From IMG/VR virus record IMGVR_UViG_3300042563_004412, positions 1 through 36,744 of that record: a stretch of 36,744 bases of DNA; one strand, 5' to 3'. The DNA comes from a virus. A program made the translations under genes and the position numbers. Shown here piece after piece: positions 1 through 36,744 of the stretch. The notes below the pieces were generated by a model that was given only the letters and a program-made list of their open reading frames with translations, did no database searches and was not told where the DNA came from. Position 1 is the stretch's first letter. Each line of letters starts with the position of its first letter.

Positions 1-274
1 CCGACATACCTTTGCTATAGTTTTTCTCTCGGAGTTTATGCATTTTACGCTCAAGAGAGCGTCCACTTGTATCAACTGCTACAATCCACCCGTCAATTCC
101 ACGAGAGAGTCTCCATGCAGAGCCTAGTCCATGTCGCCCACGGCCAAGGAAGATTCCAAGAGCTTCATATGGACTACGAGCATTGACGATATGTTCTTGT
201 CCAGCGACTCCCATGATTATATATTCCATATCATCGGAACGAGCTGATTGCGTAAAGGTAGATTTAGTATTCAT
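1..274 (-). CDS. Partial hypothetical protein, 3' end beyond left edge
   Basis: An open frame starts at the ATG at 272-274 and runs leftwards without a stop for 91 codons to the window edge, so only its N-terminal part is visible. It begins MNTKSTFTQSARSDDMEYII and has a short glycine/arginine-rich stretch (GIFLGRGRHGLGSAW) near the middle, followed by a basic segment (SLERKMHKLREKNYSK). I do not recognise a family. It is the last visible gene of the leftward row RlpA-like, glutaredoxin, HNH, separated from the HNH gene by 35 bases. The continuous frame and sensible composition make it very likely a real gene; its function is unknown. Confidence 0.6.
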   Translation of the reverse strand, partial: MNTKSTFTQSARSDDMEYIIMGVAGQEHIVNARSPYEALGIFLGRGRHGLGSAWRLSRGIDGWIVAVDTSGRSLERKMHKLREKNYSKGMS

Positions 275-309
275 ATATGTTTAAGTAGTGTATAGTATAT
301 ATTGATGTA

Positions 310-897
310 TCATTGGTGTGCATAGCTTTGTAGGAATGTACTCCATTCAGGACGCATCTCATGTTGACTCACAATGACATCAGGTATTTGAGGCGCACTT
401 ACTGGTTGGTTATTTACATTATAGTAAGGATAGATGCTGCTCTTACTAGAATTGCAACGGCGACATGCAAGTGTACGATTAGCGTGTTCATCGCCACCTC
501 CACGGCTGCGCGGCATGATATGGTCAATTGTGAGTTGGGCGATTGGATATTTCTTAAGGCAATATTGACACGTATTACCATAAATCTTAGCCAAGTCAGT
601 TACGAGTAACTTCTTTTTAGCGTGCCGGCGGTAAAATTTGTTTGTAACGGCAACAATTGTTGGAATAGGCCATACATCATGTTGCGAGCAGAGTACTGGT
701 GTATTCTCATCAAGAAAGGTATTACTATAAGTCATCCATTGCGTTAAGCTCGTATAGACATTGCCATGCTGATCCAATGCTGTAACTTTACCGTTAAGAA
801 CATACGTAAAAGCAACGCGTGCAGGTATTGTTGTGATGGGTTGCCATGCAAAGTTTAGCAGTAATGTCGTCTTTTCATCAGCTTTGACTCGTTTCAT
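310..897 (-). CDS. HNH endonuclease family protein
   Basis: A 195-aa protein with a C-terminal HNH nuclease domain. Paired cysteines C110/C113 (CQYC) and C145/C148 (CRRC) would bind a structural zinc, and between them are the D125-H126 pair in LTIDHIMPRSRGG and N140, the ββα-metal catalytic layout. The N-terminal half (LLLNFAWQPITTIPARVAFT) matches the lead-in seen in stand-alone bacterial and phage HNH proteins of the 'LNA.YEPL' type. HNH proteins nick or cut DNA; in T4-like phages they may be homing enzymes or act in packaging or host DNA degradation, and nothing here decides which. The start overlaps the glutaredoxin gene by 20 bases, so the two are probably translationally coupled. The family is sure; the role is open. 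Confidence 0.85.
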   Translation of the reverse strand: MKRVKADEKTTLLLNFAWQPITTIPARVAFTYVLNGKVTALDQHGNVYTSLTQWMTYSNTFLDENTPVLCSQHDVWPIPTIVAVTNKFYRRHAKKKLLVTDLAKIYGNTCQYCLKKYPIAQLTIDHIMPRSRGGGDEHANRTLACRRCNSSKSSIYPYYNVNNQPVSAPQIPDVIVSQHEMRPEWSTFLQSYAHQ

Positions 898-1117
898 GTT
901 TTTTAAAGTAATCTAAAATTTCAGCACTACTCTGTAGTTTTGTGCCATCAGGACATACTAGTGTAGGTACGCTGCGGATGCTGTTTCCAATAAAGTAAGC
1001 GGCATCACGACTTAGGTCTCGTGTGTCATAGTCTGCACCATATTGTTCTAATTGAGTTTTAAGAATTTTGCAAGGTCCACAAAATTCACTCGTTGCAAGT
1101 GTCGGTTTAACATTCAT
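878..1117 (-). CDS. Glutaredoxin/thioredoxin-like protein
   Basis: A 79-aa single-domain thioredoxin fold. It has the redox motif CGPC (C13, C16) at the start of the first helix and the cis-proline motif SVPTLV (P51) that packs against it. The length is that of a glutaredoxin, while the CGPC dipeptide is thioredoxin-like; such hybrids are common in T4-like phages, where they reduce ribonucleotide reductase. No ribonucleotide reductase lies in this window, so the partner is not visible. The ATG overlaps the stop of the RlpA-like gene upstream (ATGA, 1114-1117), and its 3' end overlaps the HNH gene, so it sits in one leftward operon. Confidence 0.9.
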   Translation of the reverse strand: MNVKPTLATSEFCGPCKILKTQLEQYGADYDTRDLSRDAAYFIGNSIRSVPTLVCPDGTKLQSSAEILDYFKKHETSQS

Positions 1118-1521
1118 TTGATTTTATATGTTTTTACTTCAATAACCCCAATCTCTAAACTATATATCCGTCGTGCAGCAGCTAAGCTTAAATCAATAAC
1201 GCGCTTGGGGTGTGGGCGTAATGGACGTAATGCTACACCGCTTGTGCTCGCCGCAAAAGGTCCACGATCGGTAATCTTTACATCAACGCTTTTACCATTT
1301 TTTGGATTTACAACACGTACCATACTGCCTAACGGATAATGGCAACTTGCTGCGGTAAGAGCATTGTCGCTTAGCGGTGTTCCGCTCGCGGTTGTTGTTC
1401 CACCGTTTGTTCTTACGCTATAGTATGATGCATATCCGGTTTTGCTTTGGACATTATAATGTTGGCCTAACGTGGAGCCTAATGTTAATAGGCATAATGC
1501 GATGAATATTAGTTTTTTCAT
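1114..1521 (-). CDS. Secreted RlpA-like double-psi beta-barrel protein
   Basis: A 135-aa protein with a clear N-terminal signal peptide (MKKLIFIALCLLTLGSTLG, no lipobox cysteine) followed by an RlpA-type double-psi beta-barrel: GYASYYS, TASGTPLSDNALTAAS, PLGSMVRVVNPKNGKSV, TDRGPF, RVIDLSLAAA. RlpA enzymes are lytic transglycosylases that cut naked peptidoglycan glycan strands. Aligning residue by residue to the bacterial family, the catalytic Asp is kept (D85) but the catalytic Glu of the TANGE motif is a threonine (T48). It may therefore bind rather than cut the wall. I chose the ATG at 1521 because it begins exactly at the signal peptide; the longer frame to 1557 needs a TTG start. Export implies action in the periplasm, perhaps in lysis. 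Confidence 0.85.
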   Translation of the reverse strand: MKKLIFIALCLLTLGSTLGQHYNVQSKTGYASYYSVRTNGGTTTASGTPLSDNALTAASCHYPLGSMVRVVNPKNGKSVDVKITDRGPFAASTSGVALRPLRPHPKRVIDLSLAAARRIYSLEIGVIEVKTYKIK

Positions 1522-1562
1522 AAGATGGGTTGTCGGCTCAGCCTTCAGATTTGACAAACTGT

Positions 1563-1623
1563 GTTTTGAATTTTATGCTTTGAGTTTTGAATTTTGAAAA
1601 CGGCAATTTGAGTTTTGAATTTT
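1563..1623. repeat. Three direct copies of gttttgaatttt
   Basis: The 12-mer gttttgaatttt occurs at 1563-1574, 1584-1595 and 1612-1623, just upstream of the RlpA-like gene. Copies two and three share a longer core (tttgagttttgaatttt). A short inverted repeat ggcaa/ttgcc (1602-1606, 1624-1628) encloses the third copy. They lie in the region that would be the 5' leader or upstream control region of the leftward operon. The function is unknown; protein-binding repeats or slippage products are both possible. Confidence 0.6.
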
Positions 1624-1633
1624 TTGCCAAATA

Positions 1634-1662
1634 TGTATAGGCAATTGCGGTGTCATTTTCAA
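1634..1662 (-). promoter_or_regulatory. Candidate sigma70-type promoter for the RlpA operon
   Basis: Read on the minus strand, TTGAAA and TATACA are separated by exactly 17 bases. This is a looser match than the TTTACA/TATAAT promoters elsewhere in the window, but it is in the only gap upstream of the RlpA, glutaredoxin and HNH genes. A small perfect inverted repeat (ctacat-agc-atgtag, 1672-1686) lies just upstream. Confidence 0.4.
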
Positions 1663-1747
1663 TATCGTATGCTACATAGCATGTAGTTCAGAATTAGTAT
1701 CACGAGGATACATGCGTCATTTCATCCGTCCGAGCCGACAAAAGTTT

Positions 1748-2203
1748 TTATTTTATAGTCGTCAACGCATTGTAGTTGTCAATAGTGTCTTGCAACTTTT
1801 CCGCGAGACTGCGATAAGTCAAAATTAAATTGTCAACATTTTTTTGATCAAGCGCATATTCAATTGTATATTCACTATCGACAATACGGTTAAGAGCATA
1901 GTCATGCACCTGAACAGGATAACCACTTACACCAGCCTGCAAGCTTTCAAGAAACTTAATTACGCCTTTAGTTTCGGCAAGATCTGCAAGTTCGGCTGAG
2001 ATGCTAGCATTTGCAACAGCGAGTTGTTGTTTGATCCTTACAAGATTTGCCTTTTCTTCAAGCAAACGATTAAAGAGAATCCCAACATCATCCACAGGTG
2101 GACGATTACTCTGATGCTTATTGCTCTTAACAATTTTCTTTTCAAGTTCGGCGATGCGACCTGCAATACGATTCTTTTCTTTAAGTCCTTGTGCGATGTT
2201 CAT
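1748..2203 (-). CDS. DIP1984/septicolysin-like coiled-coil protein
   Basis: A 151-aa, mostly helical protein. The N-terminus (IAQGLKEKNRIAGRIAELEK) and layout, two long helices joined by a short linker and a C-terminal region ending YNALTTIK, resemble the DIP1984 family (also called DUF6847, annotated septicolysin in some bacteria). The biochemical function of that family is not established, so none is claimed here. The gene is monocistronic in appearance: a perfect early promoter (2210-2238) lies only six bases upstream of its ATG, so its message is predicted to be leaderless, and a 226-base gap with a second candidate promoter follows it. Expression is therefore expected early in infection. 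The family assignment is from memory of the consensus and moderately sure. Confidence 0.6.
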   Translation of the reverse strand: MNIAQGLKEKNRIAGRIAELEKKIVKSNKHQSNRPPVDDVGILFNRLLEEKANLVRIKQQLAVANASISAELADLAETKGVIKFLESLQAGVSGYPVQVHDYALNRIVDSEYTIEYALDQKNVDNLILTYRSLAEKLQDTIDNYNALTTIK

Positions 2204-2209
2204 AATGGT

Positions 2210-2238
2210 ATTATATACTGTTTATTGTGTTTTGTAAA
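2210..2238 (-). promoter_or_regulatory. Early promoter TTTACA-17-TATAAT
   Basis: On the minus strand, TTTACA (2233-2238), a 17-base spacer and TATAAT (2210-2215) match the host sigma70 consensus at 11 of 12 positions. Only six bases (2204-2209) separate the -10 box from the ATG at 2203, so transcription should begin at or next to the start codon. Confidence 0.8.
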
Positions 2239-2240
2239 TA

Positions 2241-2483
2241 TTATTTTTCGTAAATTTCAAATGGAACGTTATCTTTGAAAATCTTGTTAAGATAACTCAT
2301 AAAGTCATCTGACGTATCAGCATTATAGACATAGTCAAACAAGAAGTCTTCGGCGCGCGTTGATAGTTGAGCTTCGCTACAAAGTGAGCTCTTTAGTTCT
2401 TCATAAAGCTCATCTTGTTGTCGCGCAAGACCGTGAATAACTTGTCGCGTTTCTGTGATATGTCTGTTATTATTTTCGTTCAT
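2241..2483 (-). CDS. Hypothetical phage protein
   Basis: An 80-aa acidic protein starting MNENNNRHITETRQVIHGLA and containing AEDFLFDYVYNADTSDDFMS. The frame is open for another 28 codons upstream, but that part lies inside the RNA ligase coding region, so the tandem ATGs at 2481-2486 are the natural starts; they overlap the 3' end of the ligase by about 14 bases. I know of no function. It resembles in length and composition the small acidic hypothetical proteins of T4-like cyanophages. The ligase, this gene and the genes upstream of it read as one leftward unit. Confidence 0.6.
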   Translation of the reverse strand: MNENNNRHITETRQVIHGLARQQDELYEELKSSLCSEAQLSTRAEDFLFDYVYNADTSDDFMSYLNKIFKDNVPFEIYEK

Positions 2484-3419
2484 CATATTGTAGGTTGATA
2501 ATTTTAAAACTGCCAGCTGCATGCTTAACAACAACACCTTCAAAAGTCTTGCCATCAATCTTATCAATCTCAGAGCTATATTTTTGAATGTGTGCCAAAG
2601 TTAACACGACTGCTTTCTCAAGCATTGGAACAACAGGAATATTTAGTTGCTCACAAACCTTCTCGTAGTAATGAGCGTCAGCTGGATCAGCATACTCAAG
2701 TTTATCCATATTAAAGACATTAAAGGCAGCGAAGTTAAGCGGAAGTTGACCGTGAGGATTTTTACCAAAGCCCTGAATACCATTGCCATAGAGCTCACCG
2801 CGCAAGCTTAGACTAACATCATGATGTTGACAATAAGCTAGCAGCTTGTTGACGATATCATACTTGGTGACTCCTTGAATATATTTGTTATCACATTCAG
2901 TTTTAAGACGCAAGCTACGACTAGTGACACCAGTCTCCCAAGAGCATCAATCTTGAGAGTAATATCACAAACTTCACCAAACGGCAAGTCAGAGATATTC
3001 TGCCAACGTTCTTCATCAGTCTTAGGCAAGCCACATGGCAAAAATCCAGCAGCGGATAAATCTTGTGGTGCAGGCGGCTCGTATTTAGACACGCCAATAA
3101 TCTCAGAGACTTCAGTGCCCGACACAATATCGCCATAAGCAACAAGAGCAGGCCAAGTGCTAATAGGCATTACAATACCAAAGCTCCATACACCACGTAG
3201 CTTACATGCCTTTACACGATTGCTGCGTGCTCTAAAGACTGCAGCCCATGGCTCATCAGGCAATACTGTATCAGGTTGAATAAGAATCACACGATGCCCA
3301 ACTGCAAATTTATCTTTTTGCACGATGCATTCATATCCTAAGACACGTACAATCTCAAGACTATCGGCATTATGGTGTGGCAGCACAGCTGTTACGGTTT
3401 CTACTGTTGCGAGTTTCAT
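2470..3419 (-). pseudogene. RNA ligase (DRB0094/Rnl5-like), frameshifted at catalytic KxDG
   Basis: Two overlapping frames together encode one RNA ligase. The first (from 3419) has the N-terminal OB-fold of the DRB0094/Rnl5 family (MKLATVETVTAVLPHHNADS, later KACKLRGVWSFGIVMP) and runs into the nucleotidyltransferase domain as far as DITLKID. The second carries the rest: SWETGVTSRSLRLKTECDNK, RGELYG, FEGVVVKH and SFKIINLQYDER, the ligase motifs III, IV and V. Adding one base next to position 2945 turns KID-A into KIDGSWETGVTSRS and gives a 951-base gene of 316 aa, the expected size. Motif I (KxDG) holds the lysine that takes AMP, so as written the enzyme is inactive. The family seals or repairs broken RNA. 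A real mutation and a sequence error are both possible. Its ATG overlaps the stop of the HExxH gene (3416-3419). Confidence 0.85.
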
Positions 3420-3880
3420 GCTTTTAATAATTTATATAGTTTAATTGCTTTAAGATTTGCTTCAATTTCCCATGGCTGCTTGCCATAAGCTGAGCTATGT
3501 ACATCATGCACTTGCTCATAAAGTTTACCTTTCCACATTACATTACGATCACCCATAATTAATTTATCGGTATGAAATTGTTCAACATGCACAAGCTCGT
3601 GCAAGAGAGTATGAAAAAAGCTACGACGACTCTGACGTGCATCAACATCGACAATATATTTTCCCCCTTTACATTTAGGTGGATAGGCAATGCCAGACGC
3701 TTTCATGCGATAAGGTATAGCTCGCACTCGCAGCTCAATTGTTTTTGGCAAATCTAGACGATCAATAATATGGCCAACTTTGTCATTAAAGAGCTCAACA
3801 TAATTGAGCGTAGATTTCTTCCATTGACTATAATTGCCGCTAATTAATGGCGACGTGATTTTTGTAATGATCTTTGACAT
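3416..3880 (-). CDS. Putative zinc metallopeptidase-like (HExxH) protein
   Basis: A 154-aa protein with a textbook zincin helix FFHTLLHELVHVEQF, giving the zinc-binding H94-E95-x-x-H98, and a possible third ligand in the C-terminal helix (PWEIEA, about residue 140). Small stand-alone HExxH proteins of this kind are found in T4-like phages and resemble SprT/ImmA-type zincins by layout, but I see no further domain that would give a substrate. The preceding beta-rich part (YIVDVDARQSRRSF) leads into the helix as in SprT-like folds. It is three bases downstream of the gene at 3884 and overlaps the RNA ligase start by four bases, so it is cotranscribed with both. Confidence 0.65.
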   Translation of the reverse strand: MSKIITKITSPLISGNYSQWKKSTLNYVELFNDKVGHIIDRLDLPKTIELRVRAIPYRMKASGIAYPPKCKGGKYIVDVDARQSRRSFFHTLLHELVHVEQFHTDKLIMGDRNVMWKGKLYEQVHDVHSSAYGKQPWEIEANLKAIKLYKLLKA

Positions 3881-3883
3881 AAC

Positions 3884-4279
3884 TTATGCTTGTGCTGCAA
3901 TTACAGTTTCCAGTGATTTACATTCAACTGCACCATAGATGTAGTCAACGACATACCAATTCCAAGATCCATCATCATCTTCTTTGAGCAGATAGCGATA
4001 GTCAAAGACATCTTCGGCTGCAAATTCTTTGATAGTGATTGGAGAATGCATGTGCAATTCTTCTTTGCGATCACGATGATAAAATACACTTTTATCGAGA
4101 GTCTCCGCAAGAGAACTCATATCGCCTAGCGCGAGAAGTTCTTTGACCTTTGCTGGATCACGATAGTGTTCATTAAGAATTTTTCCATTATGTTCAATAT
4201 ATCCATCATAATGACAATAGGCATATTTGACTGGACCTTCTTTAGTTTCTTGAATTGCGATTGCTGAGCGTGTTGACAT
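3884..4279 (-). CDS. Conserved hypothetical protein (MSTRS..YCHYDGY family)
   Basis: A 131-aa protein beginning MSTRSAIAIQ and containing YAYCHYDGYIEHNGKIL followed by KVKELLALGDMSSLAETL. This combination (MSTRS, Y-C-H-x-D-G-Y, a leucine-rich 'LGDxSSL' segment) marks a widespread phage and bacterial family without a known function that I recognise from many phage genomes. There is no signal peptide or membrane segment. It lies in the leftward operon between the small MNKQLQEK gene (six bases upstream) and the HExxH gene (three bases downstream). The family is confident, the role unknown. Confidence 0.75.
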   Translation of the reverse strand: MSTRSAIAIQETKEGPVKYAYCHYDGYIEHNGKILNEHYRDPAKVKELLALGDMSSLAETLDKSVFYHRDRKEELHMHSPITIKEFAAEDVFDYRYLLKEDDDGSWNWYVVDYIYGAVECKSLETVIAAQA

Positions 4280-4285
4280 AAGTGT

Positions 4286-4501
4286 TTAGAAGTTGGCAAA
4301 ATTTAGTGTAGGATATTTAGCTTGGATACGCTGCTGCAGGATCTTCCTAAATTCATAGTATGCATCAAGAGCGGCTGCGTCATCCAAGTCGGATAAGAGT
4401 TCATGTGCTACATTATCAAAGTGAGACTCTAGTTGTGCAAGTTCATTAGCAGCAGCATCCAATTTTTTTTGTAGTTCTTTTTCTTGTAGTTGTTTGTTCA
4501 T
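4286..4501 (-). CDS. Hypothetical protein sharing its start with the alanine-rich gene
   Basis: A 71-aa helical protein, MNKQLQEKELQKKLDAAANE, ending PTLNFANF. The first eight residues and the upstream DNA are the same as those of the alanine-rich gene at 4553, because a 98-base segment covering the end of one gene, the spacer and the start of the next is present twice (4481-4578 and 4826-4923). Unlike its neighbours it is not alanine-repetitive beyond DAAANELA and DDAAALDAYY, so it may be the ancestor into which the repeats expanded, or a gene that captured the same leader. No function recognised. Confidence 0.6.
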   Translation of the reverse strand: MNKQLQEKELQKKLDAAANELAQLESHFDNVAHELLSDLDDAAALDAYYEFRKILQQRIQAKYPTLNFANF

Positions 4502-4578
4502 AACGAGGAAAGTGTAGTGTTTTTTGGCGGCGGTGTCAATGTTTTTCTTTGATTATTTTTTAACAGCATCACGAGCAG
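4481..4578. repeat. Direct repeat, copy A (98 bp)
   Basis: This segment is almost identical to 4826-4923, 345 bases away. Each copy holds, on the minus strand, the last codons of an alanine-rich gene (…RDAVKK stop), a spacer of about 50 bases and the start of the next gene (MNKQLQ). The copies differ at a few positions in the spacer only. It shows that a whole gene-plus-spacer unit was duplicated in tandem. Confidence 0.85.
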
Positions 4579-4846
4579 CAACCCAAGCAGCCCAAGCAGC
4601 ATCAGCAGCAGCATTAGCAGCATCAGCAGCAGTGGCATAAGCAGCATTACGAGCAGCAGAATAAGCAGCATCACGAGCGTCAGCCCAAGCAGCATCATCA
4701 GCATCAGCAGCAGCATAAGCAGCATCAGCAGCAGCATAAGCAGCATTACGAGCGTCAGCAGCAGCAGCGCGAGCAGCATCATAAGCAGCATAAGCAGCAT
4801 CACGAGCAGCAGTAGCATCCAATTTTTCTTGTAGTTGTTTGTTCAT
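4553..4846 (-). CDS. Alanine-rich repeat protein 1
   Basis: A 97-aa protein of which more than half is alanine. After MNKQLQEKLDATA it consists of degenerate 7- to 8-residue units of the form ARDAAYAA or AADAAYAA, with tyrosine or tryptophan (Y37, Y44, W54, Y62, Y70, W85, W88) recurring every seven or eight residues and D/R/N between them, ending AARDAVKK. The expected structure is one long alanine helix with aromatic and charged stripes. The coding DNA is a near-microsatellite of GCT plus TAT or GAT codons. Alanine repeats of this sort occur in scattered bacterial proteins, including some annotated as putative immunity proteins, but no function can be assigned. It is transcribed from the early promoter at 5268-5296 after its paralogue at 4898. 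Confidence 0.75.
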   Translation of the reverse strand: MNKQLQEKLDATAARDAAYAAYDAARAAAADARNAAYAAADAAYAAADADDAAWADARDAAYSAARNAAYATAADAANAAADAAWAAWVAARDAVKK

Positions 4847-4923
4847 AACGAGGAAAGTGTAGTGTTTTTTTGCGATTGCGTCAATGTTTTTCTTTGATTA
4901 TTTTTTAACAGCATCACGAGCAG
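4826..4923. repeat. Direct repeat, copy B (98 bp)
   Basis: Second copy of the 98-base unit described at 4481-4578. It spans the 3' end of the gene at 4898, the spacer, and the start of the gene at 4553. Its near-identity points to a recent tandem duplication, and the surrounding trinucleotide-like DNA makes further slippage or recombination likely. Confidence 0.85.
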
Positions 4924-5242
4924 TATCAGCAGCAGCATAAGCAGCAGCATAAGCAGCATAAGCAGCCCAAGCAGCCCAAGCAGCATCAGCAGCATCACGA
5001 GCATCAGCATCACGAGCAGCAGCATAAGCAGCATCAGCAGCAGCAGCATAAGCAGCAGCAGCAGCAGCAGTAGCATAAGCAGCTGCACGAGCAACATGCG
5101 CATCAGCACGAGCAGCGTCATAAGCAGCGGCAGCAGCTGCATAAGCAGCAGCATGAGCAGCATGAGCAGCAGCACGAGCATAAGCAGCGTCGGCAGCAGC
5201 AGGATCATGAATCTTTTCTTCGGTTTGTGTGGTTGGTGTCAT
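4898..5242 (-). CDS. Alanine-rich repeat protein 2
   Basis: A 114-aa paralogue of the protein at 4553 with a different N-terminus (MTPTTQTEEKIHDPAAADAA) and the same C-terminus (AARDAVKK). The body is again AAYAAA/ARDAA-type helix repeats, about 60 percent alanine, with tyrosines in the first three quarters and two tryptophans near AADAAWAAWAAY. No signal peptide, cysteine or catalytic motif is visible. It is the first gene after the early promoter at 5268-5296, with a leader of roughly 19 bases. Expression in the early phase suggests a host-directed or anti-defence role, but that is inference. The other two frames are also open over long stretches; those are artefacts of the repeat. Confidence 0.75.
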   Translation of the reverse strand: MTPTTQTEEKIHDPAAADAAYARAAAHAAHAAAYAAAAAAYDAARADAHVARAAAYATAAAAAAYAAAADAAYAAARDADARDAADAAWAAWAAYAAYAAAYAAADTARDAVKK

Positions 5243-5267
5243 AATGTTGTGGTTCCGTTACAAGATT

Positions 5268-5296
5268 ATTATACACCAAAAAACACCAGCTGTAAA
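5268..5296 (-). promoter_or_regulatory. Early promoter TTTACA-17-TATAAT for the alanine-rich genes
   Basis: Minus-strand TTTACA (5291-5296), 17-base spacer, TATAAT (5268-5273). Upstream is a T-rich tract typical of an UP element (ATTTTTTTATTTACA). The same block, tgtaaataaaaaaatgatga on the plus strand, recurs at 10250. Confidence 0.85.
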
Positions 5297-5336
5297 TAAA
5301 AAAATGATGAAAATGTGAAAAAATATGAAAAAAGTG

Positions 5337-5364
5337 AAAAACCCATAGATACGTATAGGTTTTT
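5337..5364 (-). terminator. Intrinsic terminator after the glycosyltransferase at 5432
   Basis: On the minus strand AAAAACCTATA pairs with TATGGGTTTTT (one G-U pair) around a six-base loop, followed by CACTTTTTTC. The plus-strand reading is nearly as good, so it may work both ways. It separates the glycosyltransferase transcript from the early promoter just downstream. Confidence 0.65.
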
Positions 5365-5431
5365 ACTTTAATCTTTTGGCTTACGAAAATAGTTTTCGAG
5401 CGGATTTTTATGCGTTATGATGATGATGCAG

Positions 5432-6085
5432 TCATTTTGATAAGCTTTTAACATAATCCATTAGTTGAAGCTTTGATTGCATTCCTATAGTAAAATTTGC
5501 GTGAAACGCAACAACATTGTCTTCTAGCAAGAATTCTTCTCCTTCCCAAAGTCGAACTTCAGCGTTTATGTTTCCATATGTGGTAAATGAATCGTCAAGA
5601 AATCCAAAATCTAAGTCAATTTCTTCGGTCTTTAACATTTCGTTTATGACGGTTTGATCGGCTGAAGTATGAACATATTTTTCCCTTAGATGATCAAGAC
5701 GATGCAATACTTCAGTGAAGAATGACACGATCTTATTGTTGTTTTTAGCAATGAACATTCCACAACAAAAAGATCCTCGATCACTTTGAAAACATATGTC
5801 ATGTTCTCCTATAGATTTGCACATAGCCGATACAGCGTCGCCTCTTATGACAATGTCGCTATCAAAGTAAGCCACCATTGAACAAGAATTGTCCTCAAGA
5901 TTTTTTAGGAGTGTTTGTATCTTAAACTTTTGAACCTCGTAAAAGTGCGAAGTCATAAAATCACCCGAAGGTAAATCGCATTGCACAATTTCTAATTGAA
6001 CGCCGCATTGTTCTAAAATTGCAGCTTGCAATTGTTGTGACAATATTAAATGATCTGACGTGCATATATTAAAGGCTTTAAACAT
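5432..6085 (-). CDS. Glycosyltransferase, GT77/Nucleotid_trans-like
   Basis: A 217-aa putative nucleotide-sugar transferase. It has the metal-binding DxD motif in MVAYFDSDIVIRGDA (D75, D77), then CFQSDRGSFCCGMFIAKNN, the SADQTVINEML segment and a closing histidine motif (VAFHANFTIGMQSKLQLM), the order of the Nucleotid_trans (GT77) fold. The frame extends 52 codons further upstream, but that part overlaps the divergent plus-strand gene and codes for an implausible hydrophobic run; the ATG at 6085 starts the domain directly. The gene diverges from the plus-strand glycan genes across only 19 bases. The donor and acceptor are unknown; together with its neighbours it probably decorates a phage protein or a host surface glycan. 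Confidence 0.75.
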   Translation of the reverse strand: MFKAFNICTSDHLILSQQLQAAILEQCGVQLEIVQCDLPSGDFMTSHFYEVQKFKIQTLLKNLEDNSCSMVAYFDSDIVIRGDAVSAMCKSIGEHDICFQSDRGSFCCGMFIAKNNNKIVSFFTEVLHRLDHLREKYVHTSADQTVINEMLKTEEIDLDFGFLDDSFTTYGNINAEVRLWEGEEFLLEDNVVAFHANFTIGMQSKLQLMDYVKSLSK

Positions 6086-6104
6086 ACTGTTATATATATA
6101 GAAT

Positions 6105-6749
6105 ATGATTACTGATATTTTTATTAAGACCTGCAAATATGATAAACAATACCATAAGTATTGCTTACAGTCCATTAGAAAGTATTGTAATGGATTTAGA
6201 AATACGGTTGTAGTTAAAGGAGAACATCCCCAAGGGTACATCTATCAACAGGTAGTTAAACTTCATGCAGACAAATACACAGATGCGGACTTCATATTAG
6301 TAACTGATTCAGATACACTGTTTAATACACCAGTGACACCCGAATCATTTATGTCTAATGGAAAACCGATTTGGTATATGACTCCGTTTGAACAATTACT
6401 TGAACATAGTACATTGTTCAAATGGCGTAAAGTTATGACTGATTTTTGTGGAATTGAGCCACAGTTTGAATTTATGCGCAGACAACCATTTATGTTTCCA
6501 CGCTATGTCTTAAAAGATATTCAAGAATACTGTGTAAAAACTCATGGAAGAACTTTGGAAGAATATCCGTTCGACCTAGGAACTTTCACCGAGTGGAATG
6601 TACTTGGTTTTTATTGTTGGATTCATCATCGTGATGCATTCACTTGGGTTAATACCGATGATGGTATTGGTGATCCACTTGTAAGACAGTTTTGGTCGCA
6701 TGACAAGGTACAAAAGAACATAGAAGAAATCAAACAAATACTAGAATGA
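6105..6749 (+). CDS. Glycosyltransferase-like protein, DUF6492 type
   Basis: A 214-aa GT-A-type protein. ADFILVTDSDTLFNTPV holds the DxD metal motif (D68, D70) at the end of a beta strand; further conserved-looking parts are KPIWYMTPFEQL, RRQPFMFPRYVLKDIQEYC and FTEWNVLGFYCWIHHRD. This pattern agrees with the DUF6492 glycosyltransferase-like family. No signal or membrane segment is seen, so it would act in the cytoplasm. It is the first of three plus-strand genes in an otherwise leftward region and overlaps the next gene by four bases (ATGA). No promoter of either class used elsewhere is recognisable in the 19 bases before it. Substrate unknown. Confidence 0.7.
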   Translation: MITDIFIKTCKYDKQYHKYCLQSIRKYCNGFRNTVVVKGEHPQGYIYQQVVKLHADKYTDADFILVTDSDTLFNTPVTPESFMSNGKPIWYMTPFEQLLEHSTLFKWRKVMTDFCGIEPQFEFMRRQPFMFPRYVLKDIQEYCVKTHGRTLEEYPFDLGTFTEWNVLGFYCWIHHRDAFTWVNTDDGIGDPLVRQFWSHDKVQKNIEEIKQILE

Positions 6750-7374
6750 AATCTGAAAATCAAAACTTTGAATTTTTACAAAATGGACAAATGATTTTGT
6801 CTAATGATACGCATCTTAGCACTTGGGCAAAGGAGCACGGTAGCATTGTAACTGATCCTCATTTGTTTGAATTCTTAAAACCGTATCTTGATGAGGTGCA
6901 GTGCATCTGGGACATTGGAGCAAGACGGTTTATGCGTTTGAACCCAATCCATTAGCATATGAATGTTTATGCCATAATTGCCCGGACTCTCATAACTATA
7001 ACCTAGCTGCAAACTCGTATGAGGGCGAACTTACGTTTGAGACACTGGATAATGTAGGAGCAAGTCGCATATCTAAGAATGGAGAAATAAAGGTGAAGGC
7101 CGTGAAACTGGATACGCTTGATCTACCAAAACCAGACTTCATTAAAATAGATATAGAAGGCTGGGAAATCAATGCGTTACAGGGTATGCAAGATAGTATC
7201 AATACACATAAGCCAATACTTTTTATTGAAATAAATCATGGCGCATTATTGCAAAATGGTCACACCGCAGATGACATTCTAAATTTTGTCGAATCTGCAG
7301 GTTATAAAAACATTATCACATATCCAATAAATTCAGCTATTAGCGATCCTCAGTTAGACATATTAGCGTTTTAA
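6746..7374 (+). pseudogene. FkbM-family methyltransferase, broken at the SAM-binding loop
   Basis: The first frame (6746-6955) encodes a typical lead-in ending CIWDIGA, the beginning of SAM motif I. The second frame, read from about 6922, continues KTVYAFEPNPLAYECL, then VKAVKLDTL, PDFIKIDIEGWEINALQGM and KPILFIEIN, the defining FkbM motifs through the C-terminus. In intact FkbM proteins roughly 15 to 20 residues (the glycine-rich loop and the next helix) stand between DIGA and VYAFEP; here they are absent and the frame changes, so a deletion rather than a single-base slip is implied. A short GGAGCAA-like sequence at the junction could have mediated it. FkbM enzymes O-methylate sugars, in keeping with the neighbouring transferases. 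As written no SAM-binding protein can be made. Confidence 0.8.
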
Positions 7375-7378
7375 TAAT

Positions 7379-8194
7379 ATGATAGTACATTCATACATAC
7401 AAACTGAAGGCGGTATGGGTCTCGGCGACTTTTTGCGAGGATCACTTGCGCTGCATCAAGTGTGTCATAAAAAAAGATCCCAGTTCATAATAACTTTTAA
7501 AGATCATCCAATTTCAGAATTCATTATTGGAAACGATACACCAATACCAAAGGATTTGGAGATTCACAATTTAAATAACAAAGCTGATTTTATTTTTAAA
7601 TTAAAACATCATATTGAATTATTTAGGGGGAATCGCAGGTTAAGAGACGCACATATAGGTCTTCATTGTAATACCTTTCCATTTTATCCGATACATGATA
7701 TCACAAAAAAGTTTGTGAGCAATTCGTTTAAACCAAACGATTCTTTAAATGCTGCTATACAAGCCGCAAAGCCTAAAGAAGATTATGAAGTCATTCATAT
7801 TCGCACAGGCGACTTGGTTGCTTACAACACCGCTATAAACACCACGGTTGCATATAACTACAATAGACTCTTGAAGCGCATCATTATTGCAGTGAATGAA
7901 ATAAAATCGCAATCATCAAACAAATTTATTATCATGTGTGACTCAGACAAAGTTAAGGAGACATTGTCAGAAATATGTGGATTGGTACCAACATCTGCAG
8001 AGTCCGTGCATTTTAACCTTGCAAAAGATTGCGATGCCAAACGTGTAAAAGATACTCTGGTTGACTTCTTCCTGCTGACGCATGCAAAAGTCATCCATCA
8101 ATTTTCAGTGCACGGCTGGGGTTCTACTTTTAGCAATTGCGCACACTGGATTTACGATGTGCCATTGAAACGGTATGAATTGCAATTAGATTAA
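7379..8194 (+). CDS. Fucosyltransferase-like (GT11/GT23-type) glycosyltransferase
   Basis: A 271-aa protein with the features of the GT-B fucosyltransferase superfamily: an N-terminal glycine-rich donor loop (EGGMGLGDFLRGSLA), the motif VIHIRTGD (H140-D145) comparable to the HxRRxD nucleotide-sugar motif, and a C-terminal segment VDFFLLTHAKVIHQF followed by SVHGWGSTFS, which resembles the conserved 'D.FLLS.A…STFS' block. The second arginine of HxRR is replaced by threonine, so the donor may not be GDP-fucose. It begins four bases after the methyltransferase stop and converges on the DNA ligase gene, six bases away. It probably transfers a sugar in the same glycan pathway as its neighbours. 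Confidence 0.6.
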   Translation: MIVHSYIQTEGGMGLGDFLRGSLALHQVCHKKRSQFIITFKDHPISEFIIGNDTPIPKDLEIHNLNNKADFIFKLKHHIELFRGNRRLRDAHIGLHCNTFPFYPIHDITKKFVSNSFKPNDSLNAAIQAAKPKEDYEVIHIRTGDLVAYNTAINTTVAYNYNRLLKRIIIAVNEIKSQSSNKFIIMCDSDKVKETLSEICGLVPTSAESVHFNLAKDCDAKRVKDTLVDFFLLTHAKVIHQFSVHGWGSTFSNCAHWIYDVPLKRYELQLD

Positions 8195-8200
8195 TTATAT

Positions 8201-9316
8201 TTAGTCAATTCCAGCTCCGTCACGAAATCCAATTACATATGGGAAACGAGGGACACCAGCTGGAGTTAAGTTAAAGTACTTACACGTGGCATAGCGGCCA
8301 ACATAGTTGTCAGCTTCAGCTAGCAGAGCTGTTAGAAAAGTATGGTTGCCTTTAATATTACTGCGGAAACGAATACCGTCTTCGCGCTCAAGAACGGCAT
8401 AACCAGCCATTCCAGTCTTGTTGCCATTACCTTCCTCAATGCTTACAATACGATATTCATCATCTTGAAACTCTTTGCGCTTGAGTAATGTGTTGCTGCG
8501 TTTATATTCATACGGATCATTAGTGCGAACCATTTGACCTTCATATCCATCTTCAAGAAGAGTGCCGTATAACTCATCAAGAGTTTGTTCGTCGCATGCA
8601 ACATATGTCTTTACAGGAACAACCGCAGTCTTTTGGTCAAAACCATATTCACTGCAAAGAGTTTCAATCTTCATGTTGCGATCAAGAAACTTCATCTTGC
8701 TGTCCGCAATGTCATACCAATGGTATTCAATTGTTGCTGCGCTCTCCTGCAGATCTGCAGCGGTAGGCTTAGTCTTTTTGATTAGACTGCTAATCTTATT
8801 AAAGTCATCATGCAGTCCGTGGCAATATAATTCACCATCCAGAATCAAGTCTGGGTATGCTGCAAACACTGGCTCCAATGCTTTGAGAATATGCGGGATG
8901 GTAACCCATGGTTTGCCGTTGCGACTTGTTGCGCCATGACGTGTAATCACTGCACGCATACCGTCTAACTTGGGTTGACAAAACACTGGAAATGCAACCT
9001 TGCTTCGCCGATCTTCCCACTTTTTTGCCAACATCGGCTCAATGAATGTAAAGGTGTCAACCGCAAGAATGTCTTCAAACATTCCACTGTCACGTTTTTT
9101 CTTCCAGCACGCTTCTGCTTCAAACAGCGCTTGTGCAACACCGTCACGCTCATTGCTACGCCCTACATTGGTAGGAGCAGTAGTAAACCATTCAGTGGTG
9201 ACAATCTTACCGCCATGTTGACCATGCAATGTACGGTAAGCGTTTTCTTGAATTTCAACAGTCCATGTTTGAATGGCTCCTGTGCTTGTGCGAGAGTATA
9301 GTGTAGGTAATTTCAT
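8201..9316 (-). CDS. ATP-dependent DNA ligase with N-terminal WGR-like domain
   Basis: A 371-aa ligase. Residues 1 to about 75 look like a WGR-type domain (TWTVEIQENAYRTLHGQHGG, then ACWKKKRDSG), found at the N-terminus of several phage ligases. The nucleotidyltransferase core follows: adenylation motif QPKLDGMR with the catalytic lysine K116, motif III in LILDGELYCHG, motif IV in EDGYEGQMVR, motif V in TLLKRKEF, and a C-terminal OB-fold (GYAVLEREDGIRFRSN). It would seal nicks during replication and recombination, the job of T4 gp30, though its N-terminal layout differs from gp30. Its ATG overlaps the stop of the 56-aa gene upstream, placing it last in the early operon driven from 10227-10255. 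Confidence 0.92.
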   Translation of the reverse strand: MKLPTLYSRTSTGAIQTWTVEIQENAYRTLHGQHGGKIVTTEWFTTAPTNVGRSNERDGVAQALFEAEACWKKKRDSGMFEDILAVDTFTFIEPMLAKKWEDRRSKVAFPVFCQPKLDGMRAVITRHGATSRNGKPWVTIPHILKALEPVFAAYPDLILDGELYCHGLHDDFNKISSLIKKTKPTAADLQESAATIEYHWYDIADSKMKFLDRNMKIETLCSEYGFDQKTAVVPVKTYVACDEQTLDELYGTLLEDGYEGQMVRTNDPYEYKRSNTLLKRKEFQDDEYRIVSIEEGNGNKTGMAGYAVLEREDGIRFRSNIKGNHTFLTALLAEADNYVGRYATCKYFNLTPAGVPRFPYVIGFRDGAGID

Positions 9317-9483
9317 AATTTATTTTTAAGGCTGTTTACAATTTCTTTAAGTGCTTCTAATAGTGCGCTAAAGTTTCGATCGTGTGGATCTTCAAATCTC
9401 AGGTGTGTGCAATTTGCTTGTGCATCGTATTCACACCAGATACGAGTACCATCATTTTTTCGGATATAAAATTTCACTGCCAT
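9313..9483 (-). CDS. Small hypothetical protein (56 aa)
   Basis: An open frame of 56 codons starts at the ATG at 9481-9483 (MAVKFYIRKNDGTRIWCEYD) and ends …EIVNSLKNKL. Its TGA overlaps the ATG of the DNA ligase by two bases and its ATG follows the stop of the next gene by one base, so it fills its gap exactly. That packing and the ordinary composition argue that it is a real gene. The sequence suggests a small beta-alpha fold (KFYIRKNDGTRIWCEY). No family recognised. Confidence 0.7.
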   Translation of the reverse strand: MAVKFYIRKNDGTRIWCEYDAQANCTHLRFEDPHDRNFSALLEALKEIVNSLKNKL

Positions 9484-9484
9484 A

Positions 9485-9685
9485 TTATTTACAATAAGCT
9501 ACAAGAGATTCTTCGCCAAATACTTCGGCTATGTTTGTTGGATGGAATTTTAGGAATGTCAAGATAGTCTTGAATGCATCAACATATTGGTCAATAGTGC
9601 TATCGGCATTAAGTGTTAGAGCGAGGTTTGCTGTTTCACAATATCCGCCGCTTACTTCAATTTTAATAGGTGTATGTTCGTTCAT
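9485..9685 (-). CDS. Small hypothetical protein (66 aa)
   Basis: A 66-aa protein starting MNEHTPIKIEVSGGYCETAN. A start six codons further upstream is possible, but the ATG at 9685 overlaps the preceding stop (ATGA, 9682-9685), the arrangement used repeatedly in this operon. No domain recognised; it is likely a small alpha/beta protein (IKIEV, then helices around TIDQYVDAFKTILTFLKF). Early expression is expected from the promoter at 10227-10255. Confidence 0.65.
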   Translation of the reverse strand: MNEHTPIKIEVSGGYCETANLALTLNADSTIDQYVDAFKTILTFLKFHPTNIAEVFGEESLVAYCK

Positions 9686-9978
9686 AAATCTAATTTTTTC
9701 CATCCGTCTTCAATGCAAAGGTAAATGTCATCATTTACCACTACTGCATCACCAATCGTGATTGGTCGTTTCGGAGACTTGTAATATTCTTTCTTAAGCT
9801 CGTATGTTTCATCAGGTAATAATAAGCTTGGCGCATTTGACATGATAAATGCTTCATCAGCTGCATCATCACCGGAGTGTTTAGACTGGTAAGTAAACGC
9901 GAGGATGCGATATCCCTCAACATTTTCAGTAAACTTTGTTGGTCCAACATTTAAAAATATGTCTACGGTGTTACTCAT
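9682..9978 (-). CDS. Hypothetical protein (98 aa)
   Basis: A 98-aa protein, MSNTVDIFLNVGPTKFTENV, ending IYLCIEDGWKKLDL. The C-terminal part (GDAVVVNDDIYLCIEDGWKK) looks like a small beta-barrel ending in 'xYxCxxDGWxK', a pattern seen in phage chaperone-like or tail-accessory hypotheticals, but I cannot name the family. It overlaps both neighbours by four bases, so translation is coupled through the early operon. Confidence 0.6.
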   Translation of the reverse strand: MSNTVDIFLNVGPTKFTENVEGYRILAFTYQSKHSGDDAADEAFIMSNAPSLLLPDETYELKKEYYKSPKRPITIGDAVVVNDDIYLCIEDGWKKLDL

Positions 9979-10208
9979 GCTTTACTCTTACGCTTACGTG
10001 GTGCCTTGCTTGCTGTAGAAATTTCAGCTTCAAGCTCAGCGCGTATTTTATAAAGGTGAATCAATAATACTTTTGGATCCACATCATGGAAAATTAAAGT
10101 GCGCCCACGATGGTTAGGTTTACCAAAAGTTTCAATACGTGCCTCGTGCATTGCAATAGATTGTGTGATATAGTCAAAGTCGGCTTGTAGTTCTTGGAGC
10201 TTATTCAT
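9975..10208 (-). CDS. Small coiled-coil protein with basic tail
   Basis: A 77-aa protein, MNKLQELQADFDYITQSIAM, helical with a basic C-terminus (SKAPRKRKSKA) that could contact nucleic acid. The frame is open nine codons further up to 10235, but that start lies on top of the -10 box of the early promoter (10227-10232), so it cannot be on the transcript; the ATG at 10208 fits, with a leader of about 12 bases. It is the first gene of the early operon that ends with the DNA ligase. Function unknown. Confidence 0.65.
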   Translation of the reverse strand: MNKLQELQADFDYITQSIAMHEARIETFGKPNHRGRTLIFHDVDPKVLLIHLYKIRAELEAEISTASKAPRKRKSKA

Positions 10209-10226
10209 AGTATTGGTTACGTGATT

Positions 10227-10255
10227 ATTATACACTAAAAAATTTCATATGTAAA
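10227..10255 (-). promoter_or_regulatory. Early promoter TTTACA-17-TATAAT for the small-gene/ligase operon
   Basis: Minus-strand TTTACA (10250-10255), 17-base spacer and TATAAT (10227-10232), with an upstream T-rich tract nearly identical to that before the alanine-rich genes (both contain ATTTTTTTATTTACA). It decides the start of the gene at 9975-10208. Confidence 0.85.
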
Positions 10256-10300
10256 TAAAAAAATGATGAAATATGAAAAAAGTGTAGACCCGTCACGATA

Positions 10301-11242
10301 CTATAGTGATTTTGCCGCAAATTCAATAGCTCTAGCTGCTTCAACATCCATAGCACGGTTTTTATACCATGAACCTGTCTCAGCATCTATTTCGCTGCAT
10401 AATGATGATATCTCGGATGCGGAGATAGGATAACCGCGGCGCATTGCATTGCCAGCAATACTTATCATGATTTGATACATCTTGGTGTACCATCCGCTAT
10501 TTTGAATCGTCTTATATTCGTTAATCATATTCATATTTACAAACGGACAATCATAATATGAATTCCAGCTGTATGAGCGATTGTTTAATGCGCCTAGGCG
10601 ACGCGCCTCAACCTTGCGCTTGAGGTCATCGGGCAGCTTGTCAAATAACCGTGAACCAACATGCGCTTGTATATACTCATGCTTAGTCATTAGCTCATAT
10701 GGATCTAATAGCGGAGAGTCTCGATGCGAAAAGATAAAGTGATTTGAATCTGGATAACGAGCTGGCACATAATACATACGTGACAGGTCTTTTGTTTGTG
10801 GATCAGATAGCGAATTGTATTGCTTGTTAAGAGCATACCAAAAGTGTCGGATCTTATCTGCTGGTACTTCACACTGGAGTGGAATCACAATACGAAACTT
10901 AGGATGTTCTAGTGTACTGCTTGCAGATGAATAACACACAAAGCGTGTATCTTTAAATACCTGCACCGCTTCTTCAAATGTGCCAGAGTAATCATCGACA
11001 TCAAGTGCAGCCCATCCGCCCCAGCATGTTACATTTGCATTCTTTCGTGTTTCGCCTTCAGCAAATAGCGCCGGTGAGATTAGTGGTGAACCTTTACGCC
11101 ATTCGCCTTTTTTAGGTTTATACCCAGGCTGTTTACTTAAGCTATATAGTAAATCTTCAAATGCATCAAAGGAGTCAAACTCCATGCGACGATGAGTCTT
11201 ATTGTCAAAGATATTATTAAAAATTGTAAAACTATATTTCAT
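10301..11242 (-). CDS. PrimPol/AEP-like primase domain protein
   Basis: A 313-aa protein resembling archaeo-eukaryotic primase (PrimPol/VirE-N type) domains. A catalytic-like Asp-x-Asp pair is present in WAALDVDDY (D81, D83), followed by VCYSSASSTLEHPKFRIVIP, whose histidine H113 sits where the family's 'sxH' nucleotide motif falls, and a third acidic residue in KDLSRMYYVPARYP (D152). This is the core AEP order. The C-terminal third is helical and has no helicase motifs. T4 primes with the DnaG-like gp61, so this would be an additional or alternative primer or repair polymerase. Its ATG overlaps the GIY-YIG stop (11239-11242). The assignment rests on motif order only. Confidence 0.55.
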   Translation of the reverse strand: MKYSFTIFNNIFDNKTHRRMEFDSFDAFEDLLYSLSKQPGYKPKKGEWRKGSPLISPALFAEGETRKNANVTCWGGWAALDVDDYSGTFEEAVQVFKDTRFVCYSSASSTLEHPKFRIVIPLQCEVPADKIRHFWYALNKQYNSLSDPQTKDLSRMYYVPARYPDSNHFIFSHRDSPLLDPYELMTKHEYIQAHVGSRLFDKLPDDLKRKVEARRLGALNNRSYSWNSYYDCPFVNMNMINEYKTIQNSGWYTKMYQIMISIAGNAMRRGYPISASEISSLCSEIDAETGSWYKNRAMDVEAARAIEFAAKSL

Positions 11243-11922
11243 GCAATTGTGTTTAATGTCCCATGATTACCAGCGTGAGACGGCGCAGTCGAATTTTTGT
11301 ATTCCGTTATGTCTAATGTAGTCCATTGGTGTTTATGTAGCATATGATTATATAAATTTCCGCCATCTAAAATTTTATCGCATTCAGCACATTTCCATTT
11401 TGGGACATATTTTTTTGGTTTTCTCATTTTATTTTTACTTTCTTCTGAATGTTTTTTACCAAAAAAACCGTTATCTTCTCCACAGCTTTTTTTATGTCCT
11501 TTAATGAAAGGAGTTTGACCAGCATCGCAGTTTATTTTTTGTTTAGCTGAAAGTAACTTCTTTGTTTCATCTGAATGTGTTTTTCCAAAAAATGGATGTT
11601 CAGCACCGCATACACTTCTGCCAAACCAACCATTAGGACATGCTAATGACATATTCATATAACGATTGGATTTTACGACGTCATATTTTTTATGTAGGTA
11701 TAATTCATTCATGATTGCTTCTTTTCGAGTTTCGTATATTTTCAATATACGTGTTTTAAACAAATGTTTATTTTCTAATTGTTCTGCTTTAAAAATATCT
11801 TTATATTTTTTTGACTTTATTGATCCGTTATAACCAAAAGAAATTTTTTCAATTGAAGTAGATCCAATATAACGACGTGGTAATTTAGTTCCAAAGTAAA
11901 TTGTTAAGTAAGTGCAATACAT
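11239..11922 (-). CDS. GIY-YIG homing endonuclease with NUMOD3 repeats
   Basis: A 227-aa homing endonuclease. The N-terminal nuclease has a variant GIY-YIG signature, YLT (5-7) and YIGSTS (18-23), followed by the expected arginine/glutamate helix (ETRKEAIMNELYLHKKY). Two NUMOD3 DNA-binding repeats follow (EHPFFGKTHSDETKKLL and DNGFFGKKHSEESKNKM), then a Cys-rich finger (CAECDKI…HMLHKH). The last residues, TAPSHAGNHGTLN, copy the C-terminus of the neighbouring MazG-like protein; the DNA is a 38-base direct repeat flanking the element. A late promoter (11932-11939) stands nine bases before the ATG. T4 controls several of its homing endonucleases by late promoters in the same way. It is a mobile gene inserted between mazG-like and the primase-like gene. 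Confidence 0.88.
   Translation of the reverse strand: MYCTYLTIYFGTKLPRRYIGSTSIEKISFGYNGSIKSKKYKDIFKAEQLENKHLFKTRILKIYETRKEAIMNELYLHKKYDVVKSNRYMNMSLACPNGWFGRSVCGAEHPFFGKTHSDETKKLLSAKQKINCDAGQTPFIKGHKKSCGEDNGFFGKKHSEESKNKMRKPKKYVPKWKCAECDKILDGGNLYNHMLHKHQWTTLDITEYKNSTAPSHAGNHGTLNTIA
11253..11290. repeat. 38-bp direct repeat, copy A (end of GIY-YIG gene)
   Basis: 32 of 38 bases match 11983-12020. It encodes TAPSHAGNHGTLN at the end of the GIY-YIG protein; the other copy encodes TAPSHVGNYGTLT at the end of the MazG-like protein. The two copies bracket the homing endonuclease gene and its promoter. Confidence 0.85.
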
Positions 11923-11931
11923 ATTTAAATG

Positions 11932-11939
11932 TATTTATA
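11932..11939 (-). promoter_or_regulatory. Late promoter TATAAATA for the GIY-YIG gene
   Basis: An exact T4-type late box on the minus strand. Nine bases separate it from the ATG, so the leader would be about four bases. Confidence 0.7.
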
Positions 11940-11971
11940 CTTTTTAGGATTTGGACCTAACCCACATTATT

Positions 11972-12382
11972 TTAAATTTTTGTTAATGTTCCATAATTAC
12001 CAACATGGGATGGCGCAGTCCATCCTTCGGGTTTGATAAGGTCCGGTAAAGAAAGTGGATTGGGACGTGATGGTTTAATTCCAACCTCTTTATTCATATT
12101 AGCTCTTAGCACTTCATCCCATGCAGCATGCGCGTCAACACCAAACAAGTCGAGTGTTCCTATTGCCACTACACACAAGTCAATAAGTGCATCAACAGTT
12201 TCCTCTGCATTCACTGGTCTTGACAGCGATGCTGCGCACAATTCATTATATTCTTCTGCTAAAAAGTCAAGCCTAAACTTTAGCAGAGCGCCCAAAGACT
12301 CTTGCGATAATTCCGCAACCTTAGAGTTCACACCATACTTCTTATGCATATCTGCAATATCTTTTACCCAATTTTTTGACAT
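11972..12382 (-). CDS. MazG-like all-alpha NTP pyrophosphohydrolase
   Basis: A 136-aa protein of the all-alpha NTP-PPase superfamily. The metal-binding acidic residues are visible as EEYNE (E43, E44, E47) in the second helix and EETVDALID (E60, E61, D64, D68) in the third, the ExxE…ExxD pattern of MazG/HisE enzymes. A loop and a C-terminal extension (GIKPSRPNPLSLPDLIKPEG) follow, ending in the tail duplicated in the GIY-YIG gene. These enzymes hydrolyse (d)NTPs or alarmone-related nucleotides to monophosphates; phage versions are thought to adjust host nucleotide pools. It lies just downstream of DNA polymerase gp43, with a weak late-like box TATAAACA (12393-12400) before it. Confidence 0.75.
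   Translation of the reverse strand: MSKNWVKDIADMHKKYGVNSKVAELSQESLGALLKFRLDFLAEEYNELCAASLSRPVNAEETVDALIDLCVVAIGTLDLFGVDAHAAWDEVLRANMNKEVGIKPSRPNPLSLPDLIKPEGWTAPSHVGNYGTLTKI
11983..12020. repeat. 38-bp direct repeat, copy B (end of MazG-like gene)
   Basis: Partner of 11253-11290; encodes the last residues of the MazG-like protein (WTAPSHVGNYGTLTKI). The six differences mostly fall at third codon positions, so the copies have diverged under coding constraint. Confidence 0.85.
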
Positions 12383-12401
12383 ATATTATTTGTGTTTATA
12401 T

Positions 12402-14960
12402 TTAATTAAAGAAATCTTCAAGAGAGCTGATTTGAATTGCGCGCCAGCCTACAGCATCTAGCACAAGCTGTAACGGATCGGAAAACGTTTTTTCAAACAG
12501 TAGGTCACGATCAACCCAGCGATGCAGGTCAAACTCCTGCGGCATAACATCAAGAAAGCCAATAACATTTTCATGCGTTGGATTACCTTTCTTTAGATAT
12601 GTATACTTGATTCTATCGCCACTCTTAATAAAATGATACTTTTGTGATAACTCCTTTTGTTTAAGCAAATGATTATACATAATGGCAGCGCGGCTGTTAA
12701 TGGGTGTACCTTTCTTATAGGGTACCTTAACATCATTTAAGCCAACACGCTGACTCCATTTTCCAATATCAGATACACCACGAGGGAAGGCCATCTTTTC
12801 AATATCATGTGCATCAAAGATTTCACGGAAAGCCGAAACTTCATCTTGAATTTGATTCTCATTTCCCGTCACAAGAATCTTAAATATTTTCTTAAACTCG
12901 TCGCGACAAATTTTTGGTGTGCTGCTCTTAATTGCCTCAATACCTTTCATTACAATCTTTGGTTCGGCATAACATACGCCTTCACTAGATAGCACGTTTA
13001 AGATATACCGTTTCTTAGCAGTAAAGATTGCAACACTGCTAATCTTTTCAACCTTCATAACCATGGTGTTCCTAAACACATTTGTTTTAAGCGCGAGTTT
13101 TTCATATGCGCTTTTAATGACAGGCTCCAATGCATCTTTACCAAAGCTGATAAGAAACTCATGCGGATCTTTTGGCTTACATTTGGCAATCACATCGCTT
13201 AGGTTAATGTAAATACTATCAGTATCAGATGCGGTAATACGATCCTTTGGAGTAACATCCTTGAGCGCGCCGGTTAGGTAATCGTTTACTGCATGTTCCG
13301 CTGTATGAATTGCAAGTTGCCCTGATAAGGTAATGCCTTCAGCAATATCAATATTAAAGTAACGGAAGTATTGATTGGCAGCTGCGCCATACAAGCTGTT
13401 AAGCAAAATCTTTAAACACATTTGGCGATTACTTGCACGGTCAATTTCAATTTGTAACTCTTCATAACGAGAGCCTTTCTTGCCTAATAACTCTGCTTCT
13501 TTTTCAGCGTCCAACATGCGGCGCTTAACGGCAACACGCTGATTATAGAGTTCTTCAATAATCTCAGGCAAGATACCCTGCTTATCGCATTTAAAGCATG
13601 CACCGTTAGCAGCAACTGCATAACCGTTAGATGGCGCCCATGAATGATCGCTGCTTAATATCTTTTCAACACCGTTATGTTGCAATGCAGCAACCTTCAT
13701 TGACGGCACAATGGTTTCAGGACTCATGTTATATTGCACAATCAAGTTAGGATAAAGGCTATTTAAGTCAAAGCTCATGACCCATTCATGACGTCCGATT
13801 TGTGGATCCTTAACAAAGCCGCCGGCATAATCTGCCTTAAAGGAACGTGTGTTGGGTGGAATAGCAATTTTCTTTGTTGCGAGTTTACGAAAGATGATAC
13901 TATCCCAAATTGCAACAGTACCCAATGTATCTCCATAATTCACACCACCAAAGTATGATAGTGTAAAGACAAGATTAATCAAACCTAGCTTAGCCTCAAG
14001 ACGTTCAATAAGCTCGATGTCAACGCAGTTATAGTCAATGAATTTTTGGTAATTCTTTTCATACAGTTCTGTAAGAGTACCATACTCGCTATAATCAATT
14101 TTATTTTGGCCTAAGACAACTTCAGCAATAAAATCCAAACGGTATGATTCTTGCGCGCCATACGTGTTGGCCGCAAACTTTTTGAATAGGTCAAGATAGT
14201 CGAGTTGCTGTATACCGTATAAGTTATAGAGGAAGTTTTCTTTACCTTTAATCACTACGCTCTTTTGCTCAACATAATTCCATGGAGACATTTTCTTTGC
14301 ATCATCGGTACCTAGGACACGTGAAATACGATTCACTAGATAAGGAATATCAAACAAGCGGATGTTCCAGCCAGTGACAACATCAGGCGTATTTAATGTA
14401 TCATTCCACCATGCTAGGAAGTCTTTTAGTAAAGCAGCTTCACTATTAAAGCAACGATATTCTTTTTTAAGATGCGGGACGCTCGATGTAGCTGCATCAT
14501 AATCCTTTAAACCCCAAATGATGTAATGGTCTAGGCGGCTACTTTTTAATCCGATAGCAGTAATTTCTTGATCGGCAACGGATGGTTCTGGAAAGCCATC
14601 ATCAGAGCGGCATTCAATATCAAGCGATACAACATCAATCTTCTTTGAGTCATATGATATTTCATTTGGATATTTAGATTGAATAAATGCAGGTATATGC
14701 CGATCATTACCATATACCTTAAAGCTTTCAATATCTTCATAGCTTTTACAAAATGCACGGCAATCTGACATGCTATCAAATGTTATCGGCTCAAGCGGTA
14801 AGCCGTCCAGTGAACGCCATGCAGCATTCTTATCTTTGCTTTCAAGATAGAGCGTAGGTCTAAATTTATGAGTAGTGTAAATCTTTTGCCCATCAGCATT
14901 ATAGCCACGATAGAGCAGTGTATTCATTTTACGATCAATGCAAGTGTAGAATCCATCCAT
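12402..14960 (-). CDS. gp43: DNA polymerase, family B (T4 gp43)
   Basis: The replicative polymerase, 852 aa. The 3'-5' exonuclease motifs are VVSLDIECRSD (D114, E116), VVTGWNIRLFDIPYLV and FIDYNCVDIELIERL; the polymerase motifs are A in MSFDLNSLYPNLIVQYN, B in CLKILLNSLYGAAANQYFRY and C in ASDTDSIYINL. The length is near T4 gp43 (898 aa). It is processive with clamp gp45 loaded by gp44/62, all encoded to the right. In T4 the RegA protein, also here, represses its translation. It has its own early promoter (14972-15000) whose -10 box ends 11 bases before the ATG, giving a leader of about five bases, too short for a classical ribosome site. Confidence 0.98.
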   Translation of the reverse strand: MDGFYTCIDRKMNTLLYRGYNADGQKIYTTHKFRPTLYLESKDKNAAWRSLDGLPLEPITFDSMSDCRAFCKSYEDIESFKVYGNDRHIPAFIQSKYPNEISYDSKKIDVVSLDIECRSDDGFPEPSVADQEITAIGLKSSRLDHYIIWGLKDYDAATSSVPHLKKEYRCFNSEAALLKDFLAWWNDTLNTPDVVTGWNIRLFDIPYLVNRISRVLGTDDAKKMSPWNYVEQKSVVIKGKENFLYNLYGIQQLDYLDLFKKFAANTYGAQESYRLDFIAEVVLGQNKIDYSEYGTLTELYEKNYQKFIDYNCVDIELIERLEAKLGLINLVFTLSYFGGVNYGDTLGTVAIWDSIIFRKLATKKIAIPPNTRSFKADYAGGFVKDPQIGRHEWVMSFDLNSLYPNLIVQYNMSPETIVPSMKVAALQHNGVEKILSSDHSWAPSNGYAVAANGACFKCDKQGILPEIIEELYNQRVAVKRRMLDAEKEAELLGKKGSRYEELQIEIDRASNRQMCLKILLNSLYGAAANQYFRYFNIDIAEGITLSGQLAIHTAEHAVNDYLTGALKDVTPKDRITASDTDSIYINLSDVIAKCKPKDPHEFLISFGKDALEPVIKSAYEKLALKTNVFRNTMVMKVEKISSVAIFTAKKRYILNVLSSEGVCYAEPKIVMKGIEAIKSSTPKICRDEFKKIFKILVTGNENQIQDEVSAFREIFDAHDIEKMAFPRGVSDIGKWSQRVGLNDVKVPYKKGTPINSRAAIMYNHLLKQKELSQKYHFIKSGDRIKYTYLKKGNPTHENVIGFLDVMPQEFDLHRWVDRDLLFEKTFSDPLQLVLDAVGWRAIQISSLEDFFN

Positions 14961-14971
14961 AATATATGTTT

Positions 14972-15000
14972 ATTATACATCAAATCGGTGAAGATGTAAA
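14972..15000 (-). promoter_or_regulatory. Early promoter TTTACA-17-TATAAT for gp43
   Basis: Minus-strand TTTACA (14995-15000), 17-base spacer and TATAAT (14972-14977). Unusually, the spacer is one arm of a perfect 15-base inverted repeat whose other arm lies just upstream of the -35 box. Confidence 0.85.
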
Positions 15001-15020
15001 TAACAATCTTCACCGATTTG
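14981..15020. promoter_or_regulatory. 15-bp perfect inverted repeat around the gp43 -35 box
   Basis: Arms caaatcggtgaagat (14981-14995) and atcttcaccgatttg (15006-15020) are perfect complements around a 10-base loop holding the -35 element. On the plus strand it is followed by attttttattt, so it could terminate antisense transcripts; on the minus strand, where Hsp20 transcription arrives, there is no T-tract. It may equally be an operator or a cruciform. Confidence 0.75.
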
Positions 15021-15042
15021 ATTTTTTATTTATGTTAGTTTA

Positions 15043-15444
15043 TTATGATATGACAATTTTACGAGGTTTGTTTTCGTCAGGAATAATACGGCGTAGTGTA
15101 ATACTAAGTATACCATGCGCAAGTTTTGCATCAGCAACCTGTACGTATTCAGCAAGCGTGAAGCGACGCGTAAATTTACGTGTGCTAATTCCGCGATGAC
15201 AATATTCGCGTTCTTCCTTATTTTCTTTTTCACCAGTGATCACTAGTGAATTCTCCTGTGCTTCAATTGCTAGCTCTTCATTTGCGAAGCCAGCAACTGC
15301 AAGCTCAATAACATACATGTCATCAGCCAATTTTACCACATTATGTGGTGGATAATAATTGATGTTTTCTTTTAATACTGTATCAAACTCTGAAAAGAGT
15401 TGATCGAACCCAATGCCAAATGGCTTATATAAGTTTAGTTTCAT
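15043..15444 (-). CDS. Small heat-shock protein, Hsp20/alpha-crystallin
   Basis: A 133-aa IbpA-like chaperone. The alpha-crystallin domain runs from about residue 35 (VVKLADDMYVIELAVAGFAN) through SLVITGEKEN and ISTRKFTRRFTLAEYVQV to the conserved AHGILSITLRR, and the C-terminal tail carries an IxI-like RKIVI motif used in oligomer assembly. Hsp20 proteins hold unfolding proteins; T4-like marine phages often carry one, perhaps for particle assembly or stressed hosts. A strong Shine-Dalgarno (AGGAG, nine bases before the ATG) precedes it, in contrast to many neighbours. TTGACA at 15480-15485 on the minus strand hints at its own promoter, with a poor -10 (TTAACT). Confidence 0.93.
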   Translation of the reverse strand: MKLNLYKPFGIGFDQLFSEFDTVLKENINYYPPHNVVKLADDMYVIELAVAGFANEELAIEAQENSLVITGEKENKEEREYCHRGISTRKFTRRFTLAEYVQVADAKLAHGILSITLRRIIPDENKPRKIVIS

Positions 15445-15510
15445 TTTTTGTTTCTCCTAGTTAAGCGAGTTTTATATGTGTTGTCAACAGACCCTGTTAA
15501 GGCATCTGTC

Positions 15511-15535
15511 TTTTGCAGCCACCATGGCCGCAAAA
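15511..15535 (-). terminator. Hairpin directly after the Ntn-hydrolase stop
   Basis: On the minus strand TTTTGCGGCC pairs with GGCTGCAAAA (one G-U) around ATGGT, beginning immediately after the stop codon at 15536-15538. There is no trailing T-tract, so it may stabilise the 3' end or be a weak terminator before Hsp20. Confidence 0.45.
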
Positions 15536-16450
15536 TTATTTATATTCAGGCAGCACGTATTCTTTAAAAGAAAGCAATTTTCTGCTGCTAATAATCTCAA
15601 AGAAGGTCTTGGCTTTTTCACCATTTAACTTCTTATAGTCAAATTCTACTGCACTATAGATTGGACGATAGTGTAATGTGCGCTCTTTTGCAACGAGTAA
15701 TAGCTGACCGGTTGTTACCATTTCAGCTTTACTAATATCGCCTGTACGCACAGGATTCATAAACTTATCTTTATGTGGCTTTTGCGACATCGCCTCAAGA
15801 AAAGCGTGCGGATCATTTATATCAGTATCACGTAGGTAATTATTAACAATTTCCCAGCGTGTCTCTGAACTCTCGCGCGCAGCTTGTAAATGTGGATCGG
15901 TTGCATTTGCGCTATATCCTAAAGCTTTCATGTCAATGCCATGATTGGTACGTACACAATAGTTATCTTCTTTAGTAATTTCCTTTAAGCTGTAAATATA
16001 CTTGCGGGGATTGTCTTCTGTGGCGTCATCTTTCTTTACTGTAAATCCGCCTTCAAGCAGATAGCAACTCTCAGGATTAAAGATAAATGATGCACCAGCC
16101 AATTCCATTTCAATAAGGTATTGTGCTGCCTCCTTTGGAGTTTTTACACGAAGAGCATTGCGTATTGCAAGGCCATCAGGAGAAACAATAGCTTTCTTCT
16201 TTTTATTTTTAGACAACATCTTTTCACCTTCTTTTTCATCGCTCTTAACGCTAAAAGATGCTGAGATAATAGATAAACCATATTCGTTTACACCTTCGGT
16301 CCAACGAGTAGTTTGATCATCAATAAAGAGGCGTTGAATGCCATCACGGTTTGAGTTAACAATTTTAATTGCTGTTGGGTAGTTGCGGTCACGATTTTTC
16401 GCACCAACCCAACCATACTTATTAATGTATTTTACTGCTACTACGCACAT
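15536..16450 (-). CDS. Ntn-hydrolase, linear amide hydrolase/acyltransferase-like
   Basis: A 304-aa protein that begins MCVVAVKY; removal of Met would expose Cys2 as the N-terminal nucleophile. It carries GWVGAKNRDRNYPTAIKI (the NRD motif), RWTEGVNEYGLSIISAS, CYLLEGGF and CVRTNHGI, in the order seen in the penicillin-V-acylase, acyl-CoA:6-APA acyltransferase (C45/C59) branch of Ntn hydrolases. These enzymes cut linear amide bonds, for example in acylated amino acids, bile salts or N-acylated signals. A lysine-rich insertion (KEGEKMLSKNKKKKAIV) sits in the middle. A TATAAATA box (16469-16476) marks it as a late gene, so it is made with the virion proteins. The substrate is unknown. Confidence 0.7.
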   Translation of the reverse strand: MCVVAVKYINKYGWVGAKNRDRNYPTAIKIVNSNRDGIQRLFIDDQTTRWTEGVNEYGLSIISASFSVKSDEKEGEKMLSKNKKKKAIVSPDGLAIRNALRVKTPKEAAQYLIEMELAGASFIFNPESCYLLEGGFTVKKDDATEDNPRKYIYSLKEITKEDNYCVRTNHGIDMKALGYSANATDPHLQAARESSETRWEIVNNYLRDTDINDPHAFLEAMSQKPHKDKFMNPVRTGDISKAEMVTTGQLLLVAKERTLHYRPIYSAVEFDYKKLNGEKAKTFFEIISSRKLLSFKEYVLPEYK

Positions 16451-16468
16451 AAGCTTGTATCTAATATC

Positions 16469-16476
16469 TATTTATA
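16469..16476 (-). promoter_or_regulatory. Late promoter TATAAATA for the Ntn hydrolase
   Basis: Exact late box on the minus strand, 18 bases before the ATG at 16450. It lies in the 37-base gap after the membrane-protein gene. Confidence 0.75.
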
Positions 16477-16487
16477 CAAAATAGGAT

Positions 16488-17171
16488 TTACTTTATTAAT
16501 TTTCGTAGCCCATTTACTAGCGCTACAATTAATTTTACATGTGTTGGTCCAGGCCATGGGAAGGTTAAACCAATCATACCAGTTGCGAAGAGTAACAGCA
16601 TGCGTGTGCCATCAGTTCCGCCAAATAATGAGCCAAGAGAATATGTTCCGCCAACTGCGCGTAATATGTCAGAAAAGTCAAAATCAAAATTAGCGTCTCC
16701 AGTAAATGACATGTTTAACCAAATATATATCAGCATTCCCGCAACAGCAAATCCGCCAATGCGTTTTACCTTTGGGTGATTTTGTAAGAAATCATCAAGG
16801 CCGTGTAATGCTGCTGTGGTCCATTTTACGATCTTTGTTTGTGCAACATACTCAGCAATCGCTTTTTGTATGTCTGCATATGCATTAAATCCTGCCTTAA
16901 TATATGACCATAACTTATTAAGGTTAAACCGTATTGCATTAAAAAATTTAAATACTCTGCTGTCTTTAAATAGTGAAACGACATCTTCAAGTTTCATTGC
17001 ACCATATTGTGCAACCGATTTAATAAAGTCAAGCTTGCTCTTTATACCAGCAGTAAGTGTATCTAATATTCCTTCATTTAGAGCATGCCCTGATTCAATC
17101 ACTGAAAGAGCGGCATAATAATCGCTCTCGGATTGAATAGATTCTGCTGTAAATTCTGAATATTTCTTCAT
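16488..17171 (-). CDS. Putative membrane protein
   Basis: A 227-aa protein starting MKKYSEFTAESIQSESDYYA. The N-terminal two thirds are amphipathic helix (KLDFIKSVAQYGAMKLEDVV, AYADIQKAIAEYVAQ). Two hydrophobic segments follow: GGFAVAGMLIYIWLNM and MLLLFATGMIGLTF, so the C-terminus is probably membrane-embedded. I chose the ATG at 17171 because it overlaps the RegA stop (ATGA); the longer frame begins inside regA. No family recognised. Its position between regA and the late Ntn-hydrolase gene suggests that the late promoter before regA (17620-17627) also drives it, hence a possible role late in infection such as envelope targeting or assembly. Confidence 0.6.
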   Translation of the reverse strand: MKKYSEFTAESIQSESDYYAALSVIESGHALNEGILDTLTAGIKSKLDFIKSVAQYGAMKLEDVVSLFKDSRVFKFFNAIRFNLNKLWSYIKAGFNAYADIQKAIAEYVAQTKIVKWTTAALHGLDDFLQNHPKVKRIGGFAVAGMLIYIWLNMSFTGDANFDFDFSDILRAVGGTYSLGSLFGGTDGTRMLLLFATGMIGLTFPWPGPTHVKLIVALVNGLRKLIK

Positions 17172-17605
17172 GCTTTTTTCTTTACGTTGCCAATACTGTA
17201 TTTTGAGCGCAATTCCCACTCTGACTTTTCGCGATGCGATATGATCTTTATTTGCTTTAGCGATGTGGTATCCTTTATGCTTTCTTTATGCGCGATTGAA
17301 AGCAAGTTCCAATCTGAAAGTAGCAGTGTAATTGTATTGCGACGCGCACAATCTTCACGAGTAAAAGTAGATGGTTTTCCATCCAACATAAAGAGTTCCT
17401 TAAAGTGTACAATAAAGTAACGACCTTGTTTATGCAAGATGTGACAACTCTGAAATAATACATTTTCTTCACGCTTACTAGAGATACCAATACGTGATAG
17501 TGTTTCTTTAATCTTTAAAAAGTCATCTGGGTCATGTAATACTACCTCCAACATATCAGTTGGAGTCCATTCAATCACCTCTGAGGGTTCATAATTTGTG
17601 TTCAT
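17168..17605 (-). CDS. regA: RegA translational repressor
   Basis: A 145-aa RegA homologue. The match to T4 RegA is clear along the core: DDFLKIKETLSRIGISSK, VLFQSCHILHKQGRYFIVHF, KELFMLDGKPSTFTREDCAR, and the C-terminal KSEWELRSKYSIGN. It has about 15 extra residues at the N-terminus (MNTNYEPSEVIEWTP). RegA binds the start regions of early messages, including in T4 its own and clamp-loader messages, and blocks translation. It follows gp62 as in T4, but a late box TATAAATA lies 14 bases before its ATG, which would extend its synthesis into the late phase. Confidence 0.95.
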   Translation of the reverse strand: MNTNYEPSEVIEWTPTDMLEVVLHDPDDFLKIKETLSRIGISSKREENVLFQSCHILHKQGRYFIVHFKELFMLDGKPSTFTREDCARRNTITLLLSDWNLLSIAHKESIKDTTSLKQIKIISHREKSEWELRSKYSIGNVKKKA

Positions 17606-17619
17606 AATGTTCTACTATG

Positions 17620-17627
17620 TATTTATA
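17620..17627 (-). promoter_or_regulatory. Late promoter TATAAATA for regA
   Basis: Exact late box on the minus strand in the 41-base gap between gp62 and regA. The predicted leader is about nine bases. Confidence 0.7.
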
Positions 17628-17646
17628 ATAAAACATTTTTTACAAA

Positions 17647-18087
17647 TTATCGTCCGCCATGATCATGGCGCTTCTTTAATTGCGCCAATGCAGATTCACT
17701 AAAGAGTGGAGCTACAGCTCTCGCCTTCTCTGCGCTGTAATCATATTCTTTCATAATGAGAGCTATACTTTCGCCATCATCAGCGCTCTTCGCCCACTTG
17801 CTAAAACGCTTACGCGGACGTATTGCATTTTTAAGAAAGTCATATTGCATCTTATGAGGTAAGCTGCTGTAACGATTCATTTCATTTGCAAATAGAACGC
17901 TATCATTAAAGTATGATAACCCTCGATTAATTATGAAAGGAACATACTGCCGATCCGCGCGTGACGGATCTGGCAGTGATTCACTAGTATCAGCGCTGCA
18001 GTCAACCATTAAGTCCGCTGCAGCCTGTCCACCGTTGATTGAATTAATAAAATCAAACGGTGTTAATTTTTTTATTTCTTTGTCCAT
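17647..18087 (-). CDS. gp62: Clamp-loader small subunit (gp62)
   Basis: A 146-aa protein corresponding to gp62 by position and sequence. TPFDFINSINGG, YVPFIINRGLSYFNDSVLFA, NEMNRYSSLPHKMQYDFLKN and IRPRKRFSKWAK match the compact form of gp62 known from T4-like cyanophages; T4 gp62 is longer (187 aa) but has the same RGKRYGKWAK core. One gp62 and four gp44 form the pentameric loader that opens gp45 around primed DNA. The gene overlaps the 3' end of gp44 by 16 bases, which suggests translational coupling to keep the stoichiometry. Confidence 0.88.
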   Translation of the reverse strand: MDKEIKKLTPFDFINSINGGQAAADLMVDCSADTSESLPDPSRADRQYVPFIINRGLSYFNDSVLFANEMNRYSSLPHKMQYDFLKNAIRPRKRFSKWAKSADDGESIALIMKEYDYSAEKARAVAPLFSESALAQLKKRHDHGGR

Positions 18088-19019
18088 TCAACATTTCCCA
18101 TTAGTTCTGTCATGCAGGCAACCATGTTAAGTTCTTTATCACTAACAAAAGCTGCCTTGTAACTATAGTCAGCAAGAATAAGTACTGCTGACGGTATTGT
18201 AGATGGTGTTGCAAAATCATATAGGTTGTCATAAATTTTTCGGAATACTACGGTGCTGTCCAAGCTGCTATTATTTACCACCCAACTGCGCATGCTCTTA
18301 AAGTCTTTAGCTCTCAAATAGTTTGCAAGTTCGGCAATGCTTTCATCGCTCATGCCAACGAGAATTGCTGCGGGGATTTCTCCACTACTGCTATAACGCT
18401 GACATTCATTAATCACACGGCGCCAATCTGGCGCATAACGTATAATCAATTCCGCGAGTGTTTGTTCATGATATTTAATTCCTTCAGCTTGAAGAATAGT
18501 CATCATGCGCTTCATGAAGTCTTTAGCTAGAGGAGCTAGCGACTTTTTGTTTGTATTAAATTCAATTACACTGCATCGGCTGTGTAATGGTTCAATAATA
18601 CGATTCTTAAAGTTGCATGTTAGAATGAAACGACAATTATTGCTAAACTCTTCAATAAAGCCACGCAGCGCTGGCATTGTTGATTGCGGATTTAAGTAAT
18701 CTGCCTCATCAAGAATGACAACTTTATAGCCGCCAGTTAGCGATACAGTACTTGCAAATTGTTTAATCTTGTTGCGCAATACATCAATACCACTTTCTTC
18801 ACTGCCGTTGATAAGGATAAAATCCAATCCCAACATATTGCATAGTGCTTTAGCGACAGTTGTTTTACCCAAGCCAGCAGTGCCAGCAAGTAATAGGTTA
18901 GGCAGCTGTCCTCCGCGCACAAGTTCATTGAATGTATTCTTTAGCTCTTTTGGCAAGATGCATTCATCAATTGTGCGCGGGCGATATTTTTCGACCCATA
19001 AGTATTCATCTGACTTCAT
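18072..19019 (-). CDS. gp44: Clamp-loader ATPase (gp44)
   Basis: A 315-aa AAA+ ATPase. Walker A is LLLAGTAGLGKTTVAKAL (about 43-58), Walker B VVILDEADYL (D104-D107), sensor-type CNFKNRIIEPL and the SRC arginine finger in LHSRCSVIEF; the start WVEKYRPRTIDECILP is characteristic of gp44/RFC. It loads clamp gp45 together with gp62. A TTTACA (19049-19054) and two TATAAT-like boxes lie upstream, inside the 3' end of the DsbA-like gene, but their spacing (15 or 20) is poor, so it is probably read mainly from upstream. Nine bases separate it from the DsbA-like stop. Confidence 0.97.
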   Translation of the reverse strand: MKSDEYLWVEKYRPRTIDECILPKELKNTFNELVRGGQLPNLLLAGTAGLGKTTVAKALCNMLGLDFILINGSEESGIDVLRNKIKQFASTVSLTGGYKVVILDEADYLNPQSTMPALRGFIEEFSNNCRFILTCNFKNRIIEPLHSRCSVIEFNTNKKSLAPLAKDFMKRMMTILQAEGIKYHEQTLAELIIRYAPDWRRVINECQRYSSSGEIPAAILVGMSDESIAELANYLRAKDFKSMRSWVVNNSSLDSTVVFRKIYDNLYDFATPSTIPSAVLILADYSYKAAFVSDKELNMVACMTELMGNVEWTKK

Positions 19020-19028
19020 GTTATTATA

Positions 19029-19283
19029 TTATACCAAAGTGATGTGCTTGTAAACGTTTTTAATGTCTGCAGTCTCATTTTCAAATTGTGCAGCATTCTT
19101 TTTGTAATACAAACGGGATACTTTGCGTATAAGTGGTTTTGGCAACTCGAATGTTTCTGAGGCAGCGACAATGATCTCTTTAATTTGTTCGCGGCATTCG
19201 TCCATAGCTTCAAGTTGAATGCTAATTTCTTTTACTACATCAAGTAGTTCTTTCTTTGTTTTTTCGTCGGTCAAGTCAATCAT
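19029..19283 (-). CDS. DsbA-like late transcription dsDNA-binding protein (tentative)
   Basis: An 84-aa, highly helical protein: MIDLTDEKTKKELLDVVKEI, LEAMDECREQIKEIIVAASE, PKPLIRKVSRLYYKKNAAQF, ETADIKNVYKHITLV. The size, the 'EQIKEI(V)…KPKxxRKVxxLxYKxxA' layout and the place beside the clamp genes agree with T4 DsbA, a small double-stranded DNA-binding protein linked to late transcription. The similarity is from memory and not strong enough for a firm name. A TATAAACA box (19293-19300) and a strong hairpin (19309-19339) precede it. Confidence 0.5.
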   Translation of the reverse strand: MIDLTDEKTKKELLDVVKEISIQLEAMDECREQIKEIIVAASETFELPKPLIRKVSRLYYKKNAAQFENETADIKNVYKHITLV

Positions 19284-19308
19284 AATATGTAATGTTTATA
19301 GGCGAGTG

Positions 19309-19339
19309 CTGGCTATAGAATATCATACTCTATAGCCAG
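19309..19339. terminator. 11-bp perfect hairpin between the 19348 gene and the DsbA-like gene
   Basis: Arms ctggctataga (19309-19319) and tctatagccag (19329-19339) around a nine-base loop. On the plus strand it is followed by ctggttttttatt, a terminator pattern, but on the coding minus strand no T-tract follows. It may terminate antisense transcription, or be an mRNA-processing or stabilising structure at the 5' end of the DsbA-like message. Confidence 0.55.
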
Positions 19340-19347
19340 CTGGTTTT

Positions 19348-19617
19348 TTATTGCGCAGCAGTATCTTCAGTTTCAGACGCAAACTTAAATTCAGTTTGGC
19401 CAGCATCAACAGTTGTTGATGTATTGGTTGTCTCAGCTGGGTTGTTTTCAGTTGCTTCATCTGCTGTTGGCATTATAGCTTTCAGCTTTTCAAACAGCCC
19501 TCCGACTACTTGAAATTCAGATGCTTCAAATGCTCCACGTCGTGAAGCGGTTGCAATGATGTTATGCATTAGGATAACATCATTCATTGTCAATGGTTGC
19601 GGTTCGTCTTGGTTCAT
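19348..19617 (-). CDS. Conserved hypothetical protein between gp45 and gp44
   Basis: An 89-aa protein with two parts. The N-terminal half (PLTMNDVILMHNIIATASRR, GAFEASEFQVVGGLFEKL) resembles a small helical domain that I recognise from T4-like cyanophage hypotheticals near the clamp genes. The C-terminal half (from about residue 50) is a disordered, Thr/Glu/Asn-rich tail ending TEDTAAQ. No catalytic motif. It begins three bases after the gp45 stop and is cotranscribed with it from the promoter at 20315-20343. Confidence 0.65.
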   Translation of the reverse strand: MNQDEPQPLTMNDVILMHNIIATASRRGAFEASEFQVVGGLFEKLKAIMPTADEATENNPAETTNTSTTVDAGQTEFKFASETEDTAAQ

Positions 19618-19620
19618 AAG

Positions 19621-20301
19621 TTATGCTTTGTGGGAGGAAGATTTTTCGAGAGCAATGTAATATTGCACAGGTTGAGTTTCATTTTTCCAATGACTAATAA
19701 GTTTGCTTACATATGCAATGCTTACTGTATAATCACCTGGGATTACTTTAAGATTGGCAATCATGAATTGCAAATCAAATGTTTGCTTTTGCACGTTATC
19801 TTCATCAATGATTAATGAGAATGTATTTGACGCGCTATTTTTTGGATCAACAATGTTGAGTGTGATAACTCCATCCTCGCCGCAAATCGAGAGAACGCTA
19901 TGACCTAATACGCCAGCTGCTTTACGAATTTGAGTGATTGTTTCAGCTGATAGACGCACGGTCAAGTCAGTTTGCGGCATATTAATTTTACTCTTTGGAG
20001 TTGTAAGAATGCTCTCATCAGCAAACCGATATGACGCACGGCTCTTACCAGATTTAAAGATTACGCTGCTATCGGTGACTGATAGTTCAGGTTCATTCAT
20101 CAATGAAAACATGCTAATGAATTCATTAAGATCATAAATACCAAAGTTGGATGGAAAGCTTTCGCTAATCGTAGCTTCAGCCATAATGTTTTTTGCTTCG
20201 GAGATTGTCGCTAGAGGTTCACCTGCTTTAATAACCAGATTGGAATTAATGCTTGCAAAATTCTTTAGAATATCAAGTGTTGCTTGTGTTAGTTTAATCA
20301 T
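19621..20301 (-). CDS. gp45: Sliding clamp (gp45)
   Basis: A 226-aa clamp subunit, the length of T4 gp45 (228 aa). The start IKLTQATLDILKNFASINSN, the SFPSNFGIYDLNEFISMFSL segment, the repeated beta-rich halves (ASYRFADES, IKAGEPLATI) and the C-terminal FMIANLKVIPGDYTVSIAYV with HWKNETQPVQYYIALE are as in gp45. The trimer encircles DNA, tethers gp43 and, in T4, activates late promoters through gp55 and gp33. It has its own early promoter, with the -10 box ending 13 bases before the ATG. Confidence 0.95.
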   Translation of the reverse strand: MIKLTQATLDILKNFASINSNLVIKAGEPLATISEAKNIMAEATISESFPSNFGIYDLNEFISMFSLMNEPELSVTDSSVIFKSGKSRASYRFADESILTTPKSKINMPQTDLTVRLSAETITQIRKAAGVLGHSVLSICGEDGVITLNIVDPKNSASNTFSLIIDEDNVQKQTFDLQFMIANLKVIPGDYTVSIAYVSKLISHWKNETQPVQYYIALEKSSSHKA

Positions 20302-20314
20302 ATTGTGTAAAGTT

Positions 20315-20343
20315 ATTATATATTGAAAAGTGTATAATGTAAA
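20315..20343 (-). promoter_or_regulatory. Early promoter TTTACA-17-TATAAT for gp45
   Basis: Minus-strand TTTACA (20338-20343), 17-base spacer, TATAAT (20315-20320). The predicted start of transcription is about seven bases before the ATG at 20301. Confidence 0.8.
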
Positions 20344-20349
20344 TAGTTT

Positions 20350-20625
20350 TTATTGTTTTAACTCATAAAGAAACATCATGCTTACAATCGCGTGTGCCGT
20401 ATGATGCAATCCAGATTCAGGGTCATGCGTTTCGCCTCGACGTATTGCCCAAAGATGCCGTTGTGCTGCAGCAAAATATCTGTTTTCAGCATCCTCCAAC
20501 ATCTTCCAGTTTTCACGTGAGTATTTGCTTTTCCCATATGTTAATGCGCGTGCCACTTCCTCAAGCGCATGTGGTGGTATTAGACTATAGTCAGGTTTTT
20601 CAGAATCGTATTTGACGCCTTGCAT
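20350..20625 (-). CDS. dATP/dGTP diphosphohydrolase-like (DUF5664)
   Basis: A 91-aa protein of the DUF5664/dATP-dGTP diphosphohydrolase N-terminal family: KYDSEKPDYSLIPPHALEEV, ALTYGKSKYSRENW, RYFAAAQRHLWAIRRGETHD and SGLHHTAHAIVSMMFLYEL are all consensus features, including the acidic and histidine residues expected to bind metal. Related MazZ enzymes in phages with 2-aminoadenine genomes remove dATP or dGTP; no PurZ or DpoZ-type gene is seen here, so a nucleotide-pool or housekeeping role is more likely. It lies alone between the gp45 promoter and a strong terminator. Confidence 0.8.
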   Translation of the reverse strand: MQGVKYDSEKPDYSLIPPHALEEVARALTYGKSKYSRENWKMLEDAENRYFAAAQRHLWAIRRGETHDPESGLHHTAHAIVSMMFLYELKQ

Positions 20626-20641
20626 ATGTGTTTCGTATAAT

Positions 20642-20679
20642 ACAAAACCGTAGCGGTGGATTTTCGCCCACCGCTACGG
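20642..20679 (-). terminator. Strong intrinsic terminator after the HTH gene
   Basis: A perfect 12-bp stem, ccgtagcggtgg (20648-20659) with ccaccgctacgg (20668-20679), eight-base loop. On the minus strand it is followed by TTTTGTATTAT; on the plus strand by CTTCTTTT, so it may be bidirectional. It ends the transcript of the gene at 20695. Confidence 0.9.
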
Positions 20680-20694
20680 CTTCTTTTAACTTAA

Positions 20695-20967
20695 TTAGGC
20701 ATTCTTACGACCTTTGCTTGCCTTGGTAGGCTGGGCAAGGACATACTTACGCACAACACCACGACGTGTTTGAGTCTCATTCATTGCAATCGGCAACCCA
20801 TGCTCAGTGCGTAGCGAGTTAACAACACGGCGAGGATCAGCAATGCCAGCAGAACGTGCTTCATCGATTGTGAACTCATGACCCGCGCTCAAGAATTCAG
20901 CGATTGCCTCTTTCTGAGTGTTGTTTTTTACGAGGCGCTTCAGTTTGTTTGTTTCAGTTTGTTTCAT
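20695..20967 (-). CDS. Helix-turn-helix DNA-binding protein (HTH_39-like)
   Basis: A 90-aa basic protein. Residues about 16 to 60 form a winged-helix-like HTH: TQKEAIAEFLSAGHEFTIDE, ARSAGIADPRRVVNSLRTEH, then GLPIAMNETQ and a wing (RRGVVRKYVLAQP), with a basic tail ending KGRKNA. This agrees with the HTH_39 family of small phage DNA-binding proteins, probably a transcription regulator. Upstream lies a run of five TTTG units and 86 bases without an obvious promoter box; downstream is the window's strongest terminator, so its transcript is well delimited. Confidence 0.7.
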   Translation of the reverse strand: MKQTETNKLKRLVKNNTQKEAIAEFLSAGHEFTIDEARSAGIADPRRVVNSLRTEHGLPIAMNETQTRRGVVRKYVLAQPTKASKGRKNA

Positions 20968-20985
20968 AACGTATTTTATTTTCTA

Positions 20986-21005
20986 TTTGTTTGTTTGTTT
21001 GTTTG
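20986..21005. repeat. (TTTG)5 tetranucleotide repeat
   Basis: Five perfect TTTG units in the leader of the HTH gene (CAAA units in the message). Two further GTTTGTTTC stretches lie inside the first codons of that gene. Such tracts slip easily, so the leader length may vary between isolates. Confidence 0.85.
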
Positions 21006-21053
21006 TGGTCTATTTATTACTATGTTTAGCGTAGACCGATCGCTAAAGTTTTC

Positions 21054-22256
21054 TTATGCAGATACCTCAGCGGTTTCAGGCTGAGCTTCTGCACCTGAGA
21101 GTTCTTTGATTTGATCACTATCAATTTTAGTGTAAAGGTCAAGAAAGGCTTCGCGTGTTTCAATCTCGAAGCGAGCAATGCACATGCTGATTGCTGCAAG
21201 GCGATCATTGAAGATGCTATATGCTTTAACAATGTGGCACAGGCGGCGTGTACTAATGAGTTCGTCCACACCCTCGGCTTCATATGTTCGGCGGATCACG
21301 TTACTCCATGCCACCAACTTATCGGTAAACTCTGAGTCATTGAGGTTTAGCGATTGCATGTGACGTGCTACGATGTCGTGCTCGACCTTAAAGGACGGAT
21401 ATTGTTGATCGATTGTAGCGACAAATCGCTCAATGAAAGCTTCATCAATAATAGTAGCCGCGCTGTATCGCCCATCTTCACTGCCTCGGCCTTTGGTATT
21501 GGCTGTGGCAATAACATTGAAGCCTGCTTTAGGCGTGATCACTTGCCCGATCTTTTTGATAAGAATCGGTTTGCCTTCAAGCACACCTTGTAAACACATG
21601 ATCTTGTTACTGCCGCGGTCAAGCTCATCAATAAGGAGGATGCAACCGCGTTCCATTGCTTTAATTACTGGACCTTTTTGGAAAACTGTCTCGCCATTGA
21701 TGAGACGGAATCCACCAATGAGATCGTCTTCATCGGTCTCTGGGCTGATTTGAACGCGGACATATTCACGCTTGAGTTTAGCACACGCTTGTTCTACCAT
21801 GATGGTCTTACCGTTACCGCTCATCCCGCTGATGTATAGTGGGAAGAACATCCGTGATTCTATGATTCGTTGGATGTTCTTATATTCACCCCAGCGGACA
21901 AATGTAGGATCCACTGCAGGGATAAAAATGTCATCATTGGAAACTGACGAGACGCTAGCCGCAAGTTGAACGTGTGCAGCCTGTGGCTTAGGAGCTGGTG
22001 CAACATGTGCAACGATTGGGGAGGCCGAAAGTGCAGCAGCCATAACAGCAGCGCCGACGGAAAGACCAGATAGGTCAAATTTGCCATGTCCAACACGGCG
22101 TGCATTACCGTGAATGTTTTCACAAATTTCACGGTACTTAAGGCCATGAGCACGCCCAACCTCGTAAATTGCTTTGGATGTTACAGCACCATTTGCGTCA
22201 GCGTGGTGCTGGATGAGTTCGGCAATGGTGGCTTCAATTTTCGCTTTGTCTAACAT
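21054..22256 (-). CDS. cobS: CobS-like MoxR-type AAA+ ATPase
   Basis: A 400-aa AAA+ protein. A helical N-terminal domain (KAIYEVGRAHGLKYREICEN) and an Ala/Pro-rich linker lead to the ATPase: Walker A YISGMSGNGKTIMVEQ (GxxGxGKT, 144-151), Walker B CILLIDELDRGSN, sensor NVIATANTKGRGSEDGRYSA and the arginine-containing IIDEAFIERFVATID. It is the protein annotated cobS in T4-like cyanophages after the cobaltochelatase subunit. With the VWA protein next to it, it forms a MoxR-VWA pair, in which the ATPase remodels a target bound by the VWA partner. True cobalt chelation would also need CobN, which is not here. It has a perfect early promoter (22289-22317). Confidence 0.88.
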   Translation of the reverse strand: MLDKAKIEATIAELIQHHADANGAVTSKAIYEVGRAHGLKYREICENIHGNARRVGHGKFDLSGLSVGAAVMAAALSASPIVAHVAPAPKPQAAHVQLAASVSSVSNDDIFIPAVDPTFVRWGEYKNIQRIIESRMFFPLYISGMSGNGKTIMVEQACAKLKREYVRVQISPETDEDDLIGGFRLINGETVFQKGPVIKAMERGCILLIDELDRGSNKIMCLQGVLEGKPILIKKIGQVITPKAGFNVIATANTKGRGSEDGRYSAATIIDEAFIERFVATIDQQYPSFKVEHDIVARHMQSLNLNDSEFTDKLVAWSNVIRRTYEAEGVDELISTRRLCHIVKAYSIFNDRLAAISMCIARFEIETREAFLDLYTKIDSDQIKELSGAEAQPETAEVSA

Positions 22257-22288
22257 AATGTATTTTGTTTGGTATCGGTTACAGATTT

Positions 22289-22317
22289 ATTATAAACTAT
22301 TTCTTAGGATTTGTAAA
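22289..22317 (-). promoter_or_regulatory. Early promoter TTTACA-17-TATAAT for the CobS-like gene
   Basis: Minus-strand TTTACA (22312-22317), 17-base spacer, TATAAT (22289-22294). The leader would be about 26 bases, the longest among the early promoters here. Confidence 0.8.
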
Positions 22318-22345
22318 TAGAAAAATGCTAAAATATTCATTTTTT

Positions 22346-24757
22346 TCAAGCAATAATTTCGGCAAATTTGCTCAGGAAAACACGGTTCGTTTTTTTGTCC
22401 GTATTGAACTTGGTGAATGCCTTAGCAATTTTGTTTTGAGAAGATGCACTGGTGTAATCAATGTCCTCATCAAGATCAGGATTGAATTCCTCATCACTGT
22501 TGACCGTAAGATTGTTATCGGCATCAAAGATAAAGTATGCATCAAATTTGAATCCGCCCATCACAGTGAAACACTTATCACGACGTGCAGCGTTCATTTG
22601 CGGTTTAAAGCGCTCAAGAGCATTGGCCCATGTTATGATGTTCTTACCTTGATATTGCATTGCGGCAATACAGTTATTCTTGAATGTGCTTTTATATTCT
22701 GCAATGAAGAATCCAATCGTGGTCACTCCGCATGTCACTTTTAAATTTTCAATAAGTTTTGCATACATATGTCGATCACGGTGATCGATAATAATGTTGC
22801 GCCCATATAGTGGTAATACTACCTTAGAGGAATATGCTGTCTTTTTTTCATATAATTTTGCACTGGTGTCAGCGCTCCATCGCAATCCATTTCCATCGCC
22901 GTCAGTAAGAAATACTACATTTGTCTTTTGGACATTATGTTTAGATTTGAAACGCTTAACGAGTTCATGTGCAATAATAACCGTCTCATGTAATGGCGTC
23001 CCATTTAGTACTTCATACCGCCCGCCTAGAGGGAACGCATTACTTGCACTACAGCTATTAGCTAAACCCCACCGCGTTTGTGCTTTAAGTTCTCGGCATG
23101 CGAGGTCAAATCGTTTTTTGTCAAGCGAAGAATGTATGAGTTGAAAAACCTTGGTATTTTCAAAGGATGCACTAAGGCCTGGGAGAGTATCCTTAGGAGT
23201 CATATCCTGCATCCGATCCGGTTGAGTTGATGCATTATAGACGTAATGAGCTTCAATACTTGTGAATCCATAAACTTCAAATGGAATACCCACGGCTTTG
23301 CAAAAGTACACAAGCTGCAGAGTCTGATCAATGACGCGGCCGATAGTGTTTCTCATCGAGCCAGAATAGTCAATGAAAAACATCATACCATGATTCTTGG
23401 CATCTGCTAGCGATGTCACGCTCTTAAAAATGTTATCCTCGAACTTGTAGGCATGCAAACGATTCACGTTGATTGCACCAGTGTCGGATGTCCGTGCACG
23501 TGAATATTGATATGCAGCTTTGCGCCGCTCAAATTCATTTACAAGCACCGAAATATTCTTAGCGGTAGTCTTTTTAAATTCTTTCCAAACATCATTGAAT
23601 GCAGATGAATTCATAACTGCTTCATAGTGAGCTGGCATTGATGTACGGCGATCTTCCATAACTTCCTCAACGCTAATAACGCTCCGCATCATATCTTCAA
23701 CCCTAGGAGCATTTGCTATTGGATATTCACCCGCTTCAGCTTGCAGCGATTTTAGGTTGTCCTCAATATTGCGCTGTGTAGCTGAAGTCAATTCCTTGTT
23801 ATCAGCGCCACTCTTTGGACGTTGTGTTTGTGATTTTTGCGGCGGTGCAGATTCTTTTTGCGACTCACCGTCATTTGCAGTGTTATCTTTATCATCACAT
23901 GGAACCGTGTTGCCGTCATCAGCGGATTCACCGCCTTGCTGTGCAGTGCCATCAGAATCGGATGCATCATCATCATTGTCGGATTCTTCGGATGATCCGT
24001 TGCTAGGTTGCGAATTTTCAGTATCAGAGCTATCTTTATTATTTGACGGCGTATCGGCTTGTTTACCAGTTTGCTTGCCAGTTTGCTTGCCGTCATCTGA
24101 GGCGGATTCACCACCTTGAGGTGCACTGTCTTCTTTAATGCTGTCCTCTGCAGATTGATTTGTTTGTGGCTGCTTTTGCTTTTCATCATCATGTGAATCG
24201 ACATATGCAGCAATTTCTTTACAAAGTATTAATACGTCATCATATGTTTGTGCAGCAATGCAGCGGTTGTAAATATCAGTCTCTTCAGCATTAAACGGCA
24301 CATTCACAAATTCACCAATCTTGGCGTGTATATTTAAACGGTCGGCAAATCCAAGATCTTCAAGACGTTCTCCTGCAATTTTGAAAAAGTCTTTCTGCAC
24401 AAAGTATGAATACCCTTGTTTAAAAGAGTGTACCAATCCTGGGTAGTTATTCTTGATCATCCGCTCAATACGAATGTCTTCAACGATGTTGCCAATATCA
24501 AACGGTACATTTGGCAACTCAGTTTTAAAACGGTCAATTGCATCGGATGGAGTATATAGAGCGTGTCCAACTTCATGGCCGATAAGAAGATCGGATACGT
24601 TTTTATTATCTACATTCCATGTTGGAAGACCGAGGATCCGTTTTTTAATATCGAAAAATGCGGTATGGTAATTACCCACACAAACTCGGATATTTTCTTT
24701 GGCAAGTAATTTTGCCAGTTTGGTTTGTGATTCACGATTAACAGCGGCTGCTTTCAT
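22346..24757 (-). CDS. VWA-domain protein with HExxH peptidase-like motif (CobT-like)
   Basis: An 803-aa protein. Its N-terminal region carries a zincin-type motif LLIGHEVGHALYTPSD (H61, E62, H65) and a second helix NIVEDIRIERMIKNNYPG with acidic residues fit to be a third zinc ligand. Residues about 190 to 320 are a disordered, Ser/Asp/Gln-rich linker with three short repeats of KQTGKQ and QGGES. The C-terminal half is a von Willebrand A domain with MIDAS motif FFIDYSGSMRN (D463) and later VVFLTDGDGNG. Similar 'VWA and peptidase' proteins lie beside cobS in T4-like cyanophages and resemble cobaltochelatase CobT. The pair probably acts as an ATP-driven machine on an unknown target. It is expected to be early. 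Confidence 0.82.
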   Translation of the reverse strand: MKAAAVNRESQTKLAKLLAKENIRVCVGNYHTAFFDIKKRILGLPTWNVDNKNVSDLLIGHEVGHALYTPSDAIDRFKTELPNVPFDIGNIVEDIRIERMIKNNYPGLVHSFKQGYSYFVQKDFFKIAGERLEDLGFADRLNIHAKIGEFVNVPFNAEETDIYNRCIAAQTYDDVLILCKEIAAYVDSHDDEKQKQPQTNQSAEDSIKEDSAPQGGESASDDGKQTGKQTGKQADTPSNNKDSSDTENSQPSNGSSEESDNDDDASDSDGTAQQGGESADDGNTVPCDDKDNTANDGESQKESAPPQKSQTQRPKSGADNKELTSATQRNIEDNLKSLQAEAGEYPIANAPRVEDMMRSVISVEEVMEDRRTSMPAHYEAVMNSSAFNDVWKEFKKTTAKNISVLVNEFERRKAAYQYSRARTSDTGAINVNRLHAYKFEDNIFKSVTSLADAKNHGMMFFIDYSGSMRNTIGRVIDQTLQLVYFCKAVGIPFEVYGFTSIEAHYVYNASTQPDRMQDMTPKDTLPGLSASFENTKVFQLIHSSLDKKRFDLACRELKAQTRWGLANSCSASNAFPLGGRYEVLNGTPLHETVIIAHELVKRFKSKHNVQKTNVVFLTDGDGNGLRWSADTSAKLYEKKTAYSSKVVLPLYGRNIIIDHRDRHMYAKLIENLKVTCGVTTIGFFIAEYKSTFKNNCIAAMQYQGKNIITWANALERFKPQMNAARRDKCFTVMGGFKFDAYFIFDADNNLTVNSDEEFNPDLDEDIDYTSASSQNKIAKAFTKFNTDKKTNRVFLSKFAEIIA

Positions 24758-24766
24758 TATGTTACC

Positions 24767-24795
24767 ATAGTACCGTAAAAATCACACTTTGTAAA
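24767..24795 (-). promoter_or_regulatory. Variant early promoter TTTACA-17-TACTAT for the VWA gene
   Basis: Minus-strand TTTACA (24790-24795), 17-base spacer and TACTAT (24767-24772), a weaker -10 than its siblings, with T-rich tracts upstream. Nine bases separate it from the ATG at 24757. Confidence 0.6.
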
Positions 24796-24812
24796 TAAAA
24801 AAGTGAAAAAAA

Positions 24813-24854
24813 TGAAAAAAAGTGAAAACCCTATTGGCGTATATAGGTCTTCAC
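24813..24854 (-). terminator. Intrinsic terminator after gp46
   Basis: On the minus strand GTGAAGACCTAT pairs with ATAGGGTTTTCAC (one G-U, one bulge) around ATACGCCA, followed by TTTTTTTC. It closes the gp55-gp47-gp46 operon directly before the next early promoter. Confidence 0.75.
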
Positions 24855-24874
24855 CGTGCTGAAAAAAAGTGTTT

Positions 24875-26596
24875 TTATGACATTTCCTTGATTGTTGTGA
24901 AGTTTTTCACCTTTTGGAACTCGATTTTGCGGTCAAACTTGCTCTCAAGGAGATCTTGTTTGTGGCTAATTACAAATATACGCGTATCCGCATCGAGTGT
25001 ATTCATGATCTTCAATAGGTTGTCAACTCCGTCCGTATCTAGGCTTGCATCAAAAACCTCATCTAGGATGAGGATGTTAACATTGCTACTATTCTTTAGT
25101 TTGGCAATTTCCCGCCATGCAAAGAGTAAGCTTAAATCGATTCTTTGCTTTTCGCCTTCGCTAAATGAACTATATGTAAAGTCATCACGATGGCGGCTCT
25201 TGATTGTCTCCGTAAAATTTTCGTCAAGATTGAAGAGCACAAAGAAGTCAAGCATTTGCAAGTAATGATTTATGAGCTTATTCATTACTGGTAGATATTG
25301 GCGTATAATCTTCGTTTTGATGCCAGTGTCCTTTAGCAGCTCAGCAAGTACTTCGTTATACATGCGCTCGTCGAGTTGTGTTGCGCGCGTCTCGTTATGC
25401 GTGTTGTGCTCAGCGTGTAGATTATCAAGTGTAGATTGAGATAGCTGTAATTCAGCATCTTCATGACGTGTTTGTGCAAGCATACTCAAGTCAGATATAC
25501 GACGAGTAAATCCGTCAATGATTGTTTGATTTGAATATGTCTTGTTATGAATCATATTACACCTTTTTAGTTCATCTTGTGTCTTGCGTAATGTTTCCTC
25601 AATTTCTGCTAGTGAAAAATTTAGTTTAGTATATCCTTCGTGCAAACTCTTTGATTGTGACTTGCAACTGTCCATTTTAACGTTTCTAAATTCTGCATCA
25701 ATGTTTTGATTGCATGTAGGACACTCTTCATGATTTTCATAAAACTTTGATTCACTCACGAGCTTATGAATATTATCCTTTATCTTGTGGTGATAGCTTA
25801 GCAGCGTGTTGCGTGTTTTTTCATTTGCTGCTAATTGTAATTGCATGCTTGTGTGTTGCGTTGTATATTCTGCATGCAACAGCTCATTTTCATCTGTCAT
25901 GTCATTTACACTAGCTTTTAGTGTTTCGATTTCTTCCAGATATTGTGCTACACTATTTTCATTAATTTGCTTAAGGCTTGCAATGTTTGTTTTTTGTAAT
26001 TCAATCTTTTCCTTAACACTGCCTATTGCCGATTCTGTATCGCGTATTTGTTCACGCAGCTTTGCACTATTTTCCTTGAGAATACCATTCATCTTGCTAA
26101 AGACGCCAATGTCAAGCAAGTCTTCAATAACCTCGCGGCGGTGGTGCGCACTAAGCTGCATAAAAGGAGTAAAGTTACTGCTGCCCAATACAACAACCTG
26201 ATGGAAGCTTTTATGATTAAGTTTAAGAATATTTGTCTCAAGCAACTTTTGATAGTCGCGTGTATGTGATTCTTGATTAATCAATACGCCATTTTGCCAG
26301 ATTTCAAAGATGTTAGGCTTTAGGCCACGCACAATGCGATAGTTGTTGCCATTCAGTTGGAACTCGATAGATACAAGGCAATTCTTTCCGTTAATGCTAT
26401 TAACAAGTTGCGGCTTATTGATGTCACGATGCGGTTTGCCAAAAAGCACAAAGGAAAGTGCATCAAGCATAAGCGATTTTCCGCTACCATTATGACCGAC
26501 GATTAGTGTAGAAGCAGTGTCATTAAAATTAACTGTGATTTCGTTATCTCCTACGCTTAAGAAGTTCTTGTATTGTAATGTTGTAAATATAATCAT
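24875..26596 (-). CDS. gp46: Recombination nuclease SMC-like subunit (gp46, Rad50/SbcC)
   Basis: A 573-aa Rad50-like ATPase. Walker A LIVGHNGSGKSLMLDALSF (about 33-50), a long coiled coil interrupted by the zinc hook HEECPTCNQN (C292, C295), the ABC signature SSFSEGEKQRIDLSLLF (about 475) and Walker B ILILDEVFDASLD. The length is that of T4 gp46. With gp47 it resects DNA ends for recombination-dependent replication and helps degrade host DNA. Its ATG overlaps the gp47 stop by four bases. Confidence 0.97.
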   Translation of the reverse strand: MIIFTTLQYKNFLSVGDNEITVNFNDTASTLIVGHNGSGKSLMLDALSFVLFGKPHRDINKPQLVNSINGKNCLVSIEFQLNGNNYRIVRGLKPNIFEIWQNGVLINQESHTRDYQKLLETNILKLNHKSFHQVVVLGSSNFTPFMQLSAHHRREVIEDLLDIGVFSKMNGILKENSAKLREQIRDTESAIGSVKEKIELQKTNIASLKQINENSVAQYLEEIETLKASVNDMTDENELLHAEYTTQHTSMQLQLAANEKTRNTLLSYHHKIKDNIHKLVSESKFYENHEECPTCNQNIDAEFRNVKMDSCKSQSKSLHEGYTKLNFSLAEIEETLRKTQDELKRCNMIHNKTYSNQTIIDGFTRRISDLSMLAQTRHEDAELQLSQSTLDNLHAEHNTHNETRATQLDERMYNEVLAELLKDTGIKTKIIRQYLPVMNKLINHYLQMLDFFVLFNLDENFTETIKSRHRDDFTYSSFSEGEKQRIDLSLLFAWREIAKLKNSSNVNILILDEVFDASLDTDGVDNLLKIMNTLDADTRIFVISHKQDLLESKFDRKIEFQKVKNFTTIKEMS

Positions 26597-27657
26597 ATAC
26601 CGTCTGTTAATTGCGATTCTAAATAGAGTTCTTGTAGTTTTGTTTTAATACGATTCTTATCCAAATCAGTTTCAATTGCGTTTACATAGCTGTTTAGCAA
26701 TGAAGGAGTATCAGATACCTCAAGTGTTTCATTGTCTATTGCATCTGCATTATATTCAGTGAATGACTCCACAATCTTTAAGTCAAACGGCTCAGCTGCA
26801 TTAATTGCATCAATATATTTGTCAAAGGCATAAGGATCTTTTTTACCAGTAACTACAATCTTAATGTATGATCCTGCACAATCAGCTGCAGAAGGCGGAG
26901 TAGGCACCTTCAAACTATCATCATAATAGAAACGTTTGAATAACGTTATGGCATTACGTATTGCGGTTAACTCACGTGTTGATGTATCTAGCACGTGGAA
27001 ATATTTTGGGTCATTACAGTCGGCCCATGTAAGCTCATAAGGTACACCAAGGTAATGAATATTATCACGGCTGCTCTTAGTATGAAAGTGGCCAGTAAGT
27101 ACCATTTCATATCGTGATAATAGCGATGCGCTCATCCCATGACTAGTTGCCGGCGCGCCCTTCATCATTTCAAATCCTTCAAGCTCGAGGTGTGCACCAA
27201 GAATAGGGGCATTTGCTGTTGAAATAAACTGCATGGATTCTTCATAATTTTCTGCATTAATCCATGGCAATAACGCAACATTTAATCCATCATAATCAAT
27301 TACAGTTGGACTCATGATTATATTCACACGGCTACTATGATATTGTAAGAGCGTAGACAAACTGCATAACGAATTGGTATTTCTAAAGAACACGTCATGA
27401 TTACCTGGAATAACATCCATGGTCATGTCGTGTTCTTCAAGGCGGTTTAGGAACATTTCACGATTGCGTTCCAGCACTTTGTAATTCACGAACTTACGAT
27501 GATCAAAATAATCGCCTAGATGGAGTATCTTTTTAATCCCATGCTCTGCGCAATATGGAAAGAATACTTCCGCGTAGAACTTCTCGGTATAGTCGAGAAA
27601 AATATCACTGCCGTTTTTAACACCAGCATGCGTATCTGTTATGATTACAATTTTCAT
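26593..27657 (-). CDS. gp47: Recombination nuclease catalytic subunit (gp47, Mre11/SbcD)
   Basis: A 354-aa metallophosphoesterase nuclease. The phosphoesterase motifs are in order: IITDTHAG (D8, H10), LHLGDYFDHR, VIPGNHDVFF and LTGHFHTKS, giving the two-metal site of Mre11-type exo/endonucleases. A C-terminal capping part follows. It pairs with gp46. The gene overlaps gp55 upstream by four bases (27654-27657), so gp55, gp47 and gp46 form one translationally coupled early operon. Confidence 0.96.
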   Translation of the reverse strand: MKIVIITDTHAGVKNGSDIFLDYTEKFYAEVFFPYCAEHGIKKILHLGDYFDHRKFVNYKVLERNREMFLNRLEEHDMTMDVIPGNHDVFFRNTNSLCSLSTLLQYHSSRVNIIMSPTVIDYDGLNVALLPWINAENYEESMQFISTANAPILGAHLELEGFEMMKGAPATSHGMSASLLSRYEMVLTGHFHTKSSRDNIHYLGVPYELTWADCNDPKYFHVLDTSTRELTAIRNAITLFKRFYYDDSLKVPTPPSAADCAGSYIKIVVTGKKDPYAFDKYIDAINAAEPFDLKIVESFTEYNADAIDNETLEVSDTPSLLNSYVNAIETDLDKNRIKTKLQELYLESQLTDGI

Positions 27658-28244
27658 AGCATAAAGTTATCAAGCGCACCCTCTTTAGTTTCAACGACGC
27701 TTGTTTTACGTGCAGGACGTTTTTTCTCAGGAGTGTCTTTGGCATCACGATAGCTTGTATTACGCTGACGTGCTTTTTCAATCATCGTTTCTGAGCCGTC
27801 ATCGCCATCTCCAAAATCTGCAAAGTTTCCAATCCCACCTTTTTCAATAAGCAGTTGTTTAATGTCAGCCTGCTTCTTTTCTTTAGCAATACGTCGTAGG
27901 AATGCAAAGTAACTGATTTGAGTAAAGTATGAAAATGCATTTGCATTGCCAGTGCGTGTAGGTGCATCAAAATTGAAATTTTTAACAGCCTTAATACAAT
28001 TCTCAACTGCATCCATAACCATATCTTCGCGATAACTATAATTCATGAAGTTTGGACTGCGTGACAGCCCGTTACAAATCTTCAAGAAAGATTCACCAAT
28101 ATACCGTGTTAGCTGCGGCGGTTCACGTCCTTCTGCAATTTCAGCCTTTACTGCTTTAACATGATCAGAGATGGCTTGTGAGAACTCCTTATTGTTAACG
28201 TAATCTTCGCCACGTGAGCGACGCTTTATATTTTCGTTTTTCAT
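27654..28244 (-). CDS. gp55: Late-transcription sigma factor (gp55)
   Basis: A 196-aa homologue of T4 gp55, the minimal sigma that reads TATAAATA promoters. The sigma-region-2-like core is SYREDMVMDAVENCIKAVKN, FNFDAPTRTGNANAFSYFTQ and ISYFAFLRRIAKEKKQ. The last residues, GALDNFML, look like the hydrophobic clamp-binding tail through which gp55 contacts sliding clamp gp45. Its presence agrees with the TATAAATA boxes in this window. It has an early promoter (28252-28279) with only seven bases between the -10 box and the ATG, so its message should be leaderless or nearly so. Confidence 0.93.
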   Translation of the reverse strand: MKNENIKRRSRGEDYVNNKEFSQAISDHVKAVKAEIAEGREPPQLTRYIGESFLKICNGLSRSPNFMNYSYREDMVMDAVENCIKAVKNFNFDAPTRTGNANAFSYFTQISYFAFLRRIAKEKKQADIKQLLIEKGGIGNFADFGDGDDGSETMIEKARQRNTSYRDAKDTPEKKRPARKTSVVETKEGALDNFML

Positions 28245-28251
28245 ATTTTAT

Positions 28252-28279
28252 ATTATATACGGTTTTGATGAAATGTATA
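28252..28279 (-). promoter_or_regulatory. Early promoter TATACA-16-TATAAT for gp55
   Basis: Minus-strand TATACA (28274-28279), 16-base spacer and TATAAT (28252-28257). The -35 and spacer differ slightly from the other early promoters, but the -10 is perfect and the place is right. Confidence 0.65.
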
Positions 28280-28292
28280 TAGTTATTTTCAC

Positions 28293-28321
28293 TGCACTGC
28301 ATTTTTTTTCATTGCAGTGCA
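28293..28321. terminator. Hairpin tgcactgca/tgcagtgca upstream of the gp55 promoter
   Basis: A perfect 9-bp inverted repeat (28293-28301, 28313-28321) with an 11-base loop. On the plus strand it is followed by TTTTTTT, a good terminator; on the coding minus strand it is followed by GTGAAAATAAC with no T-tract. It stands between the end of the LSm-like gene and the gp55 promoter. Confidence 0.55.
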
Positions 28322-28329
28322 TTTTTTTA

Positions 28330-28358
28330 TTTACATGTAAAGACAAGCATGGTATAAT
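28330..28358 (+). promoter_or_regulatory. Plus-strand early-type promoter TTTACA-17-TATAAT, antisense to the uvsW operon
   Basis: TTTACA (28330-28335), a 17-base spacer and TATAAT (28353-28358) on the plus strand match the phage early promoters exactly, but no plus-strand gene lies downstream; a transcript would run antisense into the LSm-like gene and uvsW. The -35 box is half of the palindrome TTTACATGTAAA. Confidence 0.6.
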
Positions 28359-28383
28359 AATCTATCGTTCAATATTATATATC

Positions 28384-28791
28384 CTATAACTTCCAACGAT
28401 TAATCAATTTACTGCATGATGATTGTGATAACGGTTTATCAATTGCAAGAGAGGGATCTAAAGGATCAACGAGATCCAATAAGTTTAACAAACGATCAGT
28501 TATTAAAGCCTCAATATACTTTGATCGTACGTCATCAGTTGCAGCTGTAAGTGTTTCTACTGATCGTTTATAGATCGTACATTCCTCATTATCATTATTA
28601 ACTACAAACGGCGTATATATTTGCCGATACCCGTTAGGGGCAACAAATAGCTGTTGTATTTCAAACGGGCAACGTAAAGTAATTGATGTATCGTCTTCCT
28701 TATAGGATTCTCCTATAAGTTTTCGCCCGCTGTTTAAACCATATATGGCAATCTTAGAATTTTGTATAGTATCAAATATTTTTTCAATCAT
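28384..28791 (-). CDS. LSm/Hfq-like small protein (tentative)
   Basis: A 135-aa protein starting MIEKIFDTIQNSKIAIYGLN. An Sm-like five-strand pattern can be read in IAIYGLNSGRKLIGESYKED, TSITLRCPFEIQQLF and YTPFVVNNDNEECTIYKRSV, followed by a helical tail (RSKYIEALITDRLLNLL). T4-like cyanophages carry a comparable unnamed protein near uvsW and gp55. If correct it would bind RNA, but no RNA-binding residues can be proven here. I chose the ATG at 28791, which overlaps the stop of the uvsW 3' piece (ATGA), over the TTG two codons upstream. Confidence 0.5.
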   Translation of the reverse strand: MIEKIFDTIQNSKIAIYGLNSGRKLIGESYKEDDTSITLRCPFEIQQLFVAPNGYRQIYTPFVVNNDNEECTIYKRSVETLTAATDDVRSKYIEALITDRLLNLLDLVDPLDPSLAIDKPLSQSSCSKLINRWKL

Positions 28792-29111
28792 TTGCAAGGT
28801 ATCTCGTAGATTTTATAACTAAAACGTTCCTTTTCGTAAATCTTAATACGCTCTATAGCATGTACCATCGTATAATTCTTTTTCTTCTTCCATGCGAAAT
28901 TATCTGAAATATCATATACGGTTGTCACACTACCATTATCGGATTTACGCAAGCCACGTCCAATACTCTGCAGGACTCGTATCTGACTCTTAGTAGGTGC
29001 GGCAAAAATAATTTGATGCAAGTTCTTAATATTAATTCCTGTCGAAAAACAATTAGAACTCGCCACAATGATAACACCACTTTCCCCAACATTAACTTCA
29101 TCTGGTTTCAT
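28788..29111 (-). CDS. uvsW: UvsW helicase, C-terminal piece (motifs V and VI)
   Basis: A 107-aa frame that encodes the missing end of UvsW: VIIVASSNCFSTGINIKNLH (motif V), QIIFAAPTKSQIRVLQSIGR with GRGLRK (motif VI, including the arginine finger) and the UvsW tail VYDISDNFAWKKKKNYTMVH. It is separated from the N-terminal piece by a stop codon, an insert of some 350 bases and a change of frame. An ATG (29109-29111) with AAGGAAAG about 12 bases before it could allow separate translation. The ATPase cannot work without these motifs, so the two pieces must either join or associate, or the helicase is lost. Confidence 0.8.
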   Translation of the reverse strand: MKPDEVNVGESGVIIVASSNCFSTGINIKNLHQIIFAAPTKSQIRVLQSIGRGLRKSDNGSVTTVYDISDNFAWKKKKNYTMVHAIERIKIYEKERFSYKIYEIPCK

Positions 29112-29316
29112 TTTGCGTTTTTCTTTCCTTTGCTAATTTTCTATTTGCTAACATCATTGCTTTCCATTCAGGGTCTGCCCATTTTTCTTTAAGTGAAGTT
29201 GAATTTGACCCACGTTTGCGGTTTTTCATTTTATCTCTAAAATTAGGATCTGCCCATTTTTCTTTAATAGCAATACCTGACTGCACTCGTTTATCTATAT
29301 CGTTATTAACCTCTAA
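29098..29316 (-). mobile_element. Remnant of a homing-endonuclease-type insertion in uvsW
   Basis: After the stop at 29317-29319 the same frame continues: LEVNNDIDKRVQSG, then two copies of a basic helix motif, IKEKWADPNFRDKMKNRK and LKEKWADPEWKAMMLANRK, ending at a stop at 29098. Repeats of the form KWADPxxRxxM are typical of the DNA-binding tails of HNH and GIY-YIG homing endonucleases (NUMOD-like). No nuclease domain is left. Together with the 47-residue foreign tail on the uvsW N-terminal piece, this is the residue of a mobile insertion of which the middle has been lost. Confidence 0.6.
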
Positions 29317-30672
29317 TTACACCCAGGCAGATATCCACTTATCACATACATCATCGTCAATAGTAATATCTTTAGCATATTTTGTAGTTCCATCAGATAG
29401 GTTTACACTACTATCATTATTAACTTTAATCTTCTTTTTGCCAAATCTTAAAACAGTTTGATTGGTATGTTTATCAGTAATTTCACGTATGCTTTCGCGA
29501 TCCGTTGCATTTACTTCACCGCTAACATAAAATACTTTGCGGCCTGCGTCTGCAAGTTCCGTTATGGCTGCATGTAATGGTTTACCATGTCGCTCAACAA
29601 GATTAAAGAGCACCAATGTATTTCCTGTTTGACTTACCGCAAGTTTGGAGATAAAACGATTACGCGGTTCATGCGAAACAATTGCATCAATCTCGCCTTT
29701 ATAGTCAAGCTTTGAAACAATCTTTTTAAGTTCATCACTATGATTAAGTACAATACACTGTATCTTTAATTCCGCAAGTGTATCACTATCCATAAGTTCA
29801 CGTGTAGTAATAACACGATGAACTGGACCAAAGTTACCAACAAGAACACGCTCATTGCACAAGCTGCCGTCTAGTGTGCCTGTTGTACCTATACGATAGC
29901 CTGCATTAACACAAGCGGCCATAATACTATTCAAGCTCTTTGCTTTAAATAAATGTGCTTCATCTCCAAGAACCATACCATAACGACGAAACCAAGAGCT
30001 ATCGCATTTTATTGCGCTCTGCCATGTGGTAATTACAACACGCGCTTCAAAGGAATTCTTTTCTTTACCACTATAGATTTTATGTATCTCATGTTCAGTA
30101 CTAAAGTCTTCATCTGCACTGGAATAGTCCGCAAAGTCTTTAGTCATCTGTTCAACAAGACTTGTGGTAGGTACAACAATAAGTACACTATCATCATGAT
30201 TTTCAAGATACCAACGTACCATAAGGTAAATAATAAGACTCTTACCAGATCCTGTTGGCGAAATGATTAGGCTGCGTCCTTCAGCACAGGCATGCGAGTA
30301 TGCATCCAACTGATAGCTGCGCGGCTCGATAACATTTGAGCCGTTCATAATTTTTAAGCTTTTTGCATAAGCTTGCAGCTCATCATGTGATGGTACAATA
30401 CGAGATACTATATCGCCGTCTAACTTTACTTCATAACCTCGCTTACCTGCAAAGGATATAACTTCAAATAATAATCCATAAGGCAACTTACCAGTGCGCC
30501 CATCCATCAAGCGGATTTTTCCATCCCACATTTTATTGCGATAAGATGGAATAAATTTATATCCATCTGCATAAAATGTAAAATGTTCATAAAGCTCCAT
30601 AAGAGCACCACCATCAGTTGAGGTAACTCTTAGGTATGCTTCATTAAGTTTATGTATCTCTAGCGTTGGCAT
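29317..30672 (-). CDS. uvsW: UvsW helicase, N-terminal piece with foreign tail
   Basis: A 451-aa frame. Residues 1 to about 404 are UvsW, the T4 recombination RNA-DNA/branch-migration helicase: an N-terminal DNA-binding region, Walker A LIISPTGSGKSLII (K144), IVVPTTSLVEQM, VVITTWQSA, DEAH box VLGDEAHLF (237-240), RIGTTGTLDG and the start of domain 2, VFYVSGEVNATDRESIREIT. From about residue 405 it leaves the family and ends in 47 foreign residues (SSVNLSDGTTKYAKDITIDD, then CDKWISAWV stop) that resemble the N-terminal block of Hint/intein domains but lack the nucleophile. Motifs V and VI are in a separate frame (28788-29111). It follows uvsY after three bases. Confidence 0.85.
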   Translation of the reverse strand: MPTLEIHKLNEAYLRVTSTDGGALMELYEHFTFYADGYKFIPSYRNKMWDGKIRLMDGRTGKLPYGLLFEVISFAGKRGYEVKLDGDIVSRIVPSHDELQAYAKSLKIMNGSNVIEPRSYQLDAYSHACAEGRSLIISPTGSGKSLIIYLMVRWYLENHDDSVLIVVPTTSLVEQMTKDFADYSSADEDFSTEHEIHKIYSGKEKNSFEARVVITTWQSAIKCDSSWFRRYGMVLGDEAHLFKAKSLNSIMAACVNAGYRIGTTGTLDGSLCNERVLVGNFGPVHRVITTRELMDSDTLAELKIQCIVLNHSDELKKIVSKLDYKGEIDAIVSHEPRNRFISKLAVSQTGNTLVLFNLVERHGKPLHAAITELADAGRKVFYVSGEVNATDRESIREITDKHTNQTVLRFGKKKIKVNNDSSVNLSDGTTKYAKDITIDDDVCDKWISAWV

Positions 30673-30675
30673 ACT

Positions 30676-31125
30676 CTATATTCCAGCTGTAAATCTACGG
30701 TGATCTAAGATGTTTTTAATTGTTGTGTGCCGCCACTTAATATTTTCCATAATATCTTTTAGTGTTTCAACAATTGTATTTTGATATTCCATTTGTCCTT
30801 GCAGCCGCATGATGTCAGGATCTGTAGTATAAAACATATCCATGTCACACTTTAATGGTTTAGCCATTCCTTTAAATGGATCATAAGCCCAGCCCTTTTC
30901 ATCCATCTCTTCCTTTGTCATCTTGCCGTTATAATACATCCACTTATCCTTGCGAAGGTAAGCCATTGAGAGTTCCTTTTTCTTAAGGTTAAGTTTAGAT
31001 AGGCTGTATAGCTCCAAGTATTTTGAATGCAATGATGCGCTCTTAATACTAGTTTCATCAAGATTCACTTCATCAATCTTGCTGTCTGTTTCCCACATTT
31101 TAAGTATATCATCAAGTTGTAGCAT
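30676..31125 (-). CDS. uvsY: Recombination mediator UvsY
   Basis: A 149-aa helical protein recognised as UvsY by its layout: a short N-terminal acidic part (LDDILKMWETDSKIDEVNLD), the helix HSKYLELYSLSKLNLKKKEL, then RKDKWMYYNGKMTKEEMDEK, and the ending KDIMENIKWRHTTIKNILDH with RRFTAGI, close to the T4 ending AFEAGK. UvsY loads the recombinase UvsX on gp32-covered single strands. T4 UvsY has 137 aa. The position just before uvsW is conserved. Upstream is an AT-rich spacer without a clear promoter box of either class. Confidence 0.88.
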   Translation of the reverse strand: MLQLDDILKMWETDSKIDEVNLDETSIKSASLHSKYLELYSLSKLNLKKKELSMAYLRKDKWMYYNGKMTKEEMDEKGWAYDPFKGMAKPLKCDMDMFYTTDPDIMRLQGQMEYQNTIVETLKDIMENIKWRHTTIKNILDHRRFTAGI

Positions 31126-31146
31126 AATAAGGTATACTATTATATA

Positions 31147-31596
31147 TCAATCTACAAATTCAAAATAATCATAACGAAAAGTAACATCCATTGATGCATA
31201 TTCTGTTTCTGTTGATTGTACATTAAATTCCAAACCGCCCATGTTTGTTGGGAATGCATTTACAAAACGCACAACTCTTGACGTGTTATTATGATTGGTT
31301 ATAAAGCTTAGCGTAATATCATGATACTTAATAGGTGATTCAACATTGCTGCTTAACCAATTGAAAATTTCTCGATAGGAATTTAATTGTTCATCAACTG
31401 CAACTCGAACGGTCAACGGATCATATGTGATTTTGTCGCCTGCTACAAATCCTGCACAGTTGCGATAACTTGTTGTAGTTTCTGGTAACGAGATTGAAGG
31501 AAAACTTGCACTCGTTGCAAAGTATTCCACATGTTCAAAATCAGGAGAACTAATCTTGAGCTTAAATCCAGTTAATGCTAGAAAGTTAGTATTCAT
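31147..31596 (-). CDS. Tail-tube-family protein (gp19/gp54-like fold)
   Basis: A 149-aa protein of the T4 tail-tube family. FLALTGFKLKIS at the start, FVAGDKITYDPLTVRVAVDE, NSYREIFNWLSSN, and the ending FVNAFPTNMGGLEFNVQSTE with VTFRYDYFEFVD correspond to the beta-barrel of gp19 (compare its WPTNVGEL and LALDYWE ending). The main tube gene normally lies next to the sheath gene gp18 near gp20, outside this window, so this copy after gp23 is likely a paralogue, such as a tube initiator or a tube-like tail-completion part. It is driven by a late-type box (31602-31609) with AATAAATA in place of TATAAATA. Confidence 0.75.
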   Translation of the reverse strand: MNTNFLALTGFKLKISSPDFEHVEYFATSASFPSISLPETTTSYRNCAGFVAGDKITYDPLTVRVAVDEQLNSYREIFNWLSSNVESPIKYHDITLSFITNHNNTSRVVRFVNAFPTNMGGLEFNVQSTETEYASMDVTFRYDYFEFVD

Positions 31597-31601
31597 AAAT
31601 G

Positions 31602-31609
31602 TATTTATT
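31602..31609 (-). promoter_or_regulatory. Late-type promoter AATAAATA for the tail-tube-family gene
   Basis: One mismatch to TATAAATA. Only five bases separate it from the ATG at 31596, so the transcript would begin at the start codon itself. Confidence 0.55.
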
Positions 31610-31611
31610 AA

Positions 31612-31645
31612 GATAAAAAGAGGGCCACTCTTTTGAATGGCCCTC
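31612..31645 (-). terminator. Intrinsic terminator after gp23
   Basis: On the minus strand GAGGGCCA pairs with TGGCCCTC around a 10-base loop, followed by TTTTTATC. It is a classical terminator 34 bases after the capsid gene stop and abuts the next late promoter. Confidence 0.92.
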
Positions 31646-31679
31646 CTGGGTAGTCCTAAGGTAATAAGACTTAAATTAA

Positions 31680-32969
31680 TTACGCTGCATTATTGTATGT
31701 AGAACCACCGATACCAGTCACATTAAATGTACGGAAGTATGGGTTAGCACCGTTTGTGCCAAGTGGATCACCACTTACACCACCAGCAAATGGATTTGCT
31801 ACAAGACCATAACGTGTCTTGAATCCAATTTTTGGTTGGAATGTTTCAGGATCAACCGCACGAACCATAGTAAGTGGAACGTATGGGCAATAGAACATAC
31901 CAGCGTCATACGCGTTTGTACCACGATAACCAACGGTTACATAATCAGCTGTGCTGAATGGGTCGATGAATACTTTCAAGCGGCCATTGATCATACCAGC
32001 AAATACGTTACCAGTGTCATCAACGTTAAGGTTAGTTGCAAGTGCTGGAGCATAGTCAAGAACACCAGCTGCTGCAAGAGCAGATGCTACGTTGCTGCTG
32101 CAGATAACAACGTTACCTTTGCCACGACGTGTTGCTTTAGCAACTGCATTTGCTTCAACTTCAATTTGGAATAGAAGAGATTTGAATTTCTCAACTGCCC
32201 AACGGCCGTCTGCATCTTGGTCCATATCGAAAGAACCGTTAATACCGCCACTGACAGCTTTAACGTTAACAGTATCGATAACTTCACGGTTGATTTCAGC
32301 AAGGATTTCAACAGAAAGGATGTTAGCCAATTCTGCTTCAGCATCAAGTCCGTGAACAGACTTAAGGTCTTGAGCAAGTTCCATTGTGTATTCTGCTTTA
32401 AGAGCGCGTGTCTTAGCAGTAACGGTTGTCTTGTCAACAGTGAATCCCATGTTACCAAAACCACCACCAGCAGTTGTACGTCCAACTTGAACAGTACCAA
32501 CAGTTGGATCTGGGTCAATGTAGCTGTTGTTTGTACCGTCGCCTGTAAGTGCTTCACCTTGTGCAGTTGTAACTGTACCAGAGAATGCAGTGATAGGCTT
32601 GTTGAAGAGTGCTTCAGCGGTATTTGCACCAGCTGCGTTTTGATATTGGCTCTTCATAGCAAAGATCAAGCCTGTTGGCATGGTCATTGGCTGAACACCT
32701 GCAATATCGTAAGCAACGATATTTGGCATTGCACGACGGACGAGGCTGATAAGAACTGGATCCCAGGTCTTGATAGCGCCGCCACCCGAGCCAATTACGT
32801 TGTCTTCTGTAATGAAGCCAGCGTGTGAACGCTCTTCAGCCAGTGCTCTTTCTTGGTTTTCAAGCAACACTGCAGTAATAGACTTACGGTAGTTGTCCTT
32901 GAACTTTGGGGCATCTTGAGCTTCCAAAATTGGAGCCCACTTCTTTTCTAGTTGTTCTGAATTAAACAT
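31680..32969 (-). CDS. gp23: Major capsid protein (gp23)
   Basis: A 429-aa T4-type major capsid protein. WAPILEAQDAPKFKDNYRKS, LISLVRRAMPNIVAYDIAGV, QPMTMPTGLIFAMKSQY, the Gly/Thr-rich insertion region, TRALKAEYTMELAQDLKSVH, ILSVEILAEINREVIDTV and FYCPYVPLTMVRAVDPETFQ are family hallmarks. The N-terminal scaffold-facing part (about 60 residues) is removed by gp21 in T4. It is somewhat shorter than T4 gp23 (521 aa), as is usual in marine T4-like phages. Codon-rich GC and a strong terminator fit high expression. A TATAAATA box is not obvious before it; only ATAAAAATA is present. Confidence 0.97.
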   Translation of the reverse strand: MFNSEQLEKKWAPILEAQDAPKFKDNYRKSITAVLLENQERALAEERSHAGFITEDNVIGSGGGAIKTWDPVLISLVRRAMPNIVAYDIAGVQPMTMPTGLIFAMKSQYQNAAGANTAEALFNKPITAFSGTVTTAQGEALTGDGTNNSYIDPDPTVGTVQVGRTTAGGGFGNMGFTVDKTTVTAKTRALKAEYTMELAQDLKSVHGLDAEAELANILSVEILAEINREVIDTVNVKAVSGGINGSFDMDQDADGRWAVEKFKSLLFQIEVEANAVAKATRRGKGNVVICSSNVASALAAAGVLDYAPALATNLNVDDTGNVFAGMINGRLKVFIDPFSTADYVTVGYRGTNAYDAGMFYCPYVPLTMVRAVDPETFQPKIGFKTRYGLVANPFAGGVSGDPLGTNGANPYFRTFNVTGIGGSTYNNAA

Positions 32970-33025
32970 AATAGTTATTTTTATCTAGTTGTTGTTTTTT
33001 GTTTGGGGTTGGAACCTTTATCTCG

Positions 33026-34207
33026 TTATTGAATATTTGCTGTATTAGCTTTATTCAAGCGGGATATTGCGGTTAAATATTTTTGCATTGCAGGTGAAAC
33101 ATTTGGTTGTGTTTCAGTTTCATTCTCTACAATAGTTGAGGTTGTAATGTACGAATCAGCGTCTGCTGTGCTTTCGGTTAGCGAATCATCTGAGGTTTGC
33201 TTTTTGATGTAAAATTCTTTAATGGTTTGCACTTTTTTACGGAATGCAGTTTCATTAGTAAACTCAATATCTTCAAGCAATTCTTTAAGCTTTTCAGCTT
33301 GTGTATCAGCTAGGTCAGATGTGGATTCTGCAATAATCTTTTCACGAGAGATTTCTTCAACCTTTTCAACCAAACCACTAAGGAGATTAAGCGATTCTGC
33401 AAGTTTAGATTCTGCAGCTTCTTTTTCTTCTTCGAGTTTAGCATATAGGTCAACCTTGCTCTCAGGTACTTCGATATAATTTTCTTCAAAGACTGTCTTC
33501 AATGATTGCATAAAGTTTTCTGCAATTTGAGTGCGTAAGCTACTCTCAACAGCAACTTTATTATCTTCAACCCAGCTCTCAACTGCATATGTTAGATAAT
33601 TGTCAATCTTGTCAACAAGTTCTTCTTTAATAGTTTCCACTTCTTCAATAAGTGTAACTGCATAGCTTTCTTTAAGTGCTTCTTCAACTTCTTTGATTTT
33701 GCTCTTTACGGCAGCTTCAAAAATGATGCTAGCTTTTTCTTTAAACTCTTCAGTTAAACCTTCTTCGCTTTCAACGAGACGAGAGATATCAGATGTGTCA
33801 ATTGTGATTTCAGATTGGGTGCCTTCTTTCATGTCTTTATTTGCTTCATCCTCCATTTCTTCATCTTCCATTTCTTCGCCAAGGCCACTTGTAAGAATTC
33901 CGATTGCAGCACCATAGTCGCCGTCGGCTTTCTTAAGAATGCCTTCTGCAGTTGCTGTTGCTTTATCTTCATCATACTCGTCGCCGTGTGCAGCTTTCAA
34001 TACGCTCTTAGCATATTCCATAAACTCTTTATCAGAGCTTACTTCAGCTTCTTCCATTGATTCGTCTTCTTTGCTTCCTTCGCAATTACCTTCAGCAATC
34101 TCAGATGTTTCCTGATCCTGCTCTAAGTTTTCGTCGAGAGAAAGTAATGTTTCTTCGCTGATATCTTCAATGATATCATCGGTGTCTTGTATATTTGTAT
34201 TTGCCAT
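33026..34207 (-). CDS. gp22: Prohead scaffolding core protein (gp22)
   Basis: A 393-aa, strongly acidic, mostly coiled-coil protein (EEEKEAAESKLAESLNLLSG, VEEALKESYAVTLIEEVETI, DLADTQAEKLKELLEDIEFT). Position between gp21 and gp23 and composition identify it as the scaffolding core, which shapes the prohead and is digested by gp21. T4 gp22 has 269 aa; this one carries an extra acidic N-terminus of about 120 residues with repeated E/D/S runs (ESMEEAEVSSDKEFMEYAKS, EMEDEEMEDEAN). GAAAG eight bases before the ATG is a possible ribosome site. Confidence 0.9.
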   Translation of the reverse strand: MANTNIQDTDDIIEDISEETLLSLDENLEQDQETSEIAEGNCEGSKEDESMEEAEVSSDKEFMEYAKSVLKAAHGDEYDEDKATATAEGILKKADGDYGAAIGILTSGLGEEMEDEEMEDEANKDMKEGTQSEITIDTSDISRLVESEEGLTEEFKEKASIIFEAAVKSKIKEVEEALKESYAVTLIEEVETIKEELVDKIDNYLTYAVESWVEDNKVAVESSLRTQIAENFMQSLKTVFEENYIEVPESKVDLYAKLEEEKEAAESKLAESLNLLSGLVEKVEEISREKIIAESTSDLADTQAEKLKELLEDIEFTNETAFRKKVQTIKEFYIKKQTSDDSLTESTADADSYITTSTIVENETETQPNVSPAMQKYLTAISRLNKANTANIQ

Positions 34208-34225
34208 ATATTACTTTTCTTTCTA

Positions 34226-34870
34226 TTAGAGTTTGGAGAGGAAATCATTCCAGATTTTTATTTGTGCTTCGGCAAGATTTGCAGAAGAAGTCTTTGTGAT
34301 TTCTGTCTCATATTTTTCAAGCTGTTGCGCTTTCAATAAACCATTATCCCAGATCCATTCAACACCTTCCATGATACCATTTACAAAAGCAGATGGTGCA
34401 CTTGGGTCTTGAACAATATCAACTGTTGACAACACGAAGTCGTCATTAACAAGGGTTTGGCCATTTTTATTTGCAACGGTTCCCATACCACGACTAGAGA
34501 CGCCTAACTGACAACCACCTTCCAATAGTCCTTTCACAATTTTACCCATTGGTGTATCAAGTATAAGCGCCTTTCCAACAACATCATTACCGTTCCATTG
34601 GAGTTCAGTAATGCGATGCGAAACTTTATCAAGGTTAATAGCAGGACCTTCAGGATGATTAAGCTCACCAACTGCACGTCCTTTATTAACATATTCGGTT
34701 ACGTATGTACGTACCGCTTTTTCTAAAACTGTTTTAGGATATATTCTACGATTACGGTTCATTTGTTCGGCTTGCATAAAGACACCATCAATGATGAATT
34801 TCTTTTCGCCATTTGCAGCAGCTTCTGCAATGTACCGTATATTCTCGGTATGTTCCGTAATTAATTTCAT
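34226..34870 (-). CDS. gp21: Prohead core protease (gp21)
   Basis: A 214-aa serine protease of the T4 gp21 family. FIIDGVFMQAEQMNRNRRIY, the histidine motif GELNHPEGPAINLDKVSHRI (H72) and the serine motif QLGVSSRGMGTV (S125/S126), then ILDTPMGKIVKGLLEGG, match the family. The C-terminal part (VNGIMEGVEWIWDNG) is also conserved. It matures the prohead by cutting scaffold and capsid proteins. A late promoter TATAAATA (34886-34893) lies 15 bases before the ATG. Confidence 0.95.
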   Translation of the reverse strand: MKLITEHTENIRYIAEAAANGEKKFIIDGVFMQAEQMNRNRRIYPKTVLEKAVRTYVTEYVNKGRAVGELNHPEGPAINLDKVSHRITELQWNGNDVVGKALILDTPMGKIVKGLLEGGCQLGVSSRGMGTVANKNGQTLVNDDFVLSTVDIVQDPSAPSAFVNGIMEGVEWIWDNGLLKAQQLEKYETEITKTSSANLAEAQIKIWNDFLSKL

Positions 34871-34885
34871 AGTTACTATAATGTT

Positions 34886-34893
34886 TATTTATA
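34886..34893 (-). promoter_or_regulatory. Late promoter TATAAATA for gp21
   Basis: Exact late box on the minus strand. A second, near-match TATAAATG lies at 34915-34922. It is expected to drive gp21, gp22 and possibly gp23. Confidence 0.8.
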
Positions 34894-34930
34894 AAAAATC
34901 ATTTTTCAACAAGGCATTTATATTTTGCAA

Positions 34931-35005
34931 TTATGGAACTGCAGGGTAATTGGTTGTCTTTACATATGCAGCTGTAATTTTTGCTGCAGTAAAACCGTAT
35001 ATCAT
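34931..35005 (-). CDS. Possible 24-aa microprotein, TAATG-coupled
   Basis: The frame MIYGFTAAKITAAYVKTTNY PAVP (24 aa) starts in the TAATG that also stops the gene at 35005, with AAAGGA four bases upstream as a good ribosome site. It ends at 34931-34933. The length is too small for composition to prove it, and no homologue comes to mind. Confidence 0.35.
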   Translation of the reverse strand: MIYGFTAAKITAAYVKTTNYPAVP

Positions 35006-35313
35006 TATCCTTTACGATGTGTAAGCTGAAATTTAACACTAGTAGTACCAGTTGATCCAGTTATTTGCACTGCTAACTTTTTACTTAAAGGAGACACGAC
35101 GAAATGTAATGATGATGAAGTCATCGTCAATACAGTTCCAGAAGAGTCTCTAAATGGAGCAAATACATCAGAGCCATCAACATAGCCTACTGTTGCAGTG
35201 CAGCTGCCAAATGTGCCTGATACATACATCACATAATCACTGCCAGTAAATGGGGCATCTAATGTGTACGTATTGTTTGAAGTTATAAGAGTATTTTCAA
35301 CGTATGGTATCAT
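35005..35313 (-). CDS. Hypothetical beta-rich protein (putative structural)
   Basis: A 102-aa protein rich in Thr/Ser/Gly with alternating beta pattern: NNTYTLDAPFTGSDYVMYVS, GTFGSCTATVGYVDGSDVFA, SSSLHFVVSPLSKKLAVQIT and TSVKFQLTHRKG. It looks like a single beta-sandwich, as in small decoration or fibre-tip proteins. It sits among capsid genes and has its own exact late promoter five bases before the ATG, so a virion role is reasonable but not proven. No named family recognised. Confidence 0.6.
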   Translation of the reverse strand: MIPYVENTLITSNNTYTLDAPFTGSDYVMYVSGTFGSCTATVGYVDGSDVFAPFRDSSGTVLTMTSSSLHFVVSPLSKKLAVQITGSTGTTSVKFQLTHRKG

Positions 35314-35318
35314 AGTGG

Positions 35319-35326
35319 TATTTATA
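35319..35326 (-). promoter_or_regulatory. Late promoter TATAAATA for the 102-aa gene
   Basis: Exact late box on the minus strand, separated from the ATG by five bases; the predicted transcript begins at the start codon. Confidence 0.75.
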
Positions 35327-35337
35327 AAAATATATCT

Positions 35338-35499
35338 TTATGATATATCAGTTTCGTTATAGATGCTTGATGTCAACTCAACTTTTTTAATGTCGAGTAC
35401 TGTGCGCACCTTATCTTGTATAATCGCGTTAAATGCAACATTTGCCGCAAGGTCATCGCCGGTTACTATATTTTGTATTAATTCTTTTGTGTCTTCCAT
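35338..35499 (-). CDS. gp67: Prohead core protein, gp67-like
   Basis: A 53-aa frame, MEDTKELIQNIVTGDDLAAN followed by VAFNAIIQDKVRTVLDIKKV and ELTSSIYNETDIS. The first 45 residues follow the start of T4 gp67, whose pattern is LIEAIKSNDL, then helix, then LIKEEKIAIARNF; the acidic tail of T4 gp67 is missing. The position between gp20 and gp21 is that of genes 67/68 in T4. gp67 is a scaffold-core component needed for correct head shape and digested by gp21. It starts 12 bases after the portal stop. Small size explains why it is easily missed. Confidence 0.7.
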   Translation of the reverse strand: MEDTKELIQNIVTGDDLAANVAFNAIIQDKVRTVLDIKKVELTSSIYNETDIS

Positions 35500-35511
35500 A
35501 TATTTAATAAT

Positions 35512-36744
35512 TTACATTTCTTCTTCGCCTTCAGGCACCTCAGGAACAGTTGTTCCTTCAGATGCAATTTCGGCATTCATTTTTTCAATATCATCATCGC
35601 TTTGATTTAAGATATTACTACGTACATATTTTTCGCTATAATACTTACCGATATAACCTGATACAGATTCTAACATCGCTAGGCGCTCTTTCATGATTTC
35701 AAAATCTTTAAGCTCGCTAAAGAAGTTATCTTCAATATAGTCAATATTAATATTTTCACGTATACTTTCCCAGTCACCTTCTGTTATGATTCCTTTTAGT
35801 AATAGTTGTAGCCGCAGCGCGTCAACAAATAAAACTGAGAATTTCTTACGTAAACGGTTAATGAACTTTTGGTACTTAACTTCTTCACGTGATATTTCAC
35901 TTGCACGACCTACATTAAACATAGTCTCGCCTTCAAGACGATTGACTGGAATATTTAGCGAACGATATAGTTTCTTTTGGAAAAAGACTACATCTTCAAT
36001 CTGACTAAGATTTTCGCCACCTGGCAGCGTTGTGATTTCTGTACCACGGCCACCTTCACGACGCGGTAACCAAAAGTCTTCAAGCATACTCATGCTCTTA
36101 CGGTCATCGCGTATTTCGCCAGTGTTAGCATCATATACTAACTTGTTGCGATACTTTGCCATAATACCTTGCACATATTCTTCAGCTTTACCTTTTGGTA
36201 GGTTACCAACGTCAATATAGAAAATACGACGCTCAGGTGCACGTGCTATACGATAGATAACCAAAGAGTCTTCCATCATACGCAATTGATTTACAAGTTT
36301 TACGCTCTTATGTAGGTATGATATTGAATACTTTCCGCTTTCGTCCAATATACCAGATGGTACATATACAACGGTATTAGGATCAATCTTAACTCCGCCA
36401 TTGGTTGACGAATTGCCAAAATCATCGGCATAAAGAAAATATTCTGAAGCAAGTTCTGTAACCTTTATACCTGTTGCTTTATCAACTTTAGTAGTAACCT
36501 CTTTAATTTTTCTAATCTTAAGAGGATCAATTGCACGTATTTCTTTAATGCCTTCTTTTGGTTTTTTAGTGTCAACCATTAGATGGAAATATAACTTGCC
36601 GTCAATATACCAACGACGAAAAATATCATAACCGTTATAGTTAAATGATAAGAGCTTTAAGATTATATCAAATTCTTCACGTATCTTTTTCTTAATACTT
36701 TCAGGCTGATCCAAGTTATCCATTATAATATTAACTGGACTACC
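35512..36744 (-). CDS. gp20: Portal protein (gp20), 5' end beyond right edge
   Basis: The frame encodes the portal vertex protein and is open to the window edge, so the true start lies outside. Visible parts are PESIKKKIREEFDIILKLLS, GYDIFRRWYIDGKLYFHLMV, GIKEIRAIDPLKIRKIKEV, RIARAPERRIFYIDVGNLPK, GKAEEYVQGIMAKYRNKLVY, EDFWLPRREGGRGTEITTLP and FQKKLYRSLNIPVNRLEGE, all gp20 hallmarks, followed by the acidic tail EIASEGTTVPEVPEGEEEM. About 410 codons are present of the 520 to 560 expected. The dodecamer forms the DNA entry channel and nucleates the prohead. Confidence 0.96.
   Translation of the reverse strand, partial: GSPVNIIMDNLDQPESIKKKIREEFDIILKLLSFNYNGYDIFRRWYIDGKLYFHLMVDTKKPKEGIKEIRAIDPLKIRKIKEVTTKVDKATGIKVTELASEYFLYADDFGNSSTNGGVKIDPNTVVYVPSGILDESGKYSISYLHKSVKLVNQLRMMEDSLVIYRIARAPERRIFYIDVGNLPKGKAEEYVQGIMAKYRNKLVYDANTGEIRDDRKSMSMLEDFWLPRREGGRGTEITTLPGGENLSQIEDVVFFQKKLYRSLNIPVNRLEGETMFNVGRASEISREEVKYQKFINRLRKKFSVLFVDALRLQLLLKGIITEGDWESIRENINIDYIEDNFFSELKDFEIMKERLAMLESVSGYIGKYYSEKYVRSNILNQSDDDIEKMNAEIASEGTTVPEVPEGEEEM

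What the first reader, a model, noticed from the sequence alone, without database searches (positions are those of the whole stretch)
28788..30672. uvsW split by a degenerate mobile insertion between helicase motifs I-II and V-VI
Seen: UvsW sequence stops at about residue 404 (REITDKHTN), is followed in frame by 47 foreign residues (…SSVNLSDGTTKYAKD…), a stop, and 73 more in-frame codons with two KWADPxxRxxM repeats; UvsW resumes in another frame at 29111 with motifs V and VI. Known: a SF2 helicase needs motif VI for ATP hydrolysis. Inference: a homing-endonuclease-containing insertion has lost its middle. Either the helicase works as two polypeptides, or RNA or protein splicing repairs it, or it is inactive. 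The foreign tail resembles a Hint N-block without its Cys/Ser, so a decayed or unusual splicing element is possible.
Basis: partly seen in the sequence, partly recalled or inferred. Interest (0 to 1): 0.75.

Follow-up and report, generated by a model that had tools for sequence, protein, structure and literature searches.

The report
Mobile element splits a phage helicase
A selfish DNA-cutting element has cut a marine phage's DNA-repair helicase gene into two; the cutter has since lost most of its gene, but the two helicase pieces keep matching end-pieces, one of them descended from a protein-splicing (intein) domain, that probably hold the enzyme together without splicing.

Summary
The uvsW of this T4-like marine phage is split just before motif V. 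A near-identical contig (L002, flanks 90-100% DNA identity) carries it unbroken. The ~430-bp insert is a homing cassette 98-100% identical to one in a phage whose flanks are only about 50-85% identical, so it moved recently. There it holds a full HNH endonuclease; here 681 bp of that gene were lost between 7-bp repeats.

The 47-residue "foreign" tail of the N-half and the MKP start of the C-half are not debris: both recur in split uvsW of Vibrio, Dickeya and many uncultured phages, with either of two endonuclease types or none, and the tail is under purifying selection. The tail matches block B of genuine phage split N-inteins (hhalign 94%, E 8e-8) and its model resembles Hint folds, but Cys1, TxxH and the terminal Asn are missing, so splicing is very unlikely. 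Best reading: two UvsW polypeptides assembled non-covalently by a splicing-dead split-intein remnant (cf. Aeh1 NrdA).

Unexpected: many relatives carry a stop or frameshift inside motif V behind a hairpin, a T4 gene-60-like recoding candidate; the window does not.

The parts
29461..30672 (-). uvsW N-half, helicase body (UvsW N-domain, Walker A SPTGSGKS, DEAH box; residues 1-404)
   Evidence: DNA 91-100% identical per 60-bp block to intact sister L002
29317..29460 (-). 47-residue C-terminal tail of the N-half plus its stop; Hint block-B-like mini-domain (four strands and a C-terminal helix)
   Evidence: conserved in 17 aligned lineages; pN/pS 0.15-0.27 in informative pairs; AF2 pLDDT 85 alone; homology to split N-intein block B; fold matches
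29098..29307 (-). remnant of an HNH homing endonuclease gene: last ~70 codons with two KWADPxxRxxM repeats, no HNH part and no proper start
   Evidence: 98-100% identical to the 3' end of the full 291-aa gene in L006/L090/L091; PHROG homing/HNH endonuclease
29308..29314 (-). deletion junction AGAGGTT; 681 bp lost between two copies of this 7-mer relative to L006
28788..29111 (-). uvsW C-half: new start MKPDEVNVGES (29079-29111), then VIIVASSNCFSTGI (motif V) and QSIGRGLR (motif VI)
   Evidence: MKP start in all tail-bearing lineages but two (LKP in L185 and kin, MAKV in L178); C-fragment pN/pS 0.13-0.20 against L090/L092
29049..29476 (-). whole transferred cassette (tail, endonuclease remnant, new start and recoded strand before motif V); replaces about 36 bp of the intact gene; borders blurred by co-conversion

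Best explanation
The window shows a homing-endonuclease cassette caught after it has lost its endonuclease. (1) Shown: the cassette entered this phage's uvsW recently, at a fixed site between the helix after motif IV and the strand leading into motif V. (2) Shown: it splits UvsW into an N-half (domain 1 and part of domain 2) that gains a 47-residue tail, and a C-half (the rest of domain 2, motifs V and VI) that gains a new start MKPxxV. (3) Shown: the endonuclease gene was then crippled here by a 681-bp deletion between short direct repeats. (4) Shown by comparison: tail and MKP start persist under purifying selection in phages with an HNH enzyme, a GIY-YIG/NUMOD3 enzyme or none, so they are what the phage needs to keep. 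(5) Shown by homology, moderately: the tail descends from the block-B end of a split N-intein; inferred only: the MKPxKI start descends from the first strand of the C-intein (genuine ones here start MKIKKI or MKLVKR). (6) Inferred: having lost Cys1, TxxH and the terminal Asn, the intein remnant cannot splice; the two ends instead dock non-covalently, as split-intein halves do, and hold the helicase halves together as one working UvsW, as the tails of Aeh1 NrdA-a/NrdA-b do.
For: Intact sister L002 with 90-100% flank identity; cassette 98-100% to L006 while its flanks are about 50-85%. Same tail and MKP start with a different endonuclease in L003-L005/L092-L096/L102, with a full HNH gene in L006/L090/L091, and with none in L105-L108, L019 and Vibrio phages K471/K469, where the two genes overlap by ATGA. 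Tail pN/pS 0.27 at pS 0.83 in Vibrio phages that have no endonuclease, 0.15 against L092; C-half 0.07-0.20 in this form. Invariant F, L, K, A, T, D, D, W in the tail over 17 lineages. Tail profile vs split N-inteins: hhalign probability 94.5%, E 8e-8, score 39.6 against at most 14.2 in 100 column shuffles; the HMM hit to the L176 N-intein came unprompted. Tail model pLDDT 85; PDB hits are led by the VidaL intein (rmsd 1.0 over 38) and all 13 listed VIA rows are Hint folds, Z 2.5-4.8. A read-through chain of L102 (N-half, tail, junk, C-half) models as one UvsW: Z 30.7 to T4 UvsW 2OCA over residues 1-811, and rmsd 3.0 over 117-809 to Ssl2/XPB. Precedent: split Aeh1 NrdA is fully active (PMC2988022; PMC3267527).
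Against: No biochemistry; assembly, and the tail's part in it, are inferred. The tail has only 47 codons, so pN/pS is noisy (0.55-0.72 in some distant, saturated pairs). Sequence homology to inteins rests mainly on two N-inteins (L176, L119); an earlier comparison with other phage inteins was null, Pfam and PDB profile searches found nothing, and the Foldseek E-value is weak (2.0). The AF2 chain contains an out-of-frame linker and may simply recall the UvsW fold; contacts between tail and MKP strand were not measured. In the window, motif V reads ASSNCFSTG where 22-23 of 26 distinct intact sequences have GTFSTG, so a partly impaired helicase is not excluded.
Confidence: 0.7

Rival explanations
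1. Two polypeptides, but the tails are ballast: the split RecA-like domain 2 re-associates through its own core, and the tail is tolerated or only caps an exposed strand edge.
For: The read-through model assembles domain 2 across the break with the C-half in its native place; T4 gp39/gp60 and phage-25 43A/43B split enzymes work (PMC2988022).
Against: The tail is conserved over very distant phages and is better conserved than the helicase body between the window lineage and Vibrio K471 (63% against under 46%); it is kept where no endonuclease remains; every held C-half of the pattern search with enough upstream DNA has the tail upstream.
Confidence: 0.14
2. In this phage uvsW is dead: endonuclease and helicase are both decaying, and UvsW function is dispensable or replaced.
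For: Endonuclease gene truncated; motif V altered to SNCFSTG; one contig only.
Against: Both ORFs open with Walker A, DEAH, motif V core and motif VI intact; C-half differs from L090/L092 mostly at synonymous sites (pN/pS 0.13-0.20); the same arrangement persists in cultured phages (LIMEstone, Vibrio 144E46.1).
Confidence: 0.1
3. Splicing repairs the gene: a group I intron at the RNA level (as the LIMEstone authors labelled I-LimI) or trans-splicing by a non-canonical split intein.
For: LIMEstone1 paper lists I-LimI in uvsW as a putative intron (PMC3296691); tail is Hint-like; split inteins do occur elsewhere in uvsW (L176, L119).
Against: No Rfam intron in window or relatives; tail is conserved as protein; joining the flanks would drop the AIIVAS strand, which is encoded only after the MKP start; no conserved Cys/Ser/Thr at the tail border, Thr and His of block B absent in all 16 aligned tails, no HN+nucleophile in 19 C-half starts.
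Confidence: 0.03
4. Assembly artefact in this contig (chimera or collapsed endonuclease gene).
For: Single metagenomic contig; deletion lies between direct repeats, as a mis-assembly could.
Against: The split itself is in many independent contigs and cultured phages. Only the 681-bp deletion is peculiar to the window.
Confidence: 0.03

Closest known systems
Aeromonas phage Aeh1 nrdA-a / mobE / nrdA-b
   Same: Enzyme gene of a T4-like phage split by an HNH homing endonuclease; each half carries extra residues at the break; the complex of two alpha polypeptides is active (PMC3267527, PMC2988022). From memory, Crona et al. 2011 (PMC3045599, not held) showed that the tails are essential.
   Different: Different gene. 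Aeh1 tails show no evident likeness to the UvsW tail (by eye only) and to my knowledge have not been called Hint-derived. The UvsW tail is shared by distant phage families and outlives or changes its endonuclease.
T4 gene 39 / mobA / gene 60 with its 50-nt translational bypass
   Same: Homing endonuclease splits an enzyme gene; in relatives of the window the new downstream gene starts with a short stretch, then an in-phase stop and a coding gap beside a stem-loop (PMC5009743, PMC3014915).
   Different: The window has no gap. In relatives the gap is 1-14 nt, sits at motif V and varies in length; [quoted passage not shown]
Fractured genes with split inteins and a free-standing endonuclease (Dassa et al. 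2009, from memory)
   Same: Order N-half+N-intein / endonuclease / C-intein+C-half; the UvsW tail is homologous to block B of such N-inteins, and L176 and L119 carry a genuine one at motif II of the same gene.
   Different: No Cys1/block A, no TxxH, no C-terminal Asn or +1 nucleophile; about 47 + 11 residues remain of ~130.
I-LimI in uvsW of Dickeya phage LIMEstone1
   Same: Same gene, same site, same tail and MKP start, HNH-type endonuclease.
   Different: Annotated there as an intron-borne enzyme; no intron is detectable here.

Membership tests
Endonuclease-split gene with trans-assembling halves (Aeh1 nrdA type) | Related phages carry the gene unbroken at this site | tested here: met
   L002 and 25 further distinct intact sequences
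Endonuclease-split gene with trans-assembling halves (Aeh1 nrdA type) | A homing endonuclease gene lies between the halves | tested here: met
   Full HNH gene in L006/L091, NUMOD3 enzyme in L092-L096; remnant in the window
Endonuclease-split gene with trans-assembling halves (Aeh1 nrdA type) | Tails required for assembly of an active enzyme | not testable with these tools
   Conservation and purifying selection only
Split intein | Hint-fold homology of the N-part | tested here: met
   hhalign 94.5%, E 8e-8 to L176/L119 N-inteins, partial (block B only); fold matches
Split intein | Cys/Ser/Thr nucleophile at the first intein residue | tested here: not met
   No conserved nucleophile at the tail border in 16-17 lineages
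Split intein | Block-B Thr and His (TxxH) | tested here: not met
   Aligned positions carry N/S/Q/G/D/V/P/R and S/C/D/E/N/V/L/T
Split intein | C-intein ending in Asn followed by Cys/Ser/Thr | tested here: not met
   None of 19 C-half starts has it
Group I intron | Catalytic RNA core recognised by Rfam | tested here: not met
   cmscan of window and relatives, gathering and E-value modes
HNH homing endonuclease | HNH catalytic part present | tested here: not met
   Deleted in the window; the HHILP-type segment is present in L006
T4 gene-60-type programmed bypass | In-phase stop followed by a non-coding gap in the new downstream gene | tested here: not met
   Window C-half is continuous. Met in relatives L097, L098, L109, L116, L119, L122, L124, L166, L171, L176-L183
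[quoted passage not shown]
   UCG/UCG in L098/L104 only; no match in the others

The most novel reading that the evidence does not exclude
A split intein inside uvsW lost splicing and became a pure non-covalent staple that moves with changing homing endonucleases. Many members of this cassette family also carry a 1-14-nt gap (often starting with a stop) in motif V behind a covarying hairpin, so the C-half needs programmed ribosome bypass or frameshift, perhaps because the gap blocks cutting by the cassette's own endonuclease, as proposed for T4 gene 60. The window is the stage without gap and without a working endonuclease.
Probability: 0.4. Interest if true: 0.9.

Novelty: new variant of a known kind. 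Interest (0 to 1): 0.72.

Why it matters
If right, it shows a natural way out of gene breakage by a selfish element that is neither RNA nor protein splicing: the wreck of a split intein is kept as glue. It gives an evolutionary source for assembly tails such as those of Aeh1 NrdA, supplies many natural controls (endonuclease intact, swapped, crippled or absent with tails kept), and points to a second, far more populated family of endonuclease-linked recoding candidates beside T4 gene 60, which a 2010 review called apparently unique (PMC3014915).

Tried and rejected
Rfam for introns: only sub-threshold chance matches. Pfam and PHROGs with single tails: nothing relevant; PDB profile search: nothing. 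First profile comparison with eleven gp41-1-like phage inteins: probability 2%, score within the shuffles; the later significant result needed the split N-inteins found by chance in L176 and L119. Weak Staphylococcus SSB matches to the tail (E 1-10) are chance. Aeh1 NrdA tails looked unrelated (by eye, no formal test). Stop-codon reassignment in gap-bearing relatives: rejected, since all three stops end long ORFs in most of those loci and 4- and 7-nt gaps shift frame anyway. Separate initiation of the fragment after the gap: no ATG/GTG/TTG in frame before motif V in L109, L122, L124, L116 and L166, so unlikely at least there; GTG in L098 and ATT elsewhere keep it open.

Full report
Observation. 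On the minus strand the N-part of UvsW (29317-30672) runs to REITDKHTN and then into 47 residues that intact UvsW lacks, a stop, 72 further in-frame codons with two KWADPxxRxxM repeats, and UvsW resumes in another frame at 29111. Pfam places UvsW_N and ResIII/DEAD in the first part and Helicase_C in the second. The window is a 36.7-kb IMG/VR virus record with T4-like replication and head genes.

Borders and origin. The closest relative, L002, has uvsW unbroken (REITEKENDAIIVASVGTFSTGI). In 60-bp blocks its flanking DNA is 90-100% identical to the window on both sides, while the cassette is missing; the window's cassette is 98-100% identical to that of L006, whose flanks are only about 50-85% identical, with a short gradient next to the insert. 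That is the pattern of recent homing with co-conversion. The cassette replaces about 36 bp, so the strand before motif V and the first motif V residues are recoded by the cassette itself.

The endonuclease. L006 and L091 carry a complete 291-aa endonuclease gene between the halves (PHROG homing and HNH endonuclease). The window lacks 681 bp of it, between two copies of AGAGGTT. The KWADP repeats are its remaining C-terminal end. L003-L005, L092-L096 and L102 have an unrelated NUMOD3 (GIY-YIG-like) gene at the same place. L105-L108, L019 and Vibrio phages K471 and K469 have none; in the Vibrio phages the two helicase genes overlap by ATGA. Dickeya phage LIMEstone1 has the same split with I-LimI, which its authors listed as a putative intron.

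The tail and the new start. The tail is kept in every one of these arrangements and the C-half nearly always starts MKP[TDNS]x[VI]. Tail pN/pS is 0.15 between window and L092 and 0.27 between the two Vibrio phages, at saturated synonymous divergence and without an endonuclease; C-halves give 0.07-0.20 in this form. DNA-pattern searches aimed only at the C-half brought up further loci, and a tail HMM then found the tail upstream of all those with enough held sequence (E 3e-6 or lower). So tail and MKP start travel as a pair.

What the tail is. Alone it models as four strands and a C-terminal helix at pLDDT 85. Foldseek's best PDB match is the VidaL intein (probability 0.84, rmsd 1.0 over 38 columns, E 2.0), and all 13 entries listed by VIA-align are Hint domains (Z 4.8-2.5); intein-bearing proteins are frequent among the best matches in the viral library too. 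Single-sequence and first profile tests were negative. Contig L176 then supplied the link: its uvsW also carries a genuine split intein at motif II (VVVDE|CLHPDS...TGNHKVKLSNG...ENDDILNFN*, endonuclease, MKIKKINKI...NVSN|CHKAK), and L119 has another. The tail profile matches the last third of these N-inteins (block B) at 94.5% probability, E 8e-8, score 39.6 against 14.2 for the best of 100 shuffles. Block A with Cys1 is missing, Thr and His of TxxH are replaced in all 16 aligned tails, and no C-half start ends in Asn plus nucleophile. The MKPxKI start resembles MKIKKI of the true C-intein, but that is too short to test.

How it probably works. Splicing is excluded as far as sequence can do it. 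A chain of L102 read through its stops (N-half, tail, out-of-frame linker, C-half) models with a confident body and tail, a low-confidence linker and a strand next to MKP. It superposes on T4 UvsW 2OCA with Z 30.7 over both halves (domains differently placed, rmsd 18.3), and on yeast Ssl2 at rmsd 3.0 over residues 117-809. So the halves can form one two-domain helicase. I infer that tail and MKP segment dock like split-intein halves and hold the enzyme together. The precedent is Aeh1 NrdA, whose split alpha subunit is active.

A second finding in relatives. In many tail-bearing loci, but not in the window, the C-half is interrupted inside motif V: AIIVASY, then a gap of 4, 6, 7, 11 or about 14 nt that begins with a stop codon, or one extra base after GT-TTT, then FSTG in another frame or behind the stop. 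Removing the gap restores motif V exactly in the 4-, 6- and 7-nt classes. In the stop-gap classes the AIIVAS codons form a strong hairpin (z -2.4 to -8; form A about 0), with an AAGGAGG-like sequence just upstream in most. Four lineages keep 10 of 10 base pairs with three compensated pairs. Fragments after the gap are under purifying selection (0.07-0.44) and several lack any in-frame start. Exact DNA patterns for three gap types hit split uvsW in 7 of 9, 8 of 9 and 15 of 15 contigs among 2.9 million, so these are not sequencing errors. The arrangement parallels T4 gene 39/mobA/60. [quoted passage not shown]

Verdict. The window's feature is a real, recently acquired, endonuclease-crippled homing cassette in uvsW, most likely a working two-piece helicase stapled by a splicing-dead split-intein remnant. 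Shown: split, transfer, deletion, conservation, block-B homology. Inferred: assembly and function.

Noticed in passing
L097, L098, L104, L109, L116, L119, L122, L124, L166, L170-L172, L176-L183 (uvsW C-half start): Stop-containing gaps of 4-14 nt inside motif V, behind a strong covarying hairpin and usually an SD-like sequence: candidate programmed bypass of the T4 gene-60 kind.
   Followed up: partly
L118, L169, L184-L196: One extra base right after GT-TTT of motif V (GGN ACN TTT Y TCN ACN GG) in 15 contigs, most with an SD-like sequence upstream: candidate +1 frameshift on a Phe codon.
   Followed up: partly
L176 8465-11246; L119 about 1-3641: Canonical split intein with a free-standing endonuclease at motif II (DE|C) of uvsW; L119 also has a further intein-like insert near motif I (SATA|CHAKGD..., with LYLGDG). 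These uvsW genes are thus interrupted two or three times.
   Followed up: partly
L116 3685-4474 (also L117): In place of an endonuclease, a repetitive 262-aa ORF (MSKQWGKIDRANSS...) of unknown, perhaps structural, kind sits between the uvsW halves, followed by a terminator-like hairpin.
   Followed up: no
window 11239-11922: A homing endonuclease gene (phrog_10820/phrog_314; phrog_314 is also matched by the enzyme of L003-L005) next to the primase-like gene 10301-11242.
   Followed up: no
window 310-897: A further HNH endonuclease gene near the left end of the window.
   Followed up: no
NC_019925.1 (L084) 3652-4551: I-LimI of LIMEstone1 is labelled intron-borne, but no intron is detectable and the tail and MKP start are conserved; the label is probably wrong.
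   Followed up: partly
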